Shown here: positions 1 to 64,000 of the stretch, one piece after another
Position numbering within the stretch: position 1 is the stretch's first letter
Layout: each line of letters opens with the position of its first letter
NCBI RefSeq assembly: GCF_003846445.2
Contig: NZ_CP030139.2
Location: forward strand, 62,001 to 126,000
Source: Synechococcus elongatus PCC 11801
GTDB lineage: Bacteria > Cyanobacteriota > Cyanobacteriia > Synechococcales > Synechococcaceae
Direction of reading: 5' to 3'
DNA: 64,000 nucleotides
The notes under the pieces: generated by a model
Databases searched by the model: none
What the model was told of the DNA's origin: nothing
The model's input: only the letters and a program-made list of their open reading frames with translations
Position numbers and translations under genes: made by a program

Positions 1-192
1 CTGAAGCAACAAGGTTTGACGGTCGATCAATCGTTTCTCAATTTTTGGACAAGGCTGTTGCTTTCGGCCAAGCAGCCGCTCAGTCAAGCGGCGACTGCTG
101 CATCGATTTCACTAGAGCAACTCGATTTAACAACGGTGATCGACTGGTATCGCCAGCAATTCCAGCCTGATGCTGGGCTGCCAACGGCATGA
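1..192 (+). CDS. 3' end of an unidentified protein (partial)
   Basis: An open frame runs from the first base to a TGA at 190-192 and encodes about 63 residues ending in ...WYRQQFQPDAGLPTA. Its stop overlaps the ATG of the next gene in an ATGA arrangement, which is typical of translationally coupled cyanobacterial genes and supports that the frame is real. I do not recognise the family from this fragment; the visible part is hydrophilic with several Gln and no membrane segment. The start lies outside the window. Confidence 0.6.
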   Translation: MKQQGLTVDQSFLNFWTRLLLSAKQPLSQAATAASISLEQLDLTTVIDWYRQQFQPDAGLPTA

Positions 193-686
193 CGGCGGTT
201 TTGCAGGTCGATTGGCTGGCCTATCAGACCCTAATTGAGCAAGTCGCGATCGCGATTCAGCAATCAGATTGGCGGCCGCAACAGGTTCTTGCGATCGCGC
301 GGGGCGGTCTTTATTTAGGCGATGCCCTCTCGCGCATCTTGCAAGTGCCGCTGGCAGTGATGGCGGTGCAATCCTACGGTGGTGAAGCAGGTCGCGATCG
401 CGGTGCCGTTCAGATTGGTGCCAACATCGCCATGACCAGCGATCGCCTACTCAGTCCGCTACTGCTGGTCGATGACCTCGTGGATTCCGGCGAAACCCTG
501 CAGCAAACCAGGGTCTGGCTGCAACAAACCCAAAAGGTTATGGAGCTGCGCACAGCTGTCCTTTGGCAGAAACCCAGTAGCCAGTTTCAGCCGGATTTTG
601 TGGCACAAGTCCTGACTGATAATCCTTGGATTGAACAGCCCTTTGAAACCTATGATCGCTGGGGTCGTCGGCCAGGACACCCCTAA
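189..686 (+). CDS. Phosphoribosyltransferase family protein (purine-type)
   Basis: 165-residue protein of the type I phosphoribosyltransferase fold, probably transferring phosphoribose from PRPP to a purine base (xanthine/hypoxanthine-type), cytoplasmic. The PRPP-binding motif VDDLVDSGET lies at residues 94-103, and an AIARGGLYLG segment at about residues 35-44 matches the PPi loop of this family. Length fits Gpt-like enzymes. The ATG overlaps the stop of the upstream gene by four bases, so the two are probably one operon. The exact base specificity cannot be read from the sequence; PRT-fold regulators such as PyrR are an alternative. Confidence 0.75.
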   Translation: MTAVLQVDWLAYQTLIEQVAIAIQQSDWRPQQVLAIARGGLYLGDALSRILQVPLAVMAVQSYGGEAGRDRGAVQIGANIAMTSDRLLSPLLLVDDLVDSGETLQQTRVWLQQTQKVMELRTAVLWQKPSSQFQPDFVAQVLTDNPWIEQPFETYDRWGRRPGHP

Positions 687-737
687 AATGACCTATCGGT
701 CTACTGGCAAGTTCAAGCAACTCAACCTCCTCCAACG

Positions 738-770
738 AAAAATCTCCTCCCTCGCAATGAGAGAGGAGAT
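738..770 (-). terminator. Rho-independent terminator downstream of ndhD
   Basis: Read on the minus strand, a stem with arms ATCTCCTC/GAGGAGAT (extended inward by three pairs after one mismatch) is followed by a run of five T (plus-strand A at 738-742). It lies about 50 bases after the ndhD stop. On the plus strand the same stem lacks a U tract, so it serves ndhD rather than the phosphoribosyltransferase. Confidence 0.6.
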
Positions 771-819
771 GCAGTGCAGCAAGTGCTCCTGCTGATCAAT
801 CAAGTGCTTCAGTGAGGAC

Positions 820-2421
820 TTAATCGATCACAGGGGCGGAGACCATGGAGACTGCCGTCGTTTCTTCACCCGTTGGCATCTGCGAGTAGAGACTTCCTTG
901 CTGAGTCAAGGCAACGGTAGGTAGATTCGCCTGCACTTGAGCGGCTAAAGCAGTGGTCGTGGCGTCATAGACCTGAGTGGTCAGCTTCGGATAGAAACCG
1001 ATCGCCAAGGTGGGAATGAGCAAGCAGAAGGTGATGAACAGCTCACGGGGCTTAGCATCTGCCAGCACTTGGCCCAGTTGCAGGTTGTAGTTGCCGTAAA
1101 AGATCCGGCGCAGCATCGAAAGCAGATACATGGGCGTCAGGATCAAGCCCACGGCGGCCAGCAGGATAGTTACGGTGCGGAAGCCACTGCTGTAGACACT
1201 GTCGGTGAAGCCGAGGAAAACCGTGAGTTCACTGACAAAACCACTCATACCCGGCAGCGCCAAGGAAGCCATCGCCGTCGCCGTGAACAGTGCAAAGGTG
1301 ACGGGCATTTGCTTGGCAAGACCGCTGATTTGCGGAATTTGCAGCGTGTGGGTGCGTTCATAGGCAACGCCTGCCAAGAAGAACAGTGCTGCTGCAATCA
1401 AGCCGTGGGAGAGCATCTGCAACAGGGCGCCATTCAGACCCAAGCTGTTGTAGGCCGCAATTCCCAGCAGGACAAAGCCCATGTGCGAGATCGAAGAGTA
1501 GGCGATCTTGCGCTTGAGGTTGTCTTGGGCAAAGGCGTTGAACGCACCGTAAATGATGTTGACGATGCCCAGAACGGCAAGAACAGGCGCAAAGTGGATG
1601 TGCGCTTCCGGCAGCAGTTGTACGTTGAAGCGAATCAGCGCATAGCCCCCCATCTTCAAGAGGATGCCAGCCAGCAGCATTGATCCGGGTGCATTGGCTT
1701 CGCCGTGAGCGTCCGGCAGCCAAGTATGGAGCGGGAAGACTGAGAGTTTGACGCCAAAAGCGATCAAGAAGCCAGCGTAGGCTAGCAGTTCCAGCCAGAA
1801 ACTATAGTTCTTGAGGCCGAGTTCAGTCAGGTCAAAGCTAAAGCTATCACCGCTGAAGGCCAGAGCCAGACCCGCCACCAAGATGAACAGTGAGGCAAGG
1901 GCGGTGTAAAGGATGAATTTAGTGGCGGCGTACTGCCGTTTGGGGCCACCCCAAATCGAGATCAGCAGGTAGACCGGCACCAGCTCCAATTCCCAGACGA
2001 GGAAGAAGAGCATCATGTCTTGGGCTGTGAAAACGGCAATCTGAGCGCCGTAAAGCAGCAGCAGCAGGAAATGGAAGAGCTTGGGCTTGACGTTGATGTT
2101 CCACGAGGCCAGGATAGCCAGCGTCGTGACCAATCCGGTCAGGAGCACCAAGGGCATCGACAGGCCATCGACAGCCAGGGACCAGTTGAGGCCGATTTGC
2201 GGAACCCAGCTAATCTTTTCGACCATTTGCAGCCCAGCTTCGCTGCGATCGAAATGCTGCCAGAAGGCGTAGACCATCAACGCAAAATCCGCCAGCCCCA
2301 CCAATAGGGAGTACCAGCGGACTGTCCGGCCATCCTTATCAGGGATTAACGGAATGGGGAGTGCTGCCACGATTGGCAACAGGATGATGCTCGTAAGCCA
2401 GGGAAATTGTTCGCTTGTCAT
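820..2421 (-). CDS. ndhD: NAD(P)H-quinone oxidoreductase (NDH-1) subunit 4, NdhD
   Basis: 533-residue, strongly hydrophobic proton-pumping subunit of the thylakoid NDH-1 complex, homologous to chloroplast NdhD and NuoM. It works in respiratory and cyclic electron flow, passing electrons from ferredoxin to plastoquinone. About 14 membrane helices can be seen, and the antiporter-like core carries family stretches such as [14 protein letters not shown] and [15 protein letters not shown]. The length and N-terminus ([17 protein letters not shown]) fit the NdhD1/D2 type used in NDH-1L rather than the CO2-uptake NdhD3/D4 forms; this subtype call is by resemblance only. It stands alone, with a terminator downstream. 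Confidence 0.93.
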
Positions 2422-2564
2422 CGGGTCTCCAGGTGCAAGCCTGGTCGATAAGCAGATTTGCTTAGTGGCTCGGCATCCAGTATATACCCGAGCTGAGTAG
2501 AAATACTCAAGTCAGCGATCGCCACTCTTTCTTGATTGTAAAGTTTTATGACACGATCGTGACT

Positions 2565-3485
2565 TTAATTTTCGGCTTCCGATTCGACAAGCGTCCCAGT
2601 CTGGGCGATCGCCAGAATTTCAGCTCGGACAGACAGTCCAGTTGCTTGCCAGGTTGTCTGCATGGCTTGTCGCACTGCTTCAGCGTGATCTGGGCTGGCG
2701 ATCGCCAATAGGGTCGGGCCGGCACCGCTGATCACTAGGCCAAAAGCGCCAGCCTTCAAAGCAGCAGCTTCCACCACTTCATAGCCGGGAATCAGCACCT
2801 GACGATAGGGCTGATGGAGGCGATCCTGGAGAGCGGCTGCTAGCCATTCACCATTGCCACTGGCTAGCGATCGCACCACGAGACCGACATGAGCAGCGTT
2901 GAAGATCGCATCACTGCGGCTGTATTGCGTGGGGAGAACCTGACGCGCTGCTTCCGTTGAGAGTTCGAAGTCCGGGATGGCAACGACCGGAATCAAGTCA
3001 GAGTGCCAGTCGAGATCGGCGATCGCCCACTGATTTTGGCGATCGCGAGCGGCTAAGCGACAACCGCCCAGCAGCGCCGGCACCACATTGTCAGGATGAC
3101 CTTCCAGTTCCGTCGCCAGATCGCAAAGTTGAGCGTTGGTCCACGGGTTGCCTGCCAGCGCATTCGCACCGACAAGACCGGCCACGATCGCGGTCGCAGA
3201 ACTCCCTAAGCCTCGTGCCAGCGGCACCGCCAGCTCAATCTCCAACCGGAGGGCAGGGACAGGCTGCCCCTGCTTTTCAAAGAAGGCAGCAAAGGCTTGA
3301 TAAACCAGATTGTCGCGATCGCCACTAATCTTCTCGGCATCGAGGCCGCGAGCCGTAATCTCCAGCTCACCTGAAGGTGCCACCGAAAACCAAAACTGGT
3401 TGTAGAGCGTTAGGGCTGCCCCAAGGCAGTCAAAACCCGGCCCGAGGTTGGCCGTCGTAGCGGGAACAGCGACACGAACGCGCAT
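2565..3485 (-). CDS. thrB: Homoserine kinase
   Basis: 306-residue GHMP-family kinase that phosphorylates L-homoserine with ATP to O-phosphohomoserine in threonine synthesis, cytoplasmic. The N-terminus has the GHMP start [20 protein letters not shown], and the phosphate loop is [12 protein letters not shown] at about residues 87-98. A C-terminal Gly-rich [13 protein letters not shown] motif is also present. Length is normal for the family. It lies downstream of cobD on the same strand with hairpins between them, so co-transcription is doubtful. Confidence 0.93.
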
Positions 3486-3505
3486 GAGATATGGAAAAAG
3501 CCTTT

Positions 3506-3539
3506 CCCAGAATACTGGGCTGAGGGGACGCCTCTCAGC
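3506..3539 (-). terminator. Tandem hairpins at the cobD stop, before thrB
   Basis: Two adjacent inverted repeats lie between cobD and thrB. GCTGAGGGG/CCTCTCAGC (3519-3527 and 3531-3539, one G-U pair) covers the cobD stop codon, and CCCAG/CTGGG (3506-3510 and 3515-3519) follows. A T-rich GGCTTTTTCC comes next on the minus strand. They could end or weaken cobD transcription before thrB. The second hairpin is short, so the call is tentative. Confidence 0.4.
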
Positions 3540-4512
3540 GCCCTTGAAGCAGGAGCAAAACCGTAATTACCGCCAACCACAACAGGAAAGCGATGCGGGT
3601 CAGACGCAAGGCTTGCTGAATCACCGTGGTGTCCAGCGATCGCACCGGATCCCCCAATAGTGGCTTCGAGACAATTTGGCCTTGGTAGTGGTTGTCGCCA
3701 CCGACTTGCACACCGAGGGCCGCTGCATAGGCTGCTTCACTCCAACCCGCATTAGGACTGGGATCCGCTGGTGCATCGCGGCAACAGATTTGCCAGACTT
3801 GCTGAGGTCGACCGCTGAGGATCGCGATCGTCAGCACCACGCAGCGGCAGGGTAGCCAAGTCCAGACATCTTCGCTGCGAGCTGGGAACCAACCAAGATG
3901 GGTATAGGGCGGACGGCGATAACCCACCATTGAGTCCAGAGTGCTGGCGGCTTTGTAGGCGATCGCTAAAGGGACAGGGCCAAGTCCTAGCACTGCACTC
4001 AGTCCGGCATAGAACAGCGGTGCCAATACGCCATCCGTCGCGTTTTCAGTCACAGTTTCCAGCACCGCTCGCTGAATCTCGGTCGCCGAGAGCTGATCGG
4101 TATCGCGACCTACATAGCGACTCAGGGCGATTCTGGCTGCTGGCAAATCATTAGCCACTAAAGGCTTCAGAACTTCTGCCGCCGCCTCGCGCAGACTCCG
4201 ACCGGCGAAACAACTCGCCAGCAGAATCACCTGTAATCCTGCCGAGAGGAGTGGCGACCAACGAGCAATCGCGTCAAAGACTGCCCAACTGGCGATCGCG
4301 CTACCAGCCACTAGAACAATCGTCAGGACCACGCCTGAGATCCGCTGAGCGATCGGAGATTTCAGCCAGCGAAACGTCCAGTCGCGCCAGCGAGCAATCA
4401 CCCAACCCAAGGATTGCACCGGATGCGGCCAGCCCCAGGGATCGCCCACGCCATAGTCCAGCAGAGCCGCCAGCCCCAAGACCGCGATCGCCGTCAGTGA
4501 CGCAGACATCAT
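3535..4512 (-). CDS. cobD: Adenosylcobinamide-phosphate synthase CobD/CbiB
   Basis: 325-residue integral membrane enzyme that attaches aminopropanol (phosphate) to adenosylcobyric acid during cobalamin or pseudocobalamin synthesis. Family features seen: an early [19 protein letters not shown] segment (residues 19-37), a central [15 protein letters not shown] stretch and [13 protein letters not shown] near residues 187-199, plus several membrane helices. Length is normal. Its pathway partner cobU lies about 51 kb away at 55169-55747, so the pathway is dispersed here. Confidence 0.9.
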
Positions 4513-4621
4513 GATTGCCCTTGGAGTGCTGTTTGAGCCTCAAACCCAAATGCCTGCTCCCGCAAGTCAACTAATCGCAATGTCTGACTCTTACCCATGA
4601 AGTCCCACCGATCATCCTGTT

Positions 4622-4686
4622 GCGGGGGGGGCTGGGGGAGTCGAGTCCCCCAGTGCGTGGGTGTGGGGGTGCGCAATCACCCCCAC
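4622..4686 (+). repeat. G-rich double inverted repeat upstream of the VOC gene
   Basis: The stretch contains runs of 7, 5, 3 and 5 G on the plus strand and two consecutive hairpins: CTGGGGGA/TCCCCCAG (4632-4639, 4646-4653) and GTGGGGGT/ACCCCCAC (4663-4670, 4679-4686). It lies in the intergenic region between divergent cobD and the VOC gene. It looks unlike nearby intergenic DNA. It could be a remnant of a small repeat family, a terminator-like block or a quadruplex-forming element. Confidence 0.6.
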
Positions 4687-4757
4687 GGACAAAGGTTTTG
4701 ATTGATAGACCAGAATCATCACAACTCAACCATCCACACCCACTTGCACCCTGCCCC

Positions 4758-5192
4758 ATGCATCACGTCTCGATCCGAACAGCCAATATCCATCGCGCGA
4801 TCGCCTTCTACGAACTTCTAGGATTTCAGGTTTGCGAGCGCTTCACTGCCGGCTACACCTTGGCTTGCTGGATGGAAGGTTTGGGCGGCCGCATCGAACT
4901 CCTGCAAGTCCCCCAACCCCAACCTGCCGCTGATGCCTTCCACGACGAGCACTACACCGGCTACTACCATCTCTCCTTTGACCTGACTGAGCAGACGCCA
5001 AATCTTAGTCAGTGGCTGGATGGGTTTCAGGCCAGACTACAGGCTCAGGGCGAAGACCTAGCCCCAGTGTTGCTGACTCCGCGCCAGCAACAGATTGGAA
5101 GCACTATCTACGAAGTGATGTTTTTGGCCGATCGCGATGGTCTGCCGCTGGAATTTCTGCGCCTGCAGGCCCGCCTCGCCTCATCTGACTGA
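4758..5192 (+). CDS. VOC (glyoxalase/bleomycin-resistance/dioxygenase) superfamily protein
   Basis: 144-residue cytoplasmic protein with a single vicinal-oxygen-chelate fold. It begins MHHVSIRTANIHRAIAFYE, the usual first beta-alpha unit with an early metal-ligand-type His, and ends with EVMFLADRDGLPLEFLRL, the usual C-terminal strand with its Glu. The ATG at 4758 was chosen because residues before it read as G-rich repeat translated by chance. The substrate cannot be inferred; glyoxalase-like or other roles are open. Confidence 0.75.
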   Translation: MHHVSIRTANIHRAIAFYELLGFQVCERFTAGYTLACWMEGLGGRIELLQVPQPQPAADAFHDEHYTGYYHLSFDLTEQTPNLSQWLDGFQARLQAQGEDLAPVLLTPRQQQIGSTIYEVMFLADRDGLPLEFLRLQARLASSD

Positions 5193-5210
5193 AATCCTTG
5201 CGGCGATCGC

Positions 5211-5238
5211 TTGCGGAGCAAGGCACTTATGCTAAATT
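5211..5238 (+). promoter_or_regulatory. Putative promoter of tRNA-Lys
   Basis: TTGCGG (5211-5216), 16 bases, then TAAATT (5233-5238), placed about 25 bases before the tRNA. It resembles a sigma-70-type promoter; the match is by eye and only moderate. Confidence 0.35.
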
Positions 5239-5262
5239 AGAAAACGTGCCTCAATCAGGCAT

Positions 5263-5334
5263 GGGTCGCTAGCTCAGCGGTAGAGCACTCGGCTTTTAAC
5301 CGATTGGTCCTGGGTTCGAATCCCAGGCGACCCA
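5263..5334 (+). tRNA. trnK: tRNA-Lys (anticodon UUU)
   Basis: A 72-base cloverleaf: acceptor GGGTCGC pairs with GCGACCC, the D arm is GCTC/GAGC, the anticodon loop CTTTTAA reads UUU, and the T arm is CTGGG-TTCGAAT-CCCAG. Discriminator base A ends the gene; CCA is not encoded. A run of T follows at once (5335-5340) and probably terminates the transcript. Confidence 0.97.
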
Positions 5335-5566
5335 TTTTTTCAGTAGTCACCATTAGCTCTTGTGTAGGCTGTTAGTAATTGCAGTCCTGAACTAGGGATC
5401 TGCGATGACAGGGCAGTCGTTTGAGGAGCGATCGCGGCTTGATCCCGCTTAGCATTGCTCGCGACCGTCTGCAGGGCTGCCCTTAGCCTAAGATTGTTTG
5501 AACAGAGAGTTGCGGCCTGGTCGAACAGGTCGTCAGCATTCAGGAACCCAAGTCGGAGGACCTTCT

Positions 5567-6640
5567 ATGGCGCTCGTACCCTTGCGGCTCATGCTTGATC
5601 ATGCAGCTGAGAACGAATACGGCATTCCTGCTTTCAACGTCAACAACCTGGAGCAGGTTCAGTCGATTCTGCAAGCGGCAGACGAAACTGATAGCCCTGT
5701 CATTCTGCAAGCGTCTCGGGGTGCCCGTAGCTACGCTGGCGAAAACTTCTTGCGCCACCTGATTCTGGCGGCTGTGGAAACCTACCCCCACATCCCCATC
5801 GCCATGCACCAAGACCATGGCAACAGCCCGGCCACTTGCTACTCCGCCATCAAAAACGGCTTCACCAGCGTGATGATGGACGGCTCTTTGGAAGCCGACG
5901 CTAAAACCCCTGCAAGCTACGAGTACAACGTCGAAGTGACCCGCCAAGTGGTGGATGTGGCTCACTCGATCGGCGTCAGCGTCGAAGGCGAACTGGGTTG
6001 CTTGGGCTCCTTGGAAACCGGCAAAGGCGAAGCAGAAGACGGCCACGGCTTTGAAGGCACTCTCGATCATTCGCAACTGCTGACCGACCCCGACCAAGCG
6101 GTTGACTTCGTCGAAAAAACGCAAGTTGACGCCCTGGCCGTTGCGATCGGTACCAGCCACGGTGCTTACAAATTCACCCGCAAACCGACGGGCGAAATCT
6201 TGGCAATCAGCCGCATCGAAGAAATCCACCGTCGTCTGCCCAACACCCACTTGGTGATGCACGGTTCTTCGTCGGTGCCCCAAGAGTTGCTGGAACTGAT
6301 CAACGAGTACGGCGGTCAAATTCCGGAAACCTACGGCGTTCCCGTCGAAGAGATCCAAAAAGCGATCAAACTCGGCGTCCGCAAAATCAACATCGACACC
6401 GACAACCGCTTGGCCTTCACGGCTGCGGTTCGTGAAGCAGCGGCCAAAGACCCCAGCAACTTTGACCCCCGCCACTTCAACAAACCGGCGATCAAGTACA
6501 TGAAACAAGTGTGCGTCGATCGCTACGTGGCCTTCAACACCGCTGGCCAAGCTAGCAAGATCAAGCAAGAAGGTTTGGATGAGTTCGCAGCAAAATACGC
6601 CAAAGGCGAACTGCGCGCTCAAACCAAAGTGTTTGCCTAA
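5567..6640 (+). CDS. fba: Class II fructose-1,6-bisphosphate aldolase (Calvin-cycle type)
   Basis: 357-residue zinc aldolase that joins dihydroxyacetone phosphate with glyceraldehyde-3-phosphate or erythrose-4-phosphate, serving the Calvin cycle and glycolysis in the cytoplasm. Zn ligands are visible in AMHQDHGNS and in VEGELGCLG and VMHGSSS, and the [15 protein letters not shown] phosphate-binding segment is present. The ATG at 5567 follows a strong GGAGG site (5555-5559). The longer upstream frame reads as leader. It is a single gene with its own terminator. Confidence 0.95.
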
Positions 6641-6685
6641 ACCCTAAGGAGGCGATCGCGCCTCATTTGACCTCTCTGGAGTGCA

Positions 6686-6717
6686 GCGGAATTCCCATCT
6701 GGGGGTTCCGCTTTTTT
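6686..6717 (+). terminator. Rho-independent terminator of fba
   Basis: GCGGAA (6686-6691) pairs with TTCCGC (6706-6711), with inner CCC/GGG pairing, and is followed by six T. It lies 46 bases past the aldolase stop. Confidence 0.8.
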
Positions 6718-6831
6718 GTGGGTCGCGGCAAGCTCAGTCCTCTCCGGAGCCTCTAGCACTTGCCTGCGCAATTCTCGAGCGAACTCATGACTACTCTGGA
6801 AGAAACCCTCATGGTTGGCGCGATCGCGCCT

Positions 6832-6868
6832 ATAAAAGACCCTCCTCCACTCACTGCGAAGAAGGGTC
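6832..6868 (-). terminator. Rho-independent terminator of ftsH
   Basis: On the minus strand GACCCT and AGGGTC (plus positions 6863-6868 and 6838-6843) form a stem followed by TTTTATA, about 25 bases past the ftsH stop. Confidence 0.65.
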
Positions 6869-6893
6869 TCGTTATTGAATTGCGACAGATGAC

Positions 6894-8768
6894 TTACGCC
6901 GGTTGGAGTTCTGGCAGTTCAGCGCGCTGAAGCAGGGCTTGCAGTTCTTCGCCTTCAATCACTTCCACATCGAGGATGCGCTGGGCAATTTCCTCGAGGA
7001 GGTCACGATTACGTTGCAGAATGGCCAGTGCTTGCTCATGGCCCTCGTCTACGAGTTGCTTCACCTCGGCATCGATTGCCTTGGCGGTTTCATCACTGAC
7101 CCGACGACGAGGATTCATCCCCTCCCCTCCGAGAAAATTGTTACCGCCTCCTTTATCGAAGGCCAGCGGTCCTAGGACTTGGCTCATGCCATAGGTCGTG
7201 ACCATTTGCTCAGCCACATCCGTAGCCCGCTGCAGGTCATTTGATGCCCCGGTGGTGATGCTGCCGAAGATAATCTCTTCCGCCGATCGCCCACCGAGAA
7301 GGGTGGCAATCTGGCCTTTCAATTCCTCCGCACTGAGCAAGAAGCGATCTTCCGTCGGTAGTTGCAGGGTATAGCCCAGGGCCGCCATGCCGCGAGGCAC
7401 GATCGAAATCTTGGCGACTTTGCTGCCTCCAGGCATCAAAGCGCCGACAATCGCATGCCCGACTTCGTGATAGGCAACGATCCGTTTTTCGTTCTCGTTG
7501 AGTACACGGCTCTTCTTCTCAAGGCCGGCGACTACCCGCTCGATTGCTTCGTTGAGGTCGGCTTGCGCCACTTGGGTGCGACCATTACGCGCGGCGAGGA
7601 GTGCCGCTTCGTTGATCAGGTTGGCTAGATCAGCACCTGCAAACCCAGACGTGCGTACTGCGATCGCTTGCAGATCGACCTCAGGATCGAGCTTGACCTT
7701 GCGGCCATAGATGTCGAGGATGGCCTTCCGCCCAGCCAAGTCAGGACGATCAACCAGGACTTGGCGATCGAAACGACCCGGTCGCAACAGGGCTGGATCG
7801 AGGGTTTCCGGTCGGTTGGTGGCCGCTAGGACAATGACGGTGGCTCCATCCGCTGAGAAGCCATCCATCTCGGTCAGCAACTGGTTGAGGGTCTGCTCGC
7901 GTTCGTCATTGCCCCCCATAAAGTTGCCGCTGGCACGGGACTTGCCGATTGCATCCAATTCGTCGATGAAGACGATACAGGGAGCCTTTTGTTTGGCTTG
8001 TTCAAACAGGTCGCGGACCCGAGCAGCGCCCGCCCCAACGAACAGTTCAACAAATTCAGAGCCCGAAATGGAGAAGAACGGCACTCGCGCTTCGCCAGCG
8101 ACGGCCTTGGCCAGCAGGGTTTTACCCGTCCCTGGCGGCCCCACGAGCAGCACCCCTTTGGGGATGCGGGCGCCAATGTTGAGGTAGCGTTCGGGGGTTT
8201 TCAGGAAATCAACAATTTCCTGTAGCTCTGCCTTGGCTTCTTCAACCCCTGCAACATCACCGAAGGTGGTACGGGTATCATCACCCTCGACGTAGACCTT
8301 GGCGCGACTCTTGGTAAAGGAAAGCGCTCCCTGTGGGCCGTTGCGGGCTTGACGAGCAGCAAAAAATTGCAAGACCCCGATAAAGATCAGGGGTGGAATA
8401 ATCCAGCCCAGCAAGGTTGTGAAGAAGTTCCCTTTCTGGGGCGGGGCGGCGGCAAACTCAACCCCTTTTTGTTCCAGTCGTTGCGGGAGTTCTAAGTCAA
8501 AGATCGGCGTTGTGCTCAGGACATCGCCAGCCTTACCCTCAACATCATCCTTGAGTTGATAGCGAATCTGTTCCTGGGTGATGTAGGCACGGGCTACCAA
8601 ACCATCATTCACCTGATCGATGAACAAGCTGTAGGGCACCCGAGACACCTGTGGACTGCCCACACCGGGGATCAATCCAATCAGCAGAAAGAATAGACCC
8701 ACGCCAAACAAAACCAGGCTGATAATGCGATTGCGGCTGGGCCGCGTGGGATTCTCCTTGATGGCCAT
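6894..8768 (-). CDS. ftsH: ATP-dependent zinc metalloprotease FtsH
   Basis: 624-residue membrane AAA+ protease that degrades damaged membrane proteins; in cyanobacteria FtsH paralogs act in D1 turnover of photosystem II. Layout: membrane helix 1 near residues 15-35, an extracytoplasmic domain, helix 2 near 115-135, Walker A GPPGTGKT (210-217), Walker [13 protein letters not shown] (about 264-275), and the zinc site HEVGH (434-438). I chose the ATG at 8768, which has GAGAG upstream, over an in-frame GTG at 8801 adding 11 residues. Which FtsH paralog it is cannot be decided by eye. Confidence 0.95.
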
Positions 8769-9110
8769 GAACGCTCTCACATGGAGGGGCTTTGGAATCA
8801 CGGTAGCCTAACGGCGATCGCGAGTCATTCGGTTATCGACACTCCACCGCGATCGCCCCAGATTGGGACGCTGCTGACTAAGTCTTGAGTCATTCTTAAA
8901 AACTGGTATCCGCTTTGCCGACGGGTACGATTTGCGAAACCGATGGCCTTGCCTCAATTGAAGGTGGTTTTTCAGGCTTTCTCTAGCACGCTAGAAATCC
9001 TGGGGAGGTGATGAGAGCGGGAGTCGGCTTGCTACGATGAGAGTCTTATTAAGAATTGTGATTTTTGCTGCATTGCCTTGTCCTTTTTCCGCGCCGTTCC
9101 GGTACTGCCC
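8769..9110. other. Intergenic region between divergent ftsH and the TPM-domain gene
   Basis: 342 bases holding the promoters of two divergent genes. A TG-extended -10-like TGCTACGAT lies at 9030-9038, and the leader element ATTAAGAATTGTGATTTTTG lies at 9048-9067. I see no RNA gene or other open frame here. Confidence 0.5.
9048..9067 (+). promoter_or_regulatory. Leader motif shared with rpmH (copy 1)
   Basis: ATTAAGAATTGTGATTTTTG matches the sequence at 13751-13770 at 19 of 20 positions. In both places it follows a GCTACGAT -10-like box and precedes the coding region, so it likely lies in the 5' untranslated leader. The function is unknown. Confidence 0.5.
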
Positions 9111-9908
9111 ATGTTGACCTCCTGGCTTCCGAAACTCTGTGCTGCGATCGCGGCGCTATTGCTATTCATCCCTGCTGCGCCAGCTCACGCCTTCAATAAC
9201 CCGGAGCTGTTACCTGATAGCCCCACGCCCATCATCGATCTGGCTCGCGTTCTCACCGATACCCAAGAGCAACGCCTCGCGCGGGAACTCAACCAGTTTG
9301 AGGAGGAAACTGGCTGGAAGCTGCGGGTGCTGACGCAGTTCGATCGCACGCCGGGCCTCGCCGTGCGGGATTTTTGGAACCTAGATGAGCGCAGTGTCCT
9401 GCTGGTCGCAGATCAACGGGGCGGGAATTTACTCAACTTCAATGTCGGCGAAGCCTTCTACGCCTTTATGCCCCGTACCTTTTGGGTGGAGTTACAAACC
9501 CGCTACGGCAACCAGTTCTATGTGCGCGACCATGGCGAAGACCGAGCGATCTTCGACTCTCTACATTCCATCGAAGGGTGTCTCCGCCAAGGCGGGTGCA
9601 GTGTGGTGCCAGGACTCCCTCAAGAGCAATGGATCCTCACACTCGTCACCTCTGTTCTGGGCGGCTTGGTCTGTGGTTTTACAGCTCACCCCCGTAAGCC
9701 GGGCCAAGTCATTGCTTGGCAATGGGTTCTGATCTTTTCGCCGCTTTGGGGCATTCTGTTCATTGCCTTCGGCATTGGGCCGGTGATCACGCGGACTTCC
9801 GACTGGCTACCGCTATTCCGCAACGTCGCTGGTTTCTTGGTCGGGGCTTTAGGGGCTTATCTGATTTATCAATTCCGAGGTGCGAATTCCTCAACGCCAG
9901 CCCAGTAG
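9111..9908 (+). CDS. TPM-domain protein, Psb32/TLP18.3-like
   Basis: 265-residue exported protein. A signal peptide (hydrophobic run to about residue 27, ending APAHA) is followed by a TPM domain starting PIIDLARVLTDTQEQRLARE, and then three C-terminal membrane segments. TPM proteins of plants and cyanobacteria (Psb32, TLP18.3) aid photosystem II repair in the lumen; assignment to that role is inference. The C-terminus is more strongly membrane-bound than I expect for Psb32. The ATG at 9111 gives a clean signal peptide; an in-frame TTG at 9078 would add 11 residues and lies just after the shared leader motif. Confidence 0.75.
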   Translation: MLTSWLPKLCAAIAALLLFIPAAPAHAFNNPELLPDSPTPIIDLARVLTDTQEQRLARELNQFEEETGWKLRVLTQFDRTPGLAVRDFWNLDERSVLLVADQRGGNLLNFNVGEAFYAFMPRTFWVELQTRYGNQFYVRDHGEDRAIFDSLHSIEGCLRQGGCSVVPGLPQEQWILTLVTSVLGGLVCGFTAHPRKPGQVIAWQWVLIFSPLWGILFIAFGIGPVITRTSDWLPLFRNVAGFLVGALGAYLIYQFRGANSSTPAQ

Positions 9909-10032
9909 GCGATCGCAACTCATTCGTAGCTTCGTGGCTGAGTGCACTGGACATTGCCCCTGACTGGAGTCAATCACTGCAGAATCATCACTCAGCCCTG
10001 TGACTAGCAGGAGCCATCGAAATCGAATCAGT

Positions 10033-10070
10033 AAAACCCCTTCTAGGTCAAAGCTCAGAAGGGGTTTTTT
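10033..10070. terminator. Bidirectional terminator between the TPM gene and pntB
   Basis: AAAACCCCTTCT (10033-10044) pairs with AGAAGGGGTTTT (10057-10068) around a 12-base loop, giving a U tract on both strands. It separates two convergent genes. Confidence 0.8.
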
Positions 10071-10095
10071 GTTGAGTTGCAATCGACGTCGATTG

Positions 10096-11508
10096 TTAAA
10101 TCAATTCCTTGACTGCACCCACAAGCTGAGAGACAACATCGCGGGCACTGCCAAAGAGCATGACGGTGCGATCGCCGTAGAAGAGTGGATTGTCGATGCC
10201 AGCATAGCCATTGGCCATACTGCGCTTGATCACAATCGTTTGACGGGCGCGATCGACATCCAAAATCGGCATGCCATAAATCGGGCTGCTGTTATCGAGG
10301 CGAGCGGCAGGATTGACGACATCATTGGCGCCGATCACCAGGGCAACATCCGTGTGTTCAAACTCGGAATTAATCGACTCCAAGTCGTAGAGCTGAGCGT
10401 AGGGGACATTGGCCTCTGCCAGCAGGACATTCATATGTCCCGGCATCCGACCAGCGACGGGGTGAATTGCATACTTCACTTCCACACCAAGACGGTGCAG
10501 TTGTTCAGCTAACTCTCGGACAGTGTGCTGTGCTTGGGCCACTGCCATGCCATAACCCGGCACAATCACGACTGAACGGGCGTAGCCCAGCAGCATCGCT
10601 CCTTCTTCAGAATCAATCTGCCGGGCATTGCGATCGCCTGCGGTTGCTGCCTCTCCCGAGCCAGTGCTAGCGGTGGCTACTAGCCCCGAGAAGAGAACGT
10701 TAGTTAGCGATCGGTTCATCGCTTTGCACATAATCACCGTCAGGATCAAGCCCGAAGCGCCGACGAGGGCACCCGCGATGATCAGGAGATTGTTGTTGAC
10801 GGCAAAACCAGCTGCACTGGCTGCCAGACCCGACAACGAGTTGAGCAGCGCAATGACCACGGGCATATCGCCACCACCCACAGGGGCCACGAAAAACAGC
10901 CCCAGCAGGATTGTGGCGATCGCGAGTGCGCTAAGAACCGCGAAGGCAGTAGGTGCCTGGGGGGCAACGAGGAACAGCACAGCACCACTCACAAAGCCCA
11001 GCAGGAGCAGCACACTCCACAGCCGATGCTGAGGCAAAGTCAGGGGCTGACCGCTGATTAAACCTTGCAACTTGGCGAAGGCGACGAGGCTGCCGCTTAA
11101 GGTGACGCCGCCAATCAGCAGCCCCAGGATCAGGGCAATCAGAGTTGGGAGTTGGTGCACTGTTGTCATCGGCACCTGCGCTAGGCGCAAGTATTCTGCG
11201 ATCGCCACTAAGGCGGAGGCAGCTCCACCCAAGCCATTGAGCAAGGCCACCATCTGCGGCATGGCAGTCATCACCACCTTCTGAGCGGAGACAATGCCGG
11301 CCACACTGCCCAGACCGACGGCCAAGAGCGGTAACCACGGATCATGTAGATCTGGGTGAAAGGCGGTGCCCAGCACCGCCAAGCCCATGCCAGCGGCCCC
11401 CAGATAATTGCCCTGGCGAGCCGTGGCAGGATGGCCTAGTTGCTTCAAGCCCAGAAAGAAAAGAATGGTCGCAGCGAGATAGCTGCTTTGAACCCACAGT
11501 TCTCGCAT
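10096..11508 (-). CDS. pntB: NAD(P) transhydrogenase subunit beta
   Basis: 470-residue membrane subunit of the proton-translocating transhydrogenase, which reduces NADP+ with NADH using the proton gradient. The N-terminal half is about nine membrane helices; the C-terminal half is the NADP(H)-binding domain, with VVIVPGYGMAVAQAQH, YAIHPVAGRMPGHMNVLL and LVIGANDVVNPAA. The ATG at 11508 overlaps the TGA of the preceding gene (TGATG); a GTG one codon earlier is possible. It is the last gene of the pnt operon and ends at a strong terminator. Confidence 0.95.
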   Translation of the reverse strand: MRELWVQSSYLAATILFFLGLKQLGHPATARQGNYLGAAGMGLAVLGTAFHPDLHDPWLPLLAVGLGSVAGIVSAQKVVMTAMPQMVALLNGLGGAASALVAIAEYLRLAQVPMTTVHQLPTLIALILGLLIGGVTLSGSLVAFAKLQGLISGQPLTLPQHRLWSVLLLLGFVSGAVLFLVAPQAPTAFAVLSALAIATILLGLFFVAPVGGGDMPVVIALLNSLSGLAASAAGFAVNNNLLIIAGALVGASGLILTVIMCKAMNRSLTNVLFSGLVATASTGSGEAATAGDRNARQIDSEEGAMLLGYARSVVIVPGYGMAVAQAQHTVRELAEQLHRLGVEVKYAIHPVAGRMPGHMNVLLAEANVPYAQLYDLESINSEFEHTDVALVIGANDVVNPAARLDNSSPIYGMPILDVDRARQTIVIKRSMANGYAGIDNPLFYGDRTVMLFGSARDVVSQLVGAVKELI

Positions 11509-11801
11509 CACTTCGTCTCCCGTGCTTTGAACATCGCCAACATGCGATCAGTCACCCAGAAGCCGCCCACCACATTCACTGTGGCCAAGACAGCCGCTGC
11601 AAAAGCTAATCCTTTGAGAAGTGGTGGGCCTTCTCCACCCAAGAGCGTTAGAGCACCTAGCAAGACAATGCCGGAGATGGCATTGGCGCCCGACATCAGG
11701 GGGGTGTGGAGTGTCGGCGGTACTTTGTTGATGACTTCGAGACCCGCAAAGCTGGCCAACGTAAAGACAAATAGAGCGGCAAACCAGTTGGTGATAGTCA
11801 T
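11508..11801 (-). CDS. pntA2: NAD(P) transhydrogenase subunit alpha, membrane part
   Basis: 97-residue protein with three membrane helices, equivalent to the C-terminal part of E. coli PntA. It carries the family segment HTPLMSGANAISGIVLLGAL. The split of PntA into a soluble NAD-binding chain and this small membrane chain is common in cyanobacteria and alphaproteobacteria. Its ATG overlaps the stop of the upstream subunit by four bases and its stop overlaps pntB, so all three are translationally coupled. Confidence 0.93.
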   Translation of the reverse strand: MTITNWFAALFVFTLASFAGLEVINKVPPTLHTPLMSGANAISGIVLLGALTLLGGEGPPLLKGLAFAAAVLATVNVVGGFWVTDRMLAMFKARETK

Positions 11802-12952
11802 ACAGCCTCCGGCACAGGCATGGGCTTCGGTTGCGGTGGAAAACGTCGAGCACCGGCAGTGACAACGCAGCAGCCCGCGATGATCTCGTCTTCCAGCGGA
11901 AGTTGAAGCTGACCTTCGTGACAGATCAGGGGAAGCAGGGCCAGTAGGTTTCGACCGAACAGGAAGCTGGCATCGTGGGGAAGTCCTGCTGCGATCGCCG
12001 TGGGACCCAGCACTTTCACCCCATCGATATCCACGTCGCGGCCGGGGCTAGTCAGTTCACAGTTGCCGCCGCGTTCAGCTGCTGCATCGACAATGACCGT
12101 CCCGGGTTGGAGTTGCGCCACCATCGTTGCCGAGATCAGGCAAGGAGCTGGCTTGCCCGGCACTTGCGCTGTAGTCACAATCAGGTCGGCTTGCTGCAGA
12201 TGGGGCAGAAGCCCAGCGCGCAGTCGCACCATGCTGTCCTCATTGAGCTGTTTGGCGTAGCCACCGCCAGCTTCAGCAGACTCGCTCAAGTCGACTTCAA
12301 TGAATTTCGCCCCGAGGCTTTGGACCTCTTCAGCTGCACTTTGGCGCACATCAAAGGCACTGACGACGGCTCCTAGTCGGCGAGCTGTGGCGATCGCCTG
12401 TAACCCAGCGACCCCAGCACCAAGCACCATAACTTTGGCAGGGGGAATGGTACCAGCGGCTGTCGTCAACATGGGCAGATAGCGTCCGAGAGCCGTGGCC
12501 CCTAGAAGCACGCTGCGGTAGCCAATAATGCTGGCTTGGGAGGATAAGACATCCATCGCCTGCGCCCGACTGATACGGGGAATCAGTTCCAAGCTGAGCG
12601 CAGAAACCCCCTGGGCAGCGAGGCGATCGAGACTGGCGGTTTGTGACCAAGGATCGAGCAGACCTATCAAACAAGCCCCAGCTTTGAGCCAGCCTAGGGG
12701 AGTAGATTCCTCACTACTCCAAGGCCCGATCGAAAGAACCAGATCGGCTTCACGCCACAGGGTTTCGATCTCGTCGCTGACTTCAGCGCCAGCGGCTTGA
12801 TAGTCGCGATCGCTCAGCCCCAACCAGCGGCCGGCTCCACTTTGAACTTGAATCGTTGCGCCCGTCAGTTGTTTGAGACGGGCAAGCTGCGAGGGCAGCA
12901 TGGCGACACGGCGCTCCTGCAGCCCCGGCTCACAGGGAATCAAAATCTTCAT
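11798..12952 (-). CDS. pntA1: NAD(P) transhydrogenase subunit alpha, NAD(H)-binding part
   Basis: 384-residue soluble subunit related to alanine dehydrogenase that binds NAD(H). The Rossmann motif is VLGAGVAGLQAIATARRLGA, and an RAQAMDVLSSQASIIGYR stretch typical of PntA is present. The ATG at 12952 (MKILIPCEPGLQERRVAM) matches the family N-terminus; the longer frame adds 24 residues with no resemblance. First gene of the three-gene pnt operon. Confidence 0.93.
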   Translation of the reverse strand: MKILIPCEPGLQERRVAMLPSQLARLKQLTGATIQVQSGAGRWLGLSDRDYQAAGAEVSDEIETLWREADLVLSIGPWSSEESTPLGWLKAGACLIGLLDPWSQTASLDRLAAQGVSALSLELIPRISRAQAMDVLSSQASIIGYRSVLLGATALGRYLPMLTTAAGTIPPAKVMVLGAGVAGLQAIATARRLGAVVSAFDVRQSAAEEVQSLGAKFIEVDLSESAEAGGGYAKQLNEDSMVRLRAGLLPHLQQADLIVTTAQVPGKPAPCLISATMVAQLQPGTVIVDAAAERGGNCELTSPGRDVDIDGVKVLGPTAIAAGLPHDASFLFGRNLLALLPLICHEGQLQLPLEDEIIAGCCVVTAGARRFPPQPKPMPVPEAV

Positions 12953-13160
12953 TACGGTTTGCTGACGGGATTCCGCCGCGTTGTCGAAACAGCCTTCTGC
13001 TGGGCAGTTGACCGGTGATCGCATCCTAGGAGCGGCTTTTTAGGGGATCAGCAATTTTCAAGATGCTTTCGGGATTCCAGCCAAGGAAGCGTAACAATTC
13101 AGGAACCGCAATGTTGGCCCGCTCGTCATAATGGTCGTGTTTGCCCATCCCTAATCCGCT

Positions 13161-13736
13161 ATGGCTCGTTCTCGTCTATTCCCTGTCGCCGCTGCGATTG
13201 CCTGTGCAACGGGGCTGGCAGCTGTTTCCGTCCCGCCTGTGCTAGCGCAAGGCCTGCCGGGACTGACCCTGCGTTGGAATGGTAATGAAGGCGGATTTCG
13301 GGAGTTGAAATACTTCCTGAACAGTGGCACCGTCGGTGCGCTCGATCGCTACACCCTCGCGATTCCCGGTCGTGAAATTGAACAGGCGATTCAACAGCTG
13401 ACGATTACCTATCCGACCTATTACACCGGCTCCTTTAGCGACGATAAAGTTTCCCTGCGCATCTGCCGACTGGGCAATGTTCTCTCGCGTACCCGTTGTG
13501 ATGAAGTTGTTCCCCTCAGCGATCGCGATATCGATCGCGACAACGGTCGCATCGACTTCTACCCGCAGGCACCGATCCCGGCTGGCACGACCTTGGGTGT
13601 TGTCTTTGAAGGCGTGATCAACCCGAATAACCCGGGGATGTTCCAGTTCAACGCCTCGGCTTTGTCGCCCGGTGACTTGCCGATCAGTCGCTACTTGGGC
13701 AGCTGGATCGTCACGATCGATCTCCGTAACAACTAG
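13161..13736 (+). CDS. DUF2808-type secreted protein
   Basis: 191-residue protein with a Sec signal peptide (cleavage likely after VLAQG near residue 29). The rest resembles the cyanobacterial DUF2808 family: a beta-rich region with AIPGREIEQAIQQLTITYPTYY, paired cysteines in RICRLGNVLSRTRC, and a C-terminal GVINPNNPGMFQFN segment. No function is known to me; likely periplasmic or outer-envelope. It stands alone upstream of rpmH. Confidence 0.7.
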   Translation: MARSRLFPVAAAIACATGLAAVSVPPVLAQGLPGLTLRWNGNEGGFRELKYFLNSGTVGALDRYTLAIPGREIEQAIQQLTITYPTYYTGSFSDDKVSLRICRLGNVLSRTRCDEVVPLSDRDIDRDNGRIDFYPQAPIPAGTTLGVVFEGVINPNNPGMFQFNASALSPGDLPISRYLGSWIVTIDLRNN

Positions 13737-13750
13737 AGACAGATGCTACG

Positions 13751-13770
13751 ATTAAAAATTGTGATTTTTG
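13751..13770 (+). promoter_or_regulatory. Leader motif shared with the TPM gene (copy 2)
   Basis: ATTAAAAATTGTGATTTTTG lies directly after GCTACG (13745-13750) and 13 bases before the rpmH ATG. It is the partner of the copy at 9048-9067. Confidence 0.5.
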
Positions 13771-13783
13771 AACCGGCACAGTT

Positions 13784-13921
13784 ATGACTAAGCGCACCCT
13801 CGAAGGAACCAACCGGAAGCGGAAGCGCACTTCTGGCTTCCGGGCGCGGATGCGCTCCGCCACCGGTCGTCGCGTGATTAAAGCTCGTCGCAGCAAAGGT
13901 CGGGCTCGTCTCGCTGTCTAA
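13784..13921 (+). CDS. rpmH: 50S ribosomal protein L34
   Basis: 45-residue, very basic ribosomal protein read directly from the sequence: [20 protein letters not shown] and onward, with [16 protein letters not shown] near the end. This matches L34 throughout. It is followed after five bases by rnpA, the near-universal rpmH-rnpA order. Confidence 0.97.
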
Positions 13922-13926
13922 GACCC

Positions 13927-14289
13927 TTGGCTCTGCCTCGTTGCCATCGGCTGCGACAACGCGATCGCTTTCCAGCACTGTATCGAGGGGGTCGAAAACT
14001 TTCGACGCCCTCGCTTTTGTTTCGCTGGCTTCCCCAGCCTGAATCAAGCGCATCCAGTCGGTTTGCGATTGTGGTCAGCCTGAAAGTGCACAAGCGAGCG
14101 GTGCGTCGTAATCTCCTGCGACGCCGACTACAAGCGGCTTTGCTGCAACTGCGCGAGCGCCTGCGACCAGGCTTTGATGGCTTGCTCACCGTCAAGACGG
14201 GGATTGACCTCAACACCAGCACGGCTGAGTTTTTGCAAGAATTAGAAGACCTTTTAACTCGGGCAGAGATTATCCATGGCCGTCAATGA
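13927..14289 (+). CDS. rnpA: Ribonuclease P protein component
   Basis: 120-residue basic protein that helps RNase P RNA bind and cleave precursor tRNA. It begins with the family pattern LPRCHRLRQRDRFPALYRGG and has the signature VSLKVHKRAVRRNLLRRRL (about residues 50-68). The start is a TTG at 13927 five bases after the rpmH stop; no ATG fits, so TTG is favoured. Its 3' end overlaps the next gene by 14 bases. Confidence 0.93.
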   Translation: MALPRCHRLRQRDRFPALYRGGRKLSTPSLLFRWLPQPESSASSRFAIVVSLKVHKRAVRRNLLRRRLQAALLQLRERLRPGFDGLLTVKTGIDLNTSTAEFLQELEDLLTRAEIIHGRQ

Positions 14290-14662
14290 AGAAGTGTTCT
14301 ACGAAGGTGGGCCCCACAAAGGCGACCTGATTTTGAACCTGCTGATTGGGCTAACACTCGTTGGCCTTCCCTTGGCTGTGGGCGCGATCGTGCGGGCGCT
14401 GTGGTTGCGCTTTCGGATTACTAATCGCCGGATTACCGTCACCGGTGGCTGGCAGGGGCGTGAACGTAGTGAGATTATCTACTCCGAAATTGCCGATCTA
14501 GTCAGCATTCCCCGTGGTTTGGGCTTCTGGGGCGATATCTGCTTGATCCTCAAGGATCGCTCTCGCCTCGAAATGCGATCGGTGCCCAACTATCGTGGCG
14601 TTGTCGAGTTCATCAAAACCCAGATGGCTGCGAAGCAAGCAAAAACAGTGACGGCTGCTTAA
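14276..14662 (+). CDS. PH-domain-like membrane protein of the rnpA-yidC region
   Basis: 128-residue protein: a hydrophobic helix pair at about residues 17-43, then a bacterial PH-like (YdbS-type) domain with RFRITNRRITVTGGWQGRE and IADLVSIPRGLGFWGDI. This gene type often sits between rnpA and yidC in cyanobacteria, suggesting a role linked to membrane protein insertion, but that is inference. It overlaps rnpA by 14 bases and so is probably co-translated. Confidence 0.75.
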   Translation: MAVNEEVFYEGGPHKGDLILNLLIGLTLVGLPLAVGAIVRALWLRFRITNRRITVTGGWQGRERSEIIYSEIADLVSIPRGLGFWGDICLILKDRSRLEMRSVPNYRGVVEFIKTQMAAKQAKTVTAA

Positions 14663-14699
14663 CGCACGACACGTTAATCTGCAGCACAGTATCTCAACG

Positions 14700-14763
14700 A
14701 AACCCTCGATGGCACTCGGTAGGTTGGATTCCCATCCAAGCCTGTCAGCTCGAGGGTTTTAGC
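14700..14763 (+). terminator. Nested hairpins between the PH protein and yidC
   Basis: AAACCCTCGA (14700-14709) pairs with TCGAGGGTTT (14750-14759), enclosing an inner hairpin TTGGAT/ATCCAA (14724-14729, 14734-14739). A short T run follows. It could end the rpmH-rnpA transcript before yidC or act as an attenuator. Confidence 0.5.
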
Positions 14764-14866
14764 GATCGAGTCGCGATCGCAGTTATCCCAATCTGACAAG
14801 GGACGCGGCAATTTCCAGTAGATTGGAAAGCGGTGTCTCCCATTTGCGTCTGACCCCGGGGCCTAC

Positions 14867-16045
14867 ATGGATTTCGGAATCGGTTTTCTTTCCAGCAACG
14901 TGATGTTGCCGATCCTAGACTTCTTCTATGGATTGGTACCCAGCTATGGTTTGGCGATTATTGCGCTGACCTTAGTGATTCGGATCGCGCTCTATCCCCT
15001 CAGTGCCGGGGCGATTCGGAATGCGCGCCGGATGCGCATTGCCAATCCTGTCATGCAGAAGCGGCAGCAGGAAATTCGGGAGCGCTATGCCAACGATCCC
15101 AGCAAGCTGCAGGAAGAAACCTCCAAGCTATTCAAGGAATTTGGCAACCCGCTAGCGGGTTGCTTCCCCTTGCTGCTGCAAATGCCGCTGCTGTTTGCGC
15201 TGTTTGCCACCCTGCGGGGCTCGCCCTTTGCGGACATCAACTACACCGTCAATCTGCAAGTCTTGCCCTCAGAGCAGATTGCCCAAGTTCAGCCCCGTGC
15301 GTTTTCGACCAAGCCCCAAAACGTCTTTGTCGCCGATGGTGTGCACTACCGGGTCGCAGCTGTTCTACCAGCGGGCACCCAGCTGGGTGTGGGCGATCGC
15401 ACGACGGTAGCCTTCCAAGGCACGAACGGCGAATCGTTTGAGTCTTTGGTGGGCGATCGCGCTGCTGATTTAAAACCGACTTGGAGCGTGACCAAGGGCA
15501 GCGAACACATTCGGGTTGGCGAAGATGGCGTAGTCGAAGCCGTCTCTGCGGGTGACGCAACGCTGCAAGTCACGATTCCGGGTATTGCCGCCAACAACGG
15601 CTTCCTGTTTATCAAAGCCTTGGGCGAAGTCGGGATCCAGAGCGAAGACGGCATCAACTGGGATGTGTTGGGCCTCGTGTTGGCCTTTGGCGTCAGCCTC
15701 TACGTCAGCCAACAACTCTCCTCCCAAGGTGCTGCTCCCAATCCTCAGCAGGATCAGGTCAACAAAATTACGCCGGTGCTGTTCTCGGGCATGTTCCTGT
15801 TCTTCCCCCTGCCGGCTGGGGTGCTGATGTACATGGTGATCGCCAACATCTTCCAGACCTTGCAGACCTTCATCCTGATGCGGGAACCCCTGCCGGAAAA
15901 TCTGCAGAAATTGGTGGCGGAAGGTGCAGGCGGCACGGGTGGTAGTGGTCTGAGCACAGCTTCGGCTAAAAATCAGACGATTGACACCACGGCGGAACGG
16001 TTACCTTTTGAACCCGGCGGCAATCGCAAGAAGAAAAACGGATGA
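14867..16045 (+). CDS. yidC: Membrane protein insertase YidC/Oxa1/Alb3 with Ig-like loop insert
   Basis: 392-residue insertase for inner and thylakoid membrane proteins. The layout is a first membrane helix pair within residues 12-45, a charged cytoplasmic helical hairpin (50-95), a helix near 100-117, a long extracytoplasmic loop (about 124-262), then helices near 265-283 and 300-337, and a basic tail ending KKKNG. The conserved [16 protein letters not shown] and [12 protein letters not shown] stretches are present. Residues 198-248 of the loop resemble a Big_2-type immunoglobulin-like domain. It overlaps the jag-like gene by four bases. Confidence 0.95.
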
Positions 16046-16548
16046 CCCACGAGCTCGCTCTCAACCAAGGTCAAGTCTGGCTAACCGAAACGTTGCAACG
16101 GATGGGTTGTCCGGTTGCAGTGCAGGCTGAGTTGCGTTCTGTCGCAGGTCGCACAGAGCCTGAAGGGTGGCTAGAACTCGACCCTGAGGGAGAGCTGTTG
16201 CCGGAACGGGCGGCTCTATTGACGGGCGATCGCGGCGCTGTTCTGGATGCGCTGCAGTTTCTAGCGAACTTGGCCCTGAATCAGCATCGTGAACCAGACG
16301 ATCATCTCCACTTCACGATTGAGCTGGCGGGCTATCGGCAGCAACGGCGGCAGGAACTGAGTCAACTGACGGCCCAAGTGGCCGATCGCGTCCTGAGTTC
16401 TGGGGAGCCGGAGAAGCTAGAACACTATTCTTCAGCCGATCGCCGCGTTCTCCATGAACTGTTTGACGCTTATCCTCACCTGCAAGCCGTGAGTGAGGGC
16501 CGCGAACCGCATCGATCGCTGCTCATCAGCCGCCGCGCTGAGGAATAA
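16042..16548 (+). CDS. jag: Jag/KhpB-like RNA-binding protein (KH-R3H)
   Basis: 168-residue RNA-binding protein. A KH-like region lies near residues 55-95 ([17 protein letters not shown]), and an R3H domain follows with [20 protein letters not shown] and HRSLLISRR. The Jag N-terminal domain found in firmicutes is absent. Its ATGA overlap with yidC and the conserved yidC-jag order make the assignment firm. Likely a global small-RNA or mRNA binder; no cyanobacterial function is established to my knowledge. Confidence 0.88.
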
Positions 16549-16550
16549 CC

Positions 16551-17057
16551 ATGGCTCGATCGCGCTTCCGTCCCTTTCCGATTCAGCAGCTGCTTCAGCA
16601 ACCCCAACAAACCCAGAGCTGGGAACTGGCCGATCCAGTTGAAGGTTTCGAGAGCCTGACGCCGGTGCAGGGTGAGTTGTCGGTTCGACATGGCTACAGC
16701 TTTCTAGAAGTCATGCTCCAGGCAGAGACGATCGTCAATCTCACCTGCGATCGCTGCCTCTGTTGCTATAACCATCGTCTGCAGGTAGAAACGCGGGAAC
16801 TGATCTGGTTGCGCGATGAAACGCCTGAGTTGGCGGAATGGGAGCCGGAAGACGAGTTGGAAGAGAGTCTGCCGCCGGACGGCAGTTTTGATCCGCAGCA
16901 ATGGCTCTACGAGCAGCTGTGCCTCGCATTGCCCCTGCGTAACGTCTGCGCTGAAGATTGCCCTGGCCCGCCCCAGCCTGAACCGAAGCCAGAACCCACC
17001 CTCGTCGATGAGCGGTGGTTAGCCTTAGCGAAGCTGCGCGATCGCCTCGGGGAATGA
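16551..17057 (+). CDS. DUF177/YceD-family protein
   Basis: 168-residue acidic protein of the YceD (DUF177) family. It keeps the family segment NLTCDRCLCCYNHRL near residues 63-77 with closely spaced cysteines, then a long acidic stretch, and another cysteine pair near residues 129-133. In plants and bacteria DUF177 proteins have been tied to 23S rRNA processing or accumulation. It sits two bases after jag and overlaps the next gene by four bases. Confidence 0.8.
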   Translation: MARSRFRPFPIQQLLQQPQQTQSWELADPVEGFESLTPVQGELSVRHGYSFLEVMLQAETIVNLTCDRCLCCYNHRLQVETRELIWLRDETPELAEWEPEDELEESLPPDGSFDPQQWLYEQLCLALPLRNVCAEDCPGPPQPEPKPEPTLVDERWLALAKLRDRLGE

Positions 17058-18559
17058 ACTCTTTTCAAGCAGAACTTAGCCTTCTCTTGCGGGCGCGGTA
17101 TCCCGTGCTCTACCTCGCGACCAACGAAGAGGAGCGGGCTGAAGCGGCGATCGCGGCGGTCGCTAAAAGTCAGGGCGATCGGGCAGTGTACTGCTGGGAT
17201 TTTGTCGAGGGCTACCAAGGCACAGCCAACAGTGAAGGCTTTGGCAAGCGCAATCCGCTGCAAGCTTTGGAATATCTCGATCAGTTGCCGGCGACTGCTC
17301 CAGCACTGGTCATTCTGCGCGACTTCCATCGCTTCTTGGAAGATGCAGCCGTCTCGCGCAAGCTGCGCAACCTAGCGCGTCGCCTCAAGTCCCAGCCCAA
17401 AAACCTGTTGATCCTCAGCAGTCGCTTGGCGATTCCCGACGACCTAGCCGAGGTGATCACCGTCGTTGAGTTTCCGCTGCCGACGGCGGCCGAAATTCGA
17501 GTCGAGCTGCAGCGGCTGCTGCAAGCCACCGGTCAGCGCTTCTCCGAAGCAGATTTGGATGCAGTGGTTCGCAGCTGCCAAGGACTGTCGCTGGAACGGA
17601 TCCGCCGTGTCATTGCCCGTGCGATCGCCAAGCATGGTGAGCTGAATAGCGAAGATTTCGACCTAATTCTGGAAGAAAAACGTCAGACCATTCGTCAGAC
17701 CCAGATCCTCGATTTCATCCCTGCCCATGAGCAGATGTCGGATATCGGCGGCTTAGATCTGCTGAAGGAATGGCTGCTGCGACGGGGCGGTGCCTTTTCC
17801 GAAGCGGCACGGCGCTACGGCTTGCCCCATCCGCGCGGATTACTACTGGCGGGGATTCAGGGCACCGGCAAATCTTTGACTGCGAAAGCGATCGCCCACT
17901 ATTGGCATCTGCCCTTGCTGCGCCTGGATGTAGGACGGCTATTTGCCGGTCTGGTTGGGGAATCGGAAGCCCGCACCCGTCAGATGATCCAAATTGCTGA
18001 GGCGTTGTCGCCCTGCGTGCTCTGGATCGATGAAATCGATAAAGCCTTCGCTGGCTTGGACGGTCGCGGCGACAGCGGCACCGCCAATCGCGTTTTTGGC
18101 ACGGTGCTGACTTGGATGGCGGAAAAACAAAGTGCGGTCTTTGTTGTAGCGACGGCGAATAATGTCACTAGCCTGCCGCCAGAGCTGCTACGCAAGGGCC
18201 GCTTCGATGAAATCTTCTTTGTTGGGCTGCCCAATCAAGAGGAACGCCGCGCCATCTTCGAAGTGCATCTGAATCGGTTACGGCCCTCAAGTCTGCGCAA
18301 CTACGACTTGGAACGATTGGCAGCTGCCACGCCAGGCTTTTCGGGTGCGGAAATTGAGCAGGCGCTGATTGAAGCCATGCACCTTGGCTTTAGCCAGAAT
18401 CGCGACTTCAATACCGACGACATCATCGATGCGATCGGGCAGCTCGTTCCTTTGGCGCGCACAGCCCAGCAGCAAATTCAGCAACTGCAAGAATGGGCGG
18501 CTCTAGGTCGAGTCCGTCCGGCATCCCAAGCGATTCTGCCGCGCACCGAGGGATTCTAG
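17054..18559 (+). CDS. AAA+ ATPase, Ycf46-like
   Basis: 501-residue AAA+ ATPase resembling the algal chloroplast-encoded Ycf46. An N-terminal nonenzymatic domain (about 1-230) precedes the AAA module: Walker A GIQGTGKS at 267-274, Walker [12 protein letters not shown] near 320, an arginine-finger region RKGRFDE, and the lid [14 protein letters not shown]. Ycf46 homologs have been linked to regulation of photosynthesis and CO2 use in Synechocystis; transfer to this gene is inference. The ATG at 17054 overlaps the upstream stop (ATGA), so the longer frame is not needed. Confidence 0.88.
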
Positions 18560-18567
18560 GCGATCGC

Positions 18568-19398
18568 TTAGAGGCGAGCTAACACCTGCTGGCGATAGCT
18601 ACGGTCATCCAGGCCAAAGCCCTGATTGATGCGATTGCGATCGCCATTCAGTTGAGCAGTCAAGGCGCGTGCCCGCTCCCGAGAATCAGGGTGGGTACTG
18701 AGAAAGGTCATGCCGTTGTTACCGAGGCTAGCTAGCTTATTCATCACCGAGATCAGCCCGGCTGGGGCATAACCCGCCCGTTCCATAACTCGCAGGCCGC
18801 GGGCATCCGCATCAAATTCAGCACTACGACTATTGGGACGATTCAGGGCCAGGTCGACGGCAACTTGCGTAAAGCGATCGCTATCAATCCCCAAAGCAGA
18901 AAGACCGGCTTGCTGTAGGTAACTTTGGCCCAATCGCTGGGGCAGGTGCCGTCCTTCAATATGGCCAATTTCGTGGGCGAGGACACCGGCTAATTCGGCT
19001 TCATTGCTCAGGAAACCGAGCATGCCCGTGGTGATGTAGACGTAGCCGCCCATCGTGGCAAAGGCATTGATCTCGCGGCTATCGACCACCTGGAATTGCC
19101 AAGGAAGATCGGGGCGATCGCTCTGGGCAGCGAGCCGCTGACCCACATCGTTGATGTAAGCCGCCAAGGCACGATCGCGGTTGGGGCGAAAGCGTTGACT
19201 CAGCATCTGCTGATTCATTTGCCGCCCTAGCTGCACCTCTTGATTGGGATTGAGGTTGCTAAAGTTCAGGCCTTGAAACAGCTGAATTCCACCCCGCAGC
19301 AGGTTGAGCAGGCCCGGATCAAAGGATTGAGCCTGAGCAGGCCCTGCCGTAATGGCCAAGGCCGCGATCGCAGCAGCAAACGGACGACGAACAGCCAT
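18568..19398 (-). CDS. Secreted M48-family zinc metallopeptidase
   Basis: 276-residue exported peptidase, BepA/LoiP-like. A signal peptide ends near AQAQS (residue 25), and the catalytic site HEIGH is at 142-146 with the downstream Glu in SAEFDADARGLRVM. Length matches short M48B/M48C proteins acting in periplasmic protein quality control. The ATG at 19398 gives a clean signal peptide; a start six codons earlier is possible. It is convergent with the Ycf46 gene. Confidence 0.88.
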   Translation of the reverse strand: MAVRRPFAAAIAALAITAGPAQAQSFDPGLLNLLRGGIQLFQGLNFSNLNPNQEVQLGRQMNQQMLSQRFRPNRDRALAAYINDVGQRLAAQSDRPDLPWQFQVVDSREINAFATMGGYVYITTGMLGFLSNEAELAGVLAHEIGHIEGRHLPQRLGQSYLQQAGLSALGIDSDRFTQVAVDLALNRPNSRSAEFDADARGLRVMERAGYAPAGLISVMNKLASLGNNGMTFLSTHPDSRERARALTAQLNGDRNRINQGFGLDDRSYRQQVLARL

Positions 19399-19472
19399 GG
19401 GACCCCCAATCAGCACCTCAAGCTATCAATGACGCTGCCTCAGCGGCTGCCGTTCCCTTCTTAGCCGCTTTC

Positions 19473-20651
19473 TCAACTGGCTGCAAAGCGAATCTTGAGG
19501 TAGTCATCCTCCATGTTGGCTCCCATCGGATTGAGGGCAGCCAGAGCTTGGGGCAGCACCAGATTACGGCGGTGATTGCCAATGCGAATGTTCAGCTCAT
19601 CGCCATTTTTACTGAGGTCAATCTGGCTCTTGGGAATTCCCGGCAAGTAGACCTCGAGGTTGTAGTCGCTGCCGTTTTGGACAACTCGGAGGGTGGTTTC
19701 CTTGTAGTAAACCTGTGTTGGATCTTCGTTGGCGTAGAGGGTCTCTTTCAGCCTTTCAAGGGCTTCCAGTCCACACATCTCTTCCGAGTAGAGCGGAACT
19801 TCCTTGATCGGCAGCGGCTGAAAATCGGCGTGAATTTCGTCGCGATATTGCTTTTGATTTTCTTTCCAACGCTGGAAGAACGGATCGGTAACGCTGTCAG
19901 GAATGATCCGATTGGCAATCACCAAATCGGTGCCGACGTTGTAGAGGCTGAGATAGGCGTGGGCCCGCAGCGATTCCTTGATCACCATTTTTTCGGGGTT
20001 GGTGACCAAACGCACTGAGGTCGTTCCTGGGTCGGTCAGGACTTTTTCCAGCTCGACTAGCTGTTCGTAGAACTCATAGGGGGCATCCATCACCTCTTTG
20101 GTCGGCAGGTTGAAGCCCGCCACTGGGCGAAAGAGAGGCTGAACCAGCGGCCGCAGCACTTCTGAAACGGCTTGGAAGGGTTTGTAGAGCTTGCGCATGT
20201 ACCAGCCTGCCACCTCGGGCAGACTGAGCAGCCTCAGCGCAGTTCCGGTGGGAGCCGAGTCGATGATCAGGACTTCATATTCGCCTTCGTCGTAGTGGCG
20301 CTTCATCCGGACGAGGCTGAAGATTTCGTCCATGCCCGGCAGAATCGCCAGCTCCTCTGCCTCAATCCCTTCCAGTCCCCGAGCTTGCAGTACGTCGGTG
20401 ATGTAGCGCTTGACCGCGCCCCAGTTGCCCTCTAGCTCCATCAGGGCATCCAGTTCGGCACCCCAAAGGTTGGGCTTGACCTCACGGGGCTCATGGCCGA
20501 GTTCCATATCGAAACTGTCGGCGAGGGAGTGGGCCGGATCCGTACTCAGAACTAAGGTCTTGTAGCCGAGTTCTGCACAGCGCAAGCCGGTGGCAGCGGC
20601 CACAGAGGTCTTGCCGACGCCGCCCTTACCGGTCATCAAAATTACACGCAT
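19473..20651 (-). CDS. ArsA/Get3-like ATPase with C-terminal HSP20-like domain
   Basis: 392-residue cytoplasmic P-loop ATPase. The deviant Walker A is GKGGVGKTS at about residues 8-16, and the switch region is [13 protein letters not shown]. The C-terminal 75 residues ([20 protein letters not shown] onward) form the ArsA-HSP20 (alpha-crystallin-like) domain seen in cyanobacterial and plastid Get3 relatives. The family handles arsenite export or delivery of tail-anchored membrane proteins. No arsenite genes are nearby, so a Get3-like or other chaperone role is more plausible, as inference. Confidence 0.9.
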
Positions 20652-20698
20652 GAAGTCCTTGCCCTGATGAGAATCGCTTAAAGATTCGTCAACTTATT

Positions 20699-21112
20699 CT
20701 ATCGGGGATTTTTAGTGCGCCGTCGCGGTAATTGTTGGCGTAAAACCGCCCAGGGTGAGCAATCCCAGTAGTCGCGGTGGCTGCGAATGCTGCCCTCCGC
20801 CGTCAGTTCAAAGAGGGTGCGGCCACTGATTTGCGATCGCGGTCGCCAAGGCCAAGGACTCGTCCAACTCAGCGTCCAGCGACTTTCGAGGCCAGTCTCA
20901 GTCTGATGGATATCGTGCAAAGTGAGCTGAGGATCCAGAAACCAGCGATCGATGAAGGCAATCATTTTCTGGTAGCGATCGCGGCCTTGGAAGCGGGTCA
21001 GGGGGTCTTGAAAGAACACGTCGGGGTCGTAGACCTCAAAGCTTTGATCCTTGGGGAAGCGGGCATAGTCTTGCCGCAGTGTTTTCAGCAGATCATCCAG
21101 CGCGATCGCCAT
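20699..21112 (-). CDS. DUF2358-family protein
   Basis: 137-residue protein starting LDDLLKTLRQDYARFPKD with DPDVFFQDPLTRFQGRDRY, the pattern of the cyanobacterial and plant DUF2358 family, which has an NTF2-like appearance. Function unknown. Its ATG shares the A of the ClC stop codon (TGATG), so translation is coupled to the channel gene upstream. Confidence 0.75.
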   Translation of the reverse strand: MAIALDDLLKTLRQDYARFPKDQSFEVYDPDVFFQDPLTRFQGRDRYQKMIAFIDRWFLDPQLTLHDIHQTETGLESRWTLSWTSPWPWRPRSQISGRTLFELTAEGSIRSHRDYWDCSPWAVLRQQLPRRRTKNPR

Positions 21113-22962
21113 CAGGTTTTCTCCGTGAGAACGGGGGCGGTCAGTTGACGGGCTTGATGGGCCAGGAGTTGATCCTGGGCTTCCGCCAGGTTGAGGGCTT
21201 GTTGAATACTGTCGCGATCGACCCAGCCTTGGACAGCTGTGATGGCCACAGCGCTCTCATCCGTTCCACCGGCAAGCACGGGTAACTGCTGCAGACCGCG
21301 CACATCCATCCGCGCGATCGCCTCCGCGAGACTTTCGCCGCAATGCACCCAAATCAACTCTCGGCTGGCGATCGCCAAGAGCGGTTCTGTCGGTGTCGCC
21401 GAGAGACTGCGCTGTAAGTCAGGCAGTGTCACCAAGCCAAGGACGCGATCGTGGCGATCGTGAACCAAGGCGTGATAGCTGGCGGCCTCGATCAGCTGTG
21501 CGAGGGCTTGATCGGCGGGAATGTCACTGGGGAGCCAGCACTCGACGGGACGCAGCGCCACTTCTACAGGTAGCCGTAGCGGCAGATCCGGTTGCCGCTT
21601 CTGGGGCAATCCCGGCAAGTCTGAATGGGTCGCTTTCGGGCGCAGGCGATCGGCCAGCCAAGCACTCAGACCTGCCGCCGCCATCAACGGCAGCACAATC
21701 CGATAGTCCCGCGTCAGTTCAAACAGCAGCAAAATCGCAGTTAGCGGCGCACGGACACTCCCCGCCAGTACGGCAGCCATGCCCACCATGGCGTAGGCCG
21801 GTGGGGAGGCGATCGGAATCCAAGAGGTCGGAAACAGCGCCGTCAACACCCAGCCGTAGAAACTACCCAGAACTGCACCGAGGAACATTGCGGGTGCAAA
21901 GCCACCCCCCACGAAGCCACTGGCTAAACAGAGTGCCGTCAGGCCAAGCTTGCCAATCAACAAGAGCACCATCGTCAGGGGCGTCAGGCTCATGCCGCTC
22001 AGCAACCCCTCGATCGTTTCGTAGCCAACGCCCAGCACTTGGGGGAACTGCAGCGAAACAAGCCCAACAATCAACCCTGCAAGAGCGGGACGCAGCGATC
22101 GCGGGATTTGGCCCAACACCGAGCCGATCGCAGTCTCGCCCCGAAAGGCTTGCTGGAGTAGCTGCACCAATGCCATGTAGCTACTGGACACTAAGCTGGC
22201 GAGCACGCCCAATCCCAGATAGAGCGGGAGTTCTAAGGGCGATCGCACCACATAGGCTGGTAGAGAAAAGGCGGGCTGAGCGCCTAAACCCACTTGAGCA
22301 ACCAGCGCTGACAACACAGCTGCAATCAAGACAGCGCTGACTGCTGCTCCGGCGAAACTGGTGCCGAGCACCACCTCAAAAGCGAAGAATACCCCCGCGA
22401 TCGGGGCGTTAAAGCCAGCGGCAATCCCAGCTGCAGCACCGGCTCCAATTAGCAACAGCTGCCGCTCCCGCGACATCCGTGCCCAGCGAGCGATCGCCAG
22501 CCCTAAATTGCCGCCACTCTCCACGCTTGGCCCCTCCGGCCCCAGCGATGCGCCACTGGCAAGGGATAGCGAAGCCGCCAACAGCTTTTGGGGGGTTCGC
22601 AGTGGCTCATCGGCTCCAGTACCCCGTGCTAGACCAATCAGCCCGGTCATGCTCGGTCCAAAGCGGGGCCAGATCAGGATCAATCCACCCATCACCAGCC
22701 CACCCAGTAAGGGGATAAGGGCCAAGGTGCGATAGCCTCCCCAAGCAGACAGGGCGCTACTGAGCCAGCCAAACACCCCTTGATGGAGAGATTCATAGAG
22801 GAGGTGGAACCCCACAATCGCAGCGCCCGTGCTCAGCCCGACACCCGCCGCCAGCAGCAGCAGGTAGGACTCGGGGCTAAACAGCCGCACCAGCGGATTA
22901 CTCCAGTGCGGTGCGGCAGGCGGATTGGAAATCTCAGCAGCAACAGAGGGAGGAGTCGTCAT
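21112..22962 (-). CDS. ClC-family chloride channel/transporter with C-terminal CBS pair
   Basis: 616-residue membrane protein. The ClC core has the selectivity motifs SGASLGPEGPSVE (gating Glu at residue 143) and GGFAPAMFLGA, and the N-terminus of helix N is VGMAAVLAGSVRAPLTA. About residues 460-600 form two CBS domains that could sense adenine nucleotides. It may be a Cl-/H+ exchanger or a channel; the proton Glu of exchangers cannot be placed with confidence by eye. Upstream of and coupled to the DUF2358 gene. Confidence 0.92.
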   Translation of the reverse strand: MTTPPSVAAEISNPPAAPHWSNPLVRLFSPESYLLLLAAGVGLSTGAAIVGFHLLYESLHQGVFGWLSSALSAWGGYRTLALIPLLGGLVMGGLILIWPRFGPSMTGLIGLARGTGADEPLRTPQKLLAASLSLASGASLGPEGPSVESGGNLGLAIARWARMSRERQLLLIGAGAAAGIAAGFNAPIAGVFFAFEVVLGTSFAGAAVSAVLIAAVLSALVAQVGLGAQPAFSLPAYVVRSPLELPLYLGLGVLASLVSSSYMALVQLLQQAFRGETAIGSVLGQIPRSLRPALAGLIVGLVSLQFPQVLGVGYETIEGLLSGMSLTPLTMVLLLIGKLGLTALCLASGFVGGGFAPAMFLGAVLGSFYGWVLTALFPTSWIPIASPPAYAMVGMAAVLAGSVRAPLTAILLLFELTRDYRIVLPLMAAAGLSAWLADRLRPKATHSDLPGLPQKRQPDLPLRLPVEVALRPVECWLPSDIPADQALAQLIEAASYHALVHDRHDRVLGLVTLPDLQRSLSATPTEPLLAIASRELIWVHCGESLAEAIARMDVRGLQQLPVLAGGTDESAVAITAVQGWVDRDSIQQALNLAEAQDQLLAHQARQLTAPVLTEKT

Positions 22963-23022
22963 GGCTCAGCCAATCCGGGATCTTCTTCGGGTCTAGCGCA
23001 ACGAACTGCTGGGTTACGTCGT

Positions 23023-23586
23023 CTAGCGCCGACCGATCGTGTTTTGATAAGCCGGTCGCTGCGTCAGACGACTGATGTAGCTCTGCACAGCGGGATAGGG
23101 GCTGAGGTCAAAGTCCGGGAAAAACATCGGAACATAAGCCAGATAGGAACCGACGGCGATATCCGCCGCGCCGAGGCGATCGCCCACCAAATAGTCACGC
23201 TGGCTGAGCAGGGTATTGAGGCTACCCAGGAGACGCGGCGCTTCTTTGGCGCGGTTGGCTTCGACAAACAGCCCTGGCCCCAGCGTTGCGTTGGCAAACA
23301 ACACCCACTGTGCTGCGATCGCCCGATCTTGCAGGGTTTGGAGTTCACCAAACTTCTCGGCAAGGTAGAGCAGGATGGCACCAGATTCCCAAAGACTGAA
23401 TTCGTCATCGACGACAGCAGGCACCTTCCCAAAGGGATTGAGGGCCAAGAAGGGCGGCTGCCGATGTTCGCCTGCAGCCAGATCAACCGCAACGGCTTCG
23501 TAGGGTTGTCCAAGTTCTTCGAGGTACCAAGCCACGAGAGATGCTCGGGTCCGCGCACCGCCGTATAGCTTCAGCATGGGTTGCAT
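23023..23586 (-). CDS. Glutathione S-transferase family protein
   Basis: 187-residue cytoplasmic protein with an N-terminal thioredoxin-fold domain (MLKLYGGARTRASLVAWYLEEL, then NPFGKVPAVVDDEFSLWESGAILLYLAEKFG, the glutathione-binding Pro and Glu-Ser) and a helical C-terminal domain with DRLGAADIAVGSYL. It detoxifies or reduces electrophiles with glutathione. Subclass not determined. Confidence 0.9.
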   Translation of the reverse strand: MQPMLKLYGGARTRASLVAWYLEELGQPYEAVAVDLAAGEHRQPPFLALNPFGKVPAVVDDEFSLWESGAILLYLAEKFGELQTLQDRAIAAQWVLFANATLGPGLFVEANRAKEAPRLLGSLNTLLSQRDYLVGDRLGAADIAVGSYLAYVPMFFPDFDLSPYPAVQSYISRLTQRPAYQNTIGRR

Positions 23587-23644
23587 TCACGAGAGGGTCG
23601 TTTCCACTCTACGGTGAAGAAACCCGCATCCCGTTGACCTGCTG

Positions 23645-24814
23645 ATGACCAGCGATCGCTTGCTCACCCACCGCCAGCAATTTCCCGCGCTACAGACCAA
23701 GACTTACTTTAACTACGGGGGGCAGGGACCCCTCTCAACTTCAGCGCTCACAGCGATCCAGACTGCTTTTCTGGAAGGACAACAGCTCGGACCCTTTTCC
23801 CTGGCGGCGGGTCAACGAGTCGAACAGATCAGCGATCGCCTCCGTACAGATTTGGCGGCGCTCCTTCAAACCCAGCCCGAGAACATCACCCTGACCGAAA
23901 ATGTCTCAGTTGGCTGCAACATCGTGCTCTGGGGCGTCGACTGGCAAGCCGGCGATCGCCTCTTGATCACCGACTGTGAGCATCCCAGCGTCGTGGCTAC
24001 TGCCCAGGCGATCGCCCAGCGCTTCGCGGTGGAGCTGGATATCTGGCCGCTACAGGCTGCGGTCGTGGCGGGTCAAGATTTAGCAGAGGCATTTGCTACG
24101 CAGCTGCAGCCACGAACGCGACTCGCTGCCATCAGCCATGTCCTCTGGAACTACGGCACGGTTCTGCCCCTAGAAGCGATCGCGGAACAAGCGCATCGAC
24201 AAGACTGCCGGCTATTGGTGGATGGGGCACAATCCGTCGGGATCTTGCCGCTGGATCTGCCCGCAAGCGGGGTGGATTTCTACGCGTTTACAGGTCACAA
24301 GTGGCTCTGTGGTCCGGAGGGTGTGGGCGGACTCTACAGTCACCCTGAGGCGCGATCGCAGTTGCTACCGACTTGGCTAGGTTGGCGAGGGGTCGAGAAG
24401 AATGCCCAAGGCTGGCCAATTCGGCCTAAAAACGATGGCCGCCGCTATGAAATTGCAACCTCGGCTTATCCGCTCTATGCCGGCTTAAGTGCAGCGATCG
24501 CCCAACAAGCCGACTACGGAACTGCTGAGGAGCGTTACGACTGCGCCCGTCAGTTAGCACAGTTGCTTTGGCAGTCGTTACAGGCATTACCAAAAGTGCG
24601 CTGCCTCGCAACCACGCCGCCACAATCCGGACTTGTCTCGTTTCAGATTGATAGCCCTCAAGCTCCGTTCAAAATCGTCAGCCAGCTCGAAGCCCAAGGG
24701 CTGCAAATCCGCAGCTTGGTCGGCCCAGATTGTCTCCGAGCCTGCTGTCACTACCTGACTTTAGAAGCAGAAGTCGAGTCGCTAGTCTCAGCGATCGCCC
24801 AACTCAGCGGCTAA
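23645..24814 (+). CDS. Aminotransferase class V, cysteine/cystine C-S lyase-like
   Basis: 389-residue PLP enzyme. The PLP lysine is K219 in TGHKW, and LVDGAQSVG (about 191-199) carries the PLP-binding Asp. The N-terminal FPALQTKTYFNYGGQGPLS resembles the cyanobacterial cysteine/cystine lyase (C-DES) and isopenicillin-epimerase-like branch rather than IscS or SufS. Such enzymes release sulfur from cystine and can feed Fe-S cluster assembly. Subfamily is by resemblance. It ends in a CTAA shared with the stop of the convergent next gene. Confidence 0.82.
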   Translation: MTSDRLLTHRQQFPALQTKTYFNYGGQGPLSTSALTAIQTAFLEGQQLGPFSLAAGQRVEQISDRLRTDLAALLQTQPENITLTENVSVGCNIVLWGVDWQAGDRLLITDCEHPSVVATAQAIAQRFAVELDIWPLQAAVVAGQDLAEAFATQLQPRTRLAAISHVLWNYGTVLPLEAIAEQAHRQDCRLLVDGAQSVGILPLDLPASGVDFYAFTGHKWLCGPEGVGGLYSHPEARSQLLPTWLGWRGVEKNAQGWPIRPKNDGRRYEIATSAYPLYAGLSAAIAQQADYGTAEERYDCARQLAQLLWQSLQALPKVRCLATTPPQSGLVSFQIDSPQAPFKIVSQLEAQGLQIRSLVGPDCLRACCHYLTLEAEVESLVSAIAQLSG

Positions 24815-25206
24815 GCTTCGGCTCCAGCGAGCTTTGTCTGTTTGAGCGTCCGCAGCCGTCGCGAGAAGCTTCGGATCACATCCAGCGCAAAGGTTGGGGT
24901 TTCTTGGATAGCAAACAGGAAACGCCGGCGATCGAGGCGAGCGAGGCGGCAATCTTGACGGGCGATCGCAGTGGTGGCACGAAACTTCTGGGCTTGCACC
25001 AGTGCGCCTTCCCCAAAAACATCACCAGTCTTGAGAACCTCAACGGTGCGATCTCCGACCTTGAGTTCTACCTCGCCGGAGAGAATGCCATACATTTCTT
25101 CAGCAGCCTCCCCCTCCGCAAAAATCACACTACCGGCTGGGATTAACAGATCCTCAGCGTCGCGTTGTAGTGCTTTGACGGTCGATGCAGGTGCAAACAT
25201 GGGCAT
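24811..25206 (-). CDS. Single-domain cyclic-nucleotide-binding protein
   Basis: 131-residue protein consisting almost only of a cyclic-nucleotide-binding beta-barrel: LIPAGSVIFAEGEAAEEMYGILSGEVEL and TGDVFGEGALV. The usual phosphate-binding Arg region reads AQKFRATTAIARQDC, close to the RxAT motif, so cAMP binding is possible. There is no HTH, kinase or channel domain attached. Two possible ATG starts lie two codons apart (25206, 25200) next to a GGGAGGGGG ribosome site; the second has the better spacing. Confidence 0.8.
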   Translation of the reverse strand: MPMFAPASTVKALQRDAEDLLIPAGSVIFAEGEAAEEMYGILSGEVELKVGDRTVEVLKTGDVFGEGALVQAQKFRATTAIARQDCRLARLDRRRFLFAIQETPTFALDVIRSFSRRLRTLKQTKLAGAEA

Positions 25207-25449
25207 TCCCCCTCCCCGGGTTAGCAGTGGAAAGAGCTAGAGGCTTTTCAGCATCGCGAAAAAAGGCGATCGCATAAAGACTCTTAAACGGTTCTTAACC
25301 TAAGAGATAACCTAACGCATTCGCAAAAGCTGTGATTAACGACACCGTTGGCTGCGCGATCACGATCCTCTGAATCCTTGGTCTGCTTGCAGGCGCTGGC
25401 GACTGCCCTTCAGAATGAACAGTGAACCTCTCCCCATCCGCAACTCACC

Positions 25450-25725
25450 ATGAGCCAACCCAACCGTTTTGCCGGCGGCTTTCTCTTGGGAGCTGTCTTC
25501 GGCGGCATCCTCGGCGGCATCTTGGGGGTCACCCTCAGTCAGCGTCAGGCAGCTGACTCTGATCAGAACCTCAGTGGGGACAGTGATGATGGGACTGAGG
25601 GGCCGATGGACAATACGCGGCGGGGTCTTGAAGACAAGATTGCTCAGCTCAGCGAAGCCATTGACGATGTACAGCAACAGCTCCGCAATGTTCAGCCACT
25701 GGCAGACTTGAATGTCGATGATTAA
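25450..25725 (+). CDS. Small glycine-rich membrane protein
   Basis: 91-residue protein: an N-terminal membrane helix rich in glycine zippers (FAGGFLLGAVFGGILGGILGV, residues 7-27), an acidic linker, and a C-terminal amphipathic or coiled-coil helix (about 57-84). It resembles small cyanobacterial YtxH-like membrane proteins; function unknown. It ends in TTAA, whose bases also form the stop of the convergent nuclease gene. Confidence 0.65.
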   Translation: MSQPNRFAGGFLLGAVFGGILGGILGVTLSQRQAADSDQNLSGDSDDGTEGPMDNTRRGLEDKIAQLSEAIDDVQQQLRNVQPLADLNVDD

Positions 25726-27056
25726 CGACTGGGCTGGCAATCGCTCGTTGCTGACTTCTCTGCCGTAGTTATTTCAACTGGAGCAGTCGTTGAGGCGATC
25801 GCGGTTTCTAGAAAGTGATAGAGATTGGCTGGCTCTTCGCCCCTTAGCAAACGGTCTTTAAGGTCTTGCAAGACGGGCGTGAGTTGATCGCAGCGATCGC
25901 GATAGGCCTGATGCTCTGCCAATTGATCCGCAAAGACGCTTGCCTCAATCACCTCGGGGGTCACCTGTTCACTCGGCAGGATGGGTGAGGCAAATTCCTG
26001 ACCAGTGACGTCGTAGCGCAGGTTGAAAATTAGCGCTTCGCTCTGCTGATGAAGCTGTTGCTGCAGCGATCGCGTATCGAGATCCGAGCGCGGAAAAGCG
26101 ACTGGGCCACTAATGCGCAGTTCGACAATCGCCGCTTGGGTTTGTCCGGCTGCGATCGCCTGCTCAACCGTTGCGATCGCGGCTGCTTCAAGGTCTGCGG
26201 GTGACCAATCCACACGAGTTTCAAGGCGGAGGCGCAAGACAGGCCGTTGCAGATAGTCTCGTTGCAAAGTGGCCAGCGGCTGCGGGTTTCCTGGCTTCAA
26301 TTCCACTGACAGAACGCCTCGTGGAGTTTGATCTTGGCCCTCAGCGATACTATTCGCTTCCACCGAGCCAGGATTAAACACCCAATTTTCAAGCTCGTAA
26401 TACTTATGAATGTGACCGAGCGCCAGATAGTTGACGCCTGCCTCGCGCAGCGGCAACAGATCCTCGTAGCGCAAGGCGCCGCTATAGCGAGCGATCTGCC
26501 CTTCCACGCCGTGGTGAAACAGCATCACCGTATGTTCAGGCCCGGGTGGTAAGGCGCGAATATCTTCAGCCAATAAGCGAATCATTTGCGGAGCGGCCGA
26601 GCCATACCAGCAAGAACCGAGGACGCGCACGCCACAGTCGAGGTCAATATAGCTGCCTGTGTATTCTTCCGGATCCCACGGTTGATAACGGTTTTCTCCC
26701 TCAGCCACACTGGCTTCAGGCTCTAGCAGGATCAGTCCGTACCAATCAGCGAGATAACGCAGCCAACTACTGCGACTGCCGTAGGGCCGGTGATCATGGT
26801 TACCCTCGATCGCAATCGCTGGGATGTTTGCTTCTTGCAGCATTTCCAGCGCCAGCATGGCCTGACTGAGAATGGCTGGCTGTACGACCTTATGTTCGAA
26901 TAGGTCGCCTGCAATCACTACAAAATCCACCTTTGAAGCGATCGCATGGCGCTTTAAAGCATCCTCCAAGGCATCAAAAAAGTCTGTGGTGCGCTTGGGG
27001 TTGTTGTAGCGATCGAAGCCTAAGTGAACATCCGCAAGATGCAGAAAGCGCGCCAT
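25722..27056 (-). CDS. Metallophosphoesterase, SbcD/Mre11-like DNA repair nuclease
   Basis: 444-residue protein with the phosphodiesterase motifs in order: DVHLG (residues 9-13), VVIAGDLFEH (about 46-55), EGNHDHRPYG (about 84-93), a later FHHGVEG, and ALGHIHKYYE. This is the pattern of Mre11/SbcD nucleases, which process DNA ends with an SbcC/Rad50 ATPase. No SbcC gene is in the window, so the partner must be elsewhere or absent. Confidence 0.85.
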   Translation of the reverse strand: MARFLHLADVHLGFDRYNNPKRTTDFFDALEDALKRHAIASKVDFVVIAGDLFEHKVVQPAILSQAMLALEMLQEANIPAIAIEGNHDHRPYGSRSSWLRYLADWYGLILLEPEASVAEGENRYQPWDPEEYTGSYIDLDCGVRVLGSCWYGSAAPQMIRLLAEDIRALPPGPEHTVMLFHHGVEGQIARYSGALRYEDLLPLREAGVNYLALGHIHKYYELENWVFNPGSVEANSIAEGQDQTPRGVLSVELKPGNPQPLATLQRDYLQRPVLRLRLETRVDWSPADLEAAAIATVEQAIAAGQTQAAIVELRISGPVAFPRSDLDTRSLQQQLHQQSEALIFNLRYDVTGQEFASPILPSEQVTPEVIEASVFADQLAEHQAYRDRCDQLTPVLQDLKDRLLRGEEPANLYHFLETAIASTTAPVEITTAEKSATSDCQPSR

Positions 27057-27125
27057 ATCTCTGCCAGACTCCCAGCCAGCAGTCTAGCGGCGATCGCTCC
27101 TGTGCTGCTATCGAGTGATGACCTA

Positions 27126-28175
27126 CTAGGCCGACGCTTGGTACAACTCGGCGACAGATTCCAAAGGCAAGCGCGATCGCACTGTCAGGCTCAGATCCGA
27201 GCGATCGCCAGCCGCAAGGTGAGCCGCTGCGGCACAGGCGATCATGGCAGCGTTATCAGTGCACAGAGACAGCGGCGGAAAAAGCGTTGTAATGCCGTGG
27301 TCAGTTGCCACTTTGCCGAGTTGTTCCCGCAGACCGCGATTGGCTGCGACCCCGCCACCGATCGCGATCGTGGTTAATCCTTCATCCAAAGCTGCCGCGA
27401 TCGCGCGCTTGGTCAAGCTTCGGGCCACCGTAGCTTGGAAGCTGGCAGCTAAGTCCGCGATCGGTAACTCATCAGACTCCGATCGCAGGCGATCGCAGAG
27501 TCGCAACATTGCGGTTTTGAGGCCACTAAAGCTGCAGTCATAGGGATGGTAGCCCCCGCCCGGCAGCGAGATCTGCCCTTCTGGCAAACGAAACGCGGCT
27601 GGGTCGCCCGTCGCTGCCAGGCGATCGATCACTGGCCCACCCGGATAGCCCAAGCCCAGCAACCGTGCCACCTTGTCAAAGGCTTCACCCGCGGCATCAT
27701 CTCGAGTCTGACCGAGGGTGCGGTACTGGCCGCAGCCATCAACCCGAATCAGGCTGGTGTGGCCACCCGAAACCAGCAGTGACAGGAAGGGCGGCTGCAG
27801 CGATGGCTCCTGCAGATAGGCCGCAAAAATATGGCCTTCGAGGTGATGAACGCCTAAAAACGGTTTGTTGTGCAACAGCGCCAGCGTCTTGGCGGCCATC
27901 GTGCCAACGAGTAAAGCTCCGACCAAACCGGGTGCAACCGTCGCCGCAATGCCATCGATCGCGGACCAATCAAGGCCTGCTTCGGAGAGGGCAAGAGCGA
28001 TCGCCGGATTGACAGTTTCCAGATGTTGGCGCGCTGCCATTTCGGGTACAACGCCACCGTAACGACGGTGCAGATCAATCTGCGAACTAACAATGCTGCT
28101 GAGAATATGACGATCCTTTACGATCGCCACCGCTGTTTCATCACAACTTGTTTCAACTGCTAAAACGGTTGTCAT
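27126..28175 (-). CDS. tsaD: tRNA N6-threonylcarbamoyladenosine transferase TsaD
   Basis: 349-residue enzyme that transfers threonylcarbamoyl to A37 of ANN-decoding tRNAs with TsaB and TsaE. The N-terminus [19 protein letters not shown] fixes the ATG at 28175; a longer frame is non-homologous. Metal ligands are H111 and H115 in HLEGH, and a C-terminal [14 protein letters not shown] follows. Divergent from psaF. Confidence 0.95.
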
Positions 28176-28202
28176 CAACTGATACGGTTCCTGATAAAGC
28201 TT

Positions 28203-28218
28203 TCCCGAAGCTTCGGGA
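28203..28218. promoter_or_regulatory. 16-bp perfect palindrome between tsaD and psaF
   Basis: TCCCGAAGCTTCGGGA is a perfect inverted repeat with no loop in the divergent promoter region, 136 bases before psaF. It may be an operator for a dimeric regulator or a hairpin in the tsaD leader. No regulator is identified. Confidence 0.4.
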
Positions 28219-28353
28219 TTGATTCTATTCGGAAACGAGTGCTTGGCGCTCGTCGTCGAATCTTTGGTACTGCTGGTCGGAGTTCGATCGCTCATTTCGA
28301 TCGTGGCTCCCAATGCGACTGTTCTGTCGTCACTTCTCGAAGGAAGCCAGTTC

Positions 28354-28833
28354 ATGCGTCGACTGTTTGCTGTCGTGCTCGCCGCCTGTCTGTGGCTGGG
28401 CTTTGCTCCCCAGGCTTCGGCTGATGTTGCCGGCCTGACGCCCTGTAGCGAGTCCCCCCGTTTCATCCAACGGGCTGAAGCCGCTGCAACTCCCCAGGCG
28501 AAAGCCCGCTTCGAAAACTATTCGCAAGCCCTTTGCGGTGCGGATGGTCTGCCCCACCTGATTGTGGATGGCCGTCTGGATCATGCTGGTGATTTCATCA
28601 TCCCCAGTTTGCTGTTCCTCTACATTGCTGGCTGGATCGGCTGGGTGGGTCGTTCCTACCTGCAAGCGATTAAGTCTGACAAAGATGCTGCGGGCAAGGA
28701 AATCGTGATCGATGTGCCCTTGGCTGTGAAGTTTTCCTTGACTGGTTTTGCTTGGCCCTTGGCAGCGCTCCAAGAGTTCAGCAGCGGTAAGCTACTCGCG
28801 AAAGCAGACGAAATCACCGTCTCGCCCCGCTAA
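28354..28833 (+). CDS. psaF: Photosystem I reaction centre subunit III (PsaF)
   Basis: 159-residue lumenal-side PSI subunit that docks plastocyanin or cytochrome c6. A signal peptide ends at ASA-D (residue 23), followed by [20 protein letters not shown] and [20 protein letters not shown] with its conserved cysteine pair. A membrane helix follows near residues 80-100. The ATG at 28354 has AAGGAAG upstream. It is followed by psaJ in the usual psaFJ operon. Confidence 0.96.
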
Positions 28834-28867
28834 GATTCCTGTCGTTTTACGGAGCTGATTCCTGGCC

Positions 28868-28993
28868 ATGGATGGACTGAAACGCTATCTCTCTTCTGCC
28901 CCGATTCTCGCAACCATTTGGTTTGCGATTACCGCCGGTATCTTGATCGAATTCAACCGCTTCTTCCCTGATTTGCTCTTCCATCCTCTCTAG
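28868..28993 (+). CDS. psaJ: Photosystem I reaction centre subunit IX (PsaJ)
   Basis: 41-residue single-helix PSI subunit read directly: [20 protein letters not shown], continuing to [13 protein letters not shown]. The C-terminal FPDLLFHP motif is diagnostic. It lies 34 bases after psaF and before a strong terminator. Confidence 0.96.
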
Positions 28994-29023
28994 GAAAGCA
29001 TCAGAGATTAAGTGAGAGTTGAT

Positions 29024-29057
29024 AACCGGGCTGAGTCTATGACTTAGCTCGGTTTTT
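29024..29057 (+). terminator. Rho-independent terminator of psaFJ
   Basis: AACCGGGCTGAGTC (29024-29037) pairs with GACTTAGCTCGGTT (29041-29054) around a TAT loop, with two G-U pairs, followed by a T run. Confidence 0.8.
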
Positions 29058-29179
29058 GCTATGGAAAATCTGCGATCGCTCTAATTCAGCAGCACTGGTA
29101 AATGACTGTTGAAGCGGTTCCAGCCAATCCTTGATCGGCGTTAGATGTGATGGACATCCTGTTACGATCGCGGCTTTTC

Positions 29180-29209
29180 AAAATAAATGAGGGAAGCAAT
29201 GCCTCCCTC
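29180..29209 (-). terminator. Probable terminator downstream of the crtH-cluster membrane protein
   Basis: GAGGGA (29189-29194) and TCCCTC (29204-29209) with inner GC/GC pairs form a stem; on the minus strand it is followed by CATTTATTTTG. It lies about 130 bases after the stop at 29340. Confidence 0.45.
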
Positions 29210-29339
29210 TTCCACTTCCTCGCTGTTCGGCTTAGAGCCTATCTGGAGCTTTTAGACGGCTGGCTTGCGCCAAGGTTCCCGAAGTTTCCAAAAAAATTTG
29301 AGCCATTTTTGAGAGCTGCCATCTCCCTCCGATCGCCCG

Positions 29340-29939
29340 TCAGCCCAACTGTGCTGAGGCTGAGAGGGAACTGGCGATCACGTCAGCAAAATCAGGCATC
29401 GCGACCCAAACTACCCAAGCATCAATCAGTAACAGCAGCAGCGTCAGTACCAACAGGATCAAGTACATCCAAGGCTGAGAGAGAGGTCGAACATCGCGCA
29501 TATCAATCGTGGTTCGCGCTTGCAGAATTCGAGTTAGCTCCGCAAAGCCAGCGATCCGCATTGGCAGGAGATAGCCCTGACCTTGGCGATCGATGAGGTA
29601 ATAGACCAGTCCGCCTTGCCCCGTCGATCGCGGTTGAATACGGGCGATCGCATCCCACGGCAGTTGCCACTGTCGCCGCAGAAACCAACGGCACCAAGCC
29701 GGATAGCGAACTTGAATTCCCTCGGGGCTGATTTCCACTTGCTCACTTAGCGCGGCATAGACCAAGACGAACCCGATCGCCAGACCAACTTTTAGCAATT
29801 GCGGTGAAATAGGTGCAGCCGTGACTTCTGCCAGACTGGCCAAGGGACTGGTCAAGGCGAGATAGAGCAGAAGCAGGGTGACGCGAATCAGGGGTGAAAT
29901 GCGATAAATGCGCTGCTCTGGCAAGGCATCAGTCGTCAT
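29340..29939 (-). CDS. Membrane protein of unknown function downstream of crtH
   Basis: 199-residue protein with two hydrophobic segments at about residues 20-65, a middle soluble domain (VEISPEGIQVRYPAWCRWFLRRQ onward, PH-like in look), and a long C-terminal membrane helix around PWMYLILLVLTLLLLLIDAWVV. I do not recognise a named family. The ATG at 29939 overlaps the stop of the preceding small gene by 11 bases, arguing for coupling with it and with crtH. Confidence 0.65.
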   Translation of the reverse strand: MTTDALPEQRIYRISPLIRVTLLLLYLALTSPLASLAEVTAAPISPQLLKVGLAIGFVLVYAALSEQVEISPEGIQVRYPAWCRWFLRRQWQLPWDAIARIQPRSTGQGGLVYYLIDRQGQGYLLPMRIAGFAELTRILQARTTIDMRDVRPLSQPWMYLILLVLTLLLLLIDAWVVWVAMPDFADVIASSLSASAQLG

Positions 29940-30165
29940 GCGGTTTCCCTCCTCCAAAGACTTCCGCTTCGCGCCCAACCCACCATTCGCCTAAATCCAT
30001 CAGGGCTTGGTGTAATTCTGCGATCGCGGCTTCGTAGGCTGCAGGTTCCATGCGATCGCGATTGTCTTGCAGCTTTTTCAGACGCAACTGCAACAACAAC
30101 CAAGGTTTGCTGACTCCCTCAGTTGCACTGATGTAGCGTCCTAGCGCATCACTGTCTAAATCCAT
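29929..30165 (-). CDS. Small helical protein between crtH and a membrane protein
   Basis: 78-residue soluble protein, mostly predicted helix, starting MDLDSDALGRYISATEGVSK with a basic heptad-like middle (LRLKKLQDNRDRMEPAAYEA). Family not recognised. It starts four bases after the crtH stop and overlaps the next gene, so it is the middle of a three-gene operon. The alternative longer start lies inside crtH and is less likely. Confidence 0.6.
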   Translation of the reverse strand: MDLDSDALGRYISATEGVSKPWLLLQLRLKKLQDNRDRMEPAAYEAAIAELHQALMDLGEWWVGREAEVFGGGKPHDD

Positions 30166-30169
30166 CGCC

Positions 30170-31684
30170 TTAGACCAAACCCAAGTCAGCGGCGACACGG
30201 TGGCCGCAGGCATAGCCCGAGAAAGCCACAGCGTTTAGTCCTTGACCTGGGAAGGTGCTATCTCCAACGCAGTAAAGACCGGGAATTGCAGTGCGATTGA
30301 AGGGCATCCCCAGCAGACCGGCCAACTTACGGCGCGGAATCGGTCCGTAGGTGCCGTTTTGCCGACCCAAAAAGCGGCGATGGGTGCGGGGCGTACCCAC
30401 TTCTTGATAGTCGATCGCGCCACTGAGTCCGGGGAAGATCGCTTCCAAGCGCTGAATCAGTTGTGCGGCCGCTGCTGCCTTGCGATCGCGATATTCACTA
30501 GGACTGAGGTTGTCCCATTCACCCAGCCAGCTGGGCGTGAAGGTATGGATGATATGGCGATCAGGCGGTGCGAGGGATGGGTCGAGCAGGGTTGGGATCG
30601 AGACAAAGATCGTGCCTTGCTCTGCTTCTAATTCCTCCCAGTTCTCCAGCAGGATGTGGTGGCATTCCGTACCGGCTGGCAGCAGATCAGCTTTCACCCC
30701 GAGATGAAGACTGAGGAAACTGGGCGATTGCCGATAGCGTTGTTGCCAGCGCTGTTCCTTAGCGGGCTCTTGTTGTGGCGGCAGCAGTTCGCCGAAAGTA
30801 TTCCAACGGGTGGCATTGGAGACAATCCGCTTGGCGTAGAGTTTTTCACCATCCGCTAATTCCACGCCGATCGCTCGTCCGTTCTCGATCAAAATGCGGG
30901 TGACACGGGATTTGTAGCGAATCGCGCCGCCCTTGGCTTCCAGACCTTCCACCAGTTTTTCGGCAATGCGACCGACACCACCCTTGGGATAGTTGATACC
31001 GCCGTAGTGGCGATCGCTGAAGACCATACCGGCATTGATCATCGGCGTCATCGTCGCGGGCACCACCGACCAGCAGTAGCACTCCATATCGATGAACTTC
31101 AGCAGCTCTGGGTTTTGAATGTAGCGCCGCGCAATATCGCCGACATTCTGGGGCAGATATTTGACCAAGCCCAAGCAGGCCAGTGGATGCTGCAGGAAGA
31201 CATTGAACAGATACTTTGGTTCTTCCAGCGAGAGCAGCGGCATGGCATTCAAGCAGTTGAAGACCTGCCAGCACTCGTCGTAAAAACGGCGAATCCCCTC
31301 CGCCTCTTCAGGGAACTGGGCGATCAGTTCTTTCAGGAATGCCTCGTAGTCACGATGGACCTTGAGGTCGAGATTGTTGGGTAGGTGGTAGTGAATTTGG
31401 ACGGGATCGGGCACGGTCTCGATCGTCTGCCCCACATCTGCCAAGGCGCGAGTCAGCAAATTCGTCGTGCCGCGATCGCCAAAACCAAAAATCATCGAGG
31501 CGCCAACATCAAAGCGATAGCCGTGCCGCTCGAATGACCCCGCACTGCCGCCCGGAATCAAATAGCGCTCTAGCACCAAAACCTTTGCCCCTTTGGCTGC
31601 GAGCTGGGTTGCCGTCACAAGTCCGCCAATGCCCGAGCCAATCACGATGGCATCGTAGGCGGGGGCAGCGATCGCAGCAGTCAT
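30170..31684 (-). CDS. crtH: Carotenoid (prolycopene) isomerase CrtH
   Basis: 504-residue FAD-dependent isomerase that converts poly-cis to all-trans lycopene in carotenoid synthesis, membrane-associated. The dinucleotide-binding motif is [23 protein letters not shown], then the CRTISO-type [21 protein letters not shown], and the C-terminal [22 protein letters not shown]. The ATG at 31684 fits the family start; the longer frame adds 39 unrelated residues. Isomerase rather than desaturase is favoured by length and the C-terminal motif. Confidence 0.9.
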
Positions 31685-32084
31685 AGCGGGTGTCAAACAG
31701 GTTCGACTTCTGAGTGTAGCCCGCTCAGCCGTGGGCCCTTCGCAGAAAAAAGGGCGACCCACCGCCGCCCCAAATGCCGATCCCGTTTGGCTGAGTGCCA
31801 AAGAGGAGAAGAGAACACGTCGCTCACTACTCTACAGCTGAACATTATTTAATGCAACTATTTCTCAATAAACTCAGGGCGAGTGGGTAGGTCGCTCTGG
31901 CTGCGCCGGCGGTTCAGAACGAGTGAGCAGATAGGCCTAAGTGAGATGTGAGAAAACGCGATCGCAGGAGCATCCGCAGCCTGTAGTCAGCGATCGCCTG
32001 TGAGTGATAGCAATAGGCTACTGCAAATTAGTTGTGTTAGTTGCAATGGTGCAAGTTGAGCCGTGGTCTGCGTAGTGGGGTGTC
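31685..32084. other. 400-base intergenic region upstream of crtH
   Basis: Contains the crtH promoter region on the minus strand and the 3' flank of the Wzt-like gene. HIP1 sites occur, but I see no open frame with coding character, RNA gene or clear terminator. Confidence 0.4.
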
Positions 32085-33362
32085 TCAGCTGGTTGGATCG
32101 ATCGTTAGGAAGGAGCGAGAGGGAGTTGTGTCAGATTGCCAGATAACTTCAGCGCCAAGGTCGATCACCCCCTCGCAGAAGCGATCGTTGACCACTTCAA
32201 AAACGAGGGCTTCATCAATCCAGTCGTAGACTTCGCAATCCTCACTGGTGATGGCGATGCTGATTGTGTATACCCCGGCATTCAGTTGATTGCGCCAGTG
32301 AAAGCTCAATTCAGGGCAACTGCCTGCGGCCAAAGCCTTGGGGCGTTTCTCCAGCTGCAGGTTGTTGGTGCCATAGATCACAACCCCGTAGAGATTGCGG
32401 ATCGACAAGCCAATGAGTGCGTCTGGTAAATCTTGGTGAATTTGCAGCTGGAAGGCCAGCGTGAGGTCGCCACCTTGGATGACCTTGCCAGCTTGCAATC
32501 CGGATCCGCTGAGCCAAGCGCGGGTGATAGTGGCACGCCCATTGCCATGGCGGTTGGGGTGATAGGCCTGAAGTGTGTAGCAGAGACCTGCTTGCTGGGT
32601 CTCTTTCGCGAGGGGGCGATAGTCATCGCGATCTTCTAAACCGAGCAACTGGTTGTAATGATTGAGCACCCAATTCGGGTTGCCTTGCTCCAGAATCCGT
32701 CCGCATTCCAGCAGAACCGCTTCATCGCAGAGCATGCGCACGGCATTGGCATCATGGGAGACAAAAAGAATGGTGGTTCCTTTCTCCTTGAGTTCACGAA
32801 TCCGCTTCATGCAGCGGGCCTGAAAACGAGCATCGCCGACTGCTAAAGCCTCATCGACAATCAGTAACTCAGGGTCGAGGTGAGCCACAACCGAGAAAGC
32901 CAGCCGCACCATCATGCCGCTGGAGTAGGTCTTGACTGGCTGGTCCAAAAAGTCGCCAATTTCTGCGAAAGCCACAATCTCAGCAAAGCGATCGCGAATT
33001 TCCTGGGGGGTTAGACCCAAGAGCTGCCCATTGAAGAAAACATTCTGGCGACCGGTGAATTCTGGATTGAAGCCGCTACCAAGCTCCAGGAGGGCGGCCA
33101 CTCGGCCTCGCACTTGCACACGACCACGACTGGGCGTGAGGGTGCCTGCCACGATTTGCAGTAGGGTACTTTTGCCAGCGCCGTTACGTCCGACAAGGCC
33201 GACGGTTCGACCGGGTGCCACTTGTAGACTGACATCCTCGAGGGCTTGAAAGGTCTGCACCCGTGATTTGCGAGGAAAGAGCAGCTCCCAGAGGCGATCG
33301 CGAGGGTGAGCATAGCGTTGGAAGCACTTACTCACGGCTTCCAATTCCAGCACAGGATCCAT
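32085..33362 (-). CDS. Wzt-type ABC transporter ATPase (polysaccharide export), orphan
   Basis: 425-residue protein. The ABC domain has Walker A GRNGAGKST near residues 61-69, signature TYSSGMMVRLAF, Walker B LLIVDEALAVGD and an H-loop in VSHDANAV. The C-terminal 150 residues form a Wzt_C-like carbohydrate-binding beta domain (about residues 270-425). Wzt energises export of O-antigen or teichoic-type glycans with a Wzm permease, which is not adjacent here. The ATG at 33362 is preferred to a GTG six codons earlier. Confidence 0.88.
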   Translation of the reverse strand: MDPVLELEAVSKCFQRYAHPRDRLWELLFPRKSRVQTFQALEDVSLQVAPGRTVGLVGRNGAGKSTLLQIVAGTLTPSRGRVQVRGRVAALLELGSGFNPEFTGRQNVFFNGQLLGLTPQEIRDRFAEIVAFAEIGDFLDQPVKTYSSGMMVRLAFSVVAHLDPELLIVDEALAVGDARFQARCMKRIRELKEKGTTILFVSHDANAVRMLCDEAVLLECGRILEQGNPNWVLNHYNQLLGLEDRDDYRPLAKETQQAGLCYTLQAYHPNRHGNGRATITRAWLSGSGLQAGKVIQGGDLTLAFQLQIHQDLPDALIGLSIRNLYGVVIYGTNNLQLEKRPKALAAGSCPELSFHWRNQLNAGVYTISIAITSEDCEVYDWIDEALVFEVVNDRFCEGVIDLGAEVIWQSDTTPSRSFLTIDPTS

Positions 33363-33612
33363 AGGGGTGTCGCCTGTCACTCACCAACCAGTTGTGGGCT
33401 TGAGTTTACCGCGATCGCTTCTCCTTCCTGGGATAGAGAGTGAAGTGGGCGATCGCGTGGATGCTACTTTGCCGGTTGAGAGCAGCGAGTGGATTGACAC
33501 TTTGGCTCAGCCCATCAACGATCGTGCATACCGTGTCTTTGGCTCAGGCCAAGACTGGATTTCCTGTGCTGAGTCGGCTCCAAAGTGTCACTCAGCGATC
33601 GCAGCAGTTGGC

Positions 33613-34308
33613 ATGGCAGACTCCTCGACCCTTCAGCAACACCCGCTCTTTGCGGATCTCTCAGCAGAACAACTAACTCGGTTGACCCAAACCAGCCGAT
33701 CGCGCCACTATCCTGCGGGGCAGGCCGTGCTGTTAGAGCATGACTGGAGCGATGGCTATTACCTCATTACGGCCGGTGTGGCCAAGGTGGCGATCGCTAG
33801 TTCAGGCGGTGCTGAAGTGATTGTTGGGTTGCTCGGGGCTGGAGAACTTTTCGGGGAACTGCGGGCTCTGGGGTTTGAGAGTCGGACGGCGGATGTCACC
33901 GCCCTCACCCCGCTGCAGGTGATCCATCTCCAATCGATGCCCCTCGCACAAGCCTTACAGGTGGAGCCGCAATTGGGCCTGCGCTTGGCCCAAGGGCTGG
34001 CGCGGCGTCTCTTGGAAACTAACCGTCGCTTCGTCTATCGCAGCGAAGACGCGACCGCCCGCATCGTTGAGGCGCTTGACTGCCTAGCTCAAAAAGCCGC
34101 GCTGCCGCAGCTGACCTCGGCGTGGCAACCTGTCCCGGCGATTAATGTCAGCATTCTGGGCAGTTTGGCAGGCATGGCTCGGGAAACCGCCTCTCGCGAG
34201 TTGAGTGCACTCGAAAAGCGCGGCCTCCTCGATCGCATGTCCGATCCTTGGCAACTCTCGGTGCAAACCTTGATTCGCTATGGCCTACGCGCTGCGGTCA
34301 ACCCCTAG
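33613..34308 (+). CDS. Crp/Fnr-family transcriptional regulator
   Basis: 231-residue regulator: an N-terminal cyclic-nucleotide-like sensor barrel (HYPAGQAVLLEHDWSDGYYLI, then GAGELFGELRALG) and a C-terminal winged HTH with SLAGMARETASRELSALEKRGLL as recognition region. It is not NtcA itself by sequence feel; the effector pocket does not show the exact cAMP signature. The ATG at 33613 was chosen because the first 82 residues of the open frame show no domain. It lies next to the nitrate regulators, which may be coincidental. Confidence 0.8.
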   Translation: MADSSTLQQHPLFADLSAEQLTRLTQTSRSRHYPAGQAVLLEHDWSDGYYLITAGVAKVAIASSGGAEVIVGLLGAGELFGELRALGFESRTADVTALTPLQVIHLQSMPLAQALQVEPQLGLRLAQGLARRLLETNRRFVYRSEDATARIVEALDCLAQKAALPQLTSAWQPVPAINVSILGSLAGMARETASRELSALEKRGLLDRMSDPWQLSVQTLIRYGLRAAVNP

Positions 34309-34465
34309 CGAGTAATGAGCACGCTGGTCCGGCGATCGCCGGCGTCAGACTGGATGCCCTGTGATCAATCTCACAATTGCTGCTGATCCAGCGCACAGTA
34401 ACTCCGCGATCGCGGCTGCAGTCTAGGAAGCATCAGCACTCAGCAGGATTGATCTGCTCCCGATC

Positions 34466-34618
34466 ATGGCTGCACCCACTCCTATCACTCGGACAGCACT
34501 GTGGCTCAATAGCGGTCTTTGCACAATTGGTCTGTTGTTGTTCTCGCAGTTAATGACGCCGACGCCATCACTCCCAACCGCACCCGCCTCACCGATTGCC
34601 CAGCGACTTGCTCCCTAA
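34466..34618 (+). CDS. Putative 50-residue single-span membrane protein
   Basis: Open frame MAAPTPITRTALWLNSGLCT continuing through a hydrophobic span (about residues 13-31) to a Pro/Thr-rich tail ending IAQRLAP. The composition looks like a real small membrane protein, but there is no clear ribosome site and I know no homolog. It is convergent with ntcB. Confidence 0.35.
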   Translation: MAAPTPITRTALWLNSGLCTIGLLLFSQLMTPTPSLPTAPASPIAQRLAP

Positions 34619-34636
34619 CCCGTGGCAGCCTTGAAA

Positions 34637-35566
34637 TTAGAACAACTGACTCACTGCTTTGAGATCGGCTAACTCAGCAGTCATGGCTTCGCGGCAGAGC
34701 TGCCGAAAATGGCGAACGGGGGGCAGACTCAGATGATCTTCTGGAATCACGAGCTTGATCCGCCGACTCAGACGGGGCTCTGTCGTGGGGCGAATCACTA
34801 ACCGTGGATCATGGCGGGCATCGACCAAGGCAGCTTGCGGTAATAGCGCCAGCCAGTAGCCTTCTCGCACAACGCCACGAAAGCTGTCGAGCGAGTTAAG
34901 TTCCAGACAGCTATTGAGCTCTAGCCCCAAGTCTCGAAAACGTTGCTCTACCAAGCGCTGCATGCCATAGCCATCTTTGAACACGACTTGGGGAACTTGG
35001 CTGAGCTGCTCCCAAGCGATCGCTTTTTGGGCGGCGAGGGGATGATCTGCTGCCAGCAGCACCTGCACCTCTTCTTCTAGCAGCAGATCGACCACCAGTC
35101 CTGAACCCGTGGTCATGCTGGGGGAGTCCATGACGATTGCCAGATCAATCAGGCCGTCGCGCAACACCTTGAGGGCGCGATCGCTGCCGAGAGTGCTGAC
35201 CCGCAGACGGATGGAGGGCCACTGCTGTTGAAACCGATTGAGGACAGCTGGCAAATAGCAGCCGCCAATGGAGTCGGCGATCGCCATGCACAATTCAGTT
35301 TGGCGGCCGCTCAACAGCTCATCAATTTCGGCGCAAGCGGTTTGCCACTCCTGACAAATGCGGCGTAGACGCGGCAGCAGCCGCTCACCAGCTGCCGTCA
35401 ACTTCATCCGTCCTTGCCGCCGGAATAGGGCAATTCCCAGTTCATCCTCAAGCCCCTTGACTTGGCGACTGATTGTCGATTGGTTGCAGCCAACCTTTTG
35501 GGCTGCTTCTTGAAAACTGCCGGTTTCGGCAACTCGCAGCGCGGCTTGTAGCTGTTCTAGGCGCAT
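34637..35566 (-). CDS. ntcB: LysR-family nitrate-assimilation activator NtcB
   Basis: 309-residue LysR regulator: an N-terminal winged HTH (MRLEQLQAALRVAETGSFQEAA, GCNQSTISRQVKGLEDELG) and an effector domain (about 90-300). In S. elongatus NtcB activates the nirA operon in response to nitrite. Identity rests on family plus position: it follows nirB, divergent from nirA. The ATG at 35566 overlaps the end of nirB by 10 bases, so it depends on nirB translation. Confidence 0.92.
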   Translation of the reverse strand: MRLEQLQAALRVAETGSFQEAAQKVGCNQSTISRQVKGLEDELGIALFRRQGRMKLTAAGERLLPRLRRICQEWQTACAEIDELLSGRQTELCMAIADSIGGCYLPAVLNRFQQQWPSIRLRVSTLGSDRALKVLRDGLIDLAIVMDSPSMTTGSGLVVDLLLEEEVQVLLAADHPLAAQKAIAWEQLSQVPQVVFKDGYGMQRLVEQRFRDLGLELNSCLELNSLDSFRGVVREGYWLALLPQAALVDARHDPRLVIRPTTEPRLSRRIKLVIPEDHLSLPPVRHFRQLCREAMTAELADLKAVSQLF

Positions 35567-36606
35567 GGCGACTGCTCCCACTCCTGAATCAGCGATCGCA
35601 CGCCGGTCTGCAGGGCTCGAGAGGTCGGGAGATTGAGGAGCGATCGCAGTTGCGAGAGGGCAGTACGGTCATCCAGCTGCTTGAGACTGTAGAGACCATC
35701 CATCGGACAGGGACACTGCGGCAACCAGCGCAGTAACAACAAGGTCGCTGCCTGTTTGTGGGGGTGCTGCCCCAGCGATCGCAGGCAGGCTTGCCAGTCT
35801 GGGACAGTCCAGGCAGTCGTTGAGAGGCGGGCCAGCGCCGTCAGAGTTTCAGTCGTGCCAGCATCCGCGAGCGCAGCGAGGGCAGCGGCACGGCCCCGAC
35901 TCGACTGGGTGGCGATCATCGCCAAACTATTCCAAGCGTCGGAGTTGGCGATCGCAGCAATACTCCAAACGGCTACTCGCACGACCTCTGGATCAGGATC
36001 CCAAGCCCCTGCCCTCAAAACAGCCAACCGTTCAGCCTCTGTGAATTGATCCGAGAAGCGCACTGACTCAAGGGCTGCACGACGAACGAGCGGCTCAGGA
36101 TCTTGGCACAGCTGTTCGAGTCTGGGGCGACTATGGGAGTGGCTAGCTGATCCCAGCGCCGTCGCCGCCAGCGATCGCCATTGCGGATCGGGATCGCTAC
36201 TAAAATTCTGAAGCAGCTGTTGGATCGCCGGATCAGGGTGACTGGCTAGCGCTGGCAGCAGCCAAGGTCGCTCTTCAGGATCCTCTAAGGCCGCTTGGAT
36301 AGAGTCGGTGGCGATCGCTCCTTGCGCTAACCAAGCCCTATAGATTTCTGTTTTGACTAAGCCATCACGACACAACCCTTGCAGGGTGCGCAGAACGGCT
36401 GGAATGCGATCGTGTTGCCACAAACGACAGAGATAGGCCACCAGCCATTGCGTTTGCCAATCATCAGGATTGCTTTGGCAACGGTCGAGACCGTCTTCTA
36501 AGACCCGAATATCAAGGCTTTTGGCGAGTTGCTGCACCTGTCGCCAGCAGTGCTCGAAATCACCGACGGGCCAGCCAGCGCTTTCTGCAAATGTTGCATC
36601 AATCAT
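35557..36606 (-). CDS. nirB: NirB, HEAT-repeat protein needed for full nitrite reductase activity
   Basis: 349-residue protein with repeated helical pairs of HEAT type, for example DPDPQWRSLAATALGSASH, DPEPLVRRAALESV and DPDPEVVRVAVWSIAAIA. This cyanobacterial NirB is unrelated to the E. coli nitrite reductase subunit; in S. elongatus it was reported to be required for maximal nitrite reductase activity. The ATG at 36606 is preferred over a TTG two codons upstream. It is the first gene of nirB-ntcB, divergent from nirA. Confidence 0.88.
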   Translation of the reverse strand: MIDATFAESAGWPVGDFEHCWRQVQQLAKSLDIRVLEDGLDRCQSNPDDWQTQWLVAYLCRLWQHDRIPAVLRTLQGLCRDGLVKTEIYRAWLAQGAIATDSIQAALEDPEERPWLLPALASHPDPAIQQLLQNFSSDPDPQWRSLAATALGSASHSHSRPRLEQLCQDPEPLVRRAALESVRFSDQFTEAERLAVLRAGAWDPDPEVVRVAVWSIAAIANSDAWNSLAMIATQSSRGRAAALAALADAGTTETLTALARLSTTAWTVPDWQACLRSLGQHPHKQAATLLLLRWLPQCPCPMDGLYSLKQLDDRTALSQLRSLLNLPTSRALQTGVRSLIQEWEQSPCA

Positions 36607-36673
36607 GTGCAATCAACACAGGTCAAAAACCATGCTAACGGCTCTACCTAAGCGAGGTTTGGGTACTGAACTT

Positions 36674-36687
36674 GTAGCAATTGCTAC
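36674..36687. promoter_or_regulatory. NtcA-type site 1 (near nirB)
   Basis: GTAGCAATTGCTAC is a perfect, fully symmetric GTA-N8-TAC site 68 bases upstream of the nirB ATG. NtcA activates under nitrogen limitation. Position suggests control of nirB-ntcB. Confidence 0.8.
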
Positions 36688-36715
36688 TAAAAATAGCGAT
36701 CGCTGCCTCAATACC

Positions 36716-36746
36716 TACTCTTTGCCTGCGTTATGGGCAAAGAGTA
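36716..36746. repeat. 11-bp inverted repeat abutting NtcA site 2
   Basis: TACTCTTTGCC (36716-36726) and GGCAAAGAGTA (36736-36746) are perfect arms around 9 bases. The last three bases of the right arm are the GTA of NtcA site 2, so the repeat and the NtcA site overlap. Confidence 0.6.
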
Positions 36747-36757
36747 GCAGTTGTTAC
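36744..36757 (+). promoter_or_regulatory. NtcA-type site 2 (nirA promoter)
   Basis: GTAGCAGTTGTTAC fits GTA-N8-TAC and lies 134 bases before the nirA ATG. It is well placed as the activator site of the nirA operon promoter. Confidence 0.8.
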
Positions 36758-36783
36758 TTAATGTTCTTCCTGCGCAAACTTCT

Positions 36784-36796
36784 TGCAAGATTTGCA
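36784..36796 (+). promoter_or_regulatory. TGCA-N5-TGCA element, candidate NtcB site
   Basis: TGCAAGATTTGCA is a TGCA direct pair (also an inverted repeat, since TGCA is self-complementary) spaced by five bases, 26 bases past NtcA site 2. From memory this resembles the LysR-type element tied to NtcB-dependent nitrite response; not verified here. Confidence 0.45.
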
Positions 36797-36812
36797 TGTC
36801 CCGAAGAAAGTT

Positions 36813-36826
36813 GTAGTTTCTGTTAC
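36813..36826 (+). promoter_or_regulatory. NtcA-type site 3 (nirA leader)
   Basis: GTAGTTTCTGTTAC also fits GTA-N8-TAC exactly and is only 65 bases before the nirA ATG. If transcription starts from site 2, this copy falls in or next to the leader and could repress or do nothing. Confidence 0.45.
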
Positions 36827-36891
36827 CAATCGAGCTAGAGATTCTGCCTAATCTGCCGAACATGCAAGCTGCTTGATAGGCAGATGAATCC

Positions 36892-38430
36892 ATGGCTCAA
36901 GCCACTGTTACTACAGAAAAACTCAATAAATTTGAGAAGATAAAGCTCGAAAAAGACGGGTTAGCCGTCCGTGATCAAGTTGAGCATTTTGCTTCAATTG
37001 GCTGGGAAGCAATGGACCCCAGCGATCGCGAGCATCGGCTGAAATGGCTGGGTATTTTCTGGCGACCCGTAACGCCAGGTCGATTTATGGCTCGACTGCG
37101 AGTTCCCCATGGAATCTTGCAGAGTCGGCAATTGAATGCTTTAGCAAATTTTCTCCAACGCTATGGCGACCAAGCTAGTGTTGATATCACCACGCGGCAA
37201 AATTTACAGCTACGCGGTCTGTTATTAGAAGATACGCCGGCCTTCTTAGAGCGACTGCAATCGGTGGGTTTAACCAGCGTGCAGTCTGGTATGGATAACG
37301 TTCGAAATATCACTGGGTCACCAGTGGCCGGCTTAGATGCTGATGAGTTATTTGATACGCGATCGCTCATTCAGGATTTGCAAGACAATCTGACTGCTTT
37401 GGGTCAAGGCAACCCTGAGTTTACAAACTTGCCTCGCAAGTTTAATATTGCGATCGAAGGCGGACGGGATAATTCGATTCACGCTGAAATTAATGATTTA
37501 GCCTTTACGCCGGCTTATCACAATGGAGTGCTGGGCTTCAACGTTTGGGTTGGTGGCTTTTTCTCCTCGACCCGAGTAGCGCCAGCCATCCCACTCAATG
37601 CTTGGGTGCCTGCTGACCAAAGCGTAATTCAGCTCAGCCGTGCCATTCTCGAAGTCTTCCGCGATCACGGTTCGCGCGGCAATCGCCAGAAGACGCGCCT
37701 GATGTGGCTGATCGATGAGTGGGGAATTGATCACTTCCGCCAAGTCGTCTGCGAAGTCTATGGATCGCCCTTGTCAGAGGCTGCACCCGAGGCCATGGAC
37801 TGGGAAAAGCGCGATTTCCTCGGCGTCCACCCGCAAAAACAAACGGGCCTGAATTATGTCGGTTTGCATGTGCCGGTGGGACGCTTGAAAACGGAAGACC
37901 TCTATGAGTTGGCCCGTCTCGCCGACACCTATGGTCAAGGCGAGGTGCGACTGACAGTTGAGCAAAACGTCATCCTCACCCACATTTCCGATGCTCAACT
38001 GCCGGCGCTGCTGGCAGAACCCCTGCTGGCTCGCTTCTCGCCCCAGCCGGCGCCTCTCAGCCGAGGTACGGTCTCTTGCACCGGGTCGCAGTATTGCAAC
38101 TTCGCACTGATCGAGACCAAGCAGCGGGCGATCGCGATCGCCCAAGCACTCGAGGCTGAGCTAGATCTCCCCCGTCCAGTCCGGATTCACTGGACCGGCT
38201 GTCCCAATTCCTGCGGTCAACCCCAAGTGGCCGATATCGGTTTGATGGGTGCCAAGGTTCGCAAGGACGGCCAAGTCGTTGAGGGTGTGGACATCTTCTT
38301 GGGGGGGCAAGTCGGCCACGCAGCTCATCTCGGAGAGAAAGCTCTGACGGGCATCGCCTGTGAGGACTTACCGGATGTGTTGCGCCAACTGCTGATCGAG
38401 CGATTTGGGGCTCAGGCGCGATCGCGCTAA
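36892..38430 (+). CDS. nirA: Ferredoxin-nitrite reductase
   Basis: 512-residue siroheme enzyme that reduces nitrite to ammonium with six electrons from ferredoxin. The [4Fe-4S]-siroheme cysteines are C396 and C402 (CTGSQYC) and C437 and C441 (CPNSC). The two sulfite/nitrite reductase half-domains and ferredoxin-like repeats are present. It is the first gene of the nirA-nrtABCD-narB operon under the promoter at 36740-36830. Length matches the family. Confidence 0.97.
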   Translation: MAQATVTTEKLNKFEKIKLEKDGLAVRDQVEHFASIGWEAMDPSDREHRLKWLGIFWRPVTPGRFMARLRVPHGILQSRQLNALANFLQRYGDQASVDITTRQNLQLRGLLLEDTPAFLERLQSVGLTSVQSGMDNVRNITGSPVAGLDADELFDTRSLIQDLQDNLTALGQGNPEFTNLPRKFNIAIEGGRDNSIHAEINDLAFTPAYHNGVLGFNVWVGGFFSSTRVAPAIPLNAWVPADQSVIQLSRAILEVFRDHGSRGNRQKTRLMWLIDEWGIDHFRQVVCEVYGSPLSEAAPEAMDWEKRDFLGVHPQKQTGLNYVGLHVPVGRLKTEDLYELARLADTYGQGEVRLTVEQNVILTHISDAQLPALLAEPLLARFSPQPAPLSRGTVSCTGSQYCNFALIETKQRAIAIAQALEAELDLPRPVRIHWTGCPNSCGQPQVADIGLMGAKVRKDGQVVEGVDIFLGGQVGHAAHLGEKALTGIACEDLPDVLRQLLIERFGAQARSR

Positions 38431-38485
38431 GTCCTACTCTTCACCGTGCCTGATTCACTACCCTGTCATCTCCACTTCCAAAATC

Positions 38486-39817
38486 ATGAGTCAATTTTCT
38501 CGGCGTAAGTTCTTGCTGACCGCAGGTGGCACTGCAGCTGCTGCACTCTGGCTGAATGCCTGTGGTGGCAATAACGCTCCCACTGACACAACCGGATCGA
38601 CCTCAACGCCAGCCCCCAGTGGCGCGAGTGGCGGTGACGCACCGGAAGTGAAAGGGGTGACCTTGGGCTTTATTGCCCTGACCGACGCCGCACCCGTGAT
38701 CATTGCCCTCGAAAAAGGGATGTTCGCCAAGTACGGCCTGCCAGAAACCAAGGTGGTGAAGCAAACCTCCTGGGCCGTTACCCGCGACAACTTGGAGTTG
38801 GGTAGCGATCGCGGTGGCATTGACGGTGCTCACATCCTCAGCCCGATGCCCTACTTGCTGACTGCGGGAGCGATTACCAAATCGCAACAACCGTTGCCGA
38901 TGTATATTTTGGCGCGGCTGAATACCCAAGGACAGGCATTCTCACTGTCCAATGAGTTCTTGGCTGAAAAGGTTCAGCTGAAAGATCCCAAGATCAAGGA
39001 AATTGCGGATCAGAAAAAGGCATCTGGAAAACTGCTGAAGGCTGCGGTCACCTTCCCTGGCGGTAACCATGACCTCTGGATGCGCTACTGGTTGGCTGCC
39101 AATGGTGTGGACCCCACAACAGAAGCAGATATTGTGGTCATTCCGCCGCCACAAATGGTCGCCAACATGCAGACTGGCACGATGGATGCCTTCTGCGTCG
39201 GTGAGCCGTGGAATGCGCGCTTAGTGAATAAAAAACTAGGCTATACCGCAGCCGTAACGGGTGAATTCTGGAAGTTCCACCCTGAAAAAGCGCTAACAGT
39301 TCGCGCGGATTGGGCTGACAAAAATCCGAAAGCGGCGATGGCATTGCTCAAAGCAGTTCAAGAGGCACAGATTTGGTGCGAAGATCCCGCTAATCTGGAC
39401 GAGCTTTGCAAAATTACTGCTCAGGATAAGTACTTCAAAACCAGTATCGAAGACATCAAACCCCGTCTCCAAGGCGACATCGACTATGGCGATGGCCGTG
39501 TGGTTAAAAACTCTGACCTACGGATGCGTTTCTGGAGTGAAAATGCTTCCTTCCCCTACAAGAGTCATGACCTTTGGTTCTTGACGGAGGACATTCGCTG
39601 GGGCTATCTGCCAGCTTCAACCGATACGAAAGCTCTGGTTGACAAAGTCAATCGCAGCGATCTGTGGCGCGAAGCAGCAAAAGCGATTGGTCGCGAACAG
39701 GATATTCCTGCTAGTGATTCGCGCGGGGTAGAGACATTCTTCGATGGCGTCACCTTTGACCCCGAAAACCCCAAAGCCTATCTCGACGGCCTCAAATTTA
39801 AAGCCATCAAAGCCTAA
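38486..39817 (+). CDS. nrtA: Nitrate/nitrite ABC transporter substrate-binding lipoprotein
   Basis: 443-residue binding protein. A twin-arginine-type signal (SRRKFLLTAGGTAAAALWLNA) ends at the lipid-attachment C26, followed by a Gly/Thr/Ser/Pro linker and a two-lobe binding domain starting VTLGFIALTDAAPVIIALEK. It captures nitrate and nitrite in the periplasm. The ATG at 38486 gives this signal; the longer frame does not. A strong palindrome follows the gene. Confidence 0.96.
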   Translation: MSQFSRRKFLLTAGGTAAAALWLNACGGNNAPTDTTGSTSTPAPSGASGGDAPEVKGVTLGFIALTDAAPVIIALEKGMFAKYGLPETKVVKQTSWAVTRDNLELGSDRGGIDGAHILSPMPYLLTAGAITKSQQPLPMYILARLNTQGQAFSLSNEFLAEKVQLKDPKIKEIADQKKASGKLLKAAVTFPGGNHDLWMRYWLAANGVDPTTEADIVVIPPPQMVANMQTGTMDAFCVGEPWNARLVNKKLGYTAAVTGEFWKFHPEKALTVRADWADKNPKAAMALLKAVQEAQIWCEDPANLDELCKITAQDKYFKTSIEDIKPRLQGDIDYGDGRVVKNSDLRMRFWSENASFPYKSHDLWFLTEDIRWGYLPASTDTKALVDKVNRSDLWREAAKAIGREQDIPASDSRGVETFFDGVTFDPENPKAYLDGLKFKAIKA

Positions 39818-39831
39818 GTCATCTTGTTCAC

Positions 39832-39855
39832 GCCTGCGATCGCGCGATCGCAGGC
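39832..39855 (+). repeat. 24-bp perfect palindrome (two abutting HIP1 sites) between nrtA and nrtB
   Basis: GCCTGCGATCGC is followed directly by GCGATCGCAGGC, a perfect inverted repeat with no spacer, containing two HIP1 octamers (39836-39843, 39844-39851). As RNA it forms a GC-rich hairpin 14 bases after the nrtA stop. It may protect nrtA mRNA or reduce read-through to nrtB. Confidence 0.85.
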
Positions 39856-39874
39856 ATTCTCACCGTTTTCTGTC

Positions 39875-40714
39875 ATGACTACCGCACTCCGCCCTCCCAG
39901 TTCACTTCGTCGCTCGGCTTGGGCTAGCAATCCTAAGCTCAAGCCCTTCCTGCCCTACGTCATCTGCCTGCCGATCTTCTTAGCCATCTGGCAAGTGATT
40001 TCAGCCATCCTTGGGGAATCCCGTTTGCCTGGCCCCATCAACGTGGTGGCCAACACCTGGATGCCCTACATTGCGGAGCCCTTCTTTGATAACGGTGGTA
40101 CCAGCAAGGGTCTGGGTCTACAAATTCTGATCTCCCTACAACGGGTTGCGATCGGCTACCTTTTGGCTGCGTTCACCGGCATTTTGATCGGTGGCATTTT
40201 GGGTATGAGCAAGTTTCTTGGCAAAGGGCTTGATCCGGTTATTCAAGTTCTGCGAACGGTGCCCCCGCTGGCTTGGTTCCCCATCTCCTTGATGGTGTTC
40301 CAAGATGCCAACACTTCAGCAATCTTCGTGATTTTCATTACGGCAATTTGGCCAATTATCATCAATACGGCGGTTGGAATTAACCAAATTCCGGATGACT
40401 ATAACAACGTTGCTCGCGTTCTCAAACTCAGCAAGAAGGACTACATCCTCAATATTTTGATTCCTTCAACTGTTCCTTATGTCTTTGCTGGCTTACGAAT
40501 TGCAGTGGGCCTCGCTTGGTTAGCGATCGTGGCTGCTGAAATGCTCAAAGCTGACGGTGGAATTGGCTACTTTATTTGGGATTCCTACAACGCTGGCGGG
40601 GATGGGAGTTCGAGTCAAATTATTCTGGCGATTTTCTATGTCGGTCTCGTCGGTCTGAGCCTCGATCGCCTTGTGGCTTGGATTGGTCGTCGTGTCAGTC
40701 CTGTCAGCCGCTAG
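39875..40714 (+). CDS. nrtB: Nitrate/nitrite ABC transporter permease
   Basis: 279-residue membrane permease with about six helices and the ABC permease EAA-type loop near NNVARVLKLSKKDYILNILIPSTVPYVF. It forms the channel with the NrtC and NrtD ATPases. The ATG at 39875 was chosen as the longer frame begins inside the nrtA-nrtB palindrome. Confidence 0.95.
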   Translation: MTTALRPPSSLRRSAWASNPKLKPFLPYVICLPIFLAIWQVISAILGESRLPGPINVVANTWMPYIAEPFFDNGGTSKGLGLQILISLQRVAIGYLLAAFTGILIGGILGMSKFLGKGLDPVIQVLRTVPPLAWFPISLMVFQDANTSAIFVIFITAIWPIIINTAVGINQIPDDYNNVARVLKLSKKDYILNILIPSTVPYVFAGLRIAVGLAWLAIVAAEMLKADGGIGYFIWDSYNAGGDGSSSQIILAIFYVGLVGLSLDRLVAWIGRRVSPVSR

Positions 40715-40728
40715 GGAGTCTCATCGTC

Positions 40729-42714
40729 ATGTCTGTTTTCTTAGCGGTTGACCACGTTCATCAGGTTTTTAACCTGCCCGGTGGCGGTCAGTACATTGCC
40801 CTCAAAGATGTCAGTCTGAATATCCGCCCCGGCGAATTTATCTCTTTAATTGGCCACTCCGGCTGTGGTAAATCCACTCTTCTCAACTTAATTGCAGGGC
40901 TCACGCAACCCAGCAGCGGCGGCATCATCCTTGAAGGTCGGCAAGTGACGGAACCCGGCCCCGATCGCATGGTGGTGTTCCAAAACTATTCGCTGCTGCC
41001 CTGGCGAACCGTGCGTCAAAACATTGCTCTAGCGGTGGATAGCGTCCTTCGCGATCGCAACCGCACGGAACGTCGCACGATCGTTGAAGAAACCATCGAC
41101 TTGGTGGGACTGCGAGCAGCCGCAGACAAGTACCCGCACGAGATTTCGGGCGGCATGAAACAGCGGGTTGCGATCGCTCGGGGCTTGGCGATTCGTCCCA
41201 AACTGCTGCTGTTGGATGAACCCTTCGGCGCTCTAGATGCTCTGACTCGCGGCAACCTGCAAGAACAGCTGATGCGGATTTGCCAAGAGTCGGGCGTGAC
41301 CGCCGTGATGGTCACCCACGATGTCGATGAAGCACTCCTGCTTTCCGATCGCGTGGTGATGCTGACCAATGGACCGGCAGCGCAAATCGGCCAGATTCTT
41401 GAAGTTGATTTTCCGCGTCCCCGGCAGCGGCTGGAGATGATGGAAACACCGCACTACTACGAGCTGCGGAACGAGTTGATCAACTTCCTGCAGCAACAAC
41501 GGCGGGCGAAACGGCGATCCAAAGCAGTGCCGACATCTGTACCTGCCGTGGCCACAGCTTCGCGGCAGCAAACAGTGCGACTCGGCTTTTTGCCAGGCAA
41601 TGACTGTGCTCCCCTAGCGATCGCGAAAGAATTGGGCTTGTTCCAAGACGTGGGTCTGGAAGTTGAGCTGCAATCCTTCCTGACTTGGGAATCGCTGGAA
41701 GATAGCCTTCGCCTTGGGCAATTGAACGGTGCTTTGATGATGGCATCGCAACCGCTGGCGATGACCATGGGTTTGGGCGGTCACCGTCCACTGCCGATTG
41801 CCACGCCGCTGACAGTCAGCCGCAATGGTGGCGCGATCGCCTTTAGCCGTCGCTACTTGGAAGCAGGCGTGCGCAGCCTTGAGGATCTGCGGGACTTCCT
41901 CGCTGAGCATCCCCAGCGCTTGCGCTTGGCTATTCCTGATGCGATCGCGATGCCCGCCCTGCTCCTGCGCTATTGGTTAGCCAGTATCGGCTTGGATCCC
42001 GATCGGGATGTCGAGCTGGTGGTGATGTCGCCCTACGAGATGGTGGAGGCGCTTAAGGCTGAGGAAATCGATGGCTTTGCCGCTGGCGAAATGCGCATCG
42101 CCTTGGCAGTGCAAACTGGTTCAGCCTACGTGCTCGCCACGGATTTAGATATTTGGGCAGGGCACCCAGAAAAAGTGCTGGGCTTGCCCGAAGCGTGGCT
42201 ACAAGCTAATCCTGAAGCAGCGATCGCCCTTTGCGCTGCGCTGCTCAAGGCCGGGGAAATCTGTGATGATCCGCGTCAGCGCGATCGCATCGTCGAAGTG
42301 CTGCAACGCCCGCAATATCTCGGCTCTGCAGCTGGAGCTGTGCTGAAGCGCTATTTCGACTTTGGTCTGGGTGGTGAACCCACACAAATCCTGCGCTTCA
42401 ACCAATTCCATGTCGATCAGGCCAACTACCCCAATCCGCTGGAAGGCACTTGGTTGCTCACGCAGCTCTGCCGCTGGGGACTGACGCCACTGCCCAAGAA
42501 CCGGCAAGAACTGCTCGATCGCGTCTATCGCCGCGACATCTATGAGGCTGCGATCGCCTCAGTCGGTTTCCCACTGATCGCACCCAGCCAGCGGACCTTC
42601 GAGCTGTTTGATGCGGTGCCCTTCAACCCCGATCGTCCCCTGCAGTACCTCGAACAATTCGAGATCAAAGCGCCGATTCAAGTCGCTCCCATTCCGCTTG
42701 CCACTTCTGCCTAG
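40729..42714 (+). CDS. nrtC: Nitrate transporter ATPase NrtC with fused NrtA-like domain
   Basis: 661-residue fusion. Residues 1-260 form an ABC ATPase (Walker A GHSGCGKST, signature ISGGMKQR, Walker B LLLLDEPFGALD), followed by a linker rich in Arg and Gln/Thr. From about residue 285 a NrtA-like substrate-binding domain begins (VRLGFLPGNDCAPLAIAKEL) without a signal peptide, so it is cytoplasmic. In S. elongatus this domain mediates ammonium inhibition of transport. It starts 14 bases after nrtB. Confidence 0.96.
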   Translation: MSVFLAVDHVHQVFNLPGGGQYIALKDVSLNIRPGEFISLIGHSGCGKSTLLNLIAGLTQPSSGGIILEGRQVTEPGPDRMVVFQNYSLLPWRTVRQNIALAVDSVLRDRNRTERRTIVEETIDLVGLRAAADKYPHEISGGMKQRVAIARGLAIRPKLLLLDEPFGALDALTRGNLQEQLMRICQESGVTAVMVTHDVDEALLLSDRVVMLTNGPAAQIGQILEVDFPRPRQRLEMMETPHYYELRNELINFLQQQRRAKRRSKAVPTSVPAVATASRQQTVRLGFLPGNDCAPLAIAKELGLFQDVGLEVELQSFLTWESLEDSLRLGQLNGALMMASQPLAMTMGLGGHRPLPIATPLTVSRNGGAIAFSRRYLEAGVRSLEDLRDFLAEHPQRLRLAIPDAIAMPALLLRYWLASIGLDPDRDVELVVMSPYEMVEALKAEEIDGFAAGEMRIALAVQTGSAYVLATDLDIWAGHPEKVLGLPEAWLQANPEAAIALCAALLKAGEICDDPRQRDRIVEVLQRPQYLGSAAGAVLKRYFDFGLGGEPTQILRFNQFHVDQANYPNPLEGTWLLTQLCRWGLTPLPKNRQELLDRVYRRDIYEAAIASVGFPLIAPSQRTFELFDAVPFNPDRPLQYLEQFEIKAPIQVAPIPLATSA

Positions 42715-42723
42715 GTCTTGACC

Positions 42724-43548
42724 ATGACTGCCATCCTTCCCCCCACGGCCTCGAAAGTGAAAACGGGTTTTCTGCATTTCGATTGCGTTGGCAAAACTTT
42801 CCCCACGCCCCGCGGTCCCTACGTTGCAATCGAGGACATCAATCTCTCCGTGGAACAGGGAGAGTTTATCTGTGTGATCGGCCACTCGGGCTGCGGCAAA
42901 TCAACGCTGCTCAATCTGGTGTCTGGCTTCTCGCATCCCACCAGCGGCGGGGTCTATTTGGATGGAAAGCCAATTCAGGAACCCGGCCCCGATCGCATGG
43001 TGGTGTTTCAAAACTATTCGCTCTTGCCCTGGAAGAGTGCTCGCGAAAATGTGGCGCTGGCGGTTAAAGCAGCGCGGCCCCACCTCAGCCCCAACGAGCA
43101 ACGCCAAGTTGTTGATCATCACCTTGAGCTCGTGGGGTTGATGGAGGCACAGCATAAGCGACCCGATCAGCTTTCGGGTGGTATGAAACAGCGAGTGGCG
43201 ATCGCCCGGGCGCTCTCGATTCGGCCTGAAGTGCTGATTCTGGACGAACCCTTTGGTGCCCTTGACCAAATCACCAAGGAAGAACTGCAAGAAGAGTTGC
43301 TCAATATCTGGGAGGAGACGCGCCCAACGGTGCTGATGATCACCCACGACATCGACGAAGCACTGTTCTTAGCTGATCGCGTCGTGATGATGACCAACGG
43401 TCCTGCTGCCACGATTGGTGAAGTGCTGGAGATTCCCTTCGATCGCCCCCGCGATCGTGAAGCGGTGGTGGAAGACTCGCGCTACGCCCAATTGCGTACC
43501 GAAGCCCTCGATTTCCTCTATCGACGCTTTGCTCACGACGACGATTAA
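42724..43548 (+). CDS. nrtD: Nitrate transporter ATPase NrtD
   Basis: 274-residue ABC ATPase without the sensor domain. Walker A GHSGCGKST, signature LSGGMKQR, Walker B VLILDEPFGALD and switch MITHDIDEA are present. It pairs with NrtC to power uptake. The ATG at 42724 follows the nrtC stop by nine bases. Confidence 0.96.
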   Translation: MTAILPPTASKVKTGFLHFDCVGKTFPTPRGPYVAIEDINLSVEQGEFICVIGHSGCGKSTLLNLVSGFSHPTSGGVYLDGKPIQEPGPDRMVVFQNYSLLPWKSARENVALAVKAARPHLSPNEQRQVVDHHLELVGLMEAQHKRPDQLSGGMKQRVAIARALSIRPEVLILDEPFGALDQITKEELQEELLNIWEETRPTVLMITHDIDEALFLADRVVMMTNGPAATIGEVLEIPFDRPRDREAVVEDSRYAQLRTEALDFLYRRFAHDDD

Positions 43549-43573
43549 TCCCTCCTCTTGCTGCTCGTCAGCG

Positions 43574-43633
43574 CAGGGAAATCCCTGAGGGGGTTATCCA
43601 TCCCAGCATCCCTTCTCTTACACAGGAGAAGGG
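43574..43633 (+). repeat. Two hairpins between nrtD and narB
   Basis: CAGGGA/TCCCTG (43574-43579, 43582-43587, a two-base loop) and CCCTTCTC/GAGAAGGG (43610-43617, 43626-43633). Neither is followed by a T run, so full termination is unlikely; they may mark an mRNA processing or attenuation point before narB. Confidence 0.6.
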
Positions 43634-43733
43634 ACCTCAATCTCGCTTTCAAGCGCTCTTCAGCCGTTGAAGGAGAGGAGTGGAAGGCGAGGGCAATTTT
43701 AGTACCCAATTTCTGCCGGCCATCACGCGACTC

Positions 43734-45914
43734 ATGACCGACCCTGCGAAAACCTTGTGCCCTTATTGCGGTGTCGGTTGTGGTCTCGAAGCCGTTCCTC
43801 CCGCCCAACCCGGTCGAGCAACCGTGCGCGATCGCGAGGGCACACCAGTCTGGCAAATTCGGGGCGATCGCCAGCATCCCTCTAGTCAGGGCATGGTCTG
43901 CGTCAAAGGCGCAACAGTCGCGGAATCCGTCAGCAAGGATCGGCTGAAATATCCAATGTTTCGAGCCAGTCTCGACGATCCGTTTACGGAAATTGGCTGG
44001 GACGAAGCCCTCGATCGCCTCTGCGATCGCATCCAGCAGGTACAAGCCGACTACGGCAAAGACGGCATCTGCTTCTACGGCTCTGGCCAGTTTCAAACCG
44101 AGGACTACTACATCGCCCAAAAGCTGGTAAAAGGCTGTTTGGGCACCAACAATTTCGACACCAACTCTCGCCTCTGCATGTCCTCGGCAGTGTCGGCCTA
44201 TAGCCTCAGCCTTGGCAGTGATGGCCCACCAGCTTGCTACGAGGACTTGGATCTAGCAGACTGCTTGCTGATTGTCGGCAGCAACACGGCAGAATGCCAC
44301 CCGATTCTGTTTAACCGCTATCGCAAGCGCCATAAACAGGGCGGCACCAACCTGATCGTTGTTGATCCGCGTCGTACGCCCACCGCTGAAGTCGCCGATC
44401 TCCACCTTGCTCTCAAGCCTGGCAGCGACGTTGCTTTACTCAACGGTTTGGGCTGGCTGCTGCATCAGATGGGCTACGTCAAAAAAGACTTCATTGCTAA
44501 CCAGACCGAGGGTTTTGAGGACTGGCTGGCCATCATTCAGGATTACCCGCCTCAGCGTACGGCAGAACTCACAGGACTAGAAATTGCCGATCTCGTCCGA
44601 GCCGCCGACCTGATTGCTTCGGCGCAGCGCTGGCTCTCGCTTTGGTCGATGGGTGTCAATCAATCGATTCAGGGCACAGCCAAAGCAACGAGCCTGATCA
44701 ACTTGCATCTGCTGACGCGGCAGATTGGTCTACCGGGCTGTGGCCCTTTTTCCTTGACGGGGCAGCCCAATGCCATGGGCGGCCGCGAAACTGGCGGACT
44801 GGCGCACCTGTTGCCGGGCTATCGCAAGGTGATTGATCCTAAACATCGTGCCGATGTGGAAGCGATTTGGGGACTGCCTGCTGGCAGCATTGCCGCTCAA
44901 CCTGGCCGCACCGCTTGGCAAATGATCGAAGGACTGGAGCAAGGTGCCGTTGGTTTACTCTGGGTGGCTGCTACGAATCCAGCGGTGAGTCTGCCGGATG
45001 TGAAACGGGCTCAAGCTGCCATGAAGCGATCGCCCTTCACTGTTCTCCAAGACGCTTACCATCCCACCGAAACCACCACCTACGCGCATCTCCTTTTACC
45101 TGCTGCCCAGTGGAGCGAGAAAACGGGCACGATGACCAATTCTGAACGGCGCGTCACGCTTTGCCAAGCCTTTCGGCAGCCACCGGGGGCAGCACGAGCT
45201 GACTGGCAGATTTTCGCAGAAGTCGGACGGCGCTTGGGTTTCCATTTCGACTACGCTGATTCTGCTGCCGTGTTTGCAGAATATGTGCAGGTGACGGCTG
45301 GCCGAGTCTGTGATCTCAGTGGTCTGAGTCATGAACTGTTAGCCAAGGCTGGCCCACAACAGTGGCCCTTCCCAGCAGGCGCAGAACCGACAACCGAGAG
45401 TAAGCGGCTCTACACCAACCATCGCTTTGCCTATGCCGATGGTCGAGCCCGCTTCCAGCCATTCCATCACCTTGGGGTGGCAGAACCGCCTGACGTCCGC
45501 TACCCACTTGTGCTGACGGTGGGACGACTCTACGGCCATTGGCATACCCAAACCCGCACGGGTCGGATCGACAAGATCCAGAAGTTGCACCCTGGCGCAT
45601 TTGTTGAAATTCATCCCCGCGATGCCGATCGCTACAAGATCAGCGAGGGACAACCGGTGTTGATTCGATCGCGGCGTGGCGAAGGCTGTTTCCCCGCCAA
45701 AGTAACGACAGCGATTTCGCCGGGAGTCCTGTTCGTGCCGATGCACTGGGGGGCGCTCTGGGGCGATCGTACCGAGGCCAATGCCCTCACTCATCCTGCG
45801 GCTTGTCCCATTTCTGGCGAACCGGAACTGAAAGCCTGCGCCGTGCAAATTGAAGCGCTGCCCGCCGCGATCGCTGACCACAAAACCGCGATCGCAGAAC
45901 TGGTTCCTTCCTAA
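43734..45914 (+). CDS. narB: Ferredoxin-nitrate reductase, molybdopterin type
   Basis: 726-residue assimilatory nitrate reductase that converts nitrate to nitrite with electrons from ferredoxin. An N-terminal [4Fe-4S] site CPYCGVGC (residues 9-16) and a fourth Cys in GMVCVKGA precede a bis-MGD molybdopterin domain ([51 protein letters not shown]) and a C-terminal dinucleotide-binding domain. The ATG at 43734 is used; a GTG at 43680 would add 18 residues. Last gene of the nitrate operon. Confidence 0.96.
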
Positions 45915-46134
45915 GACGGGGAATGCAGTAGGAATCGTGACGACTTTGCTGATCACGAGGGTGCCGTAGACCTGCGATCGCTCAGAACAACCGCCACTCC
46001 AACCGTTGCGCTTTTCAAGGAAATAATCTCTGCTAATGTGAATAAAAATAAAGTTCCTTAAAAGGCGTCTGCTTCCCTTGGTTGTTACGTCCCGTCCAAC
46101 CGCCGATACCCTTGTCCGGCTGCTGTCACGGGAC

Positions 46135-46803
46135 ATGGCTCTTAGTACGCCACGCCCCTGGGTCAAATTGTGGGCAGCCGCCTTTCTGGTCTCCGTACCA
46201 GTTTTTGTCCAAGCCCCTTTGGTGCGGCTCTGTCCAGAGGCGAGTCTGCTAATCAGCCTGATTTGGTTTGCGATCGCTGGTTTGTTGCAGCGTCAACCGC
46301 GCTGGCAGAGTTGGGGCGATCTTCTCCAAGGCTTTGCGTGGAGCTGGTTGGCTGGCTCAATCTATTGGGGTTGGTTGCGTTGGGAACCCTACCTCCATCT
46401 GCCAGTCGAAGCGATCGCCCTTCCTTTGGTCATTGTGGGGCTGCGACGCCAGCAAGGTCTGGTTGGCCATGGTTTTTACTTGGGCTCCTTGATCGGCACT
46501 GCGGTCACCGACGGTTACTTCTACTGGATTGGTGCCGTTCCCTTCTGGCGAGAAATTGCCCGCAGTAGTCCCACTGAAGCGTTGCCACTCGCGCAGCAGG
46601 CGATCGCCTGTCTCCAATCACCGACTGCTTTGGTGGGGGCGATCGTGCTCATTCCCTTGCTCTGTGGGGCAGGTGTCTGGGCATTGCGTCAGCCCCGTCC
46701 TGCCCACTGGGCGTTTGCGGGTGCCGTGCTCGGAACGCTACTAGTTGATGCCTTGTTTGGCTTGGTTGCTGTAAGCGATCGCTTGAGTTTAACTCAGTTG
46801 TGA
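46135..46803 (+). CDS. DUF3120-family membrane protein
   Basis: 222-residue hydrophobic protein with about six helices. Residues 10-35 (KLWAAAFLVSVPVFVQAPLVRLCPEASL) carry the pattern of the cyanobacterial DUF3120 family. Function unknown. The ATG at 46135 is used in place of a TTG 19 codons earlier. It follows narB by about 220 bases with an AT-rich region between, so it probably has its own promoter. Confidence 0.7.
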   Translation: MALSTPRPWVKLWAAAFLVSVPVFVQAPLVRLCPEASLLISLIWFAIAGLLQRQPRWQSWGDLLQGFAWSWLAGSIYWGWLRWEPYLHLPVEAIALPLVIVGLRRQQGLVGHGFYLGSLIGTAVTDGYFYWIGAVPFWREIARSSPTEALPLAQQAIACLQSPTALVGAIVLIPLLCGAGVWALRQPRPAHWAFAGAVLGTLLVDALFGLVAVSDRLSLTQL

Positions 46804-46820
46804 AGCGAAGCGCGACGAGT

Positions 46821-47630
46821 CTAGCGATCGCTAGCTGTGGCCATTGATTCGAGAAAGACGGCCTGGGCGACATCGCCATACAACTGCCGTAATTGTCCGA
46901 GCCATTGATTGGCACTCGTCTGCAAGCGGGGGTCGCTAGCGAGGGGTAAAGATCCCAGTTGGTCGATCACGGTTTCTCCAAGGTTTGGTGTAATTACCAC
47001 CAAGTCAGGATCGAGAGGGGCTGAATAATCCCAAAACTGTTGCAGCTTGGGAGCCGCAACGGCGGCTGTTGTTGCTGCGGCTGTAAGGCTTATCTGACGT
47101 CGCGATCGCAGCTCCGCCAGTAACTGATCTCGATGACGGCCACGGAGTTGGAAAAGCACGAAGGGGTCTTCGCTAAAGCGATCGCCGAGGCGATAGTAGA
47201 TGGCGCTGACATGTTTGCAGGGATTTGCCTTGTCTGGACAGCTGCAGCGCGAGTGAACATCGCTGAGACTGAACGGAAACAGGCGTAGGCCGTTGCGGGC
47301 AAAGACGGTCTCAATGTCTGCCGGCATTTCACCGGCCAGCAACAGCGCTGACCAGCGGGCTTCAGCCGCTAAGGCATCAATGACGTAATTCCAGTCCTCA
47401 TCCTGAATGGGATCGAGCCAGAGGGAAACGCGATAGGGCTTGGGCTCAGTGCCTTGCACCTCAGCTTCTACTTTCTGGCCCTGAAAACGGATGCTGAGCA
47501 CATGTCCTTCGCGGGCATAGCGCCAGCCGCGCTCTAAGCGCTTTTTAAAGCGATAGGCGTTGATCAGATCTAGCCATTGCTGAACCCACCAAGGTTCTGA
47601 GACGTTGCTCATCTCAATTGGCTCCGGCAT
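46821..47630 (-). CDS. SWIM zinc-finger protein
   Basis: 269-residue protein with a SWIM domain C129-x-C131-x6-C138-x-H140 (CSCPDKANPCKH). SWIM domains bind zinc and often DNA or protein, and some sit in Swi2/Snf2 or recombination proteins. The N-terminal 125 residues are soluble and basic (RFKKRLERGWRYAREGHVLS); the C-terminal part is Ala-rich. No helicase partner is adjacent. Confidence 0.78.
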   Translation of the reverse strand: MPEPIEMSNVSEPWWVQQWLDLINAYRFKKRLERGWRYAREGHVLSIRFQGQKVEAEVQGTEPKPYRVSLWLDPIQDEDWNYVIDALAAEARWSALLLAGEMPADIETVFARNGLRLFPFSLSDVHSRCSCPDKANPCKHVSAIYYRLGDRFSEDPFVLFQLRGRHRDQLLAELRSRRQISLTAAATTAAVAAPKLQQFWDYSAPLDPDLVVITPNLGETVIDQLGSLPLASDPRLQTSANQWLGQLRQLYGDVAQAVFLESMATASDR

Positions 47631-47746
47631 TGTGCTTTCCTAGCGTGCCACGCTTTCAGACCACAACAATTACACCGACTTCGGCAGACAGGCTCTGGAT
47701 CTAGCGTTGATCTTGCAATTGAAGAAGGAAGCGATCGCTCGCTGGA

Positions 47747-47929
47747 TTAATTGCCCCGTAGTTGCAAGGCGGGTGGGGGTGGCGCAGCCATCCGCGTTGT
47801 GGAGTAAAAACTAATGACCCAGAAGGGAATGACTAAGGTTGCCAACGCGATCGCAATTCCAAACCGTTCAGACCATCGTTGCGTTTGGGGCGCGGGTGCG
47901 TTGGCGCGGCTACTACTGCCAGGTTCCAT
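47747..47929 (-). CDS. Putative small membrane protein (60 residues)
   Basis: Open frame with a hydrophilic N-terminus (MEPGSSSRANAPAPQTQRWS), one membrane helix (FGIAIALATLVIPFWVISFY, about 23-42) and a Pro-rich tail. The clean helix and length suggest a genuine small protein; no homolog is recalled. The 530-base stretch around it (47631-48160) holds nothing else I can name. Confidence 0.4.
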   Translation of the reverse strand: MEPGSSSRANAPAPQTQRWSERFGIAIALATLVIPFWVISFYSTTRMAAPPPPALQLRGN

Positions 47930-48160
47930 AAAAAAGCGGCGACAAAAGCGCGAAAAAGCGCTGCATAAAGGAATACAGGCATCCTATCAGGTACAGCAAG
48001 GGGGAAAGCCGAACCACGGGTTTGCTTAAGGGATGCACTGCCACATAGGAATCTATCGCCACGCCTAGTGATCAGTCCTGCACTCAGGGCCGCTGCCTTC
48101 AGTCACAGACAAAAGACATTCTTGGGCAGAATGTTCTCGCTCATTGCCAAGCCCGAATGA

Positions 48161-49363
48161 CTATCCCTCAATCGGCGGCAATTGATACTGACTGACAATC
48201 CGCTTGGCAAACTCAGGAATGTGAGCGTCAGCTTTCTCGGGATAGTTGCGCCGCACATAAAGGGCATTGCGGGTGAAGTGGCTATCGATCGAAAAGCGGG
48301 CGTATTCCAGTCCTTTGGGACCAATCCGCTCAATCACTAGGCCCATCAGCTTAGCGGCCCACATCGGTAGCTGGACGCCTTGCTCATAGGCGGGAATGCT
48401 GTTCTGCACCGCCGCCCGGCGATCGCCACTGCTCTGGACCGGCTGCAGGCGCAGATCGTCTTGGATCAGCTCAAACATTTCTTGGCCGATCGCATTGCGA
48501 ACCACAACCCACTGCCAACCAAAGGGTGCGCCCATGTAGCCCACGACCAGATCCGCAAGGCCGTTGGTGTAGTCAAAGCAGCTTAGACAGGAAGGCGCAA
48601 ATACGTCCTTCAGCTCCTTGGTCTTGAGGCCAAAGAAAGGCACGGTCTCAGTGCTGCCGTCTTCATGCCTGAAGTGGATGCGAAAGTCCTGCATGAACTC
48701 GTAGTGCACAACCGTCTCAGGCGATCGACTGGTGGTTTCCAGAAACTTTTGCAGACCAGCACGGCTGACGTTATCGACGCAAGGCGTGCCCAGCACGTAG
48801 AGCTTTTCGAGTCCCAGCTTGTCTTGAACCGCGCGCAGGGCTTGGATTTGGCAACCGACACCGATCACCAGCAGCCGCTTCAGCCCCGATTGCTCAATCA
48901 GATCAAGGACGTTCAGGTTGGGTGACAAGGTGGGTTTGTTGACCCGCGCCGCCAAAATCTCATCGGTCGTCCGCGCAATGACGGGCACCGGCTGGAAGCG
49001 ATCGCTGGGACTGTTTTGGACACAGACCACGCCTTCCACCCAGCCCTGCTCCAGCATCCGGCAGGCCAGCGCACTGACAATCCCAGTCCACTGGGCGCCC
49101 TCGATTGGCTCTCGCTTTTGGGCGGCGGTCATCGATTGGTGCACCCCAAAGTACAGCTCCTCAGGGTTTTCTAAATCCCGCGATCGCCCATGAACCTGTT
49201 GTTCAAGCGGTTCAAACTGCTGGTTTAAAAAAGCACAGGCCTCTTTGACGTAATGCACATAAGAGGTGTCGCAGAGACCACACTCGCTGCAAAGATCCTT
49301 GGCAGGCCGACGGCTCCCAGGTTTGAGGGCGCGGGCGCGACGGTGGGGAAGTGCTGCAGTCAT
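48161..49363 (-). CDS. bciB: Divinyl (proto)chlorophyllide 8-vinyl reductase, BciB type
   Basis: 400-residue FrhB-family iron-sulfur flavoprotein that reduces the 8-vinyl group with ferredoxin, in chlorophyll synthesis. The N-terminal cluster is CSECGLCDTSY with a later Cys (about residues 26-44), and a second CLSCFDYTNG with LADLVVGYMGAPFGWQW follows. Length and motifs match cyanobacterial BciB; plant 7-hydroxymethyl chlorophyll a reductase is a close alternative family. The ATG at 49363 is preferred to 49396. Confidence 0.9.
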   Translation of the reverse strand: MTAALPHRRARALKPGSRRPAKDLCSECGLCDTSYVHYVKEACAFLNQQFEPLEQQVHGRSRDLENPEELYFGVHQSMTAAQKREPIEGAQWTGIVSALACRMLEQGWVEGVVCVQNSPSDRFQPVPVIARTTDEILAARVNKPTLSPNLNVLDLIEQSGLKRLLVIGVGCQIQALRAVQDKLGLEKLYVLGTPCVDNVSRAGLQKFLETTSRSPETVVHYEFMQDFRIHFRHEDGSTETVPFFGLKTKELKDVFAPSCLSCFDYTNGLADLVVGYMGAPFGWQWVVVRNAIGQEMFELIQDDLRLQPVQSSGDRRAAVQNSIPAYEQGVQLPMWAAKLMGLVIERIGPKGLEYARFSIDSHFTRNALYVRRNYPEKADAHIPEFAKRIVSQYQLPPIEG

Positions 49364-49541
49364 GCCAAACCATGAGGACAAAGCCAATGTTTCCACCTTA
49401 CCGGAGCTCGAAAAGTCCCGAAATCGCTGCTCGCCAATGATGCGGATAGACCACAGTTATCTCACCTAGGTAAACGACTAAAATTAGGTATAAATACTGT
49501 GTGCGATCGCAGCCGCTACGAGAACTGCACGCCAGCCAACC

Positions 49542-49569
49542 TTGCTGAGCGCTGAGAGTCGCCTATAAT
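49542..49569 (+). promoter_or_regulatory. Promoter of the LCP gene
   Basis: TTGCTG (49542-49547), 16 bases, then a consensus TATAAT (49564-49569). The start codon lies 27 bases downstream, so the leader is short. Confidence 0.6.
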
Positions 49570-49595
49570 CCGTCAATTCTGACTGAGGTAAATCT

Positions 49596-50906
49596 GTGGG
49601 GGCTTCACCCATTTCTCGAACTGTGGCTCAACCAAAGGTGAAGCGTGTTCCGTCGCCCGCGCCAAAATCGCGCCGGCTCTGGCCCCAGGTTGGGTTGATG
49701 GCGGCGATCGCCAGCTTGAGTGCGATCGCTACCGCTGGGTTGGTCTATGCCCTGCCGCTCAGTCGATCAGCCAAGCCGGTTGCCCCCACCTCGCCGTTGA
49801 TGGCATTGCTGCCCTACAGCTTCAACCGACCTGTCAATGTCCTCGTCATGGGGTTGGATCAGGCAGAAACCAATGAGGCTGCTGAAAAATTTGGCACCCG
49901 CAGCGATACCCTCCTCGTGCTGCGTTTTGACCCCCTAGAAGGAACTACAAGTCTGCTATCGATTCCCCGTGATACCCAGGTGGCAATTCCGGGCTATGGC
50001 ACCACCAAAGTGAATGCGGCTAATGTCTTTGGGGGACCAGCGCTCGCAGCTGATGTGGTCAGTCGCACCCTCAATGACATCCCCATCGATCGCTATCTGC
50101 GGATCGACACCACGGCTTTTAAGGAGTTGGTTGACCTCGTCGGCGGGATTGAGGTGTATGTGCCCAAGCCGATGCGCTACACCGACAACACGCAAAAGCT
50201 CTACATCGACTTACCTGCTGGTCGCCAAACCCTCAATGGCGATCAGGCCGAACAATTTGCCCGCTTCCGCTACGACGAACTCGGCGACATCGGGCGGGTT
50301 CAGCGCCAGCAGATGCTACTGCGCGCCCTACGCCAAAAACTGGCTAATCCGCTGATTCTGACCAAGGCCCCGGATCTGGTGAAGGTCCTCCAGAAATACG
50401 TGGATACGAACCTCAGCTTTGAGGAGATCATGGCGCTGGTCAGTATTGGACTGCAGCAGGATCTCTCGCAGATGCGGATGGTGATGCTGCCGGGTCGGCC
50501 GATCATGCAAGACGAGATCAGCTATTGGCGCTTGGATGAAGGAGCGCGCGATCGCCTCGTCAGTGATTTCTTTGGGCAACAGAGCTTCCAGCCGATCGAT
50601 CGCCTCGCCTTTGAAGATCTGCGTGTGGCTATTCAGGACTCCTCAGGACAGCCGCAAGCTGCCCAAGCTTTGGCGGAGGCTTTGGCGAAGCTTGGCATTC
50701 GTCGCGTTTACGTGATCGAAGACTGGCCGGAATCCTTAGAGAAAACGCAAATTATTGCCCAGCGGGGCGATTTAAACCAAGCAGAAGCTCTGAAACAGCA
50801 GCTCAATCTGGGAGAAGTCCTGGCTAGTTCCGATGGGGATATTGGCTCTGACCTAACGATCCGTATCGGCCGCGACTGGCAGCCGACCACCAGCCTCAAG
50901 CCTTAA
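49596..50906 (+). CDS. LytR-CpsA-Psr (LCP) family protein
   Basis: 436-residue membrane-anchored enzyme of the LCP family that attaches glycopolymers to peptidoglycan. One N-terminal membrane helix (about 29-53), then the LCP domain with FNRPVNVLVMGLD, RSDTLLVLRFDP, SIPRDTQVAIPGYG and DLVGGIEV, and a C-terminal LytR_C-like domain (about 345-430). The start is GTG at 49596, with GAGGT six bases upstream. Confidence 0.9.
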   Translation: MGASPISRTVAQPKVKRVPSPAPKSRRLWPQVGLMAAIASLSAIATAGLVYALPLSRSAKPVAPTSPLMALLPYSFNRPVNVLVMGLDQAETNEAAEKFGTRSDTLLVLRFDPLEGTTSLLSIPRDTQVAIPGYGTTKVNAANVFGGPALAADVVSRTLNDIPIDRYLRIDTTAFKELVDLVGGIEVYVPKPMRYTDNTQKLYIDLPAGRQTLNGDQAEQFARFRYDELGDIGRVQRQQMLLRALRQKLANPLILTKAPDLVKVLQKYVDTNLSFEEIMALVSIGLQQDLSQMRMVMLPGRPIMQDEISYWRLDEGARDRLVSDFFGQQSFQPIDRLAFEDLRVAIQDSSGQPQAAQALAEALAKLGIRRVYVIEDWPESLEKTQIIAQRGDLNQAEALKQQLNLGEVLASSDGDIGSDLTIRIGRDWQPTTSLKP

Positions 50907-50937
50907 GCTAAGGGGGTTCCCCTCCCAGGACTCTGCT

Positions 50938-51441
50938 ATGGTTTTGCCCCGTCGATTCGGGTGGCGATGGCTGTCGATGCTGCTGGCGCTCGTCTTGCTA
51001 TTGGTCTTCGCTCGACCGGCGATCGCAGAGCCCGAAACCAACAACTACAGCAACCTGATTCGCAACGGCATTGACCTCTCCCACGAAGACTTGTCGGGGA
51101 TGTTGTTCGTCTCGGCTGAGATGCGCAAAGCCAATCTGGAAGAGGCTAATTTACGCAATGCCATTCTGACGCTGGGTGTCTTTTTGGATGCCAACTTTCA
51201 TGGGGCAGACCTCAGTGGCGCGTTGCTCGATCGCGTCTTTTGGGTTGGTGCTGATCTCTCCGATGCGCTGCTAGTTGAGGCAACGGCAACCCGCACCAGC
51301 TTCCAAGATGTCAACATCACTGGCGCAGATTTCACGGATGCGATCCTCGATCGCTACGAACAAAAGCAACTCTGTCTCCGCGCTGAGGGCGTCAACTCCA
51401 AAACGGGCGTTGCCACCCGCGATAGTCTGGGTTGTGCTTAA
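50938..51441 (+). CDS. Secreted pentapeptide-repeat protein
   Basis: 167-residue protein with a signal peptide or anchor (WLSMLLALVLLLVFARPAIAEP, cleavage near residue 30), then about 18 pentapeptide units of A(D/N)LXX type, for example RKANLEEANLRNAI and ADLSGALLDRVFWVGADLSD (about residues 45-140). It ends with a Cys-containing tail. Likely a lumenal or periplasmic beta-helix; function unknown. It is 31 bases after the LCP gene and may share its promoter. Confidence 0.85.
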   Translation: MVLPRRFGWRWLSMLLALVLLLVFARPAIAEPETNNYSNLIRNGIDLSHEDLSGMLFVSAEMRKANLEEANLRNAILTLGVFLDANFHGADLSGALLDRVFWVGADLSDALLVEATATRTSFQDVNITGADFTDAILDRYEQKQLCLRAEGVNSKTGVATRDSLGCA

Positions 51442-51529
51442 TTCGGGAAACCTAGTGGGAAGCGATCGCGTCTTCCCGTAGCAAAGCTGATCGCTGTCCT
51501 CTCTCGGAATTGTGCTGGGCGGTTTTCTC

Positions 51530-52015
51530 ATGGTGGCGTCGCGTTGGCTTCCCTTGCCGATCCTCCTCACTCTGCTGCTGGGAATGCCCGCCTGGGGGCA
51601 GGCAAGCAGTGCCCGCAGTCTGCTGGCGGAACTGCGCCGCGTCGGTGTTCGCGTCACCCAAGCCTGTGAGCCGGGGTTGTTGGGGAGCTTTAGCGATCGC
51701 CGTCGCGAAATTCGTATTTGCCCTGAAGCCCATGACAGTGATGAAGAGGTCTTTCGCACACTTGTGCACGAAAGCTGGCATGTAGTTCAGAGTTGCCTGG
51801 CAAATCGTGGTCGGGTTGGAACCAGACGCGCACGTCCGATCGCTCGTCTGCGTCCGGATCTGCTGCCCAAGATGCTCCGGGAAACGCGGCGATCGGATTT
51901 GCGGATTGTCCGCAGCCAATATGCTCCTGAGGATCAACTGCTGGAGCTAGAAGCGCGTTGGCTGGAGAGCTATCCAGAAGTGGTGGAAAATGGCTTACAA
52001 ACGATCTGCCGCTGA
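51530..52015 (+). CDS. Secreted HExxH-motif protein
   Basis: 161-residue exported protein: signal peptide ending near AWGQA (residue 25), then a mixed domain with paired-looking cysteines (C46, C64, C89) and H80-E-S-W-H84 in TLVHESWHVVQSC, a possible zinc-protease signature. The rest is Arg-rich and helical. A putative minimal metallopeptidase; family not recognised. An in-frame GTG at 51512 would add six residues. Confidence 0.65.
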   Translation: MVASRWLPLPILLTLLLGMPAWGQASSARSLLAELRRVGVRVTQACEPGLLGSFSDRRREIRICPEAHDSDEEVFRTLVHESWHVVQSCLANRGRVGTRRARPIARLRPDLLPKMLRETRRSDLRIVRSQYAPEDQLLELEARWLESYPEVVENGLQTICR

Positions 52016-52582
52016 CGCTAATGAGCGGTGAGACAGAGAGGCACTGATGTGGAACAAATCTTCGACGGACCTCTTTGCTGCTGGGTTACCAGCGCCAAAC
52101 CCGAAAAGAAGCACCGTACCGTGCCAAATCTCCAAAAGTAAGCTCAATCTTGACCCCGCCCAGTAACTCTTCCAAGGTCGAATAGCGAGGCTGTTGATCG
52201 GCAGGTGGAGAATCCGCTTGAATTTCCAGCTTGGGCTGCTCGATCGGGAATTGGAGCTGATCGGCTGCGCTGGCGGGTTCAACCGAACCGGTCGCAGCCT
52301 GTGCCAGTAGAATCATGGACCACATCAGCCTGCCCTCACGCTGCTTTTAGCTTAGGCGGTGGCTTAGCGATCGGCCACCGCAAACCCTGTTGCTAGCAGT
52401 ACAGGCAAAGGCCAGCAAACTTGAGATTTCTCCCAGATGAAGCGTGAGGGCAAAAGCAACGCTGATGAGCTGTCAGGCTCTGACTCATGGTTCTTGAAAC
52501 GCATCGTGCAGGCAGGGCGCTGAAAGCACTGTTTCAAGATCAGGTTTTGAGAAGCGTGCAGCAGGGCTTCTGAAGACAGGTC
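52016..52582. other. Mostly noncoding stretch with one small frame
   Basis: Apart from the small minus-strand frame at 52086-52325, this region shows no gene, RNA or clear repeat. It is unusually poor in HIP1 sites. Confidence 0.35.
52086..52325 (-). CDS. Putative small protein (79 residues)
   Basis: Open frame MWSMILLAQAATGSVEPASA onward, with a short hydrophobic start and a C-terminal TLEELLGGVKIELTFGDLARYG. It may be a small exported protein, but the hydrophobic run is short. No homolog is recalled; coding status is uncertain. Confidence 0.4.
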   Translation of the reverse strand: MWSMILLAQAATGSVEPASAADQLQFPIEQPKLEIQADSPPADQQPRYSTLEELLGGVKIELTFGDLARYGASFRVWRW

Positions 52583-52807
52583 TTAGAGAGCGATGGGAGA
52601 GGTCATCCGAGAGACAGCATTGGCTAGATCATCGTCAAAGAGGTAGTCATTTGCAGTTTCGACCAGCCAGCGCCGAGTCTCAACGTCGTAGCAGATATAG
52701 GCTTGGCGATCGCGACAGTAGGCGGCGTACATGCGAGGGCCAGCTGTGCGAAGACCCGCTTGGGGGAAGAACTGCTGAACTTGGAGAAGAAAATGATGAG
52801 CGGTCAC
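52583..52807 (-). CDS. Small hypothetical protein (74 residues)
   Basis: Soluble 74-residue frame, MTAHHFLLQVQQFFPQAGLR and then RMYAAYCRDRQAYICYDVET, with coding-like amino acid use and Tyr-rich middle. Family not recognised. It stands alone between hypothetical regions. Confidence 0.5.
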   Translation of the reverse strand: MTAHHFLLQVQQFFPQAGLRTAGPRMYAAYCRDRQAYICYDVETRRWLVETANDYLFDDDLANAVSRMTSPIAL

Positions 52808-53022
52808 AACGCACCCCTAGAAACTGCAGTGATAACGTCTAACGGTCTCAAAAGTCATTGCTCTTTGCAGACTGTTCACAATCCTCTTTCGACAGGGCCG
52901 AGGAGGCATCCAGCTAACGAGTAATTTTGCTAAAGCAGACTTGCCTTGGGCATATTTTAACTTTTGTAACCTTGATGACAGTTTAACGTACAGTCCTGAC
53001 CGTTTTCTGAAGTGGTGCCTAT

Positions 53023-53622
53023 TTAAGTCAGATCGCGGCGCCCTTCCAGTGCACGGGCTAGAGTGACCTCGTCGGCATATTCCAAATCGCCTCCCATTGG
53101 CAAGCCAAAGGCAATGCGTGTGACGCGAGTAAACGGCTTTAGGAGTTGCCCGACGTACAGCGTTGTGGTTTCGCCCTCCACACTGGGGCTGATAGCAATA
53201 ATCACCTCTTGTGTTTTTTCTTGAGCGACTCGACGTACGAGGGCTTGAACGGTCAGCTGTTCGGGCCCGATACCATCCATCGGCGAGATCAGACCACCGA
53301 GAACGTGATAGAGCCCCTTATATTCCCGTGTCTTTTCAAGAGCGATCACATCGCGGGGATCGGCGACCACGCAGATGGTTTGCGTGTCGCGTTTGGGATC
53401 CCGACAGATGTTGCACAGATCTTCTGAGGAGAGATGGAAACAGCGCTGACAATGGCCCACTTGTTGCTTCGCTGCCAGTAGGGCTTCGGCAAATGCGGCA
53501 ATTTCTGTTTCTGGCCGTTGGATCAAGTGCAGGGCTAAACGTTGAGCTGATTTGGGGCCAATCCCGGGCAGTTTTTGGAGATGCTCAATCAGACGGGCCA
53601 GCGGGCGGGTGTAAACAGACAC
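53023..53622 (-). CDS. recR: Recombination mediator RecR
   Basis: 199-residue DNA-binding protein of RecFOR recombinational repair. An N-terminal helix-hairpin-helix ([18 protein letters not shown]), a zinc finger C-x2-C...C-x2-C ([16 protein letters not shown]), and a Toprim domain ([16 protein letters not shown]) are visible. The start is GTG at 53622. Length is normal. Confidence 0.95.
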
Positions 53623-53782
53623 GATCGCGTTGATGCAGTCCTCTGATCTTACGGGGTGCTTGCGATCGCCTTCGCGAAGGTCAGCTGCGCTCAGTCAATG
53701 CTGAAGTCTTGCGACAAAGCTAATTGACTGACCCGCGAGAACCGTCAGAATCAAGGCAGTCTTGTCATCAAAGGAAGCTGTG

Positions 53783-54283
53783 ATGCGCAGCCTTGGCCTT
53801 TCTCTGCTGATCAGCGCGATCGCAGCGACCCCTGCTGTGGCGCAATCCGACTTTCGCTCGGTGAAGCCCAGCCGCGCCACCTATCTTGAAGCGCGAGACT
53901 GTCAGATTCTCCTGCAGGTGGATCAAGATCCGCCCAGTGCGATTCCTTGCGAGCGGGTTTTGGTGACGGAAGGCCAGACCAGCTTCAACTTCCATTTCGT
54001 GGTGCCAGAGAAAGGAGAGGAAGTCCTCTTCAGCTTCATTGCCCCCTATGAATCCGCTGACCCAGTTAGTAACACGAACTGGTCGGGGCGCTACGGAATT
54101 CCAGCTTTCCGCATTTTTAAGCCCCAAGATCCCCTGCCAGTTCTGCAAGGAGAGGGTCGATGCAACCTTGAAGCTCGGCGCATGAGCTGCCAATTTCAGT
54201 CAGTGGGCGCGGATCAAGAGCCCGTTTTGGTGAAAGCAGCAGCGATTTTGCAAAAAGATTTGCCCACTGTTTCCGGCCGCTAA
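53783..54283 (+). CDS. Secreted protein of unknown family
   Basis: 166-residue protein with a signal peptide (MRSLGLSLLISAIAATPAVA, cleavage near AQS at residue 21). The mature part is beta-rich with four cysteines (DCQILLQ, PCERVL, RCNLEARRMSCQF). AAGGAAGC upstream of the ATG at 53783 fits a ribosome site; a TTG seven codons earlier is less likely. Family not recognised. Confidence 0.7.
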   Translation: MRSLGLSLLISAIAATPAVAQSDFRSVKPSRATYLEARDCQILLQVDQDPPSAIPCERVLVTEGQTSFNFHFVVPEKGEEVLFSFIAPYESADPVSNTNWSGRYGIPAFRIFKPQDPLPVLQGEGRCNLEARRMSCQFQSVGADQEPVLVKAAAILQKDLPTVSGR

Positions 54284-54393
54284 TTCCTGCCCTCGACAGG
54301 TGTTGCTGAAGGCGATCGCTTTACTCAATTGCTCGTTACAACACGGTTCAATCTCCGAAAATAGTTCTTTGGGATCTGATTCACGCTCACCCT

Positions 54394-54627
54394 ATGGATT
54401 TTGCCATTGGCGATCGCGTCCGCTTGGCCGCACAGCCGCCCTACTTGAAAAGTGCTGACCCGCTGCCGATGTTGCGGCCGCCTGACCTTCTCGCAGTCGG
54501 TGAAATTGGCACGATCACAGGACTGCGTCCCGGTGGCTATTGGGTGGTGCTTTTCGATCGCGGTTCCTTTCTGCTAGACCCGCCGTTTCTTGCCAAGGTT
54601 GAAACTGAGACTAATCCCACGGGCTGA
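54394..54627 (+). CDS. sipA: NblS-interacting regulator SipA
   Basis: 77-residue SH3-like protein of the SipA (DUF3148) family. IGDRVRLAAQPPYLKSADPL, MLRPPDLLAVGEIGTI and GGYWVVLFDRGSFLLD are the family pattern. In S. elongatus SipA binds the sensor kinase NblS and stimulates its kinase activity, affecting high-light and nutrient-stress control. It stands alone. Confidence 0.88.
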   Translation: MDFAIGDRVRLAAQPPYLKSADPLPMLRPPDLLAVGEIGTITGLRPGGYWVVLFDRGSFLLDPPFLAKVETETNPTG

Positions 54628-54686
54628 GTCTCTAGCGGCGAACGCGAGCGACAAGTCAGTGGTTGAGGAGAGTTGACCCTTGCCAC

Positions 54687-55115
54687 TTAAACGAAGTCGC
54701 GCCGACGATCGCCGGCAGCAATGCGATCGCAGATGCGCTGCAGGGAAGCATTTGCTCCTTTGGGCACATGGGGCATCGGCAAATCGAAATTCGGCCAAGT
54801 TGGAGAGTCACTGCAGGGGCAAGCATTGCTGAGCACTTGGCCAATGGGCAGAGCAACAGGCATTAAGCAGCGAGCGCAGTCCGTGATTTCCCAAGCGGGG
54901 CTCAGCAGTTCTTCGAGGCTGATCACCGTTCCATCGAGATAGCAATTCTCAAAGCCGAGGGATTTTAAGGCTTCCCAGCACTGCTGAAACTCTGGCGAAT
55001 ACTGACCTTGAGCCAACACCGGCTGAGGACAGTAGGTTTTGTCATCGGCAATGATGCCCTGACCAACTTGGAACCACAAGGCAAGATATTGCTGTACTTG
55101 TTGTAGAGAAGCCAT
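54687..55115 (-). CDS. Conserved hypothetical protein
   Basis: 142-residue soluble protein, MASLQQVQQYLALWFQVGQG and then Trp- and Cys-rich, with C95 and C98 in ITDCARCLMP and a later NACPCSD pair. The four cysteines might bind metal. I recall no name for the family. The ATG at 55115 was preferred over 55163. It is 53 bases after cobU on the same strand. Confidence 0.6.
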   Translation of the reverse strand: MASLQQVQQYLALWFQVGQGIIADDKTYCPQPVLAQGQYSPEFQQCWEALKSLGFENCYLDGTVISLEELLSPAWEITDCARCLMPVALPIGQVLSNACPCSDSPTWPNFDLPMPHVPKGANASLQRICDRIAAGDRRRDFV

Positions 55116-55168
55116 TGCAACACCTTTGTGGAATGCGTGTGAATTATCGGTTTCTCCTCCCATTCATC

Positions 55169-55747
55169 CTAGTCTGCTAATGAGTGATTTAAATCTTGAG
55201 GATTTCTATATATCGATCCCGGGATCTGAACACCCAGCTGTTTGAGATCGATCGCATAACCTGCTACTGCTAAAAAAACATGATCAGCGTGGTTTGAAAC
55301 TTGGCGAGTTAAGCTGCCGAGGCGATCGCGAAATTGTCGCCCTAGTGGATAGGCAGGGACAACTCCCCAGCCAGTTTCTTCCGCAACAATAATGACGGAA
55401 GCTAAGCAATTGTGAAGCGCTGCCAAGAAAGCCTGAGTCTGCTGATTCCAGTCAGCTTCAGACTGATCTAAATAGGCAGCTACCCATGTTCCTAGGGAGT
55501 CAATCAACAAACAGTCGCGATCGCTGGTGGTTGCAATAACAGTTGCTAATTCATCCTGAATATTCAGGGTTTGCCAATCTGAAGGTCGCCGTTGTTGATG
55601 TTGAGAAATACGATCGCACCATTCGGGATCTTCGGGGTCAACTTGAGCAGTTGCGATGTAGATGACTTTTTGCTGGGACTGGTGTGCAAGTTCCTCAGCC
55701 CACTCACTTTTGCCGGAACGACTGGGTCCTGTAACCACTGTCAGCAT
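55169..55747 (-). CDS. cobU: Adenosylcobinamide kinase/guanylyltransferase
   Basis: 192-residue bifunctional enzyme that phosphorylates adenosylcobinamide and transfers GMP in nucleotide-loop assembly of cobalamin. The P-loop GPSRSGKSEWAE is at residues 7-18; VIYIATAQ, QHQQRRPSDW (the guanylylated His region) and LLIDSLGTWV follow. It works after CobD (3535-4512). It is 9 bases downstream of pxcA and may be co-transcribed. Confidence 0.93.
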   Translation of the reverse strand: MLTVVTGPSRSGKSEWAEELAHQSQQKVIYIATAQVDPEDPEWCDRISQHQQRRPSDWQTLNIQDELATVIATTSDRDCLLIDSLGTWVAAYLDQSEADWNQQTQAFLAALHNCLASVIIVAEETGWGVVPAYPLGRQFRDRLGSLTRQVSNHADHVFLAVAGYAIDLKQLGVQIPGSIYRNPQDLNHSLAD

Positions 55748-55756
55748 GGGTGAAGC

Positions 55757-57022
55757 CTACTCGTTCATATTGCGATAGGTAGCCACTGCCGAGGGTGAAA
55801 TCCGATTGAGGTAGCGGAAGATCCAGTATTTGAAAATCGTGTCAAGAATCACTGGAAACGTTGCAATAAACAAGAAAATAAAGGAGCGATTCTCAGGGAC
55901 GCCAAAATGTCGAGCGATCGACTCAAGGATCACTTCCCAGCCGTGGGGTGAGTGAAAGCCGACAAAGACATCAGTAAACAAGATGATGATAAAAGCCTTG
56001 GCACTATCGCTAATGCCATAGACAACCTCATCAATAAAGGACTTGAGGAGCTGAATTTCTTCCCGAGAGGAGATCAATAAAATGGCAAAGGCGGCGGCGG
56101 AGATCAAATCAGCAAAAATATTCTTAATCGCATTCGAGCTTTCGTGGCGATATTCAGCGGCAATCTCTTCCGCCTTCTCGCGCACCCGCTCATCAATCTC
56201 TGCCTCTGTCAGGGGAGGTGCCTCTTTGAGATAGTGCTGAAAGCGAAGCAGCTGCTGATATTGATTGAGTTTGACAAAGGCTTCTTCTTCCATCTGGAAG
56301 TTAAGAAAAATCGCTTCGGGATCCTCGCTACGCAGGCGATCGACAATCGGACCCACGATAAAGGACTTGCTAATTTGCTGCGTGAGGAGCGGTACCAAAA
56401 TCAGTAGTAGGACGAAGCGCAGTGCAATAAGGGTTTTGCCCTTGCGCGATCGAAAGTTTTGAACCAGCTGATCCTCTGCTTTGGGGTCGAGTTGCTGCCG
56501 TAAATCAGCAAAAGCCCCAAAAATCGATCGCGGTAAAAAGCTGGTCTGGCTGATGAGATACTCATCCTCACCCTCAGGATTGGGAGTGGGCTTGACGTTA
56601 TTTTTCGAGGTCATCAGCGGCGAGGAGTCAGGAGTAGAAACGTGAGTAGGTGGCTGACCGTAGCGCTCTAAAACTTGGTCAATGAGTTGTAGCTTCTCAT
56701 AGGAAATGGTGGACGATCGCATCCCAGGGCGCCCCAAGGCAAGACCGGCCTGAAGCTGGACGGGCTGACGCCGAACATAGCGTTGCCGATGGCGATGTAG
56801 GGTACGCAGGGTTTGTCTGAGTTCGGCCTGCAGCCACGATCGCTGTTGACTGCTGAGTTGTGGAGGTAATCTCTGCAGCGATCGCCCGCCTGCATACTCG
56901 CTTTCCAGCGCACAGATGTAGAGGGCTGCTTCGTAGGCTTGCTCTAGATCGAGCCGTGCAGTTTCAGAATGCTGATTGAGGCGTCGCGCGACCCAGTCTG
57001 AAATCCCTGCAAAGAGCGCCAT
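55757..57022 (-). CDS. pxcA: Proton extrusion protein PxcA (CemA homolog)
   Basis: 421-residue membrane protein needed for light-induced proton extrusion in cyanobacteria. A soluble N-terminal half (about 1-195) precedes a CemA domain with four membrane segments beginning at [20 protein letters not shown]. The N-terminal [20 protein letters not shown] also fits. The gene is upstream of cobU. Confidence 0.9.
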
Positions 57023-57094
57023 AGTAAATCAGAGGAAATCGCCGCGATGCCAGCAGTGACTGTCCCCTGATTGTAGTGCCCTGAGATCGGAGCA

Positions 57095-59065
57095 ATGTCG
57101 ACGGCGATTTGGTTTGAGTGTCCCAGCCGCCAAGGGCGAACACAGCAGTTACTGGAGTGGCTGCAGGCGGCGGGGCAATCACAGACCGCTACGGCTGAAC
57201 CGCTCCTTGTTTTTGCAGCCACCGGCGATCGCCGCTTGCAATTAGAGGCGCGACTACGGGCCACGACCGGCGTGACGATGGCTTACCAAACGGTCACGCC
57301 TCTTGGGTTTATCCAACAGGAAGTCGAGTTGTTTTGGCCTTGGTTGCGATCGCCCCAAGCAGCTCAATCCGTCGTTTTACTGCCCTCGGAAAGTGAGCAG
57401 GTTCTCGCTAGTCAAGTCTGGCAAGCATGGCTGAGCGATGAAAGCTTACTCTGGCCGGGCACTGTCGCAGCTGCCTCAGCCCGGCGCTGTTTGGATCTGC
57501 TGTTGCTAGCAGGTTTAGCCGGTGTGCCGATTCCTGAGATTCCCCAACGACTGCAAGCTGTCTTACCCTCACTGCCACCGCCAGCATTGGTCACTGCTCT
57601 GGAAGTTTGGGTGGACTGGTGTTTGGAGCGGGGACTGTTGAGCTATGGTTTAGCAGCTCTGCTCTATGGTCAAGCCCTCTGGCCGCTCGCTGCCTATCGC
57701 GATCGCTTGAGCCAGCGATTCAGTGGTTGCTACGGCGATGATGTCGATGAGTATCCCGCTTTGCTGCTGCCCTTATTTCAACAGTTTGCGGCGGCAGGAT
57801 TGCCCTATGGCTGTACCTTCAACCCACTGGGGCGCTGCCGAGAAGGTCAGGGTGCGGATCCGGATGCCTGGCAGGCTTGGGCGCTCGCGGCGGGACTGGA
57901 ATACTCCTCTCCCTCCCTAAGACCCGCTGGCCTTGGACGTTGGCAAGCAGCAGTCCAAGCCAGTGTTTTGGGAGATGAAAACTCAATGTTGGTCAGCGCG
58001 GGATCAGCGTCTCCTTTCTCGAGTTTGCAAACTGTATCTCGGGGGCAACTCTTGCGTCAGGTGGCCGAGACGGTCGCACAGGCCATTGATCGCGGTGAGG
58101 TTCAACCCCATGAGATTGCCATCATTGGCCCAGGCATTGATGCGATCGCTCGCTACACCCTGATCCAGATTTTGGAGCGCCGCGGCGTTGCTGTGCGACC
58201 GCTTGCTGAGCAGCGACGTTTACCCAGTTCTGCGCTGGTGCGATCGCTCCTCACGCTCCTAGCTTTTTTGCAGCCGAGTTTAGGGACGCGCCTACGACGG
58301 GAAGCAGTGGCAGAAATGCTGACAACCCTGAGCGATTGCACGATCGATGCCGTCCGCGCAGGCTTGATGGCGGATGTTTTGTACGTACCGCACCGAGAAC
58401 AGCCCCAACTACTTGCCGTTCAAGCTGCACCGCGCTGGGATCGCTTTGGTGATACTGCTATTTGTGCGTATGAAGCACTTCTAAATTGGCTTCAATCCAT
58501 GCGCAGCGAGACCTCTGCCCTGCGACAACTGGAAGCTGCTGCCCAACAATTTTTTCCCCGCAATCGCCTCAGCTTGGCTGAAACCGCGCATCTCCAGCGG
58601 CTGCTGGAAGTGGCCGATCATCATTGGCAGCTCCAAGCTGCCTTGGGGATCGAGGCTGAAGCCGCGATCGCACACCGTTTCTACGACCTGGTAATGGAGG
58701 GGACGTTTGCCGCGGATCCTTTCCCAGAAAGTCTGTGGCATCCTGCAACCCCAGCCGTTACCCTCGCGACCCTATATCAGTACCGCGTCTTCCAAGTGCA
58801 TCACCGCTGGCAGTTTTGGCTTGATATCAGCTCCCCCCTCTGGGATCGAGATCAACCGGCTTACTATGGCTACGCCGCCTTTCTTCAGCAGCCAGTGCAA
58901 CCGTTTGACCCGGTTGAAGCTGCCCAAACCCGTTTGCTCCGCTGTTTAGCTGACCTGCTGGCCCGTGCTGGCGATCGCATCATTCTCTGCCACAGCGATT
59001 TATCGGTCAGTGGGAAAGAACAATCTGGACGCTTGTTGACCCTGCTGGCATCAACTCCGGCGTGA
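57095..59065 (+). CDS. Helicase-like protein lacking a P-loop (cyanobacterial recombinase-type)
   Basis: 656-residue soluble protein. The N-terminus resembles UvrD/AddB-type helicase motif order but the GxxGxGKT is missing: PLLVFAATGDRRLQLEARLR (about residues 36-55) is followed by YQTVTPLGFIQQEVELF, like motif Ia/Ic. The C-terminus ends RIILCHSDLSVSGKEQSGRL, like SF1 motif VI. It may be an inactive helicase-fold partner in DNA-end processing, as RecC is for RecB. It carries a ribosome site GGAG before the ATG. Function is inferred only from resemblance. Confidence 0.6.
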   Translation: MSTAIWFECPSRQGRTQQLLEWLQAAGQSQTATAEPLLVFAATGDRRLQLEARLRATTGVTMAYQTVTPLGFIQQEVELFWPWLRSPQAAQSVVLLPSESEQVLASQVWQAWLSDESLLWPGTVAAASARRCLDLLLLAGLAGVPIPEIPQRLQAVLPSLPPPALVTALEVWVDWCLERGLLSYGLAALLYGQALWPLAAYRDRLSQRFSGCYGDDVDEYPALLLPLFQQFAAAGLPYGCTFNPLGRCREGQGADPDAWQAWALAAGLEYSSPSLRPAGLGRWQAAVQASVLGDENSMLVSAGSASPFSSLQTVSRGQLLRQVAETVAQAIDRGEVQPHEIAIIGPGIDAIARYTLIQILERRGVAVRPLAEQRRLPSSALVRSLLTLLAFLQPSLGTRLRREAVAEMLTTLSDCTIDAVRAGLMADVLYVPHREQPQLLAVQAAPRWDRFGDTAICAYEALLNWLQSMRSETSALRQLEAAAQQFFPRNRLSLAETAHLQRLLEVADHHWQLQAALGIEAEAAIAHRFYDLVMEGTFAADPFPESLWHPATPAVTLATLYQYRVFQVHHRWQFWLDISSPLWDRDQPAYYGYAAFLQQPVQPFDPVEAAQTRLLRCLADLLARAGDRIILCHSDLSVSGKEQSGRLLTLLASTPA

Positions 59066-59139
59066 CTAACAGGGTGATTGCCCATGTCTCAAGGCGCCCC
59101 AGTGCCATGGGCGATCGCATTTCACCATCCTCTTGGCAG

Positions 59140-59955
59140 CTAACTTAAGAGCGTTGCCCAAATGCCAAAGGCTGGAGTCAGATCGGGTCTTGCAAGCAAC
59201 AGAGTCGGCCAGTTGATGGCGCCATAGTCTTGCCCAGCTTGCAGAGGAAATTGTTGACCAGATAAAGACTGCCAGTCTGCCCCGAGCGCCTGGGCCAGCA
59301 CCCAAACTGCCGCAATGTCCCAGACTTTTGGAGTTGCCTCCAGGGCACCGAGGGTTGTTCCCTCCAGCACCGTCAGAAAATTAGCAGTCGAGGCTCCCAG
59401 CATCCGAATTTTGCAGGGGAAGGGATCGGTTCGCCGTTGCAGCACGATCGCGCTGCGGGTGCAAAGGCTAAATAACTGATTCGAGCCCAAGGGAGTTTGT
59501 CGCAACTTCAGCGGCTGTCCATTACGTTCTGCCCAAGCCGCAGGCGCCAAGTCAGTCCCTGTAGTGCAGACGCCACAATAAAAGCGATTAAGCGGCGGCA
59601 GAGCGATCGCCCCAAACACAGGCAAGCCTCGGTAAAGCAACGCCAGAGAGATTCCCCACAGCGGAATGCCCTGGGCAAAGTTGGTGGTGCCATCCAAGGG
59701 ATCAACCACCCAAGTCCAGTCTGACCCCCCAAAAGTTTGGTGGCTTTCTTCAGTCAGCAGGGCATGGTCAGGAAAAAGCTGAGTCAGGCGATCGCGCAGG
59801 GTTTGGTCGGCCCAGCGATCGGCCGCTGTAATCAAGCTCCCGTCTTCCTTTTCCGTAGCTTGGAGTGTCCCAAATTCCTCTAGGAGGCGATCGCCCACCG
59901 TTTGGCAGAGTGCTTCAATCGTTTGGGCGAGCGATCGCCAATTGGGTTGAGTCAT
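59140..59955 (-). CDS. Inositol monophosphatase family phosphatase
   Basis: 271-residue metal-dependent sugar or inositol phosphatase. The metal motifs are EESH (69-72), DPLDGTTNF (85-93) and KVWDIAAVWVL (about 210). In cyanobacteria these act on inositol phosphates, histidinol phosphate or 3'-phosphoadenosine compounds; the substrate is not readable. Its ATG shares the A of the upstream carrier stop (TGATG). Confidence 0.88.
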   Translation of the reverse strand: MTQPNWRSLAQTIEALCQTVGDRLLEEFGTLQATEKEDGSLITAADRWADQTLRDRLTQLFPDHALLTEESHQTFGGSDWTWVVDPLDGTTNFAQGIPLWGISLALLYRGLPVFGAIALPPLNRFYCGVCTTGTDLAPAAWAERNGQPLKLRQTPLGSNQLFSLCTRSAIVLQRRTDPFPCKIRMLGASTANFLTVLEGTTLGALEATPKVWDIAAVWVLAQALGADWQSLSGQQFPLQAGQDYGAINWPTLLLARPDLTPAFGIWATLLS

Positions 59956-61382
59956 CAGTCCAGCTCAGCTGCCAAGACATCACTGAGTCGAACACGGCTG
60001 TGCTGACGGAACTCCTGCACATTGACGCGACTGAGACAGGCGATCGCCACCAACATCCCCAGCGCTTGGACGGCAAAGACCAAGGCATAGGCTGGGAAGA
60101 GGGCCGCTCCTCCGGCTGCCAGTGCTTCCGCTGAAAGCCCTAATTTACCTAAGTCAAAAATTGCGCCGCCACTGACAGTCGCTATAGCGCGGGACAGGGC
60201 TTGCGCCAGCCCCCAAGCGCCGATAAAGGTTCCGGCTGTCTCAGCCAAGGTGAAATCGAGCATCAGAATGATTGAGCCACTCGTAGCGATCCCAGCACCG
60301 AGGCCAAACAGCACGATCGCCGATCGCAATAACGTCGGCCAAGGTCCCCAGCCCGCCGCAATGATCAGACAGAAGCAGAGGGCACTCAGTCCACAGCCAA
60401 CTTGCGCAGTCCGTTCTTTCCCTAGTTTCGGCACCACCAAAAAGCCAGTCACTGCCGTGCCAATCAAGGTGCCAAAGCCCCAGTAGGCATTGAGCTGCGA
60501 GGATTGCCCGACACTGAAGCCAAAGACTTGACCGGCATAGGGTTCCAGAATCGCTTCTTGCAAGAAAAGACTGAAGGTCAGGACGGCCAAAAAGGCGAAA
60601 AAGAAGCCCGTTTGACGACTCGCCGTCAGCACCCGTAAGGCACGACCGAGAGTAATGCTGTCCTCGCGGTCGCGGCTCTGCGATCGCTCCACAAATCCGG
60701 AGTAACGCCGCTCAACCCCTACCGTTGCCAGCAGGATGGTGCCGAACACGAGCAGTGGCACGACAGTGAAGAGTTGCTGCAGCGAGCCTTGAATTTCAGC
60801 CAGGGAAGACTCAGCACCAACTGACTTCAGCAAAATCCCCGTTGTGATCCCACCGATGACGATCCCCACCATCAGCATCGACCAAACAATACTGACCAAC
60901 TTGGGTCGTGTGCGCTCATCCGTGACATCGACGAGCAAGGCCGCAAACGGAGTCGAACTGGCGCTGATAGCCACACCGTAGAGGGCGAACGTCAAACCTA
61001 GGGCGATCGCATAGAGCCAGGTATTACCGCCCCAGCCACTCTGCTCAAAACTAGCGGCTAAAGGCCAGACTAAGCGGACAGCCAAGCTAGCCACGAGGCA
61101 AAAGGTGGCACTACCCAGCCAGATGTAGCCACTGCGGTGCAGTCCCCAAAGCGGTCGCGTATCAGAGAGCTGCCCAAACCAGACCCGAACCGGCGCGACA
61201 AATTGGTGCATGGCGATCGCGCCTGCCACCAGTAGAGCCGGCAACCGCAGTTCATCGATCATGACGCGGTTGAGAACCCCCAGCGTCAAGATCGACATCA
61301 CGCCAAGGGATGCTTGAAAAAGCCCAAGCCGTAACATCGTCCCCAGACTGAGGGATGGCGGCACAGGCTGCGACTCAACCAT
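59955..61382 (-). CDS. PucC/BCH2-family major facilitator
   Basis: 475-residue membrane carrier with about 12 helices. The loop with WFGQLSDTRPLWGLHRSGYIW is typical of the PucC (photosynthetic LhaA/PucC) branch of MFS, which aids assembly of pigment-binding proteins. MVESQPVPPSLSLGTMLRLGLFQ fits the family start. A GTG at 61406 would add 8 residues. It is coupled to the phosphatase gene downstream. Confidence 0.85.
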   Translation of the reverse strand: MVESQPVPPSLSLGTMLRLGLFQASLGVMSILTLGVLNRVMIDELRLPALLVAGAIAMHQFVAPVRVWFGQLSDTRPLWGLHRSGYIWLGSATFCLVASLAVRLVWPLAASFEQSGWGGNTWLYAIALGLTFALYGVAISASSTPFAALLVDVTDERTRPKLVSIVWSMLMVGIVIGGITTGILLKSVGAESSLAEIQGSLQQLFTVVPLLVFGTILLATVGVERRYSGFVERSQSRDREDSITLGRALRVLTASRQTGFFFAFLAVLTFSLFLQEAILEPYAGQVFGFSVGQSSQLNAYWGFGTLIGTAVTGFLVVPKLGKERTAQVGCGLSALCFCLIIAAGWGPWPTLLRSAIVLFGLGAGIATSGSIILMLDFTLAETAGTFIGAWGLAQALSRAIATVSGGAIFDLGKLGLSAEALAAGGAALFPAYALVFAVQALGMLVAIACLSRVNVQEFRQHSRVRLSDVLAAELD

Positions 61383-61455
61383 GGTGGACACAGACAAATG
61401 AGACACCTTTTAACAATGCAACATCAAACCTACCTGGTGGCGGGCTGGTAGAACG

Positions 61456-63066
61456 TTAGCTGCCGACGCGAGCCAAGTTACTGACGTTGCTGACAGCTCG
61501 CTTGATCCGGGCGAGCGCCAAGTTATAAGCCGTGATGGCATTGAGGGCGTTAGCTTCTGCCCGCGTCAAGTCTCGTTGCGAGTCGATCACTTCCGTCTGG
61601 GTGCCAACACCAGCTTGGAAGCGCAGACGTGCCAGGCGTAGGGCTTCTCGTGCCTGCTCAACAGCCTTACGGGTGGTGCCGATGTTTGCCAAGTTGGTCT
61701 GCAGGTCGTAGAAGGCAGTCTCAACGTCGGTCCGAATTTGATTGCGCGTCAGCACAAAGTTCTGCTCCGCAATCTGGCCGTTCAGTTCCTGTTGCTGGGC
61801 ATTGGCATTGGCTAAGCCACCGTCAAACAGCGGCACGTTGAGTACCAATCCAATGGAATAAGAATAGTTACTGTTATTCGTGAGCGTTGGTGATGGGAAG
61901 GTCAGAGCTTGGCTGCCACTGCGGAGGTTGCTATTGATTGACCCGGTTACGCCATAGGAGGCTTGCAGGCCCAATTGCGGCAGGATTTGTCCTCGGGCTG
62001 CTTGGGCTTGGTTGTAACTGATATTGCGTTGCAGCACTTCCCGCTCGAGCTCTGGACGGTTTTGAAAAGCAAGGACAATACTCTCGTCGAGGCTGAGATT
62101 CCAAGGTGCGGCTAGTTCTACAGGATCGGCCGTCAAGACATTGACGTTTTGCGGCAGGTTGAGAGCCTGCACTAAGGAACGGCGAGCTTTATCTTGATTT
62201 CCGATGCTGTCAACCAAATTTTGTTGGTCTTGAGCAAGCTGAACCTGTTGCCGCAGCACATCAAACTGGGTACCAACGCCAGCTCTGAATAGAGCCTCTG
62301 CATCTTTGAGACTTCGTTCCGAGGCAACAACCGATTCCCGCGCAATTCGAACGAGCTGGTCGGCATTCTGGAGCTGATAGTAGGCTTCAGAAACAGTGAG
62401 CTGCAGGTCTTCGAGGGTGGCTTCGAGATCCAGTTCTGCTTGGGTGACTTGGTCGCGGCTGGCAGCTAGTTGGGCACCCCGGACAAAATCGAAAATCGTG
62501 TAGTTCAGGTTGAGGGTTGCCCCGATCGAAGATTGTCCCAGAGTGGTGAAGAGACTACTGCCTGTGGGCTGAACGGTAGACCCTTCAGTCACATTGAGCC
62601 GGTTGCCACTCTGCTGATAGCCAGCATTACCTTGAAGCCCAAGGGTTGGGTAAAGAGCAGCTTCTGTTCCTCGCAGCGCTGCCCGCCGTTGCTCAACTTG
62701 GAGCTGGCGAATTTGGACTTGGGGATTGTTGAGGCGAGCTAAATTCAGCGCCTGCTCCAAAGTCAGTGGTTGGAGCGATTCGGTTTGAACTTGGTTGGGC
62801 TGATTCGGAAGCTGGAAGGGATTTGGGTTAGCTTGCAACTCCTTGAGCAGATTGGCATCAGGAACTACTTCCTTGACGGGGCTCGATGGAGGCGTCGTCG
62901 GTGCCGGCGTGGTTGCGGCTGGTGGTGGGGAGTTTTGGGCAATCGTGGGGGATGGGCCCGTAGCCTGAGGATCCACAATGTCCGCGATCGCCGCAGGCGG
63001 CTCCATTCCATGGGCTGCGATCGCCAGAGCGCTCAGCAAAGAGAGACGGTAGAGAAAAGCAGCCAT
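61456..63066 (-). CDS. TolC-family outer membrane channel protein
   Basis: 536-residue exported protein: signal peptide (about 1-28), a Pro/Thr-rich spacer (residues 40-65), then two OEP repeats of paired long helices, beginning LTLEQALNLARLNNPQVQIRQLQVEQ and LSLDESIVLAFQNRPELEREVLQ. It forms the outer membrane exit duct for type I secretion or efflux. No inner membrane pump is adjacent. The ATG at 63066 gives the signal peptide; a start ten codons upstream does not. Confidence 0.88.
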   Translation of the reverse strand: MAAFLYRLSLLSALAIAAHGMEPPAAIADIVDPQATGPSPTIAQNSPPPAATTPAPTTPPSSPVKEVVPDANLLKELQANPNPFQLPNQPNQVQTESLQPLTLEQALNLARLNNPQVQIRQLQVEQRRAALRGTEAALYPTLGLQGNAGYQQSGNRLNVTEGSTVQPTGSSLFTTLGQSSIGATLNLNYTIFDFVRGAQLAASRDQVTQAELDLEATLEDLQLTVSEAYYQLQNADQLVRIARESVVASERSLKDAEALFRAGVGTQFDVLRQQVQLAQDQQNLVDSIGNQDKARRSLVQALNLPQNVNVLTADPVELAAPWNLSLDESIVLAFQNRPELEREVLQRNISYNQAQAARGQILPQLGLQASYGVTGSINSNLRSGSQALTFPSPTLTNNSNYSYSIGLVLNVPLFDGGLANANAQQQELNGQIAEQNFVLTRNQIRTDVETAFYDLQTNLANIGTTRKAVEQAREALRLARLRFQAGVGTQTEVIDSQRDLTRAEANALNAITAYNLALARIKRAVSNVSNLARVGS

Positions 63067-63255
63067 GGAGGTGTTTGAACAAAAGAGCAGGGTCAAAGGG
63101 AAGCGGATCCGCAGTTAGAGAATTTTCTTCGCTCAGGGAATCCTTGCCTAATGTACCGAGAACCGCAACATTTGCACTGAGTTCCCATTGCGCTGTTCAA
63201 TCGCCGAGAACTCAGGAAACAGCCGCTTTTTAGTGAGACTCTCAGCTGCGATCGC

Positions 63256-64000
63256 TCAACGGTGGGGTAGGTCGGGGAAGGCGGCCGCGATCGCCGGATG
63301 GGCGATCTGTCCCTGAGCCACGTTCAGTCCTTCCGCCAAACCAGAATCGCGATCCAAACTACCCAAGCCGTGGGCGGCGATCGCTTGGACGTAGGGCAGT
63401 GTGCTGTTATTCAGAGCCTGTGTCGCTGTCCAAGGAACAGCCCCAGGCATATTGGGCACGCCGTAGTGAACAACGCCTGCTTCTACGTAAGTTGGTTGGC
63501 TGTGGCTAGTAGGACGCAGGGTTTCAATGCAACCACCTTGATCTACTGCCACATCCACGACAACTGAGCCGGGGTGCATCTGGGTAATCAGGTTGCGACT
63601 AACGAGCACCGGTGCACGGCGTCCGGGCACTAAAACTGCACCAATTAACAGGTCAGCTTGCGGGACGCGGGCTTCAATTTCGGCAGGACTGCTGTAGAGC
63701 AGTTCAACCCGGGACCCAAACAGTGTCTCCAGTTCAGCTAGCCGCTCAACATTGATATCGACAATCTGGACTTTGGCACCCAGGCCGATCGCCATCTTGG
63801 CAGCTTCGGTTCCGACGATCCCGCCACCCAGAATCACCACCGTGCCAGGACTGACACCGGGAACCCCACCTAGTAAAACCCCTCGTCCCCCTTGTTGGCG
63901 TTCTAGAAAGCGAGCTCCAAATTGCACCGACAGTCGACCTGCAATCCGGCTCATCGGCATTAACAACGGCAAACTGCCATTGCGGGCGGTGACAGTTTCA
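63256..64000 (-). CDS. ald: Alanine dehydrogenase (5' end cut by window)
   Basis: About 248 residues of the C-terminal part; the frame stays open to the window edge. ETVTARNGSLPLLMPMSRIAGR matches the conserved centre of Ald; the NAD site is VVILGGGIVGTEAAKMAIGLG, and CIETLRPTSHSQPTYVEAGVVHYGVPNMPG is highly typical. It interconverts L-alanine and pyruvate with ammonium. The C-terminus is complete. Confidence 0.94.
   Translation of the reverse strand, partial: ETVTARNGSLPLLMPMSRIAGRLSVQFGARFLERQQGGRGVLLGGVPGVSPGTVVILGGGIVGTEAAKMAIGLGAKVQIVDINVERLAELETLFGSRVELLYSSPAEIEARVPQADLLIGAVLVPGRRAPVLVSRNLITQMHPGSVVVDVAVDQGGCIETLRPTSHSQPTYVEAGVVHYGVPNMPGAVPWTATQALNNSTLPYVQAIAAHGLGSLDRDSGLAEGLNVAQGQIAHPAIAAAFPDLPHR

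Follow-up and report, generated by a model that had tools for sequence, protein, structure and literature searches.

The yidC gene in the 64,000-nt stretch of Synechococcus elongatus PCC 11801 DNA analysed here (the window) raises the question of what the first extracytoplasmic loop of its product holds, where this material came from and what it does there. The gene (14867..16045) lies, like all the features described below, on the + strand and encodes a 392-aa Oxa1/YidC/Alb3 insertase. The open reading frame matches PF02096 (122.6 bits, cut-off 35), TIGR03592 (196.3 bits, cut-off 84.3) and NF002734, the NCBIfam model for cyanobacterial YidC (650.2 bits, cut-off 324), and it is the sole PF02096 match in the genome. 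The 163 model positions of PF02096 are stretched across residues 27–339. Upstream lie genes for a ribonuclease P protein and a bacterial PH-domain protein, and downstream R3H and YceD genes. R39 in the first core helix, which we take to be the arginine of the YidC groove, is invariant in 17 of 17 aligned rows. Unlike E. coli YidC, the protein has no N-terminal TM1/P1 block.

The original prediction placed an extra region at residues 124–262, between two membrane helices that are linked by a short loop in most Oxa1/YidC proteins; these are core membrane helices 2 and 3. The coordinates are correct (first base of residue 124 at 15236, last base of residue 262 at 15652), and the position was borne out by alignment. 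E. coli YidC residues 329–443 align to window residues 2–119, and residues 468–533 align to 271–339; between these core blocks there are 24 residues in E. coli versus 151 in the window YidC. In all 15 YidC proteins sampled from other classes of the phylum the helix 2–3 stretch is 35 to 76 residues long, and the insert is absent from them. The window YidC carries about 110–120 residues beyond the ordinary short loop. Core membrane helix 2 (residues 95–117, 15149..15217) directly precedes the insert; it was assigned from a low-confidence model helix and from alignment to the YidC proteins of E. coli and B. halodurans. Core membrane helix 3 (residues 265–286, 15659..15724) was taken from the full-length AlphaFold model. 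The joint between the insert and helix 3 is a conserved FLFI segment (residues 245–256, 15599..15634) found by alignment, which is also present in insert-less YidC: most short-form proteins keep an FLFI-like segment directly before helix 3. The alignments place the cyanobacterial extra residues between helix 2 and this segment. The octamer GCGATCGC, the known HIP1 repeat, is present in 181 copies in the window (2.17 expected from shuffles); two copies fall within the insert (15393–15400 and 15453–15460) and both encode GDR.

The P1 domain of E. coli YidC is an extracytoplasmic beta domain that is added to the Oxa1 core ahead of the core helices, and we take the E. coli region before residue 329 to be P1. 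The insert could be its counterpart in so far as both are extracytoplasmic beta domains of YidC. The name P1 is also given to the periplasmic region of cyanobacterial YidC in a 2026 paper (Exploring thylakoid emergence, New Phytologist, PMC13326532; preprint PMC13174344). The insert, however, follows core helix 2, whereas the large extra region of E. coli YidC precedes residue 329, and the E. coli chain aligns solely to the core flanking the insert. The two domains lie in different loops, and we consider their equivalence very improbable. As a region of YidC the insert is already known, both from this discussion under the name P1 and from NF002734 (PRK02654.1). That model spans the insert, which alone scores 199.1 bits at model positions 118–267, and its listing gives no domain annotation for the region.

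Searched alone, the window insert matched no Pfam family at E 10 or E 1, did not reach the Big_2 gathering score, and returned no domain name from NCBIfam. Its identity was therefore derived from the inserts of relatives and from profiles. Big_2 (PF02368) is the commonest Pfam match among 53 cyanobacterial inserts including the window's own (16 of 53 at E ≤1, best 1.3e-4); the next family matched 3 of 53. Six inserts were scanned, five of them Gloeobacter-like and the sixth from another cyanobacterium (L142, genome G086); three scored above the Big_2 gathering score of 22.8 bits: the Gloeobacter-like G406 (35.9 bits) and G415 (26.3), and G086 (23.4). The remaining Gloeobacter-like inserts stayed below it (G013, 18.8; G450, 18.4; G442, no match). 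The G086 insert was also recovered by a blind PF02368 search, at the site where the insert profile places YidC. An hhalign comparison of the 53-insert profile with one built from 18 Big_2 domains of the phylum gave a match across insert columns 46–124 (probability 94.1, E 1.3e-7). It scored 43.9; none of 100 column shuffles exceeded 15.1, and the reversed profile reached 13.8. A profile of the homologous inserts from a sister class (see below) matched Big_2 with probability 88.9 and E 2.4e-6, and none of 21 sister-class inserts searched singly against Big_2 gave a match at E 1.

Structure prediction agreed with a beta-rich domain. The full-length AlphaFold model of the window YidC has a mean pLDDT of 60; residues 121–240, taken in blocks of ten, have values of 66–89, mostly above 80, and consist of strands and a helix at 191–200. 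A model of the insert only (residues 119–258, built from 17 sequences) gave a mean pLDDT of 84.6 and a pTM of 0.74, and is predicted to be an all-beta domain with one helix. YidC relatives were sought in viral contigs to enlarge the alignment and none was found. In Foldseek the full-length model matched E. coli and B. halodurans YidC, followed by noise. The insert model had no PDB match at E <0.001, and its best match was a phage SU10 protein (E 0.0069). A second structural aligner gave the same phage protein at Z 7.2, and a nuclear pore chain, a mycobacteriophage protein, Big_2-CBM56 (7r3t, 7quz) and LigA at Z 5.0–6.2 (7r3t, 5.6; LigA 8gyr, 5.0). The named Big_2 structures scored Z 5.3–5.6, and every Z value is under 8, the caution line of the tool, below which a match may reflect merely a shared arrangement. 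The alignments cover model residues 36–43 to 121–127. The structural matches are consistent with an Ig-type Big_2 fold and do not prove it. A search of the insert sequence profile against PDB chains gave only weak matches (best E 0.02), which included many retinoic-acid-binding chains and a phage Hoc-like protein, and was given no weight.

From the orthologues over the Pfam cut-off, the profile match with its shuffle controls, the beta-rich model and the structural matches to Big_2 proteins, the insert is very probably a diverged Big_2-type Ig-like domain by descent, as had been predicted. The Big_2 HMM search supported this for the orthologues and not for the window insert itself; the window copy is Big_2-derived and diverged, and is not classed as a plain Big_2 member. 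The limits of the Big_2-like unit had to be revised from residues 198–248 to about residues 158–242 (15338..15592), on the basis of the hhalign match (approximately 165–242) and the structural alignments (158–243). Ahead of it, residues 124–157 (15236..15337) form an additional strand (124–133) and a connecting loop in both the full-length and the insert-only models. The helix at residues 191–200 (15437..15466), also in both models, lies inside the Ig-like domain and is found in cyanobacteria except the Gloeobacter-like ones. The window insert shares with Big_2 a strand-rich unit with a final G-x-x-T/V strand, and differs in its divergence, the extra helix and the extra N-terminal strand. Big_2 domains usually occur in a chain of surface repeats, whereas this one sits within the loop of a membrane protein.

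The insert is conserved in other cyanobacteria. Its profile matches 284 of 291 genomes of Cyanobacteriia (257 of 260 of good quality), and two of the seven misses (G004 and G011) have no YidC match either. It is kept even in the 1.6–1.7 Mb genomes of family f2 and in all nine Gloeobacter-like genomes examined. Its mean pairwise identity is 0.46 versus 0.77 and 0.69 for the core parts of YidC. The positions conserved in at least 90% of 51 rows, a count that omits L046 (truncated) and L048 (ending before the insert), are chiefly glycines and prolines, plus Y126 and H160 (0.96 each), W206, A225 and T232, and they include no catalytic-looking set. Alignment columns corresponding to the helix (approximately 193–201) are filled in 50 of 50 non-Gloeobacter cyanobacterial rows and empty in both Gloeobacter rows. 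In a second set, which overlaps the first by three of its seven other genomes and two of its nine Gloeobacter-like genomes, these columns are filled in 7/7 others, and the helix is absent or reduced to a few residues in 9/9 Gloeobacter-like genomes. At the level of the alignments, this ten-residue helix is the clearest, and the only, difference between the inserts of thylakoid-bearing and Gloeobacter-like cyanobacteria. The sequence difference itself is observed; its direction, in which the thylakoid-bearing lineages would have added the helix, is our inference.

The helix result agrees with PMC13174344/PMC13326532, which describe the region as conserved in cyanobacteria, lacking some residues in Gloeobacterales and having extra helix loops in the others. 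The term "Ig-like" does not occur in the main text of PMC13174344, and Big_2 is not named in its passages on the region; the main text of Exploring thylakoid emergence makes no mention of Vampirovibrionia, Melainabacteria or Sericytochromatia. In PMC13174344, Slr1471, which is YidC in other papers, is once called a V4R-domain protein; the figure legends there say Slr0147, and this is likely a typing slip. Among open-licence papers, judged by titles and the opening of abstracts, we found no relevant one on YidC with an Ig-like or immunoglobulin-like domain. The same literature gave no YidC insertase paper naming Big_2 among the matches listed, and none on YidC with Vampirovibrionia or on a Melainabacteria YidC periplasmic domain.

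Chloroplast Alb3 shares the core family and topology with the window YidC, according to PMC8733628. Fusion sites in its stromal loops 1 and 2 are given there at positions 186 and 304, 118 residues apart, as compared with an estimated distance of about 218 residues in the window YidC. This spacing suggests that Alb3 is without the insert. In PMC2706819, Alb3 is not clearly grouped with cyanobacterial YidC, which would fit an insert-less Alb3.

A homologous insert was found outside Cyanobacteriia. In a sister class, which we infer to be Vampirovibrionia, a profile of that class's own inserts matches the YidC of 70 of 194 genomes at the same loop position (type A). All carriers belong to families f51, f53, f55, f56 and f57. 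Among 20 listed misses, 18 are in families f44, f54 and f58 and two (G310 and G345) have no YidC match; there are a further 104 misses beyond these 20. The cyanobacterial and sister-class insert profiles matched each other with probability 97.7 and E 1.4e-12 (score 73.6 vs at most 17.3 in 100 shuffles). The sister-class inserts are deeply diverged among themselves (14–58% identity to the first row). None of the 26 sister-class genomes tested, of which 22 have this insert and four do not, has the photosystem reaction-centre family, which both cyanobacterial controls have. Eight f53 genomes (G322, G343, G367, G372, G377, G380, G395 and G400) have two insert matches in one frame, i.e., a tandem insert; in the one checked (L117:1768–2547) the two halves align at 31.5% identity with E 6.9e-20.

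A second kind of insert (type B) is found in the YidC of families f44, f52, f54, f58 and f59, with 25 sampled proteins (L049, L050, L058–L070, L091, L092, L095, L096, L100–L103, L106 and L115). Here the FLFI-like segment stands roughly as far behind helix 2 as in the short forms, and the additional residues come after the segment. The length of the insert is 115–138 residues in the nine proteins whose ends were located by pattern, and two such inserts scanned alone against Pfam gave no name. We considered whether type B is the first insert relocated and rejected this: a profile of 9 of the 25 inserts matched type A with probabilities of 0.3 and 2.2 and Big_2 with 3.1. Two proteins of family f43 (L076 and L077) have an intermediate YidC loop of 76 residues, in which the addition follows the FLFI segment.

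A tree was constructed from the YidC core with the insert region left out (185 columns; 16 of 51 non-Gloeobacter cyanobacterial proteins, the window's included, plus two Gloeobacter, 22 type-A, 25 type-B and 15 short-form proteins). The tree has one clade each for the short forms, the cyanobacteria, the first-insert proteins and the second-insert proteins, with supports of 100/99 for the cyanobacteria (16 plus two Gloeobacter) and 96/84 for the 22 type-A rows. First-insert and second-insert proteins group together with a support of 91/41, and the AU test rejects neither alternative (p-AU 0.454 and 0.351). By taxonomy both sister-class insert types are in one class. The simplest history would be one ancestral gain plus replacement in one branch: an unrelated domain of similar size, beyond the FLFI segment, probably took the place of the Ig-like domain in part of the sister class. 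A single gain is favoured, and the YidC of the ancestor that Cyanobacteriia share with the sister class probably had the insert already, at a time before oxygenic photosynthesis. With the deep order of the core tree open, two separate gains are possible. The same open order, in a tree of 185 columns alone, could accommodate transfer, by which the sister class or the cyanobacteria gained yidC or its domain later, so that the domain need not predate oxygenic photosynthesis. We regard transfer as distinctly unlikely, given that cyanobacterial and type-A rows are well-supported separate clades and that the sister-class inserts have themselves diverged so deeply.

What the domain does must be judged from this pattern. 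Sequence and prediction place the insert in the first extracytoplasmic loop, with core helix 2 on one side and the FLFI segment on the other. We propose that there, where the insertase opens to the periplasm or lumen, it would serve as a non-catalytic surface for docking and guiding. It would touch the Sec/SecDF translocon, emerging lumenal segments or assembly factors, and photosystem subunits would be merely its main clients in cyanobacteria. Docking is favoured because the domain is almost never lost, is doubled in some genomes and has an unrelated substitute in other relatives, and because the insert varies faster than the core and has conserved glycines and no catalytic-looking set. Published labelling that brings YidC within reach of lumenal probes counts in its favour too. 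The assignment is tentative and we rate it slightly short of an even chance. The domain could instead be passive, a spacer or stabilising element that has no binding partner and persists through drift and dependence; this would likewise account for a conservation below that of the core and for the substitution of an unrelated domain in relatives, the other classes sampled having none. In the 2026 paper, 90% of the E. coli periplasmic domain is reported to be deletable. Retention in nearly all genomes of the class, the small f2 genomes among them, and conserved positions such as Y126 and H160 speak against a mere spacer, which we consider quite unlikely.

The original prediction had photosystem subunits as possible substrates, and a related reading, in part similar to that of the 2026 New Phytologist paper, is that the domain has assembly factors or lumenal parts of D1 as binding partners and owes its retention to photosystem assembly. 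The domain is near-universal in Cyanobacteriia and its 191–200 helix splits thylakoid-bearing from Gloeobacter-like lineages. In published work, YidC is labelled by PsbU-APEX2 in PCC 7002, which puts it within reach of lumenal probes, and Synechocystis YidC is near the oxygen-evolving complex and binds D1. But relatives that lack the reaction-centre family carry the homologous domain in the same position, so a photosystem-specific origin is not supported and a photosystem-only purpose fits less well. Gloeobacter-like lineages have the domain without the helix, the one checked (G013) having the reaction-centre family. We think it unlikely that photosystem assembly is what the domain was kept for; a later photosystem role within cyanobacteria may have been added. 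The account that we prefer combines Big_2 descent, an ancestral origin and a docking surface, and we hold it to be somewhat better than an even bet as a whole. A broader version of it we rate as evenly balanced: the Ig-like domain would be a pre-photosynthetic general envelope module, replaced in one sister branch (the loop being filled independently at least twice), to which thylakoids brought only the short helix.

D1 and other photosystem proteins are inserted by YidC, whose periplasmic region has lately been proposed to have aided the move of photosynthesis into thylakoids. The Big_2 identity, a position unlike that of E. coli P1 and the homologous domain in the sister class go beyond the literature found. 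With the ten-residue helix and the relatives that have no reaction centre, the identity and position of the domain narrow a vague proposal to a small, testable element. If this account is true, the helix and not the entire domain would be the element relevant to thylakoid targeting.

What the first reader, a model, noticed from the sequence alone, without database searches (positions are those of the whole stretch)
39832..39855. Two abutting HIP1 sites form a 24-bp perfect palindrome between nrtA and nrtB
The hairpin follows the gene for the binding protein, which is usually needed in excess of permease and ATPases. HIP1 is normally treated as a genome-wide repeat of unclear role; here a pair seems to act as an RNA stem inside an operon.
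Basis: partly seen in the sequence, partly recalled or inferred. Interest (0 to 1): 0.55.

Follow-up and report, generated by a model that had tools for sequence, protein, structure and literature searches.

The report
RNA hairpin between nitrate transporter genes
A perfect DNA palindrome between the first two nitrate-transporter genes of a cyanobacterium most likely folds into an RNA hairpin that shields the message for the nitrate-catching protein, and many other cyanobacteria carry unrelated hairpins at the same spot.

Summary
In detail: GCCTGCGATCGCGCGATCGCAGGC is a perfect 24-bp palindrome at 39832-39855, 14 nt after the nrtA stop and 19 nt before the nrtB ATG. As RNA it folds at -20 kcal/mol, z -3.9. 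Abutting HIP1 pairs are not special: 11 in the genome, about 20 expected, the other ten inside open reading frames; only this one has 12-nt arms. The one other genome of the genus found keeps all 24 bases but not the T-rich stretch behind them. Of 112 testable nrtA-nrtB gaps of cyanobacteria, 43 hold a hairpin at p<=0.01 against shuffles; cmpA-cmpB 3 of 30, nrtB-nrtC 9 of 73, nrtA 3' coding ends 0 of 122. These hairpins differ in sequence, start a median 9 nt after the stop and show no U excess. Best reading: a malE-malF-type stabiliser of the upstream nirA-nrtA mRNA, not an intrinsic terminator; HIP1 is local building material. No RNA data could be opened. A 2009 screen had listed an RNA element at nrtA-x-nrtB, with no function in the text I saw.

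The parts
39832..39855 (+). 24-bp perfect palindrome; RNA stem of 10 pairs with a 4-nt loop
39836..39843 (.). HIP1 site, left
39844..39851 (.). HIP1 site, right (abutting)
39832..39835 (+). left arm extension GCCT outside HIP1
   Evidence: kept in the other genome of the genus; the other 10 abutting pairs have at most one extra pair
39852..39855 (+). right arm extension AGGC outside HIP1
39856..39874 (+). stretch between stem and nrtB ATG; its T-rich part is not kept in the other genome of the genus
38486..39817 (+). nrtA, nitrate-binding protein (gene name by recall; no family scan was run)
39875..40714 (+). nrtB, permease (gene name by recall)
40729..42714 (+). nrtC, ATPase with a binding-protein-like C-terminal part (by recall)
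   Evidence: gap to nrtB 14 nt
36892..38430 (+). nirA, nitrite reductase, upstream in the same operon (name by recall)
   Evidence: PMC6091082 reports one start site for nirA-nrtABCD in UTEX 2973

Best explanation
The palindrome is an intercistronic RNA hairpin that acts as a 3'-end stabiliser. The nirA-nrtABCD message is transcribed through it; after cleavage or decay enters nrtBCD, 3'-to-5' exonucleases (PNPase, RNase II) stall at the GC-rich stem, so the nirA-nrtA part lasts longer and the binding protein NrtA is made in excess of NrtB-D, as at E. coli malE-malF. In this lineage the stem is built of two HIP1 sites plus four extra pairs; other cyanobacteria use unrelated stems. Shown here: palindrome, predicted fold, conservation in one other genome, position bias across cyanobacteria, lack of U-tract. 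Inferred: exonuclease block, unequal mRNA levels, unequal protein levels.
For: Fold -20 kcal/mol, z -3.9. All 24 bases kept in the other genome of the genus against 24 of 33 other gap positions (one-sided Fisher 0.004). Post-stop hairpins in 43 of 112 nrtA-nrtB gaps at p<=0.01 against 3 of 30 cmpA-cmpB (p 0.002), 9 of 73 nrtB-nrtC (p 0.00007) and 0 of 122 nrtA 3' coding ends. Same contrast for gaps of 50-150 nt: 31 of 63 nrt, 2 of 18 cmp. 42 of 43 stems begin 3-21 nt after the nrtA stop; for stem score >=20 in full 80-nt stretches 92% of 59 do, against 43% of 67 shuffled. U in the 8 nt after the stem: mean 2.40, expected 2.23; 4 or more in 7 of 43, about 6.8 expected. Some related genomes keep pairing through double changes (2 double, 0 broken in L096/L098; 3 double but also 4 broken in L102/L103). 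Gaps upstream of urtB show it too: 9 of 27 at p<=0.01, 16 of 27 at p<=0.05. Precedent in E. coli: in the ABC operons found, the stabilised gene is the binding protein, and the protecting hairpins lack U-tracts (PMC5927463, passages). In Synechococcus PCC 7002, HIP1 was always among the top motifs in the flanks of the most stable against the least stable transcripts, unexplained by the authors (PMC7406221, one passage).
Against: No transcript data were seen. PMC13289151 (passages) says stabilising structures are largely absent at U-tract-less 3' ends of S. elongatus (75 of 163 structured). The own-genome cmpA-cmpB gap, also behind a binding-protein gene, has no hairpin (L197, p 0.79), so a binding-protein gene does not always carry one. 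69 of 112 nrt gaps do not pass p<=0.01, and 10 of 122 are too short or could not be measured. With plain minimum free energy the contrast is weaker: 36 of 112 nrt, 5 of 30 cmp, 10 of 73 nrt B-C, 7 of 24 cmp B-C at p<=0.02. Many within-genus stems are simply unrelated or show broken pairs (41 broken, 16 double over the comparisons counted). HIP1 is itself kept at 65 of 82 sites between the two genomes and 5 of 11 abutting pairs are kept, so keeping the HIP1 core is weak evidence; the 8 arm-extension bases alone give p 0.11.
Confidence: 0.57

Rival explanations
1. Leaky transcription terminator or pause: the stem makes part of the RNA polymerases stop, lowering nrtBCD transcription itself (as reported for the phycocyanin operon).
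For: PMC3219970 (passages) describes incomplete terminators between genes of one operon in S. elongatus and RNA polymerase peaks enriched at HIP1 sites (41 of 7,402 sites). Strong GC stem.
Against: Tail ATTCTCAC has 3 T in 8; the consensus scan did not list it among 14 terminator-like sites; the T-rich part is replaced by C in the other genome of the genus; no U excess behind the hairpins of other cyanobacteria.
Confidence: 0.2
2. No RNA function: two HIP1 sites of a HIP1-rich genome happened to abut between genes and are kept by whatever keeps HIP1 in general.
For: HIP1 kept at 65 of 82 aligned sites against 26% of all 8-mers sampled; 5 of 11 abutting pairs kept; abutting pairs no more frequent than expected.
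Against: Only abutting pair with four extra complementary pairs, and these are kept too; hairpins of other sequence at the same place elsewhere.
Confidence: 0.15
3. A processing or binding site: the stem marks an endonuclease cut, a small-RNA or protein site, or insulates nrtB translation.
For: PMC13289151 names processing, RNA-RNA contacts and hairpin pausing as other roles of such structures. The stem lies 19 nt before the nrtB ATG.
Against: Sequences differ among genomes, so a sequence-specific binder is unlikely; the predicted fold leaves the stretch before the nrtB ATG unpaired; no Rfam match.
Confidence: 0.08

Closest known systems
E. coli malE-malF intercistronic stabilising hairpin and related ABC-operon hairpins (PMC5927463, passages)
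   Same: Hairpin without U-tract behind the binding-protein gene of an ABC import operon; upstream segment expected to be stabilised.
   Different: Unrelated sequence, HIP1-built stem, cyanobacterium (a group reported to lack Rho); no decay data here.
RNA element 'nrtA-x-nrtB (6301)', cluster 86 of Voss et al. 2009 (author name by recall; PMC2662882, section 6 with Table 1 read)
   Same: Same gene gap, in a strain closely related to the presumed source (by recall); RNAz P 1.0, reverse 0.999.
   Different: Only a table row: 42-nt alignment, one sequence in 6301 and one in BP1 whose place is not given; nrtA is named once and HIP1 nowhere in the main text; no function given in what I read. That it is this palindrome is my inference.
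HIP1 (PMC4390886, word search of the text; PMC3219970, passages)
   Same: Contains two exact HIP1 octamers.
   Different: HIP1 is described as a DNA-level repeat tied to methyltransferases; words beginning with terminat, hairpin, RNA, intergenic or tandem do not occur in the PMC4390886 text held.
Incomplete intrinsic terminators inside S. elongatus operons (PMC3219970, passages)
   Same: Stem between genes of one operon, expected effect on stoichiometry.
   Different: No U-tract here, and the T-rich part is not conserved.

Membership tests
Intrinsic (Rho-independent) terminator | GC-rich hairpin | tested here: met
   -20 kcal/mol, z -3.9
Intrinsic (Rho-independent) terminator | U-tract (4 or more U in 8) directly behind the stem | tested here: not met
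   ATTCTCAC has 3 of 8; ACTCACCC in the other genome has 1 of 8; site not listed by the scan
Intrinsic (Rho-independent) terminator | RNA polymerase release at the site | not testable with these tools
   needs in vitro transcription or polymerase ChIP
malE-malF-type intercistronic mRNA stabiliser (functional class) | Stable hairpin just behind the binding-protein gene, before the permease gene | tested here: met
   14 nt after the stop
malE-malF-type intercistronic mRNA stabiliser (functional class) | No U-tract | tested here: met
malE-malF-type intercistronic mRNA stabiliser (functional class) | 3' ends at the stem and longer half-life of the upstream mRNA | not testable with these tools
REP element (dispersed extragenic palindrome family) | Many similar copies, extragenic | tested here: not met
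   none of the other 10 abutting HIP1 pairs of the genome has 12-nt arms; 100 of 110 HIP1 pairs at spacing 0-15 examined lie in ORFs. A search for copies with mismatched arms was not run
HIP1 | Exact GCGATCGC octamer, over-represented | tested here: met
   181 in the window against 2.2 in shuffles
Any Rfam 15 family | Match | tested here: not met
   0 matches at E<=1 in 36000-46500; 0 at gathering score in 20 other loci

The most novel reading that the evidence does not exclude
Cyanobacterial nitrogen-uptake ABC operons (nrt, and probably urt) carry a repeatedly re-invented 3'-protective hairpin at a fixed place a few nt behind the binding-protein stop codon, with no sequence in common, as a way to set binding-protein stoichiometry in a group without Rho; S. 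elongatus built its copy from the genome-wide HIP1 repeat, so HIP1 can be taken up as an RNA part, as REP was in enterobacteria.
Probability: 0.35. Interest if true: 0.62.

Novelty: new member of a known kind. Interest (0 to 1): 0.42.

Why it matters
PMC13289151 (2026; abstract and passages) leaves open how U-tract-less transcripts of S. elongatus are protected from decay and finds such structures largely absent; this is a concrete conserved site where the protective-hairpin answer can be tested on data already deposited. It also offers a case where HIP1 may be used at the RNA level, and a rule (hairpin just behind the nrtA stop) testable across cyanobacteria.

Tried and rejected
HIP1 doublets as a general RNA-stem class: of 110 HIP1 pairs at spacing 0-15 examined, out of about 155 in the genome, arms extend by 2 or more pairs in 2 of 10 non-coding and 3 of 100 coding ones, Fisher 0.06: suggestive only, not claimed. 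(With an ORF cut-off of 140 instead of 110 aa, one search had counted 4 of the first 30 spaced pairs as non-coding.)

Abutment as the remarkable thing: rejected, 11 seen and about 20 expected; the other genome of the genus has 9.

Intrinsic terminator by consensus scan: 14 terminator-like sites in 12 kb against 13.2 in shuffles, this site not among them. HIP1 pairs with one base between them in the window: none.

Palindrome as the start of a longer NrtB: rejected from the gap length change and the missing start codon in the other genome; the frame itself is open in both.

The search for related loci gave only 4 relatives; 3 were used and one (L015, an Acidobacteria bin) was left out.

Literature: searches for the element or for HIP1 in RNA were made; one search was for the malE precedent. 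Of the papers I opened, only PMC2662882 names the nrtA-nrtB gap as an RNA element. Seen as found passages only: PMC3219970, PMC7406221, PMC5927463, PMC6091082, PMC11349869, PMC8400943, PMC7283877, PMC3516471, PMC13249358, PMC9120777; the last eight of these apart from PMC5927463 gave nothing on an nrtA:nrtB ratio or a hairpin there. Other papers in the listings were not opened. Papers outside this open library, such as the first nrt operon papers, were not seen.

Known flaws of the survey: the NrtC query was one base out of frame, so the first downstream ATPase gene was in effect found with the NrtD query; the nrtB-nrtC stretches still start at the nrtB stop, but some downstream ends may be off (gaps near 800 nt in four loci). 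Start codons were guessed by homology and ATG preference. Loci were picked by hand from the cut match lists. L076 was dropped as the same place as L197; in 2 of 157 loci no binding-protein gene was found; 10 nrt gaps were under 30 nt or had no usable start; 3 loci were ambiguous between nrt and cmp. The p values come from 199 shuffles and a stem score of my own; related genomes were not removed, but one search gives the rate by genus. The urtB upstream gaps were delimited by a cruder ORF rule and the upstream gene was taken as urtA by position, not checked: 30 loci given, 1 without an upstream frame, 2 gaps too short, and 7 of the 27 (L232, L237, L240, L243-L246) with a short or cut upstream frame; without these it is 6 of 20 at p<=0.01 and 13 of 20 at p<=0.05. 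Two of the hits (L238, L239) have T- or A/T-rich tails and may be terminators. No non-binding-protein gap of the urt operon was tested.

Full report
What is there. Reading the window gives GCCTGCGATCGCGCGATCGCAGGC at 39832-39855, a perfect palindrome, 14 nt behind the nrtA stop codon (39815-39817) and 19 nt before the nrtB ATG (39875). It is the longest of 14 perfect palindromes of at least 14 bp in the window. The strand read as RNA folds into 10 pairs with a 4-nt loop at -20 kcal/mol; none of 200 shuffles folds as well. The neighbourhood, nirA-nrtA-nrtB-nrtC-nrtD and a following nitrate-reductase-like frame, is the nitrate assimilation operon of a Synechococcus elongatus-like genome; these names are from recall. 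PMC6091082 (passage) reports a single start site for nirA and nrtABCD in strain UTEX 2973.

Is the HIP1 pair special? HIP1 is very common here: 181 sites in 64 kb against 2.2 in shuffles. The genome has 11 abutting pairs; placing 7,402 sites (number from PMC3219970) at random gives about 20, and 144 pairs at spacings of 1-15 give about the same rate per spacing as the 11. So abutment is ordinary. Of the 11, ten lie in open reading frames, with palindromes of 16 or 18 bp; only the nrtA-nrtB one is extended to 24 bp. A TTG-start ORF runs through that one too, but in the other genome of the genus the gap is a base shorter and the frame has no start codon before the palindrome. Among 110 HIP1 pairs at spacing 0-15 that I examined, of about 155, 100 lie in ORFs; extension of the arms is more frequent outside ORFs (2 of 10 against 3 of 100) but not significantly (p 0.06).

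Conservation near by. In the only other genome of the genus found (G001; NrtB 95% identical) the 24 bases are unchanged, while 24 of the other 33 gap positions are (one-sided Fisher 0.004). The T-rich CCGTTTTCT behind the stem reads CCGCCC-CT there. A caution: HIP1 sites are kept in general (65 of 82 against 26% of 8-mers sampled; 24-mers 3.9%), and 5 of the 11 abutting pairs are kept at the homologous place. The eight bases outside HIP1 alone give p 0.11.

Wider survey. I collected 157 loci with an NrtB/CmpB relative: 3, 30, 24 and 100 taken by hand from the listed matches. One search had matches in 207 of 291 genomes and its list was cut, so this is mainly the better-scoring part. In 155 a binding-protein gene was found upstream: 122 nearer NrtA, 30 nearer CmpA, 3 ambiguous. 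The best stem-loop in the first 80 nt behind the stop was scored and compared with 199 dinucleotide shuffles of the same stretch. At p<=0.01: nrtA-nrtB 43 of 112 gaps of 30 nt or more, cmpA-cmpB 3 of 30, nrtB-nrtC 9 of 73, cmpB-cmpC 3 of 24, nrtA 3' coding ends 0 of 122, nrtB 3' coding ends 1 of 122; the 3 ambiguous A-B gaps 0. By genus, the mean rate sums to 25.0 of 67 for nrtA-nrtB, 5.6 of 43 for nrtB-nrtC, 3.0 of 26 for cmpA-cmpB and 3.0 of 21 for cmpB-cmpC. In gaps of 50-150 nt it is 31 of 63 nrt against 2 of 18 cmp. By plain folding energy the excess is smaller: 36 of 112 nrtA-nrtB, 5 of 30 cmpA-cmpB, 10 of 73 nrtB-nrtC and 7 of 24 cmpB-cmpC at p<=0.02, and 2 of 122 nrtA coding ends. The stems share no sequence that I could see in the list; 6 of 43 contain HIP1, and without the HIP1-bearing gaps it is still 37 of 105. 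They start at a median of 9 nt behind the stop, 42 of 43 within 3-21; strong stems in shuffled gaps do so in 43% of 67 cases, real ones in 92% of 59. Behind the stems there is no U excess (mean 2.40 of 8, expected 2.23; 7 of 43 with four or more, about 6.8 expected). In related genomes some stems keep pairing through double changes (L096/L098: 2 double, 1 single, 0 broken; L102/L103: 3 double, 4 broken), but over the within-genus comparisons of more than 45% identity there are 183 unchanged, 16 double, 21 single, 41 broken and 16 gapped pairs, so covariation is supporting evidence at best.

Other junctions. The own cmpA-cmpB gap has no hairpin (L197, p 0.79), nor has that of G001 (L198, p 0.52). 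Gaps upstream of urtB, fetched with the UrtB model, often do: 9 of 27 at p<=0.01, 16 of 27 at p<=0.05; leaving out seven with a short upstream frame, 6 of 20 and 13 of 20. That the upstream gene is urtA was not checked. This genome's own best match to that model stays below the curated cut-off. So the feature follows some binding-protein genes, not all.

Mechanism. A stable, U-tract-less hairpin right behind a binding-protein gene is the anatomy of the E. coli malE-malF stabiliser. PMC5927463 (passages) reports that in malEFG and four further ABC operons the stabilised gene is the binding protein, that in 26 of 34 gene pairs with a stabilised 5' gene the RNA ends just behind a stable hairpin, and that these hairpins lack U-tracts. 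I take the same mechanism as most likely (0.57): read-through, decay of nrtBCD, exonucleases halted at the stem, a longer-lived nirA-nrtA message. One more hint: in Synechococcus PCC 7002 HIP1 was always among the top motifs flanking the most stable transcripts, and its role was called unexplained (PMC7406221, passage). A leaky terminator is the main rival (0.2): PMC3219970 gives such cases in this species and RNA polymerase peaks at HIP1, but the U-tract is missing and the T-rich part not conserved. Chance with HIP1 upkeep is a third (0.15).

Known or new. The effect, if real, is of a known kind. The spot itself had been flagged: PMC2662882 Table 1, cluster 86, 'nrtA-x-nrtB (6301)', RNAz probability 1.0 (section 6 read); the gene pair is named once in the main text, with no function there. 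Rfam gave no match. What I did not find in print is the reading as a binding-protein stabiliser, the recurrence with unrelated sequences, or HIP1 as an RNA stem. PMC13289151 (abstract and passages) states that stabilising structures are largely absent at U-tract-less 3' ends of S. elongatus and does not name nrt genes or HIP1 in its main text; if the site forms an end, it would belong with the structured ones (75 of 163). Its data (GSE309256) would decide the matter and could not be opened here.

Noticed in passing
L217-L246 (gaps upstream of urtB): Hairpins of unrelated sequence also stand in the gap upstream of urtB in many cyanobacteria: 9 of 27 gaps at p<=0.01, 16 of 27 at p<=0.05.
   Followed up: partly
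38126-38143: 18-bp palindrome of two overlapping HIP1 sites inside nirA.
   Followed up: no
38416-38427: 12-bp palindrome GCGCGATCGCGC ending right before the nirA stop codon TAA at 38428-38430.
   Followed up: no
L035, around 1501-1530: HIP1 pair of the same genome in a seemingly non-coding place with three extra arm pairs, spacing 14.
   Followed up: no
15144-15163: 20-bp perfect palindrome without HIP1, second longest of the window.
   Followed up: no
18569-45856 against L089-L092: HIP1 sites are kept intact at 65 of 82 aligned places between two genomes 83% identical in the aligned part, against 26% of 8-mers sampled.
   Followed up: partly
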